From the IMG/VR virus record IMGVR_UViG_3300043331_002276, positions 1-25,378 of that record: a DNA stretch of 25,378 nucleotides. The stretch is one strand, 5' to 3'. The translations under genes and the position numbers were made by a program. The notes under the pieces were generated by a model that saw only the letters and a program-made list of their open reading frames with translations, made no database searches and was not told the origin of the DNA. Below are positions 1 through 25,378 of this stretch, piece after piece. The stretch's first letter is position 1. Each line of letters begins with the position of its first letter. This stretch comes from a virus.

Positions 1-5
1 GACTT

Positions 6-30
6 GCCGAGACATCCTGTGTTTCTCGGC
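6..30. other. Stem-loop upstream of the first gene
   Basis: The arms GCCGAGA (6-12) and TCTCGGC (24-30) form a perfect 7-bp stem around an 11-nt loop. There is no T-tract after it, so it is not a convincing intrinsic terminator. It may be a leader hairpin for the gene that begins at 51, or part of an intergenic region cut by the window edge. The ribosome binding site of that gene (AAAGGA) lies just downstream. Confidence 0.35.
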
Positions 31-50
31 TGGCGTGAAAGGATCGACCT

Positions 51-944
51 GTGACCGACGAAGCGAGAGAACTGCTGCGGGAGATAGAAACCGCTATTAA
101 CAGAACGAGCAGCGAGAATGTCTCAAACACACCAGACTACATACTTGCGCAATTCTTAGTGGGCTGTCTCGCTGCATGGAACACAGCAGTCCAACAACGC
201 GAAACTTGGTATGGCAGGGATGCACGTCCATCTTGCTCCCGCCCCCAGCAGGAGGGGGAACAGAAAGCCGCGCAAACCGGATGGATCGCCACAGGGCCAT
301 CGGGCAGGGTGATTCACTTCTCAAAGCACGATGGTTGGCAAGTGGATGTAGTTCAGGAACAGAAAGCCGCGCCGCAGATACAAGATTCAGTCTCGGGACT
401 GATACGTGAAAGTGGCTCACGGCCACCCTCTGCGAGCGCGGCCCCCGACAGCGGGATGCCGGAGGAGCCGGAACCGCTCAAGGCGTGGCGTGAGCGTGAG
501 AAGGGAAAACACAATAGCATCCTCGGTTACATTGATTTGCTTCAATCCGAGTTCATGGCGATAGAAAAACTTTCAGCGATTGACCGAGAGGCGCACCGTG
601 GCTTGCATGAAGAAAACGAGAGATTACGCGCTGAGCGTCCGGTTGAGGAACTGGAAAACATCCGGCGCGCTGCTGAGCGTGGGTTAACAGCGGCGCAAAA
701 GCGAATGGACAGCGAAAGCATAGACTGTTTTCAACACATATTGAACCTTTATCGTGAAGCCCTCGCCCTGCGCGAGAAGCGGGAGGGGTGGGTGCTGGTG
801 CCGAGCAAGTTTCTAGAGTCGACAGCCAACATGATGGAATACGGCAGATGCGTTGCAACTGACTCCGATGCCGAGAGCAAATTTGCCTTTTTCAGAGATC
901 AGTTGCGGCTCCATGCCGCCCCCTCAGGAGATCGCCATGACTAA
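51..944 (+). CDS. Hypothetical phage protein, mosaic, 297 aa
   Basis: GTG start with AAAGGA about 8 nt upstream. The N-terminal segment (residues 28-54, TPDYILAQFLVGCLAAWNTA followed by a Q-RETWYG motif) resembles a short module I recall from many phage hypothetical proteins of unknown function. A low-complexity linker rich in Pro, Ser, Gln and Glu follows (about 60-145). A predicted helical or coiled-coil stretch follows (about 145-240), and the tail contains GWVLVPSKFLES and KFAFFRDQ. The motif EQKAA occurs twice in the linker and is encoded by a 17-nt direct repeat, which suggests small modules were fused or duplicated. The last 8 nt overlap the next gene. No enzymatic motif is visible and I assign no function. 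Confidence 0.7.
   Translation: MTDEARELLREIETAINRTSSENVSNTPDYILAQFLVGCLAAWNTAVQQRETWYGRDARPSCSRPQQEGEQKAAQTGWIATGPSGRVIHFSKHDGWQVDVVQEQKAAPQIQDSVSGLIRESGSRPPSASAAPDSGMPEEPEPLKAWREREKGKHNSILGYIDLLQSEFMAIEKLSAIDREAHRGLHEENERLRAERPVEELENIRRAAERGLTAAQKRMDSESIDCFQHILNLYREALALREKREGWVLVPSKFLESTANMMEYGRCVATDSDAESKFAFFRDQLRLHAAPSGDRHD
257..372 (+). repeat. 17-nt direct repeat pair inside the first gene
   Basis: GGAACAGAAAGCCGCGC occurs at 257-273 and again at 356-372. The copies are offset by 99 nt (33 codons) and in the same reading frame, so the protein carries two copies of an EQKAA-containing segment. The sequence between the copies is not visibly repeated. This is compatible with module shuffling among short phage proteins that share this C-terminal motif. 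Confidence 0.6.
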
Positions 945-1284
945 GCCCGCAGCGCCGACGCCGGTAACAGATGAGGCTGCATGGACTGAGAACGGCGAAC
1001 ACACCGCTTGGCAAGACCGCGAAGTGGTAGATGCCAGTTTATGCCGTGCCTTTGAACTCAAACTCGCCGCCGCCGAATCCCGGCTCGCGGAGGCGGAGAA
1101 GGATGCGGAGAGGTATCGGTGGCTACGAGCCCGCGTCAGTGGACACTACGACTCATTGGCGCCAGAAGGCCAAGATTTCGATATTGATCTGCCAAACGTA
1201 ATGCCGGGACAACACATTATGCGAGGACCTGTGAGCGAGTATTTTGACGCCGCCATCGACGCCGCCCGAGAGGGGGAGAAGTGA
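937..1284 (+). CDS. Hypothetical phage protein with KDAERYRWLR motif, 115 aa
   Basis: I start it at ATG 937, 7 nt after CAGGAG. The open frame continues upstream, but those starts would lie inside the preceding gene and have no better ribosome binding site. The protein has a coiled-coil-like segment (about residues 35-60, LKLAAAESRLAEAEKDAERY), then RYRWLRARV and a C-terminal AAIDAAREGEK. The combination of a KDAERYRWLR motif with a terminal (L)DAAIDAARE is a pattern I recall from many small phage proteins without known function. It overlaps the previous gene by 8 nt and the following GTG-started frame by 4 nt (GTGA), so it is probably translated within one polycistronic message. Confidence 0.75.
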   Translation: MTKPAAPTPVTDEAAWTENGEHTAWQDREVVDASLCRAFELKLAAAESRLAEAEKDAERYRWLRARVSGHYDSLAPEGQDFDIDLPNVMPGQHIMRGPVSEYFDAAIDAAREGEK

Positions 1285-1460
1285 CGCTCGCAGCTCTCTT
1301 GCTCGCCACCCACTTCACCGTTGCCCAAGGCGCGTTGCTCAATGGCGCCTTTACATCATTTCAGGTGAAATACCGCGACGGTAGCGTTCGTGACTGCTGG
1401 CGAAGCAACAAAGGGCCACTGCTGCAATTTTGCGTTCATTACACCACGGAGCGGCTATGA
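1281..1460 (+). CDS. Small putative secreted protein, 59 aa
   Basis: GTG start overlapping the preceding stop as GTGA, with GGGGAGAA just upstream. The stop overlaps the next start as ATGA. The N-terminus (TLAALLLATHFTVAQG) looks like a short signal peptide, although it lacks basic residues before the hydrophobic core. The remainder is about 42 residues with two cysteines (DCW and QFCVHY). I do not recognise the family. The 4-nt overlap on both sides is the main argument that it is a real gene. Its neighbour downstream also carries an export signal, so the two may act together in the envelope. Confidence 0.5.
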   Translation: MTLAALLLATHFTVAQGALLNGAFTSFQVKYRDGSVRDCWRSNKGPLLQFCVHYTTERL

Positions 1461-1624
1461 AAATCCTGATCATCCTCTGGATACTGTTGCTCTGCATCCT
1501 CCTGTCACCGGCTTTCGCCTTGGCAGCGTGCACAACTCATACTGTTACGCTGCCCGATGGCCGCTTCATGATCTGTCAAACCTGCTGCACGGCAAGCGGG
1601 CAGTGTAATACCAACTGTTTTTAA
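1457..1624 (+). CDS. Small Cys-rich exported protein, 55 aa
   Basis: ATG start overlapping the previous stop as ATGA, with CGGAG upstream. The first 23 residues (MKIL followed by a long Leu/Ile core and SPAFALA) form a clear signal peptide with a plausible cleavage site after ALA. The mature part is only about 32 residues and holds six cysteines: one in ACTTHTV, three in CQTCC, and two in the terminal CNTNCF. I recall small phage and bacterial proteins with a similar LPDG...CTTCC...CNTNCF pattern, with no known function. It is probably exported and disulfide-bonded. A role in superinfection exclusion or envelope modification is only a guess. Confidence 0.7.
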   Translation: MKILIILWILLLCILLSPAFALAACTTHTVTLPDGRFMICQTCCTASGQCNTNCF

Positions 1625-1626
1625 AG

Positions 1627-1642
1627 GCGCCAATAACGGCGC
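1627..1642. other. Small inverted repeat in intergenic spacer
   Basis: GCGCC (1627-1631) and GGCGC (1638-1642) can pair around a 6-nt loop in the short spacer before the acidic 75-residue protein. A run of five T lies 13 nt downstream, just before the AAGGAG ribosome binding site. The stem is too short and too far from the T-run to call a terminator with confidence. Confidence 0.25.
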
Positions 1643-1673
1643 ATTATCGCACCACTTTTTCAAGGAGACCACA

Positions 1674-1901
1674 ATGTATCTCATCGTGCAGGGAACCATC
1701 GACGATGTCTTCACAAAGGCCGAGCTGACGCAAGACGACCTCGCAGAGGTTCAAGGAGGAAACATAGCCGCCTTCGAATTTCGTCCACTCAACGGCAAGT
1801 TCTACGAGGCCCAAGTCGACGTGCTCGAAGCCGAAAAAGACGAAGAAGTCGAAGAAGACGACGATCTCGACCTCGACTGGGAAGAGGTCGCCACACGATG
1901 A
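1674..1901 (+). CDS. Small acidic hypothetical protein, 75 aa
   Basis: ATG start preceded by CAAGGAGACCACA, a strong ribosome binding site. The N-terminal 50 residues look globular (MYLIVQGTIDDVFTKAELT..., with FEFRPLNGKFYEAQVDVLE). The C-terminus is extremely acidic (EAEKDEEVEEDDDLDLDWEE). Its stop overlaps the start of the Sak4-like ATPase by 4 nt (ATGA), so the two are translationally coupled. An acidic tail next to a recombination ATPase recalls the acidic C-termini of phage ssDNA-binding proteins, but the body shows no recognisable OB-fold signature, so the function is unknown. Confidence 0.75.
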   Translation: MYLIVQGTIDDVFTKAELTQDDLAEVQGGNIAAFEFRPLNGKFYEAQVDVLEAEKDEEVEEDDDLDLDWEEVATR

Positions 1902-2803
1902 GCACTGAGATCGTTGTTCCTGGACCAAAGATTCTCCTGCTCGGCAATCCTGGAGACGGAAAGACCGACTCGCTTCGCACGTTGGTCGAGGCCGGTTTAA
2001 AGGTCTTCGTGTTGTTCACCGAGCCGGGCATGGAGGTGCTCTTGAGCCCGCAGCGCGGCAAGGTCTTCCAGTGTAAAGACGGCCTCCACTTTCGCTACAT
2101 CGCCGCTGTCTCTCCATCTTGGCAGGACATGAAGGAAACTGCCGACCTCATCTCGAACTTCAGCTACCAGCAAATCACCGACATGAAAACTGGCTTCAAG
2201 AAGGAGAAGTTCCGCCAGTTTTACGACTTCATCGCGGCTCACGCCGATCTGAAGTGCGACCGTTGCGCGCAGAACTTTGGCCCGCCTGACAAGCTTCAGC
2301 CGTATGACCAATGGTGCTTTGTGCAGGACAGCCTGTCGTCGCTATCGCTCATGGCGCTGCGGCTCGTGATCGGCAGTAAGCCCGCAGCACACCAAGGCGA
2401 ATGGGGCGAAGCAATGATGAACCTCGAGATGTATGTCAACAAGTTCGTCTACGACATCCCCTCGATGGCCGTCATGACAGCACACGTCGAAAAGGAAGGC
2501 GACGAAGTCTCCGGCGGCTTAATGAACATGGCGGCTACGCTTGGGCGCAAGCTCGCACCGAAAATACCTCGGCCATTCAGCGACGTTCTCCTCGCCTATC
2601 GTCAAGGCAGCGCCTTCTGGTGGAGCAACGTCACGCCGCAGTATACGCTGAAAAGCCGGCACTTTGCTTTCAGCGACAAAATCCCACCCAACTTCGCGCC
2701 GGCGGTCAAGGCGTGGAAGGACAAAATAGCGGCAGAAGCCGCTGCAAAGGGCGCTCAGCAAGAGATAGCAAGCGTCACGTCTCTTGCTTCCGCAAAACCG
2801 TAG
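1898..2803 (+). CDS. P-loop ATPase, Sak4-like recombination protein
   Basis: Residues 16-23 (GNPGDGKT) are a Walker A motif following a hydrophobic strand (KILLLG). A Walker B-like strand, CFVQDSLSSLS, lies near residue 145, and MTAHVEKEGD near 200 is like the conserved His position of RecA-core phage ATPases. A CxxC pair (DLKCDRC) lies near 120. The size (301 aa), the single P-loop domain and the position in a replication operon fit phage Sak4/AAA_24-type ATPases, which are RecA-like and implicated in single-strand annealing and recombination. The gene overlaps the acidic small protein (ATGA). The following gene may encode its ssDNA-binding partner. Assignment to Sak4 rather than another phage RecA-fold ATPase is by motif and context only. 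Confidence 0.75.
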   Translation: MSTEIVVPGPKILLLGNPGDGKTDSLRTLVEAGLKVFVLFTEPGMEVLLSPQRGKVFQCKDGLHFRYIAAVSPSWQDMKETADLISNFSYQQITDMKTGFKKEKFRQFYDFIAAHADLKCDRCAQNFGPPDKLQPYDQWCFVQDSLSSLSLMALRLVIGSKPAAHQGEWGEAMMNLEMYVNKFVYDIPSMAVMTAHVEKEGDEVSGGLMNMAATLGRKLAPKIPRPFSDVLLAYRQGSAFWWSNVTPQYTLKSRHFAFSDKIPPNFAPAVKAWKDKIAAEAAAKGAQQEIASVTSLASAKP

Positions 2804-2836
2804 CACCTACCAACCTTAACCTAAGGAACCTGCATC

Positions 2837-3313
2837 ATGCCTCCAATCCCTACCAGCTTTGACCTCAACTCGTTCCAAGGCGCTTCCTTCGAAGGCGCAG
2901 GCGACACACGACGGCTCCGCATCGAGCCGAAGGAGTATCCTGCGATAGTCGTCGGGCCTTTCGGCGAGCAGGGCCGCACGCGGCTCCGCACGGAGAAGCA
3001 GTATCTGATTCTCGACATCGTCTGGCAACCCGACGACGAGGCGCAGAAGGCCGCCCTCGGCCTTGAGAAGCTGCCCACCGTGCGTCAGTCGCTGTTCCTC
3101 GACCTGACGCCGCAAGGCGGGCTCGACATGGGGCCTTTCAAAAACGGCGACCTCAACCGCCTGCGCGAAATCTGGAATCTCAACGATCCGCAAAAGCCGT
3201 GGAAGTTCGCGGACTTCGTCGGGCGTCCGGCTCGCATCAAGGTGGAGCACCGGCCGAACGAGAAGGATCCGGCGAACCCATTTACTAACGTAACAGCGGT
3301 CAGCAAGCTATAG
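2837..3313 (+). CDS. Possible ssDNA-binding/DUF669-like protein, 158 aa
   Basis: ATG start preceded by TAAGGA. The protein begins with a short polar leader and has a central strand-rich segment containing YPAIVVG and QYLILDIVWQPDD. It ends with VGRPARIKVEHRPNEKDP followed by FTNVTAVSKL. That ending resembles the last strands of phage DUF669 and ssDNA-binding proteins (GK...V.VKH...F..V..V.). Phage Sak4-type ATPases commonly sit beside such a protein, and here it directly follows the ATPase. I infer a single-strand DNA binding or recombination accessory role. The similarity is weak and could not be tested. Confidence 0.55.
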   Translation: MPPIPTSFDLNSFQGASFEGAGDTRRLRIEPKEYPAIVVGPFGEQGRTRLRTEKQYLILDIVWQPDDEAQKAALGLEKLPTVRQSLFLDLTPQGGLDMGPFKNGDLNRLREIWNLNDPQKPWKFADFVGRPARIKVEHRPNEKDPANPFTNVTAVSKL

Positions 3314-3321
3314 GAGCCGCC

Positions 3322-3714
3322 ATGGAAGAATCGAAAACAACATATCTGTTGACGATGAAGGATGGTGACCTCAAAAAGATCACCATCCCTTCCAGCTGGA
3401 AGCTTACCTTCGGCTGCCTTTTTCCTGGCAGCAAAGGCATTGCCCCCAGCGGCGGCGCGGCTCTCCGAGTCTACGACGGAACGCAGCAAAAGGCCGTGTT
3501 CACTGACGTTGAGTCGTTCAGGGACATGGGCATTCAGATCGAGGAACGCATCACCACTACGAAGCAGGAGACTTACACCAAACAAGGCGACGGTGCTGGC
3601 AAGGCTGTCGTGGTGGAAGCTCAGATTCACGAGTGGCGCAACCCCGATCAGCCGGTGGCAACAAAGACTCAGCAGCCGGTCACACAACTGCGCGTGATCA
3701 ACTTGGACGACTGA
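3322..3714 (+). CDS. Hypothetical protein, 130 aa
   Basis: ATG start with TAGGAG 8 nt upstream, and the stop codon of the previous gene is part of that site. The N-terminus (SKTTYLLTMKDGDLKKITIPSSWKLTFGCLFPG) is strand-rich. It is followed by GGAALRVYDGTQQKAVFTDVESFRDMGIQIEER, then a charged stretch and the short C-terminal tail TQLRVINLDD. There is no signal peptide, membrane segment or catalytic motif. I do not recognise the family. Its place between recombination genes and the DNA methylase suggests a DNA-metabolism accessory role. Confidence 0.7.
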   Translation: MEESKTTYLLTMKDGDLKKITIPSSWKLTFGCLFPGSKGIAPSGGAALRVYDGTQQKAVFTDVESFRDMGIQIEERITTTKQETYTKQGDGAGKAVVVEAQIHEWRNPDQPVATKTQQPVTQLRVINLDD

Positions 3715-3724
3715 GTCGCCTTTC

Positions 3725-3748
3725 AAGGGCCCGCTTCTGGGCCCTTTT
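3725..3748 (+). terminator. Terminator-like stem-loop
   Basis: AAGGGCCC (3725-3732) and GGGCCCTT (3739-3746) form a perfect 8-bp stem with a 6-nt loop, and the 3' arm runs into TTTT (3745-3748). It lies in the 46-nt gap after the 130-residue protein gene, one of the few real gaps on this strand. The T-tract is short, and a ribosome binding site (GAGGAGG) follows at once, so it may act as a partial terminator or RNA-processing/stability element. Confidence 0.55.
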
Positions 3749-3760
3749 GAGGAGGCTTAC

Positions 3761-3937
3761 GTGATAACTATTCTTCCAGATGAGAGAAAGCGGATCGAGG
3801 CCCTCGCATTGCGTCTTGGGCCGCCAATTCCAGGTAACATAAGCATCGTCGCCTGGTCACTTCCTTTGCTGGAGGCTTTAGTCGATCGAATCGACGAGCT
3901 GGAGAGGAGACTCGATGAAGCCAATCGACGCAAGTAA
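3761..3937 (+). CDS. Small coiled-coil protein, 58 aa
   Basis: GTG start preceded by GAGGAGGCTTAC, an excellent ribosome binding site placed just after the stem-loop. The product begins VITILPDERKRIEALALRLGPP and ends with a heptad-like helix (LPLLEALVDRIDELERRLDEANRRK). Its last 23 nt overlap the start of the ParB/methylase gene in another frame. It is short and I recognise no family. The strong start signal and coupling to the methylase gene support it as real. It may be a small oligomerising partner. Confidence 0.55.
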   Translation: MITILPDERKRIEALALRLGPPIPGNISIVAWSLPLLEALVDRIDELERRLDEANRRK

Positions 3938-5243
3938 GGTCGTCGTCCCCGAGAACCGCTTTCGCCGTAAGTTCGACGAGGCCTCTATGCGCGAGCTCAA
4001 GGCGTCGATCGAGCGAAACGGCCTTTACCATCCGATAATAGTCGAACGCAACGGCGACGGCTGGACCCTCCGCGCAGGGGAGCGACGGCTCAAGGCCTTG
4101 TTGGAGATAATCGCTGAAGGCAAGAACATCAGCTACGGCCCGTCAACCTTCCTCGGCGGGGTCATTCCAGCGCTTGAGTTTGGAGAACTCGATGACCTAC
4201 AACGCCTTGAAATCGAGGTCGAAGAAAATGTGGTTCGAAGCGACTTCACGTGGCAGGAGCGAACAAAGGCCCTCGCAGCCTTGCACAAATTGCGAGTCGC
4301 TCAGAACCCGGCGCAGACGATTGCTGCTACCGCCTCGGAGGTATTGGGCAAGCCGGCTGTTGGCGACCAGCGGATGGTCGTTTCGGACGCGATTATTGTC
4401 TCAAAGCATCTTGACGATCCCGAGGTCGCAAATGCAAAGAGTGAGAAGGACGCAATTAAGGTTATCCGCAAGAAGGCAGAAGCAATCCACCGTGCTCGAC
4501 TTGCCCTCAAATTTGATAAGAGCCAAACAAGGCACAATCTTATTCGCGGGGACACTCTTCAAATCCTCCCGACGCTTCCTGATGAGAGCTTCGACGTTAT
4601 ACTGACCGATCCGCCTTACGGCATTGAGGCTCACGCGTTCGGCGAGATGGCTTCAACCGGGCACGACTATAAGGACAGCGAGTCGAACTGGAAGAACCTC
4701 TTCTCGGAGCTGCCGGATCAGCTGTTTCGCGTTGCCAAGGCACAAGCCCACTGCTATCTGTTCTGCGATATCAGACGGTTCGAAGAACTCAAGACGCTGA
4801 TGGTGCTCGCAAACTGGACGGTCTTTCAGACGCCGCTTATGTGGAACAAGGGCGGCTCCGGCATGCTACCTTGGCCAAAGCACGGGCCTCGCCGCTGTTA
4901 TGAGGCCATTCTCTACTGCTGGAAAGGCGATCGGGAGACACTATGCGTAAAAAGCGATGTGATCGACAAGATTCCACCTGTCAAAAAGCTCCTCCACGGA
5001 GCACAGAAGCCGGCGGCACTCTATTGCGAACTGCTCTCGCGCAGCGCCAACCCTGGAGATACCGTGCTCGACTGTTTTGCCGGCACAGGACCGATACTAG
5101 TCGCAGCTAATCGGATGCAGCTCACTGCGACCTACATCGAGATCGACGAAACGGCTTACAACATTGCCCTCGGGCGTTCAACCACAGGAGAGTTCGATGA
5201 CGGAAGCGTCGAAGACGACGGACTCGGTGATGTCCCAGTATAG
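3915..5243 (+). CDS. ParB-like domain/DNA methyltransferase fusion, 442 aa
   Basis: Residues 1-120 match a ParB/Sulfiredoxin-type N-terminal domain: PENRFRRKFDEASMRELKASI, then HPIIVER, the AGERRLKA box (54-61), and EVEENVVRSDFTWQERT (101-117). Residues about 205-425 are an amino-methyltransferase. The catalytic DPPY is at 232-235, HGAQKP at 361-366, and the SAM-binding FAGTG at 388-392 after GDTVLDC. DPPY precedes FAGTG, the beta-class order typical of N6-adenine or N4-cytosine methylases. No restriction endonuclease lies beside it, so it looks like an orphan phage methylase that could shield phage DNA from host restriction. The ParB-like domain is probably a DNA-binding or nuclease-like module. 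The gene overlaps the small coiled-coil gene and the MazG-like gene. Confidence 0.9.
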   Translation: MKPIDASKVVVPENRFRRKFDEASMRELKASIERNGLYHPIIVERNGDGWTLRAGERRLKALLEIIAEGKNISYGPSTFLGGVIPALEFGELDDLQRLEIEVEENVVRSDFTWQERTKALAALHKLRVAQNPAQTIAATASEVLGKPAVGDQRMVVSDAIIVSKHLDDPEVANAKSEKDAIKVIRKKAEAIHRARLALKFDKSQTRHNLIRGDTLQILPTLPDESFDVILTDPPYGIEAHAFGEMASTGHDYKDSESNWKNLFSELPDQLFRVAKAQAHCYLFCDIRRFEELKTLMVLANWTVFQTPLMWNKGGSGMLPWPKHGPRRCYEAILYCWKGDRETLCVKSDVIDKIPPVKKLLHGAQKPAALYCELLSRSANPGDTVLDCFAGTGPILVAANRMQLTATYIEIDETAYNIALGRSTTGEFDDGSVEDDGLGDVPV

Positions 5244-5574
5244 ATGGGAACAGGTTTCCATGGGGCTTATTTGCCTCGCGCGGGTCTGCCACGAGATTGC
5301 AAAGGAACACGGCTTCTGGCCAGACCACCCGCGTAATCGAGGCGAACAAATTGCCCTCATGCATGAGGAGCTCAGCGGGATACTCGAAGGTCTAAGAAAG
5401 CCCAGACCGGACACGCATTGTCCAGATTTTACCCGGGAAGAAGTCAAACTGGCCGACCTCATCATCCGTGCACTCGACTATGCGCACGGTCATGGCTTAC
5501 GACTAACTGGCGCTCTGCGAGCCAAGGTCGAGACGAACGAAACACGCCCTCATCTACACGGAAAAACTTTCTAA
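5197..5574 (+). CDS. MazG-like nucleotide pyrophosphohydrolase, 125 aa
   Basis: I choose ATG 5197, which has ACAGGAGAG upstream. A second in-frame ATG at 5230 is possible. The helical pattern HEIAKEHGFWPDHPRNRGEQ, then IALMHEELSGILEGLR, EVKLADLIIRALDYAHGHGL, and a terminal KVETNETRPHLHGKTF matches small MazG-like all-alpha NTP pyrophosphatases. The E..E (HEELSG) and the later E..LAD residues fit their Mg2+-binding helices. Such enzymes hydrolyse NTPs or dNTPs to monophosphates, and in phages they are thought to clean or reshape the nucleotide pool or lower alarmone levels. It overlaps the end of the methylase gene, and its stop codon lies inside the strong Shine-Dalgarno of the next ORF. Confidence 0.8.
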   Translation: MTEASKTTDSVMSQYRWEQVSMGLICLARVCHEIAKEHGFWPDHPRNRGEQIALMHEELSGILEGLRKPRPDTHCPDFTREEVKLADLIIRALDYAHGHGLRLTGALRAKVETNETRPHLHGKTF

Positions 5575-5586
5575 AGGAGGTGATCC
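5573..5586 (+). promoter_or_regulatory. Full-length 14-nt Shine-Dalgarno
   Basis: AAAGGAGGTGATCC is, as I recall the consensus, the exact complement of the bacterial 16S rRNA 3' end (GGATCACCTCCTTT). It ends one base before the ATG at 5588. The GGAGG core is 7 nt from that ATG, which is ideal. It overlaps the stop codon of the MazG-like gene. No other ribosome binding site in the window is close to this strength. Confidence 0.85.
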
Positions 5587-5587
5587 C

Positions 5588-5644
5588 ATGCCGAAAGGCA
5601 AACATCGCAAGCGGCCACGCCCGCGTCCAAGGCCGTATGGCTAA
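5588..5644 (+). CDS. 18-residue highly basic peptide ORF
   Basis: ATG 5588 opens MPKGKHRKRPRPRPRPYG and stops at TAA 5642-5644. It is placed ideally behind the 14-nt Shine-Dalgarno, and its last 8 nt overlap the ATG of the next gene (ATGGCTAA). The peptide has four Arg-Pro units preceded by a KGKHRKR cluster, so its charge is about +9 with no acidic residue. Two readings are possible: it is a leader ORF that feeds ribosomes to the downstream gene, or the peptide itself acts, for example as a nucleic-acid or ribosome binder. No family is recognised. Confidence 0.55.
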   Translation: MPKGKHRKRPRPRPRPYG

Positions 5645-5852
5645 GCCGGAAGAAATCTTCCGAGCCGAAGGCACCATCCTGCACGGCACGGCGAAAGCTG
5701 TGCTGTTCAGGGTGGGCAACGACGATGTCTGGATTCCGCTCTCGCAGCTCTACGAGTCGGAGGAGCTTTTCGAAAATAACGTGCTCCGTCGTGGAGCCAA
5801 CGTTGAGATAAGAATGACCGAATGGATCGCTCGAAAGGTGGGGCTCAAATGA
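5637..5852 (+). CDS. Small phage protein with WIPLSQ...EWIARKVGL motif, 71 aa
   Basis: I start it at ATG 5637 because it overlaps the stop of the 18-codon ORF. The frame is open further upstream, but GTG 5580 lies inside the Shine-Dalgarno itself. The sequence has a strand-rich core (TILHGTAKAVLFRVGNDDVW), then IPLSQLY and a C-terminal helix MTEWIARKVGLK. The order 'A.L....W(I)P.SQ ... (P/T)EWIA...GL' recalls a small family common in phages, usually near replication genes, of unknown role. It is about the length of translation factor IF-1 and starts MAK, but I see no real IF-1 alignment. ATGA overlap with the next gene. Confidence 0.7.
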   Translation: MAKPEEIFRAEGTILHGTAKAVLFRVGNDDVWIPLSQLYESEELFENNVLRRGANVEIRMTEWIARKVGLK

Positions 5853-6010
5853 TCTTCCAGTACGACCCGATTCATTTCAACTATTTCATCATGTGCGTCT
5901 ATGTGCTGAATACCCTGAACTGGCTCATAGATCGGAATTATCCGCAGGCACTGTATTGGTTCGCCGCCTTTTTGATCACGCTCGCGGTCACATGGGGCTT
6001 GCGGCGGTGA
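5849..6010 (+). CDS. Small two-helix membrane protein, 53 aa
   Basis: ATG start overlapping the preceding stop (ATGA), and the stop overlaps the next start (GTGA). Two hydrophobic stretches cover most of the protein: about residues 8-26 (HFNYFIMCVYVLNTLNWLI) and 34-51 (ALYWFAAFLITLAVTWGL), joined by a short polar turn DRNYPQ and ending in RR. It should span the inner membrane as a hairpin. The size resembles small holin-like or pinholin proteins, but it lies in the early module, far from the lysis genes, so a host-membrane or superinfection role is at least as likely. No family recognised. Confidence 0.65.
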   Translation: MIFQYDPIHFNYFIMCVYVLNTLNWLIDRNYPQALYWFAAFLITLAVTWGLRR

Positions 6011-6198
6011 TCGACTACGCGGAGTTCTACGAGGAACTCGAGGCTATGAAGCCGGATGATTTGCTAAAATGGGTTCCCGAAGCAGATTTGATGAGCTTCC
6101 GCTCAAACGTCAATCATCACTGTCTGCGACACCTCCCAGACCGCGTTCACAAAACCTTCATCTACGAGAAGGTCTTCTACATCGTAAGGATCAAATAA
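6007..6198 (+). CDS. Hypothetical protein, 63 aa
   Basis: GTG start overlapping the previous stop as GTGA. Its TAA directly abuts the GTG of the polymerase gene with no spacing. The sequence is MIDYAEFYEELEAMKPD followed by DLLKWVPEADLM, and it ends IYEKVFYIVRIK. It is mostly helical, mildly charged, and has no membrane segment, catalytic motif or cysteine cluster beyond one Cys. I do not recognise it. The tight coupling on both sides supports translation, and the position directly before the DNA polymerase suggests a replication-linked role. Confidence 0.6.
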   Translation: MIDYAEFYEELEAMKPDDLLKWVPEADLMSFRSNVNHHCLRHLPDRVHKTFIYEKVFYIVRIK

Positions 6199-8586
6199 GT
6201 GCCAGTCAAAACACGCTCCTCTGGCCCTTGTCCTGCCGAGTGGATGGGTGTCGGCGAGGCGCCAGGCGCCGAGGAAGAAGTTCAAGGTGTGCCCTTCGTC
6301 GGACAAAGCGGACAGGAACTGACCAGAATGTTGCACGACGCGGGGCTCATCCGCGAAGAGGGCTATCTCGCAAACGTCTGCAAATACCGCCCGCCAGAGA
6401 ATAAAATCGAGGCCTTTTTTCTTGACTCGAAAATGACCAAACCTAACGAGCTCATCCAGGAGGGCATTCGTGAGCTTCGTGAGGAAATCCAGCGCGTTCG
6501 CCCGAAGATAATTGTGGCATTTGGCGCTGTGCCTATGTGGGCCCTGACCGGTCAGAAGGGCATCATGAAGTGGCGCGGCTCGATGCTCGAATACGAGGAC
6601 AACGGATTCAAAGCGTGCCTGATGCCCACTTATCATCCTGCGGCTATCATGCGGGAGTGGGCATGGCGTAGCACCGCCGTTCATGACCTGCGCCGCGTAA
6701 AGCGCTGTCTCGATGAGGGCAGCTGGCCAAAGCCCGGTTATAAGTTCCTCTTGCGCCCATCTTTCGAGGACACGATGGATGTGCTCGGAACTCTACTGAG
6801 ACGGGCAAACGACGGACCTTTATCGCTGGCTTCGGATCTTGAAACGAGAGCAGGATTTGTTGCCTGCCACTGTATCGCGTGGTCGTCGACTGAAGCAATA
6901 TCCATCCCTTTCATGTGCGTCGAGCGGCCCACGGGATACTGGACCCTCGACCAGGAAACCGTTATTTGGGAGCGACAACGCGCCCTACTTACCCATCCAA
7001 ATGTCAGTGTCGCCGGACAAAACTATCTCTATGATTCGCAGTATTTCGCCCGTCGCTGGGGATATATCCCACGAGTCATAGATGACACGCTGATCATGCA
7101 AAACGTAGCCTTTCCAGGGCAGCCACGCGACCTCAGCTTCTTGTCGTCGATGTATCGAGGCTATCACAAATACTGGAAAGATGAGGGCAAGAATTGGAAC
7201 CACTCGATGCCAGAAGATCAGCTCTGGTCATATAACTGCGTCGACGGAGTCGCCACGTTCGAGTGCCGCATCGCATTGGAAGGCCTGCTACGGGCACTCG
7301 GTCTCTGGGAGCTCTATCGCTTCCAGATGGAAGTCTGGTATGTCGCTCTTGAGATGATGCTCCGCGGAATCAAAATAGACACCAAGAAGCGCGGAGCAAT
7401 GGCAGGACAGCTCATCGAAGCCATGACCTCGCGCGAAGCCGACCTGGCATTTATCCTGCGAGCACCACTGAATGTGCGCTCGCCGAAGCAAGTCCACTCG
7501 CTCTTCTACGAGCAAATCAAATGCCGAGTCATAAAGGACCGCAAGACCCGCAAGCCAACTTGCAACGACGACGCTATGGAAGTCTGGGCTCGAGAGGAGC
7601 CGCTCCTGAGGCCGCTCACTCAGCTGATCGCCGACGTTCGCTCTATCGGCACCGTTCTTTCGAACGTTGTAAAGGCCGAGCTTGACCTCGACGGTAGGAT
7701 GCGCAGCTCGTTCGACCCGGCGAAGGAGACCTTCCGCTGGAGTTCAAGCGAAAACGCTTTCGGCGGAGGCTGCAATCTACAGAACTGGACGAAAGGCGAC
7801 GAGGACAAGGAGAAAAGCGCACTGCGTCCGGGGCAAGCCATAATCCCCAACGTCAGGAAGCTTATTGTTCCTGATGAAGGCTGCGAGATCGCGTCGCCCG
7901 ACTTGACTGGAGCGGACGCACAAACTGTCGCATGGGAGGCAGATGATGCAGACCTCAAGCGAGTTTTTCGAGAGAATAAGGTCAAAATTCACGCTTACAA
8001 CGCAATGGCTGTTTTCAAAGATAAGGCCCCCACAGGTTACGAACAGCCTTACTATGATTATATCAGGACAGGGGTGCACCTGGTTAATTATGGAGGCAAA
8101 GCCGCAACTTTGGCTGGTGCTCTTGTCACTTCCGAATGGGAAGCTCAAGGTTTCATTGATTACTGGTTCCGCCTTCATCCTGGTATCAAAGACTGGCACG
8201 ATCGCATCCAGTCTGAACTCAATCGAGCTCGATGCATCTATAACGCCTTTGGATATCGCCGGTTCTATTTTGACCGAGTTAAGGACATTCTACCGGAAGC
8301 TCTTGCGTGGATCGGCCAGTCAACGACGGCTTGCATCACAAATCGAGCACTTGTTGCGCTCCGCCAACAACACGAGCTTCTGAACGACTTGCAGATTCAG
8401 CTGTTGCTGCAGGTCCACGACGAGATCCTCTTTCAATATCCCATCCGCTACCGCGAGCAAGTCCTCCGTGCAGTCCGACCTATAATCCACATCCCAGTTC
8501 CATACAAAGACCCGCTTGTCATTCCTTGGGGCTTGAAAACCTCCGAGGTTTCATGGGGCGACTGTCATAAGCGCGACTGGCCCTAA
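6199..8586 (+). CDS. UDG-like/family A DNA polymerase fusion, 795 aa
   Basis: GTG start directly after the previous stop. Residues about 14-170 match the uracil-DNA glycosylase superfamily, family 4/5-like: GVGEAPGAEEE (17-27), GVPFVGQSGQEL (30-41), NVCKYRPP (59-66) and TYHPAAIMRE (144-153). Residues about 205-360 are a 3'-5' exonuclease: D213/E215 in SDLETR, N275 and D279 in GQNYLYD, and Y345...D349 in YNCVD. Residues about 370-795 are the polymerase: motif A SPDLTGADAQ (D568), motif B from R623 to Y631-G632, and motif C HDE (740-742). No 5'-3' exonuclease domain is present. It should be the replicative polymerase. The UDG-like part keeps the active-site motifs but lacks the four-Cys iron-sulfur set of classical family 4 enzymes. 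Confidence 0.9.
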   Translation: MPVKTRSSGPCPAEWMGVGEAPGAEEEVQGVPFVGQSGQELTRMLHDAGLIREEGYLANVCKYRPPENKIEAFFLDSKMTKPNELIQEGIRELREEIQRVRPKIIVAFGAVPMWALTGQKGIMKWRGSMLEYEDNGFKACLMPTYHPAAIMREWAWRSTAVHDLRRVKRCLDEGSWPKPGYKFLLRPSFEDTMDVLGTLLRRANDGPLSLASDLETRAGFVACHCIAWSSTEAISIPFMCVERPTGYWTLDQETVIWERQRALLTHPNVSVAGQNYLYDSQYFARRWGYIPRVIDDTLIMQNVAFPGQPRDLSFLSSMYRGYHKYWKDEGKNWNHSMPEDQLWSYNCVDGVATFECRIALEGLLRALGLWELYRFQMEVWYVALEMMLRGIKIDTKKRGAMAGQLIEAMTSREADLAFILRAPLNVRSPKQVHSLFYEQIKCRVIKDRKTRKPTCNDDAMEVWAREEPLLRPLTQLIADVRSIGTVLSNVVKAELDLDGRMRSSFDPAKETFRWSSSENAFGGGCNLQNWTKGDEDKEKSALRPGQAIIPNVRKLIVPDEGCEIASPDLTGADAQTVAWEADDADLKRVFRENKVKIHAYNAMAVFKDKAPTGYEQPYYDYIRTGVHLVNYGGKAATLAGALVTSEWEAQGFIDYWFRLHPGIKDWHDRIQSELNRARCIYNAFGYRRFYFDRVKDILPEALAWIGQSTTACITNRALVALRQQHELLNDLQIQLLLQVHDEILFQYPIRYREQVLRAVRPIIHIPVPYKDPLVIPWGLKTSEVSWGDCHKRDWP

Positions 8587-8616
8587 TGGTGCAATAATGT
8601 CCAATTATCACCGCCA

Positions 8617-9867
8617 ATGTCCAAGCGATTCCATAATGACTGGCTCAAAGCCTTCGTCACATTCGCGAGCTTTGGAGAAGCACCTCTCAAGATGCTTTAC
8701 TGGGCAGGCGTTAGCACGCTTGCTGGTGCTCTTCGCCGCCGCGTCTGGATCGATCAGGCTTATTTCCAGTGGATACCGAATTTCTACATCATCTTTGTCG
8801 CTCCACCGGGAATCGTCTCGAAGTCGACCACAGCCAACATCGGGATGAACCTGCTCAGGGCACTGAAATATATAAAGTTCGGCCCTGACGTCATCACCTG
8901 GCAGGCTCTGGTCACCAGTCTAGCAAAAAGCACCGAGGCGGTGCAGTCGCCCTCTGGCGAGTTCCGCTCGATGAGCGCGGTCACCTTTTGCAGCGACGAG
9001 CTCGGCAATCTTCTCAATCCTAACGACCGCGATCTGATTGATGCCCTCGTCACCTTGTGGGACGGCAAACAGGGCGCGTTCAGCAAGGAGACGAAAACGT
9101 CCGGTAGTGACCGGATTGAAAATCCCTTTGTTAACATCATTGGCTGCACGACACCCGCTTGGATCAGCGGGAACTTCCCGGAATACCTGCTCGGCGGCGG
9201 GTTCACCTCACGCTGCGTATTCCTCTATGCTGATCTGAAGCGCCAGCTCGTTCCTTACGTCGACGAGGCTGTGCCGAAAGACCTCGAGGTTTTCCGCTCG
9301 CAGCTCGTCCACGACCTCGAGATGGTCTCTCAGCTCTATGGACAATTCGAGCTAACAAGCTCCGCTCGCGACTGGGGCAAGCGGTGGTATTTGGACCACT
9401 GGAAGAAGAAGCCGGACGAGATCAGAACTGAACAGTTCGAGGGCTATATGGCCCGCAAGCAGACACATTTACACAAGCTTGCAATGGTCCTGAGCGCGAG
9501 CCGCCGCGATACGCTGATAATCCGCGAGACCGACATTGTTGAGGCCGCGGACATGATCACTGCGCTCGAAGAGGACATGCCGAAGGTCTTCGCCCGCATC
9601 GGCCAGACGGATATAACGCGCGGCAGCGCGGAAATCATCGCTGCCGTCGACAGTGCGCCTGGGATTACAATGACAGCCCTCTACAATAAGCTCTTCCGCA
9701 CGCTGAACCACGAGGACTTTCAGAAGGCGATTGCCGGTGCGCTGGCAACGCAAAAGATCCGCTCCGTCGGCAGAGAAGACGGAATTCACTATTATCCCAT
9801 CTCCAAGTCGGTGCCGGAGAGCCACCTCGATGAGCAATCGAAAGATCGAAAAGCTGGCTCAAGCTGA
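8617..9867 (+). CDS. Replicative helicase-like AAA+ ATPase (DUF3987-like), 416 aa
   Basis: ATG 8617 is the only usable start after the in-frame stop of the polymerase. Its ribosome binding site is weak. An atypical Walker A is at residues 62-71 (APPGIVSKST) after strand NFYIIFV. A Walker B-like FCSDELG has Asp-Glu at 127-128. The strand VNIIGCTTP (172-180) could hold sensor 1, and GGGFTSRC (193-200) may hold an arginine finger. The layout resembles phage DUF3987/primase-C-terminal-type helicases. It is placed directly after the DNA polymerase, so it is probably the replication helicase, but I see no primase domain and no DnaB-type full motif set. The C-terminal 90 residues look like a helical winged-helix-type domain (TMTALYNKLFRTLNHEDFQKAI). 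Confidence 0.7.
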   Translation: MSKRFHNDWLKAFVTFASFGEAPLKMLYWAGVSTLAGALRRRVWIDQAYFQWIPNFYIIFVAPPGIVSKSTTANIGMNLLRALKYIKFGPDVITWQALVTSLAKSTEAVQSPSGEFRSMSAVTFCSDELGNLLNPNDRDLIDALVTLWDGKQGAFSKETKTSGSDRIENPFVNIIGCTTPAWISGNFPEYLLGGGFTSRCVFLYADLKRQLVPYVDEAVPKDLEVFRSQLVHDLEMVSQLYGQFELTSSARDWGKRWYLDHWKKKPDEIRTEQFEGYMARKQTHLHKLAMVLSASRRDTLIIRETDIVEAADMITALEEDMPKVFARIGQTDITRGSAEIIAAVDSAPGITMTALYNKLFRTLNHEDFQKAIAGALATQKIRSVGREDGIHYYPISKSVPESHLDEQSKDRKAGSS

Positions 9868-10051
9868 GGGCTTCTGCTGCCTCTGGGCCTTCTTTCGGGC
9901 CCACGAGAAGACCAGTACGAGCGACCTGCGCAAGCTCCTCGAACGGGGCTGCACGAAACGCGCCTTACAGCAACAGCGTGCTCGCTATCGCGACGAACAG
10001 TATCATTGTGAGGAGAATGAGAAATGCCTTCGCCGAAAGCATCAGCGATAG
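9830..10051 (+). CDS. Small basic protein, HTH-like, 73 aa
   Basis: ATG 9830 with CGGAGAG upstream, and it overlaps the helicase gene by 38 nt. The product (SNRKIEKLAQAEGF, then CLWAFFRAHEKTSTSDLRKLLERGCTKRALQQQRARYR, and a Cys/Arg/Lys-rich tail) is basic and helical. The segment TSTSDLRKLLERGCTKRALQQQR could be a helix-turn-helix, so DNA binding is plausible. It is the last gene of the plus-strand module, and its final 10 nt overlap the 3' end of the giant minus-strand gene. No family is recognised. Confidence 0.6.
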   Translation: MSNRKIEKLAQAEGFCCLWAFFRAHEKTSTSDLRKLLERGCTKRALQQQRARYRDEQYHCEENEKCLRRKHQR

Positions 10052-13000
10052 CTCTCGCGAGTCTCTTCGTGAAGTGGCCGAAAACGCTTCTCTGGCGCGC
10101 GGCCTTGTTCAACAAACCGCTTGCGCTTCTCGCGGCTCTGCATGCTGCGAGCGATTTCGGCTCCAGTAATCCGCAACTCCCGATGCTCCGCGGGAATCGA
10201 AGCGTTGTAGTCTGAAACGGCCTTGCGGGCATCCGCCTCGGCTTCGCGGTCCTTCTGCCAGCGGGCACGCCAGACATCGTCGAGCAGCTTTTTCCTTCGG
10301 CCTTGCCAATACATCTGCTGGTCGTATTGGTCGAAACGAATCTGCCGATTCTCCGAGACGATGGTTGGATTCAAGCCAAAGGCCTTGCCAACGATCTCCG
10401 CTGCTGTCAAGTCGCGGACCTTGCCCGTCTCCTTGTCGATGGTAATAAGCGACCCATCGCTCGCGCGGACTCCTTGCTGATCCCAGCGATACGCATTATA
10501 GATGTTGCCGATTCCGCCTGGGAGGCGCTCGAAAGCTTCCGCAATCGTCTTATCCCCCGTGAGAGCGCCGAGGGCAAACTTCAAGAAGCCTCCGGCTGGG
10601 CCTGCCATGTCAAGCACGAGGTCTCCCACCTGCTCCTCTGGGTCTGCCCGCGGATGCGCTATGACGTCAGTCCCAGGTACAAAGCGCCCGAAGCCGATAG
10701 ACCGAGAGATGTCATATCCGGCCAGATTATACCCGAGTCCGTGCGCGGCAAGGCCCGGCGACAACCAGTCGATCTCCAGCGACTGGACCATTTCCCGCAG
10801 CTTCTTACGAACCGGCTCGCCGTCGCCAAACTTGCGCCACAAGCCCTGGAGAAGATCAATCAGGTTCTCCGCCCCCGGCAAGCCTTCGTAGCCCGCCAGC
10901 AGAAGCGTCAGAATCCAGATTTTCATCGTGTAGCCGCCCAGAGCGGTGCGAGGCGCTTCTCCTCGCACCGCTGCCGCTCTACGCTCACCAAGCTCATAGC
11001 CGCCGTAGCTATGAAAGGCCATGTGCTGCGCGAAGCTCATGAAGATGGTCGCCAGCGGCATGATGGGCCCAAGATGCAACGCATTGCCTCGCATAAAAGG
11101 CACTCGATTGCCGTGCGAGTAGTCATTCATCAGAATATTCGTCCGCCGAACTGCCTCGTCGTAAGGATTCGTCAGCTCTTCTGACGGATGGTCCTTAGCG
11201 GCCTCAAACTGAGCCAAAAAGGCAGCGCGCCGCGAGGAGAGCTCGGTCAACCTGAAAGGCCACATCGCAAGGTCAACGCCAGCTCTGCTGATCCGCGAGA
11301 ACAGGTTCCCGGCTGGCATCCTCCACAACGTTCCAGCATTGGCCATGCCTGCGAGGTGGTACGCATAGCTTTGCGACAGCACGCCCTCCTCGAGAGCTTT
11401 CGCCAGCGCAGCCTTCGTTTCTGGATCCATCCAGCCGAGATCGCGGGCAGCGTTCAGGTCCTCGAGTTTAAGGCTTGAAATCGCCTGGGCCATTGCCTTG
11501 AAGAAGCGTCGATTGCCCTCGGCTTGCCCAAAACGAGTTGTGAGGTCAGACCAGGCAGTTACCAATCCATAGAAGTTGATAACCGCGGTCTTGACATTCA
11601 GCCCGAGATACATTATGGAAACGCCTGTGCGCAGCGCTTGCGCCTCATTCTCAGGAGCCATAATATAGTCTCGGGCATCCTGCATCGCTCCTTTTATCCT
11701 GTGCAGCTTCTCCGCCTCATCGAGCGACGCCGGCTCTTGCGAGTATTGTGCGCGACGCAGCTCGGCGTCGACAACTCGAATCGCCGCATTAAATTCCGAC
11801 CGATATTGCAGCTTCGCAATAAGGTTCGCGTTGTGCCAGGTAAAGGCAGCGAAGCTCCGCAACGCGTCTGCGCTGTAGCCTTTAATCCGGAGCCGTTCGA
11901 GGTCGTATTGCTTCAGCGGTCGTTCGACCTTCGATGGTTGAAGCAGTTCCATCAGTCGTTCAACTTGCGACTGCTCCCCGTTTGGGCCGAGTTCGTCGCT
12001 GAGGCCAAGCTCACTCGCTGCAACATCGACGAAGTCGAGTGGCAAGCCCAGCACGACATGCTCGCGGTCAGTCAGTTCGAATTTCCTGATCCTCTCATCC
12101 GGCTTCGCCCGCGACGTAGCCTTATTGAAGGCCTCTTCCCACTTGTCGCGGCTCTCGAACGACTCTTTGTAGACCGTTTCCCAGCCAGGCCCGAACGCCT
12201 TCTTACGTTGAATCACCAGCACCATGTTACCGAAGTGACCGCGCGGGAAAAAGGGAGACCTGCGAATCTGCATAATGGCGTGCTTCATAGGCTTCATCGA
12301 GGCAAGAAGCACGTCTGGCCCGCTCGAGGCGTATCGATTCTTGAGGATTGTTTCGAGCGCCTTTTCGAGGCCGTCGATCTGTGTCATCAGGGCGTTCTTT
12401 GCCGCCAGTACGTGGCCGGCCAACTCCTCGCCCTCGGCAGTCGATATGTCGATCCCTCGAGCTTTCAGCTCCGTTTCCGCTCTTTGGCTCATCGCATAGC
12501 GATAGCCGCCGGTTGGAGCCTTCTGAATATCGAACCACAGTTCACCCCCGTCGAGTTCGTCGTTTAAGACTTTTCCGATTTTCGCTGCGTTTTCCTTGCC
12601 AAGGAATGGCGACGACCACTCACGAATAACGCTGTCGGCTGGCGCTTGCAGCCGGCTCTTCGTAGTGTTGTATCCGGTGTTGCGCTCAACGAACATCTGA
12701 GCGCCTTCGACCTCAGGATGCAGGTGCGCGAGCTGTTGTATCTGCAGCGTGTGTGGGGCAAGCCGTTGAGCTCTGCGAAGCGCCCGCCTCAGCGGCTTTA
12801 TATCGAGAAGCCAGTTTTTGACCCCGTTAAACAGCTTGCTCGCACCTGCGCCTTCCTCTCGCGCGAGGTCGAAGTCGGTTTCGAAGCGGAAATTGTCGCT
12901 CCTTGAAAAGGTCTTCGCTCCAAGAAGGCTCTTAACCTGATTCGGATGGAAGGCAACATAGCTCGTGTCGCCCTCGACAATATTATCGTAGACGAGACCG

Positions 13001-16000
13001 TCATAACCCTTGGAGACAAGAAGCTTTCTGACGGAATCGAAGCGATTGAAGTATAGTATGCCTACATCTTGTCCACCTGGACGAGTCAGATAGAGATTGT
13101 CTGCCTTGGAAAACTCCGCAAAGGCGTGCGTAAACTCCTCCTGTGTAGCAATGCCACGATCTCGGAGGTAATTCAAAACTCGCATCGGACGAGTCCAGTA
13201 GCCGCCGTCTTCTCGACCAATATGGAGTGGGTTTCTAAGATTGAGCACTGTTGGAACGAAGTAGACACCTGAAACGAACTGAGCTCGCTGCGTCTCGCCA
13301 AGGACATCTTCCTCACCAATTTTGGCAAGTTCCTCGTGCATCCGCTCGACAGTGGGTCGTAAAGGTTGAAGACCTTCTACTCCAAGAACAAGGTTCGCCT
13401 TGCGGACATGTGCCGCTCGCAGCGTGCCGAAGTGAAACCCGAGGTCTCCGTATTGAAAAGTGTCAAACCCCTCTGGTGTCTCAACGCGTGTCTCAGTCGC
13501 ATGCCACAGAACCAACGGAGTGCCTTCCTGCGACACGACCTTACTGGCATTCTCCTTGTCGTTCTCCCAGTCGCCGAACCACGCCTTGAAGTACTTCGAC
13601 TTGAACTGTTTCTCTTGCCACTCGCGAGCGGCGTCGGCAAGCACGCTGGCATTCTTCGTTTGATCTTCCGGTATGCCAGCTCGTAGCACTCCGAGGTTAA
13701 TTGTCCAAAACTTCTTCGTCTCTTTTGGAGCATCCGTGTCCAGTTCGAACTTAGCCGTTTTGCCAGAGAGCTGCGCAAACCGCTCGAGGAACGCTTCCCA
13801 GTCCTTGTCGCGGACGAAGCCAAGAAGCTCCTTCATCTCCTGCCCGTTCGCCTCGATTGCACCTGTCCTGACGAGATTTGTCGTCAGCAGTCGAGCTTGC
13901 TTCGCCTTGCCCTCGTCGGTATCCGTCTCGACGTTGTGCTGGACCTTTTCGATTCGAGGCTTTGCCTTTTTCGGCTTTGCCTTCGGAGCAGTTTTCGCGA
14001 GCTCTTTCGGCTTCCTCTCGCCGCCGCGCAGCTTGCTCTCGCTGATCCGCTGCGGCTCCCGCGCAGCTTTGTCGATCTTGCTGAGGCCGGCAAGCCACTC
14101 GCTGAAAGCAACTCCAGGTCGAATAACGCCATCCCGCTTAGCGTCAACGAAGAACTTGCGCAATGCCGCCAGGGCGTCACTGAAAAACCTGCCCAATGGA
14201 GTTTTCTGGTCCCATTTTTGAGCATACGCCGCCCGAGCCATCTGCTCTGCAAGATACTCGTCAACACCGAAGTATTCGTTTTTCGTCTTCTGCCGCAACG
14301 CGCGGATAGCCTGCCGACCAAGACCCTCCTTGGTAGCCATATCCGTCTGGCGGTTGACGATTGCTTTCAACACGTCCAGCCCAGGTGCCGTCGAAGCAAC
14401 GCCGAGTTCGTTCAGGAATTCTCGCCCGAGCTTTGCCGGGCCAAGCCATTGGTCAGTCAGTTCTTGAGCATTAATAGTGCCACCGATGAGACGAGATTTG
14501 ATCGAGTTGAATTCTCGAGCAACCGCTGCACGATCCTCAGGCAGCTGCGAAATTAAATCTTCTGGGATTATTCCGGATTCGCTCGCACGACGGATCGCTC
14601 CGGCAAGCTCTGGCTGGAGATCACCGAAAAAGCGATCTCCAATAAGAGCGTGGCCAAACTCATGCGTAGCGTTGTAGAAAATGCCTGCCTGAGTATTCTT
14701 ATTGAACTGTCCAAGCCCCTTCTTGGGACTGCGCAGCACCGCGGGAACGAAAAAGTGTTTCCCTGGCTCACTCATGTAGTGCAGTCCCAGGGTGGTGCCC
14801 GTATCAAGCGATTCGTTAGCAATAACGAAGGTTGCATTCGGAAGGTGCTTCTGCCGCCACTCCTCCATTGTCTCGTAATAGGCTGTCAGCATGTTGCCGG
14901 GCCGATCTTCAGATTCGACACCGAGTAGATACGTCCCCGGCTTGGGCATTACCTGCCGAGGCGTCTTACCGACAGCATCCGGATCGGTAGCCGCAATGAA
15001 GGTTCTGTCCCAACGATCGACTTGGTCGTTCTCGTTAAGCCCAGCGTACTTCAGGTGTTTCGCCGCCTGCCGCTGGGTTGCGCCATATTCGCTGACATCC
15101 GTCCCAATCTCTCCTGTATTCGCCGCAAGGACAGGTGTCCACGCTGGACCCGCCTCTGGCAAGTTCGGCGACTGCCTTGCAGCTTCCGCTGTCGCGACCT
15201 TCACCTTTGCCTCTGCGACTTCCTCTTCCGTCAGCAGGTCTGCGTCAATCGACTTGATCAACGCATCAATAGCTACGGACTGGTCCGGAGGCAGCGGAGT
15301 CGACGGCTGGTCAAAAGGCAGCGGGGCCTGAACTGGCGCTGGTTGAGAGGGTTCCGATAATGGCACATTACCGCCACCCTCTACTTCAGCTCCTGCTGGT
15401 CCCAGCGCGCGATGCGTCGCTGCACCGGCTCCGGCCAGCAACGGTGTCGAAACGGCTACTGAGCCGAGCGTGTCGAGAATGTCCTGGCCGTATTCCTTCC
15501 AGGTCATTTCTGGCCTCGTGCTCATTTTCGCGTTCGCGCTTTGGACGGCGGTCGTCAGCGCTTCCGTATAGCCTTCTCGCAGATACGTTCCTGCGATAAG
15601 CTTCAACACTGGCCCACCGAGGTTGTCCAATATAAACTTCGTTGGAATCATCTCGAACACGGCTTCCGCTGTGGCATCCACCGCAGCATGAGCAGCAGCT
15701 CTCGCTTCCGGCAGCCCGGCTGCTCGTGTTTCCGCATAGGTTTCGCCACCTTGAATTGCTGCGGCCGCTCCTACAGGGGCAATCGCCGCGGTGCCTGTTG
15801 ACGCCCCTCGAGCCTTCATCGCAGCGCCAAGCACGAGTGGTGGAATCTGCTGGGCAACCGACGAGGTGCCGCTAAGCACGGCTCGTTGCCAAAAGCTCAT
15901 GTCTCCAGGAGAGGCTTCTTCTAGACGCATCTGGCCTGTTTCGGCTATGCCGGCCCCAGCAGTCGCCAGCCCCTTCTCGAGTTCCGTGCGTTCTCGCTCG

Positions 16001-16275
16001 AGTCTTATACCAGCAGCCTTCGCCCCGAGCTTTATGCCAGCAGCTACGGGCGCCAGCACAGGATGCATCGCCGCGAGACTGGCCGGCTCCTGTTCTGCAA
16101 GCGCTCGCAGCACGCCGCCAACACCTTTCTCGACACCACCACGAGCAGTGGCCGGTATTGCAGCGACGGTTCCACCCCAGGTGGCTGCGCCGTATTTCTT
16201 CAGCGCAGCCGAGATCTCGTCGTCGCTGGCGTCGTCAGGAAAGCCGTATTCGTTGCCTTCGAAGGTGATTATCAT
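10042..16275 (-). CDS. Giant polyvalent ejection protein with metallopeptidase and ADP-ribosyltransferase domains, 2077 aa
   Basis: The ATG overlaps the preceding stop (ATGA). The N-terminus (1-300) is Ala/Gly-rich with hydrophobic helices. Residues about 380-690 hold a zinc metallopeptidase: HEFGH at 538-542, and E677 in EYLAEQMAR as a candidate third ligand. Residues about 890-1115 match the ADP-ribosyltransferase domain of phage polyvalent proteins: FKAWFGDWE (896 on), LVLWHATE (H925), GFHFG (~949), then GYDGLVYDN and SYVAFHPNQVKS. The C-terminal 900 residues contain helical and hydrophobic stretches (YLGLNVKTAVINFYG ~1555, MKIWILTLLLAG ~1784) and GGFLKFALGAL...RLPGGIGN, typical of large podophage internal virion proteins. 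It likely enters the host with the DNA, like T7 gp16, and may act on cell wall or host proteins. Confidence 0.85.
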   Translation of the reverse strand: MIITFEGNEYGFPDDASDDEISAALKKYGAATWGGTVAAIPATARGGVEKGVGGVLRALAEQEPASLAAMHPVLAPVAAGIKLGAKAAGIRLERERTELEKGLATAGAGIAETGQMRLEEASPGDMSFWQRAVLSGTSSVAQQIPPLVLGAAMKARGASTGTAAIAPVGAAAAIQGGETYAETRAAGLPEARAAAHAAVDATAEAVFEMIPTKFILDNLGGPVLKLIAGTYLREGYTEALTTAVQSANAKMSTRPEMTWKEYGQDILDTLGSVAVSTPLLAGAGAATHRALGPAGAEVEGGGNVPLSEPSQPAPVQAPLPFDQPSTPLPPDQSVAIDALIKSIDADLLTEEEVAEAKVKVATAEAARQSPNLPEAGPAWTPVLAANTGEIGTDVSEYGATQRQAAKHLKYAGLNENDQVDRWDRTFIAATDPDAVGKTPRQVMPKPGTYLLGVESEDRPGNMLTAYYETMEEWRQKHLPNATFVIANESLDTGTTLGLHYMSEPGKHFFVPAVLRSPKKGLGQFNKNTQAGIFYNATHEFGHALIGDRFFGDLQPELAGAIRRASESGIIPEDLISQLPEDRAAVAREFNSIKSRLIGGTINAQELTDQWLGPAKLGREFLNELGVASTAPGLDVLKAIVNRQTDMATKEGLGRQAIRALRQKTKNEYFGVDEYLAEQMARAAYAQKWDQKTPLGRFFSDALAALRKFFVDAKRDGVIRPGVAFSEWLAGLSKIDKAAREPQRISESKLRGGERKPKELAKTAPKAKPKKAKPRIEKVQHNVETDTDEGKAKQARLLTTNLVRTGAIEANGQEMKELLGFVRDKDWEAFLERFAQLSGKTAKFELDTDAPKETKKFWTINLGVLRAGIPEDQTKNASVLADAAREWQEKQFKSKYFKAWFGDWENDKENASKVVSQEGTPLVLWHATETRVETPEGFDTFQYGDLGFHFGTLRAAHVRKANLVLGVEGLQPLRPTVERMHEELAKIGEEDVLGETQRAQFVSGVYFVPTVLNLRNPLHIGREDGGYWTRPMRVLNYLRDRGIATQEEFTHAFAEFSKADNLYLTRPGGQDVGILYFNRFDSVRKLLVSKGYDGLVYDNIVEGDTSYVAFHPNQVKSLLGAKTFSRSDNFRFETDFDLAREEGAGASKLFNGVKNWLLDIKPLRRALRRAQRLAPHTLQIQQLAHLHPEVEGAQMFVERNTGYNTTKSRLQAPADSVIREWSSPFLGKENAAKIGKVLNDELDGGELWFDIQKAPTGGYRYAMSQRAETELKARGIDISTAEGEELAGHVLAAKNALMTQIDGLEKALETILKNRYASSGPDVLLASMKPMKHAIMQIRRSPFFPRGHFGNMVLVIQRKKAFGPGWETVYKESFESRDKWEEAFNKATSRAKPDERIRKFELTDREHVVLGLPLDFVDVAASELGLSDELGPNGEQSQVERLMELLQPSKVERPLKQYDLERLRIKGYSADALRSFAAFTWHNANLIAKLQYRSEFNAAIRVVDAELRRAQYSQEPASLDEAEKLHRIKGAMQDARDYIMAPENEAQALRTGVSIMYLGLNVKTAVINFYGLVTAWSDLTTRFGQAEGNRRFFKAMAQAISSLKLEDLNAARDLGWMDPETKAALAKALEEGVLSQSYAYHLAGMANAGTLWRMPAGNLFSRISRAGVDLAMWPFRLTELSSRRAAFLAQFEAAKDHPSEELTNPYDEAVRRTNILMNDYSHGNRVPFMRGNALHLGPIMPLATIFMSFAQHMAFHSYGGYELGERRAAAVRGEAPRTALGGYTMKIWILTLLLAGYEGLPGAENLIDLLQGLWRKFGDGEPVRKKLREMVQSLEIDWLSPGLAAHGLGYNLAGYDISRSIGFGRFVPGTDVIAHPRADPEEQVGDLVLDMAGPAGGFLKFALGALTGDKTIAEAFERLPGGIGNIYNAYRWDQQGVRASDGSLITIDKETGKVRDLTAAEIVGKAFGLNPTIVSENRQIRFDQYDQQMYWQGRRKKLLDDVWRARWQKDREAEADARKAVSDYNASIPAEHRELRITGAEIARSMQSREKRKRFVEQGRAPEKRFRPLHEETRESYR

Positions 16276-17396
16276 GGTCCTGGCTGCGGAATGATGTTGT
16301 TCTTGCTGTCGCGAACAAAGTTACGCCGGACCTGCCCACTCGCGGGCTGCCCAGGTCCTGGTACCGGTCGTCCTTGCGATTGCGAAGCCATCCTTGCTGC
16401 CTCGAACAGGCCAAGCTGCGAAATCTGCTCGTCTGTCATGCCGACCTGGTAAGCCTTGAGCAAGTCCTCAATCGCGCTCTTGTGCTTCGCCTCGGACAGT
16501 TTCTCCGCCATGTAACGCTCGCGGGTCTTCCCCTTAACCATCGGGTCGTTCGGGTTCGACTTGACGATGGCATCATACAGCGTGCCCCACATATTGGCCT
16601 GTTGCACAATCGCAGACGAGGCCGTGGTCGCATAGGGCCCACTTTTTGTGAAGTATTGCCGGAGCTCCTTGTCGTCCAAGCCTCTGAGGCCAGCGAGCTC
16701 CCTTTCGTCAAGTCCCGCTTTCGCTTTGCCTGCGCGCACACGAGTTTTCGCTTCCTCGACTCGCTGCTTCGCAAGGTCGATTTCCGCGATCCTGCCCGCG
16801 CGAAGCACTTCCTGTGGAATCGACTTTAGCAAATCCGCCTCGATCTTTGCCACCTCGGCTTCGGTCGTTGCCTTGGCAGCATCCGAGGCAGCCTTTCTCG
16901 CTGCCACCCTTGCCGCTTCGATTCTGGTATCGGCCGTTCCAGCAGCAACTTTCGACTCGGCCACGGCACCAGGCAATTGCGCTTTCTTCAAGGCCGTTCC
17001 GGCTTGCCGCTCTTCGATGACAGCTTGCGACTCGGCCTGTTTCTGTGCCGCCTCTGCTTGCGCAGTCCGCCCGAGATCAAACGCTCCAATGCCAACATTG
17101 AGCGCTGTCCCGAAGTGTCCAGCTGACGACTGCCCCTGCGGGATAGGCTGCAGCAGCGAGATACCCATCATCCCCAGCGCACGCGACACATTAGGATCTC
17201 TCATGGTCTGGTTGATGAACTCCAGCCAACCCCGTTTACGTGCCTCAAACTCTTCTGGAGTTGCCGGAGGCTTCTGTGCCTGCGCAACAACTGGAGGTGG
17301 TTGTGTCATCATTCCCTGAAAGCCAACCCGCTCTGGTGAGAGCGCTGCCGGCTCTGCCGGAGCACCCTCGCCTTCGATCATTTCAGCATACGGCAT
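16272..17396 (-). CDS. Coiled-coil internal virion protein, 374 aa
   Basis: I start it at ATG 17396, 6 nt after GGGAG and 2 nt after the upstream stop. An ATG at 17402 is too close to that site, although it would make an ATGA overlap. After an N-terminal Pro-rich stretch and a short helix (RKRGWLEFINQTMRDP), a long Ala/Glu/Lys/Gln-rich coiled coil fills about residues 90-240. The C-terminus has an ordered segment (DDKELRQYFTKSGPYATTASSAIVQQANMW...) and a Pro/Gly/Asn tail. Its position directly before the giant ejection protein, in the slot T7 fills with gp15, and its helical nature suggest an internal core or ejectosome component. Assignment is by context, with no family match recognised. Confidence 0.7.
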   Translation of the reverse strand: MPYAEMIEGEGAPAEPAALSPERVGFQGMMTQPPPVVAQAQKPPATPEEFEARKRGWLEFINQTMRDPNVSRALGMMGISLLQPIPQGQSSAGHFGTALNVGIGAFDLGRTAQAEAAQKQAESQAVIEERQAGTALKKAQLPGAVAESKVAAGTADTRIEAARVAARKAASDAAKATTEAEVAKIEADLLKSIPQEVLRAGRIAEIDLAKQRVEEAKTRVRAGKAKAGLDERELAGLRGLDDKELRQYFTKSGPYATTASSAIVQQANMWGTLYDAIVKSNPNDPMVKGKTRERYMAEKLSEAKHKSAIEDLLKAYQVGMTDEQISQLGLFEAARMASQSQGRPVPGPGQPASGQVRRNFVRDSKNNIIPQPGP

Positions 17397-17398
17397 TT

Positions 17399-17797
17399 TC
17401 ATCTCCCGAGCATAGTTGCAAAGCTTGGAATCATCGGAGTCCTCTGCACCGGAGGCACCGCAATAGGTGAGAACTGCACTTGATTCGGTGCTCTTGGAGC
17501 AACCGCAGCAGCCGGCGGCCACTGTGTCTGTCTTGGCATCAGCGACGAAATTGCTGCAAGCTGTTGTGGCCCAAACGCAGGCGTTGGAGTGGGAGCCTGT
17601 TGCTGTGGCTGCTGTGTGGTGCCCTGCGCTGACATGAAAGTATCATACCAACCCTGTTCTGCCGGCGGCTTAAACGGAGGTTGCGGCGGGTTCAAGGCAG
17701 GATTCATCGCTCGCTGTTGCATCTGCCACTCCGTCAAAAACGGAGTCGGGTCATACTGCATCGCAAGCATGTTGACCGCATTAGCAAGGTCTGGCAT
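17399..17797 (-). CDS. Pro/Gln-rich putative virion protein, 132 aa
   Basis: ATG 17797 with ATAGGAGACGAAC upstream. An N-terminal helix (MPDLANAVNMLAMQYDPTPFLTEWQMQQRAM) is followed by a low-complexity region rich in Pro, Gln, Ala and Thr (about 32-115). The end, RTPMIPSFATMLGR, is short and conserved-looking. It lies between the two internal-virion-type genes, and its stop lies within the ribosome binding site of the next. A disordered linker or scaffold-like role in the ejection core is an inference. I recognise no domain. Confidence 0.65.
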   Translation of the reverse strand: MPDLANAVNMLAMQYDPTPFLTEWQMQQRAMNPALNPPQPPFKPPAEQGWYDTFMSAQGTTQQPQQQAPTPTPAFGPQQLAAISSLMPRQTQWPPAAAVAPRAPNQVQFSPIAVPPVQRTPMIPSFATMLGR

Positions 17798-17806
17798 GTT
17801 CGTCTC

Positions 17807-18700
17807 CTATCCCCACAGAAGTCCTGCGAGCAGGCCAATGCCTGCCCCGACAGTTGTTCCGATTCCCGGCACTACACTGCCGATGTAAGCTCCCGTTGCG
17901 GCTCCGCCGAGAGCCGTAAGTGCTGAGTTTGACCTTGGAGCTGCGCCAGTTGAAACTGTCTGCGTTCCTGGCGACCCTCCACCGAAGACGATATTCGCGT
18001 AATTCTGCAGGGGCATCCAAGGTGCGTTCAAGGCCCAACTTCTGGCAGCAGCGTTATAGTCCTCTTGCGCCTGTCCGAAGGCCTCCTGTTGTGCTCCTAT
18101 AGCAGACGCCACCGCCGCTGGTTGTGTCCCCAGCGCGAAGGTTTGCGGAGCCAGCGCGAGCGATTTCTCGAATGTATCGAGCCCTTGAGCGTAGCCTTCG
18201 CTGGCGATCTTTGCCGAGATGTCGCCGATTGTGCTCAGGTAGCGACCACCTGCAACGCCTTCAGCGATGCCCTGTCTTGTCGAAGCCCCCTGACCTCCCG
18301 CCAGCATCGAGCCGGTTCGAATATTGCTGAACACACCACCAGGGTCGGTGTAGGCTTCTGTCACAGGCCGTATCGCCGCAGCCTGTGTCGCTCGCAATGC
18401 CGGGTTCGTCTCTGGAAACAGCACGTCTCCCAGACCGAATTGCCCGGCTTGCATGGCCTGCCCAGCAAAGTTTGCTCCAGGCCCACTAGAATAACCAAGC
18501 AAGGCTTGTTGCGCCGACTGTGTTGCGGCTGAGGGGCCGACTGGTTTTGCACCTGGGTATGGTGCGCTGCTGATAGTATCTGCTGTTTGGCCGTAAATTC
18601 GCTCGGCCTCCGACATCACCTTTGCCCGCCGAGCAGCCTCCTCCGGCGAATAAAGCTGATTCACAGTTGTAGTCGAACTCGGACCGCCTCCACCACTCAT
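17807..18700 (-). CDS. Internal virion protein, glycine-zipper C-terminus (T7 gp14-like), 297 aa
   Basis: ATG overlaps the stop of the GNAT-like gene (ATGA), with GAGGAG about 10 nt upstream. The protein starts MSGGGGPSSTTTVNQLYSPEEAARRAKVM. Its middle is Ala/Gln/Gly-rich and helical, with FPETNPALRATQAAAIRPVTEAY and FSNIRTGSMLAGGQGASTRQGIAEGVA, like proteins that precede the large ejection protein in many podophages. The last 35 residues (ALGGAATGAYIGSVVPGIGT followed by TVGAGIGLLAGLLWG) are a glycine-zipper hydrophobic hairpin expected to insert in a membrane. It probably forms the outer-membrane-proximal part of the ejection channel, as gp14 does in T7. This role is inferred from position and composition. 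Confidence 0.7.
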   Translation of the reverse strand: MSGGGGPSSTTTVNQLYSPEEAARRAKVMSEAERIYGQTADTISSAPYPGAKPVGPSAATQSAQQALLGYSSGPGANFAGQAMQAGQFGLGDVLFPETNPALRATQAAAIRPVTEAYTDPGGVFSNIRTGSMLAGGQGASTRQGIAEGVAGGRYLSTIGDISAKIASEGYAQGLDTFEKSLALAPQTFALGTQPAAVASAIGAQQEAFGQAQEDYNAAARSWALNAPWMPLQNYANIVFGGGSPGTQTVSTGAAPRSNSALTALGGAATGAYIGSVVPGIGTTVGAGIGLLAGLLWG

Positions 18701-19161
18701 TGTAGTTTGCTCCTCAAATCAAGTCTTACAATCTCATACGCCTTCAAAAACCCAAGCCTGCGCAGCAGCCGAGACATCTCCGGCCTACACCAGGCTTCGA
18801 TTTCGACAGCCCCTTTCGAGAGCACCCACGCCTCGAACGCTGAGAGAAACTGTTTGGCAGCGTCGAAGTTGTTGCCAGCCATTGCTAATACTCGCACTGA
18901 CGAGTATTGAGGCCAGTTGCAAAGCTCGGTTATCATCACCAACTGTATTCTGCCTTCTTTCGCGAGAGCAAAGGCTGCGAAATAGCCTTGCAGAAGAAAC
19001 TTTTTCACGTCTTCGACAGACAACTCACCCTTGGCATAGTGCAGAGCGTCTAGCACAAACGGCTCGAGCTCTTCCCAGGCCGCAGGAATCTGGTCTGGCT
19101 GGAAGCTCCAGGCCTCGAAGCCTCTATCCGAGCTTGTTCCACGTTCCGCTATAGTAAACAT
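18697..19161 (-). CDS. GNAT-fold-like virion-region protein, 154 aa
   Basis: I choose ATG 19161 (MFTIAERGTSSDRG). The open frame extends 29 codons further, but that part lies in the preceding gene and has no better start. Even so the genes overlap by 38 nt. The order of elements resembles a GNAT acetyltransferase-like fold seen in phage tail operons: GYFAAFALAKEGRIQLVMITEL, then SSVRVLAMAGNN, AAKQFLSAFEAWVLSKGAVEIEAW and MSRLLRRLGFLKAYEIVRLDL. The acetyl-CoA pyrophosphate loop (R/Q-x-x-G-x-G/A) is not clear, so it may be catalytically inactive. It occupies the T7 gp13 slot, between the tail nozzle and the gp14-like protein. Confidence 0.65.
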   Translation of the reverse strand: MFTIAERGTSSDRGFEAWSFQPDQIPAAWEELEPFVLDALHYAKGELSVEDVKKFLLQGYFAAFALAKEGRIQLVMITELCNWPQYSSVRVLAMAGNNFDAAKQFLSAFEAWVLSKGAVEIEAWCRPEMSRLLRRLGFLKAYEIVRLDLRSKLQ

Positions 19162-19375
19162 AAACGCCTTTTCCTGCACCAGGATCCCAGTTTGTTCCGT
19201 CTGCTCCGACCACGAGGCCCTCTCGCGGCCTTGCCGGGGCAACAGCAAGAAACTCTATCATCGCCTGTGGCACCGATTCGAGCGCTTCTTGAACGCGCGA
19301 GAGTTCGCCTACCAACCAGACTGATAGTGCCTCCGGACTGGGGTTTTGTGGAAGCGGTTGTTGAACGTATCTCAA
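19124..19375 (-). CDS. Small virion-associated protein, 83 aa, TTG start
   Basis: The start codon is TTG at 19375, overlapping the stop of the nozzle gene as TTGA, with GTGGGGA upstream. The N-terminus (RYVQQPLPQNPSPEALSVWLVGELSRVQEALESV) is a helix and the C-terminus (PREGLVVGADGTNWDPGAGK followed by GVYVYYSGTWNKLG) is strand-rich. The pattern 'G...ADGT.W.PG.G.G.YV...G.W..L' is one I recall from small proteins in podophage tail operons and resembles the ends of tail-spike or fibre modules. I infer a minor structural protein. Confidence in the coding call is higher than in the role. Confidence 0.7.
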   Translation of the reverse strand: MRYVQQPLPQNPSPEALSVWLVGELSRVQEALESVPQAMIEFLAVAPARPREGLVVGADGTNWDPGAGKGVYVYYSGTWNKLG

Positions 19376-20946
19376 TACATCCCCACTGGAACAATGTCAA
19401 CATCGTAGCCGTGCAGACGCCATTCGATATTGTCTGCCGACTCGAACTTGAGCGCATGCAGCCGGCCTTCGACTAGCACATCGACGAAGTCTGTCTGGCC
19501 AATGACGTATCCGACTGAGCTGCTGTAAGTGACCGGGCCGTCGACTTTCTCTTGTGATCCGATCGAAATGCTGACGACACCGCCGTCTGTCCCTTCGATT
19601 CGAGGCCACAGCGTTCGCAACAGTTTTCTCGTTGTAAAATCTGGCGGAGCCTCCTTCTTCAGCGGAAAGCCAAGCCCAGTCCGTTCCACGTAACTGGTCA
19701 TGTCCACCCCGAGCTGCTGTTGCGTCTCATCCAGCAAGATGAGTTTCGTGCTGCCGGGTATTCCACCGAGAAGCCGTCGACGAGATGGGTCGAACGTAAG
19801 GTCGTCCCACGCTGCGGTGTCTGAATCCCACGACGCTCCATCGGAGTCCCAAGATGAACCTGCGGCAGCCGGATCGACCACGCCTGGGACAATAAATCCA
19901 GTCGCTGGAAGGTCTCGAAAGCCCCAAGTATTATCTCGCCAATTCCAAACCAGCGCTTTGGTTGGAAACGTGCTGCCAGTTTCTGGAAAGCAGATCCAAA
20001 CCTCAAAGAGGTCGTAGTTCGTCGTGAGGAACGCTTTTTGATAGTTCGTCGTGTCGATCTGTCCGATAAGCGCCTGGCGCAGCCTTTTCTTGAGGATCGA
20101 ATCTGCTCGCTGTCCGTCGTGCAGCACGACGTCGTCACCAGTAAACACGACGTGTTGCCCGCTGAAGAACTCTACAGCGGTGCGGCGAGTAAAGGCGCCG
20201 AAACTATCGAATACCTTGTAGAAGCGAAAGATGTTGACACCACCGATGAACTGCATCGCCCAGGTGGAATATTGCTTATAGAGCAGCATCACATCTCGCA
20301 GTGGAAACGCATCAACAACTGCGTCGCCCGTTTCCGAGAGATTGAACTCTCCAGCATCTATTGTCGGGTCCGTCTCATCCCACGAGGTGGGCACTGTCAA
20401 CGGGTCAGCCGGATGGCTCCACTTTACCATCTGCGAGTAGCGCGTTCCAGACTTCGTCACGTCGAGGGCGAGAAGGAACTGCTTGAAGACCCGCAACGAG
20501 CGACAAGACGTCGAAGCTGGCCAATTCGTCAGGTTCGCGAGGTCTGTCGCAAGCGACGGGGTGTTCCACATCTGTGGAGGATCGACTCCGTTATTGATGA
20601 CTGGAATTCCCCCGAGGACACCGCCAGTCCAGCCGATGTTCGCGTCTGCGCTGTAGTCACCACCAGAGGCTCGTGTAATGTCCGCGTGGCTGGACATATC
20701 CGTGGCTCCGACTTTCGCCAGCGAGGCGTAAAGCCAGAAGAAGTTCGGCCCGGACTGCACAGGCAATAGCCAGTATGGCGCCCACAGTGGAGTCGCGAAC
20801 ACTTCGCTGTGGCCCTTGAACTTCTCGAGATACCCGTCGCGGAAGCGCACGTTGCGCGCGGCGCTCCACGCATTCAGCGGCATCTCGTGTGGGCGCAGGT
20901 CGGTTACTACTCCGAACTGGCCCACATTGTCAACCGGGAGGATCAT
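19372..20946 (-). CDS. Tail nozzle/DNA stabilisation protein (T7 gp12/P22 gp10-like), 524 aa
   Basis: ATG overlaps the holin stop (ATGA). The opening, GVVTDLRPHEMPLNAWSAARNVRFRDGYLEKFKGHSEVF (residues 12-50), is the typical start of podophage tail tubular protein B/packaged-DNA stabilisation proteins, where 'NVRFRDG...K..G' is the hallmark. The rest is strand-rich with repeated propeller-like segments: WKWS-type blades, GDDVVLHDG, ALVWNWRDNTWGFRDLPA, then three tandem (S/A)WDSD/WDD units near residues 362-384. The usual family length is about 450-800 residues, so this is full length. It should form the distal tube that closes the portal channel after packaging, attached to the gp11-like adaptor encoded two operon blocks earlier. 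Confidence 0.8.
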   Translation of the reverse strand: MILPVDNVGQFGVVTDLRPHEMPLNAWSAARNVRFRDGYLEKFKGHSEVFATPLWAPYWLLPVQSGPNFFWLYASLAKVGATDMSSHADITRASGGDYSADANIGWTGGVLGGIPVINNGVDPPQMWNTPSLATDLANLTNWPASTSCRSLRVFKQFLLALDVTKSGTRYSQMVKWSHPADPLTVPTSWDETDPTIDAGEFNLSETGDAVVDAFPLRDVMLLYKQYSTWAMQFIGGVNIFRFYKVFDSFGAFTRRTAVEFFSGQHVVFTGDDVVLHDGQRADSILKKRLRQALIGQIDTTNYQKAFLTTNYDLFEVWICFPETGSTFPTKALVWNWRDNTWGFRDLPATGFIVPGVVDPAAAGSSWDSDGASWDSDTAAWDDLTFDPSRRRLLGGIPGSTKLILLDETQQQLGVDMTSYVERTGLGFPLKKEAPPDFTTRKLLRTLWPRIEGTDGGVVSISIGSQEKVDGPVTYSSSVGYVIGQTDFVDVLVEGRLHALKFESADNIEWRLHGYDVDIVPVGMY

Positions 20947-21443
20947 TTCTTGATCACATCCTTTTCTTTGCTACCAGAGCTCGAACCGAACCAAAAGTCC
21001 ATGATCTTAACCTGCGCGGCTGTCATGACTCCGAGAACGATGTTAAACTCCGATTTTAATTCAGTTATAACGGCAATCTGCCCTGTCATGAACAGAAAGA
21101 GCATTGCGAAGAAGCCTACCGTGTAAAGCGTGCTCAGTATAACCTGAGGTTTCATGTTGACTTTGGCCAACTCACGAGCACTTTGGCGGTCCTGAACTTC
21201 GATCTTGAAAACATCGATGTCCAGTTCACGCATCTTCACCTTGAAGTCTTGATCGAGCTTCTTCAGTTCGGCAAGTTTCTCCGGTGAGGCGCCCAAAATT
21301 GCGGTTGCTACATCGCTCTCACTGGCGTTAGGATCGCCAAGGAACTTGTCTGCAAGAAACTTCGTTGCCGCGCCTCCGAATGGACCACCAAGGGCGGTGC
21401 CCAACACTGGAGCAATTGTCTTGACTAAACTCTTCCAGTCCAT
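20943..21443 (-). CDS. Holin, GTA_holin_3TM-like, 166 aa
   Basis: ATG 21443 with GAGGAGG 5 nt upstream. The N-terminal 30 residues are amphipathic and glycine-rich (LVKTIAPVLGTALGGPFGG, then AATKFL). A charged helix with the hallmark DRQSAREL follows at 85-92. A strong membrane segment is at about 99-121 (PQVILSTLYTVGFFAMLFLFMTG) and a second at about 134-152 (NIVLGVMTAAQVKIMDFWFG). It ends GSSSGSKEKDVIKK. The tail 'FGSS-GS--K' and the DRxSAR helix match the 3TM holin family named after gene transfer agents. It should permeabilise the inner membrane and release the M15 peptidase encoded just upstream. It overlaps the nozzle gene (ATGA). Confidence 0.8.
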   Translation of the reverse strand: MDWKSLVKTIAPVLGTALGGPFGGAATKFLADKFLGDPNASESDVATAILGASPEKLAELKKLDQDFKVKMRELDIDVFKIEVQDRQSARELAKVNMKPQVILSTLYTVGFFAMLFLFMTGQIAVITELKSEFNIVLGVMTAAQVKIMDFWFGSSSGSKEKDVIKK

Positions 21444-21452
21444 GGTGCCTCC

Positions 21453-21860
21453 TCAATAATCAAACGTCGTCTGTTTCATTCCGATCCAGTCGCGTCGGTC
21501 TCCGTGCAAAAAGCCTCGCTTAGCGTTCCAGCCGACAGACCACCCGAGCTTCCAGAGTGCGGCAAACAGCTCCCCGCGCTCAGGGCCTTTAACGGCCGCG
21601 AAGTCGCACGCCAACGTGCCGAGCTGTCCGAGCTTCTGGTGAGCTGGAAAGTCGAATATGTGCAGCGACTCTGGATGCCCTCCAACTCCACCACTATCGA
21701 CTGGCAAGTCATTATAGTATTTGCACCGACAACAGGATGTTACGACAAGCGGTCTATTGACCGCCTCTCGTAACAAATCCAACGCCTCACCGAAGCCGGG
21801 GTGCAGGAGGAACAGCCCGCAGTGCCTGCACGCCAGCTCCTCTTTGGTGAAGTATTTCAT
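21453..21860 (-). CDS. Peptidase M15-type endolysin, 135 aa
   Basis: I start it at ATG 21860 (MKYFTKEEL) after GAAGGAG. An upstream ATG at 21917 would overlap the previous gene by 47 nt without a better site. YFTKEELACRHCG is the typical opening of Peptidase_M15_3 enzymes, followed by LDLLREAVNRPLVVTSCCRCKYYN. Candidate zinc ligands are H67 (SLH), D86 (LACDFAA) and H119 (GFLHGDRR). These enzymes cleave D-Ala-containing peptide bonds in peptidoglycan. There is no signal peptide, so export depends on the holin encoded next. The spacing between H67 and D86 is longer than the canonical SxHxxGxAxD. Confidence 0.8.
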   Translation of the reverse strand: MKYFTKEELACRHCGLFLLHPGFGEALDLLREAVNRPLVVTSCCRCKYYNDLPVDSGGVGGHPESLHIFDFPAHQKLGQLGTLACDFAAVKGPERGELFAALWKLGWSVGWNAKRGFLHGDRRDWIGMKQTTFDY

Positions 21861-21870
21861 CTGGGCTCCT

Positions 21871-22218
21871 TCAGCGTTGTAAATGTGCACACTGCCGATC
21901 GCAGGCTGCTCCATCACGTTTCTTCGCGTCTTGTTCTAGCAGGCACGACGTGCGGCACTGATAGAAAAGATTACTGCGGTTAATGTCAATGTTTGTTTTG
22001 TTCGTCTCCTTGAGTTCGATCAACAGCTGTTGCATTGTCTTGTCAGACGCCTCCGCGTGGTGGTCTATTCCTTCTAGAACGAGGTAGAATCCGAAGGCGC
22101 CTCCCAACAGAATAGTGAAGATAGCATAGTCGCGCAGCGGGATGCCCGTCCCCTTGATCTTCGCATTGAGGAAAGGAATCTTCGGTGAGACTTCAACGTC
22201 TATTGTCGGCTCGCTCAT
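21871..22218 (-). CDS. Single-TM Cys-containing protein in lysis cassette (possible spanin-like), 115 aa
   Basis: ATG overlaps the tail fibre stop (ATGA). A cytoplasmic-type N-terminus of about 30 residues precedes one membrane segment (31-49, YAIFTILLGGAFGFYLVLE). The remaining 65 residues begin with a helix (ASDKTMQQLLIELKETNK) and end with two CxxxC pairs (C88/C92 and C106/C110). It stands directly before the endolysin and holin. A type II membrane protein with a periplasmic helix in this place could be an inner-membrane spanin or a lysis regulator. The long N-terminus and Cys pairs are not typical of Rz, and I see no partner lipoprotein, so the role is open. Confidence 0.65.
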   Translation of the reverse strand: MSEPTIDVEVSPKIPFLNAKIKGTGIPLRDYAIFTILLGGAFGFYLVLEGIDHHAEASDKTMQQLLIELKETNKTNIDINRSNLFYQCRTSCLLEQDAKKRDGAACDRQCAHLQR

Positions 22219-22735
22219 ACGTAGTGCTCCTCAACGATAACAATGCCTTTTCCACCGACACTTCCTGCCTCGGGCCCTCCGCCACTAGTCTGGCGCCCGC
22301 CAGCGCCCCCGCCATAATCAGACCCATTTGTTTCTTGTCGTCCGCCGAATCCCAAATGCGCGCTGCCTCCCGTGCGGTTAAGCGTCGAGCTTGTGCTCGC
22401 CCCGGCGTATTCAGCACCACCAGTTATGCTGAAGTCACCTCCTGTTCCAGTTCCGCCTATGCCCACTGAGCCATTCGGCGCCCCGGCATCCATGCCAGCC
22501 CCTCCGCCGCCTCCTGTCGCTGAACAATGTGAGCCAAACGAGGAAGTTCCTCCCGTTCCTCCTGCTCCACCGCCAGATGTTCCTGCTATTCCTCCAGCAC
22601 CGACTGTTGCTGTTTCAGTTGGACCGATAGTTGATGCGTCCAACAGTTTTTCGGTATATCCTCCACCACCACCTGCGCCAGAAACACCGGGGACAGTATC
22701 ATCATTACCCCCACTTCCACCACCCCCCGCTTGCA
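22215..22735 (-). repeat. Glycine-rich repeat region of the tail fibre
   Basis: The segment encodes the C-terminal ~173 residues, rich in GG and GGG runs separated by short variable strings (GGGGSGGND, GAGGGGGYTEK, GTSGGGAGGTGGTSS, GGGGGAGMDAG). The DNA has repeated CCACC/CCTCC-type strings that could promote slippage or recombination. Such regions are hot spots for receptor-tip variation in other phages. Confidence 0.7.
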
Positions 22736-23888
22736 CTTGCACCTTCGCCCAAAGCAAGTCCCACGGCTTCGTATAGGTATTAGCGCCAGTCGAAGTGAAG
22801 ACCTGCTTCGTCGGTGCTTTACGTGGAAACGGAGCGAGCTCAACCAAGTCTGGATTGGCCGCCCAGGTTCCAGCAGTCGTCTGCGTGTCCCGGCTCCGAC
22901 CGATGCAGACAAACGGAACGTCTGTTCGGGCGCTTGCAGAATACATCACTGTTTGACTGTCAGCCGCGCCAGCGCCCCCCTCGGCAGTAGTCGAGATGAT
23001 GCCAAAATAGCCGTGGAACTTGTTGCTTACGGCATATTCGACAGTCCCACCGAAGTCGATCAGATAGTGATAAATCGGCCCAGCAACGTTGTCGCCGTGT
23101 CCTAACGTCGACCCGCTGCTGAGAACCAGCGACAGCGCCGCAGCGATCCTCCGGACATTGTAGCCTCCATTCGAGGCAGTTGCGTGCCGAAAGCTCACAT
23201 ATATTGGATCTCCGTCGGCCGGGTCGCCTCCATCCTGAGTCTTGAGCGCGCATGTCAGCGCTCCAGTCGCTGTCGAAAACGCCAGCGTTGCGTTCGCAAC
23301 AAACTGAAATGGAGGCTGCACGTATGAAAGGCCGTCGGCCGCTCCACTGTCTGGCATCAACAGCGTGCCATTTGCTCCAGCGGCCTTGCGCGCTGGGGTA
23401 TCCGCTGAGGTGCCGACAATCAGATCGCCCTTGGCGTCGATAAGTGTCTTGGAAATGTTGCTCGGAGTAAGCTCAGCTGCTAAGGCGAAAAACGCGCTGC
23501 CGCTGCAAAACACCAGTGCCGCCGAGCCATCCGCGACCACCAGCGTCAGCCCACCGTTGATCTGCTCTGTGCTCGCAGGATCAATCGTAACGGCTCCGCC
23601 GTTCGCTCTAGCAATAAACAAGTGTCCATTGCCAAGCGTCGCGGCCGCCGTAAGGTCGAGCGTCAGCGCTGCAGTGCAATTGAGCACCGTCATATTGTCT
23701 GTCGCCACCACAGTATAAGCGCCCGACTTGTTTTGATGACGCCAGGCTCTGCCTGCGAGGCCGGGCAACGTCGCCTTGAGGACGTTCTTTATCAGGCGAA
23801 TGTGATCATCGCCCTGCGCTTTCGCGTCGCCACCTGGCGGGTTCGTCCCAACCAGTCCGTCAAGATAAGTTGCAGATTCGAGGCTCAT
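22215..23888 (-). CDS. Tail fibre with glycine-rich C-terminal domain, 557 aa
   Basis: The start shares one base with the stop of the adaptor gene (TGATG). Residues 1-45 (SLESATYLDGLVGTNPPGGD, then AKAQGDDHIRLIKNVLKATLPG) are a widespread tail fibre N-terminal module. A strand-rich domain follows (about 47-135, with YTVVATDNMTVLNCTAALTLDL), then KGDLIVGTSADTPARKAAGANG (~152-173), a hinge seen in many fibres. The last ~170 residues, from 385, are very glycine-rich with repeated GGGG blocks, as in polyglycine-II-type receptor-binding tips. This domain is probably the host-range determinant. The fibre likely attaches to the tail hub formed with the adaptor and nozzle. Confidence 0.8.
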   Translation of the reverse strand: MSLESATYLDGLVGTNPPGGDAKAQGDDHIRLIKNVLKATLPGLAGRAWRHQNKSGAYTVVATDNMTVLNCTAALTLDLTAAATLGNGHLFIARANGGAVTIDPASTEQINGGLTLVVADGSAALVFCSGSAFFALAAELTPSNISKTLIDAKGDLIVGTSADTPARKAAGANGTLLMPDSGAADGLSYVQPPFQFVANATLAFSTATGALTCALKTQDGGDPADGDPIYVSFRHATASNGGYNVRRIAAALSLVLSSGSTLGHGDNVAGPIYHYLIDFGGTVEYAVSNKFHGYFGIISTTAEGGAGAADSQTVMYSASARTDVPFVCIGRSRDTQTTAGTWAANPDLVELAPFPRKAPTKQVFTSTGANTYTKPWDLLWAKVQVQAGGGGSGGNDDTVPGVSGAGGGGGYTEKLLDASTIGPTETATVGAGGIAGTSGGGAGGTGGTSSFGSHCSATGGGGGAGMDAGAPNGSVGIGGTGTGGDFSITGGAEYAGASTSSTLNRTGGSAHLGFGGRQETNGSDYGGGAGGRQTSGGGPEAGSVGGKGIVIVEEHYV

Positions 23889-24547
23889 CAGGAGTCTCCC
23901 ATCGAATAATCGGTGCTGGTAAACAACCAGGCGTTGTGCCTCCTAAAGAGGCCTTCGGACGCTGCCTTGCGCATGGCTTCAAAGCCTACGGCAGCAGCCT
24001 CGTCTCGGGTATGCATCGTAGCCATTGCGAAGCCAGCCTCGCCGATCAGCCAATTCGCTGCATCTTTCAGCCAGAGGTTCTCCGTTGCAGCATCTGCTGG
24101 CGACGCATCCTTTTTGTAATACAAAAGGCGCAGCTCTCGAACAGCGTCCGGAATCGGTCTCATGTAAATGCGTGAGCCGATGATATCGAAGAGCTTTGGA
24201 TCGCCCGCGACTTGCTCGAAATACCGCTGCTTCATTGTCGGAAAAGGATCTCGTTTGATCTCTCTCCACTGATCGGGCGAGGTGATGTTTGTGTCCTTCC
24301 AGTAGAAGGCGCTTTTCTCATCATCCAACTCGAGGAAATCTGCTGGCAGCTCGACGTAGTCCTGATTCGCTACTGTCACAAAGCCTGCGTTCGTATAGTC
24401 CGTGAATAGAAACCAAGGAAGTATTCCCAATCTTTCCTTGGCATTGTCCTGAGCGAGCTGCATCTCCAAGAGAACGTTCGCCCGCACGGAAGCTTGCGTC
24501 CTCACAAGACGAGCCATCGTCAGGTCCAGCGCGGCGTTACCATTCAT
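23888..24547 (-). CDS. Head-tail adaptor/tail tubular protein A-like (T7 gp11-like), 219 aa
   Basis: ATG overlaps the preceding stop (ATGA). The protein is mixed alpha/beta: an N-terminal helix (LARLVRTQASVRANVLLEMQ), DYVELPADFLELDDEKSAFYW, a central loop with RYFEQVAGDPKLFDIIGSRIYMRPIPDAVRELRLLYYKK, and a C-terminal helix pair (LWLKDAANWLIGEAGFAMATM and EAMRKAASEGLFRR). The signature 'VELPADFLE...IYMRPIPD...LRLLYYKK' resembles phage adaptor or gatekeeper proteins of the gp11 type, which form the dodecameric ring between portal and nozzle. Family length is about 190-220, so this is full length. It precedes the tail fibre, as expected for a T7-like order (gp11, then gp12 further on). Confidence 0.75.
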   Translation of the reverse strand: MNGNAALDLTMARLVRTQASVRANVLLEMQLAQDNAKERLGILPWFLFTDYTNAGFVTVANQDYVELPADFLELDDEKSAFYWKDTNITSPDQWREIKRDPFPTMKQRYFEQVAGDPKLFDIIGSRIYMRPIPDAVRELRLLYYKKDASPADAATENLWLKDAANWLIGEAGFAMATMHTRDEAAAVGFEAMRKAASEGLFRRHNAWLFTSTDYSMGDS

Positions 24548-25378
24548 CCTGAAACCCTCCAGATCAGATGCCCTGTGTCCAAGTCTATAAAGAGCCGTTG
24601 CAGGTTCGGAGCTGGTGGAGGCGTGAGTCTCGCCACGCTTCCAAACGACATGTCGGCTGAGCCAGAAAGCTGACCGACCCCGCGAAGCGTTCCAGAGTTG
24701 ACGAAAATCTGTCCCTCGGTTGCCGCAAGCAATCCTCTGCCATCCAGTGTGGCTGCGCCAGTAAAGACCTGCGCTGACTCGCCAACAATCCCACTGCCGG
24801 GACCAGACAGGCCACCACTGCCTGCAAATACTGCATCTGCTGTTCCTTCCAGGGCGCCTTCTGCAAGCAACGTAGCTGCGTGACTGAACGTAACCGCACC
24901 AGCTCCCGCGAGTGAACCGCGAGCGAGCAACAGCGCACTCTCGGCAAACAGCATGTCTGACGTTCCAACCAGCTGATCGCCCTGAACCGTGAGCTGCATC
25001 GACACGAGGTAGCTGTCGAGCACCTTCCAGCCCTCAATTGCCGCTGTGCCGACAAATTCCAGGGTTGCATTGACCAGCAGTGCGCCAGTTCCTGGCAGCT
25101 CTCCGTTGTTCTCGAAGGCAATTTCTGACAAGCCAACGATGCTTCCTGGCTGTAGAACTGTTCCACTCAGCGCAAATGCCAAGTCGCTTGCGCCCGCGGC
25201 TCCGACGCGGCCAGTCAACGTTGCCGACTCTCCAAAGGCAAACGCGGCTTCGCCAGTTATCTGGCCTGCACCGACGGTGAAGGATGGGATGACACTGTAA
25301 CTGTCCAACTCGAGCCAGTTGAGCTGTGCGTAATCTGCAATCGTCAGCGAGATCACACCCGCAACTGCGCCTCGACCG
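24544..25378 (-). CDS. Repeat-rich putative fibre/head-associated protein, 5' end beyond window
   Basis: The frame is open to the right edge. A GTG at 25356 gives 270 residues but has no convincing ribosome binding site, so the true start is probably outside the window. The protein has about nine degenerate repeats of roughly 20 residues with the pattern G.G.L.G.A...F..SA.L (for example LARGSLAGAGAVTFSHAATL), which suggests a beta-solenoid. A second level of repetition is an LDSY.V...TV...Q..G segment at residues 17-50 and again at 113-146. The C-terminus (NLQRLFIDLDTGHLIWRVSG) resembles short capping motifs in phage structural proteins. I infer a head fibre, decoration or tail appendage protein. 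Partial. Confidence 0.7.
   Translation of the reverse strand, partial: GRGAVAGVISLTIADYAQLNWLELDSYSVIPSFTVGAGQITGEAAFAFGESATLTGRVGAAGASDLAFALSGTVLQPGSIVGLSEIAFENNGELPGTGALLVNATLEFVGTAAIEGWKVLDSYLVSMQLTVQGDQLVGTSDMLFAESALLLARGSLAGAGAVTFSHAATLLAEGALEGTADAVFAGSGGLSGPGSGIVGESAQVFTGAATLDGRGLLAATEGQIFVNSGTLRGVGQLSGSADMSFGSVARLTPPPAPNLQRLFIDLDTGHLIWRVSG
24622..25278 (-). repeat. Degenerate ~60-nt (20-residue) coding repeats
   Basis: Nine or so units of 19-21 residues end in a hydrophobic residue after SA or SG (FGESATL, FALSGTVL, FAESALL, FSHAATL, FAGSGGL, FTGAATL, FVNSGTL). DNA identity between units is low, so they are conserved at protein level and appear old. A 96-residue offset duplication (25207-25308 and 24919-25020) is superimposed. 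Confidence 0.65.

Follow-up and report, generated by a model that had tools for sequence, protein, structure and literature searches.

The Polymerase Locus

The window analyzed here, a stretch of 25,378 bases, is a fragment of an uncultivated virus. On its plus strand, an open reading frame at positions 6199–8586 starts with GTG, carries AAGGA 8 bases 5′ of this start codon, and encodes a single protein of 795 amino acids. Pfam identifies in it a uracil-DNA glycosylase (UDG) domain (PF03167, E 1.5e-25, residues 11–157), a 3′–5′ exonuclease (PF01612, E 2.2e-5), and a family A DNA polymerase (PF00476, E 4.7e-27), in the same order as in polymerases of the SPO1/phiLo kind. The initial annotation had read these three parts in one frame, and this is confirmed. 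According to Pfam and alignment the exonuclease covers about residues 201–375 (6799–7323, plus strand), followed by the polymerase domain (7324–8583, plus strand), which was also found by structure search. D213, E215, D279, and D349 of the exonuclease and D568 and D741 of the polymerase do not vary in any of the 53 rows of the full-length alignment. The full-length predicted model gives full-length matches to other phage polymerases, with TM about 0.8. The protein is the replicative polymerase of the phage.

The neighborhood of the gene is conserved. Locus comparison places the gene for a ParB-N/DNA methyltransferase protein (3915–5243, plus strand; Pfam) upstream of the polymerase in 69 of 88 loci, and a DUF3987/primase-like gene (8617–9867, plus strand; Pfam, phrog_14296), which in the window follows the polymerase directly, downstream in 81 of 88. 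In these 88 loci, many of which are cut, the neighbor genes all lie on the same strand as the polymerase. A Sak4-like gene is also a neighbor in the window. In the upstream protein, which adjoins the polymerase in most relatives, a ParB N-terminal domain is fused to the DNA methyltransferase. On the minus strand, positions 10042–16275 contain an open reading frame of 2077 amino acids.

Fold and Pocket of the N-Terminal Domain

The UDG-like domain occupies about residues 1–178 (6199–6732, plus strand), as delimited by Pfam, structure search, and NCBIfam. In a sequence search of solved structures its top match was the Thermus family-4 UDG 1ui0 (E 2.2e-20). Because structure searches of PDB with the whole model were swamped by the polymerase part, the UDG part was folded separately, from a 29-row alignment, with a pLDDT of 93.7. 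This model superimposes on family-4 UDG 1ui1 with Z 24.5 and 1.4 Å over 161 aligned residues at 37% identity. The same model scores lower against UdgX (Z 21–23), family 5 (2d3y, 17.1), and TDG (about 16–17). The domain thus takes the family-4 fold and not an unrelated one; of the "family 4/5-like" assignment proposed earlier, the first half is upheld and the second is not. At NCBIfam the family-4 model TIGR00758 gives 105.9 bits, below its curated cut-off of 125.3. Membership in UdgX was considered as well and is not supported (TIGR03914, 73.9 bits against a cut-off of 189.95). The full-length model is confident over the whole length of the protein (pLDDT 93, pTM 0.90), which suggests a fixed position of this domain on the enzyme.

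The domain carries the family-4 motif set GE[AG]PG, stacking Phe, Asn, and HP[AS]. In the alignment to 1ui0, the four pocket residues E41, F54, N80, and the histidine of motif II correspond to E20, F33, N59, and H146, and all four are present. Motif I, GEAPG, begins at residue 19 (6253–6267, plus strand); PFVG, with the uracil-stacking F33, begins at residue 32 (6292–6303, plus strand); and motif II, YHPAA, with the catalytic H146, begins at residue 145 (6631–6645, plus strand).

None of the four cysteines that bind the 4Fe-4S cluster is found in the window protein. The N-terminal CxxC is missing, the ligand C84 is replaced by Y63 in the segment that also contains N59 and C61 (6373–6387, plus strand), and C100 is replaced by G89 (6463–6465, plus strand), a Gly in most of the group. 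The only cysteines within residues 1–186 are C11, C61, C140, and C170. The initial annotation was right that the full set is missing, while its tentative count of C11 and C61 toward that set does not hold: C11 sits in a segment without CxxC, and C61 lies two residues ahead of the ligand position. A CxxC hidden in frame upstream of the GTG was considered and rejected. The upstream frame has no such motif, and an in-frame TAA stands immediately before the GTG, so the missing motif is not encoded there. The known family-4 UDGs of T. thermophilus (1ui0/1ui1), T. maritima, and S. tokodaii share fold and pocket residues with the window domain, but they are stand-alone proteins with four Fe-S cysteines, whereas the window domain is fused and has none of the four.

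Known Fusions and Their Range of Forms

Fusion of a UDG to a polymerase is already known from SPO1 gp31 and phiLo; what we add is the comparative evidence. An N-terminal UDG domain has been described in the polymerases of SPO1 and Shbh1, and a processivity role was suggested for it (PMC5135824). These phages belong to another group than the window and have an intron in the polymerase gene. SPO1 gp31 matches PF03167 (E 3.1e-22) and, like the window protein, is a UDG-exonuclease-polymerase fusion without the Fe-S cysteines; its pocket, however, is mostly gone (QENPF, F replaced by M, N replaced by S), while that of the window is intact. Two surveys of viral PolA (PMC6302109, PMC9069017) do not mention UDG domains.

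The polymerase of Thermus phage phiLo has been solved (PDB 9qhs, "phiLo family-A DNA polymerase with modified template", released 2026-03-25); a literature search for a paper on this structure found none. It has, like the window protein, an N-terminal UDG on a family A polymerase, and the UDG parts match with Z 16.7. Judged from the PDB title and the sequence, it differs from the window's protein of 795 amino acids in its length of 1142 amino acids and in its four cysteines. These stand at the expected places in the protein read from the phiLo genome, together with the pocket motifs GEAPG, PFIG, TNV, and NHPS.

The fused forms range widely. A complete family-4 domain with four cysteines is found in ctfzr933, ctLwi270, and phiLo, and the cysteines are also present in vir526. 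Pocket-bearing forms without the Fe-S set include the window, Microcystis phage Mel-JY34, and phage ctMlz233. The latter two share the architecture and gene neighborhood of the window, have kept the pocket and lost the Fe-S set, and have polymerases about 42% identical to that of the window. In ctMlz233 an in-frame upstream CxxC was taken as chance, as the protein has no third ligand and the motif precedes the start codon matched by alignment to relatives. The Desulfofustis phage, Vibrio phage VS-ABTNL-3, and SPO1 have pocket-less forms. Pseudomonas phage Almagne has the reverse combination, with four Fe-S cysteines present and the pocket lost. Set against the pocket-bearing forms without the cluster, it indicates that Fe-S set and pocket can be lost separately.

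Retention of the Domain and Decay of Its Pocket

A scan of viral contigs with the window protein as single query gave no matches, but IMG/VR scans with alignment queries recovered hundreds of relatives (475 in one scan, 338 in the scan with the exonuclease/polymerase part only). For counting retention, loci were picked by the exonuclease/polymerase part alone, to avoid selecting on the UDG itself; the set consisted of these loci, the window, and three hits in bacterial assemblies. The UDG domain lies in the same open reading frame in 80 loci and in an adjacent one in 3, and the sole exception is truncated by the end of its contig; as similarity to the window set the ranking of the loci, such fractions are not frequencies in nature. 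Every complete polymerase found by its polymerase sequence alone has kept the domain. The same domain order is present in other phages, namely those of the SPO1/phiLo kind, Mel-JY34, and ctMlz233. In five loci (L004, L005, L009, L190, and L194) the polymerase is split, with the UDG-bearing and polymerase parts in separate reading frames and sometimes other reading frames between them; Kuura, Vibrio VS-ABTNL-3, and ctLwi270 are examples of split polymerases.

How far has the pocket been preserved in a domain so constantly retained? The full E/F/N/H set is present in 36 of 78 non-redundant UDG domains. The four-cysteine Fe-S set occurs in none of the group among these 78; the lone row with four cysteines, L247, comes from a bacterial assembly and is only distantly related (23% identity). 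In the full-length alignment H146 is kept in 31 of 53 rows (58%) and N59 in 38 (72%). Where the catalytic His is missing, S, T, A, P, N, D, or Q stands in its place, and the surrounding P-T-Y-x-P motif is otherwise clear. The pocket has been retained in L169/L014 (77%) and L094 (68%), the window's nearest relatives. The initial annotation had named loss of the uracil pocket in close homologues as evidence against its proposal; such loss is found across the wider group and not in these closest members.

Other residues of the domain are better kept than H146 and N59: W125 in 98% of the 53 rows, R157 in 94%, W114 in 92%, and W154 in 87%. The best-conserved stretch of the domain is WRGS at residues 125–128 (6571–6582, plus strand). 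W114, W125, W154, and R157 are group-specific, being absent in canonical four-cysteine members, and their conservation makes them candidate docking residues.

On the polymerase-only tree, parsimony gives 14 changes of the His state, and a quicker tree with outgroups gives 16. When branches with less than 95% bootstrap support were collapsed in the polymerase tree, the His had still been lost independently at least 11 times, where lost children of one polytomy were counted as one, no regain was allowed, and His was taken as ancestral, as in the four-cysteine outgroups. In pairs of which both members lack the pocket (L176/177, L237/238, L212/221, L204/209, and L237/241), dN/dS of the UDG domain is 0.04–0.18, slightly above that of the polymerase and far below 1. 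A domain that is kept after loss of its pocket, and at such low dN/dS, must have a job independent of the glycosylase site.

Function of the Domain

Universal retention, repeated loss of catalysis, and purifying selection together favor a structural or DNA-holding role. In our view the UDG-like domain is probably a docked, non-catalytic module of this kind in the replicative polymerase. An ancestral family-4 UDG would have been joined to the polymerase N-terminus. This group of phages would have lost the Fe-S cluster, and catalysis would have become dispensable, with the UDG fold retained as a module docked, as the predicted model suggests, rigidly on the enzyme. The module would most likely bind DNA beside the exonuclease and polymerase, and would help to keep the enzyme on DNA (processivity) or stabilize it. 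Three functions were initially proposed: uracil recognition, tethering of the polymerase, and uracil removal at the fork. The best fit is a tethering or supporting role. As the pocket has been lost across the wider group, uracil sensing or removal cannot be the shared function. The window and its nearest relatives have nevertheless kept all pocket residues, for which a purely structural role has no need.

Vaccinia D4 offers a likeness, as a UDG-superfamily protein in the service of a viral replicative polymerase, although, unlike the window domain, it is a separate protein of UDG family 1 that works with a family B polymerase. D4 acts as a processivity factor as well as a UDG (PMC10253040). 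By analogy, D4 and the SPO1-type domain may be regarded as precedents for a processivity role.

It appears unlikely that the domain is an active glycosylase at the fork, excising uracil from replicating (or host) DNA without an Fe-S cluster. E20, F33, N59, and H146 are all in place, the model lies 1.4 Å from an active family-4 UDG, the pocket survives in 36 of 78 relatives, and fused relatives with four cysteines and the pocket are known. But the cysteines are lost in the window, the repeated losses of the catalytic His have left the domain under purifying selection, and we reason that excision of template uracil would produce an abasic site ahead of the polymerase.

Archaeal family B polymerases recognize uracil by reading ahead of synthesis and are a model for a sensor, in which the pocket would bind uracil uncut and stall or direct the polymerase. 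The intact pocket of the window and its nearest relatives and the apparent docking of the domain in the predicted model would suit such a sensor. The Asn that determines uracil specificity is lost in 15 of 53 relatives, however, which argues against this function across the group, and overall we regard it as quite improbable. The earlier idea of a polymerase with its own uracil sensor thus applies at most to the window member, which, with its intact pocket, may retain residual uracil binding or excision. Uracil handling is probably optional and is not what selection preserves group-wide. Pocket-bearing and pocket-less members offer a direct test of the processivity proposal for the SPO1-type UDG domain.

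An altered pocket might also recognize a modified pyrimidine of the phage's own DNA. SPO1 has a dUMP hydroxymethylase gene near its polymerase, and thymidylate synthase-type genes adjoin the fusion in Almagne (L011) and ctfzr933 (L008); neighbors of these types hint at modified DNA in Almagne and ctfzr933. The title of the phiLo structure also names a modified template. Against this, the only gene of the kind identified in the window is a methyltransferase, with no base-modification gene found, and the diversity of the pocket substitutions fits relaxed constraint and not a new specificity, so that this explanation seems very improbable. That the domain is a vestigial passenger without function, as the decay of the pocket in many lineages could suggest, is hardly credible given that no complete polymerase lacks it and its dN/dS is far below 1.

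A Possible Shrunken UDG-Like Domain in T5-Like Polymerases

The N-terminus of the T5 polymerase (L249:101-520) and of its relatives L251–L255 looks like a shrunken UDG-like domain. The region ahead of the T5 exonuclease, about 136 residues, is blank in Pfam. It aligns to the second half of the UDG profile (VILVGAEPF...GI.DYTGKRVE...ISPAQL), and hhalign gives a probability of 90.8%, E 1.2e-6, and a score of 46.0, where 200 column shuffles reached 24.7 at most. Against the profile of the window group alone (A7) the probability is only 37.5%. A UDG-like domain in T5 is thus a strong lead from profile comparison, although not settled.

It is conceivable, if somewhat short of an even chance, that in phage family A polymerases, across a very large class of them, a captured UDG fold has become a permanent, non-catalytic module for holding DNA. 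The series would run from Fe-S glycosylases (phiLo, ctfzr933) through Fe-S-free forms with a pocket (the window) to pocket-less forms, and would reach the shrunken N-terminus of T5. Nature would thereby display, step by step, how a repair enzyme can lose first the Fe-S cluster and later the active site, yet stay a constant part of a replicative polymerase.

Variation in the Polymerase Active Site

The polymerase part of the group has unusual residues of its own. At the steric-gate position (E. coli Glu710) an Asp is found group-wide (D573 in the window, 7915–7917), and position 762, for which surveys give Phe, Tyr, or Leu, is His in all 53 rows (H627, 8077–8079). The combination of Asp and His may represent a rebuilt sugar pocket. 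In the O-helix of the window (residues 619–623, 8053–8067) Tyr takes the place of R754 and Arg that of K758, while most relatives have R and K there.
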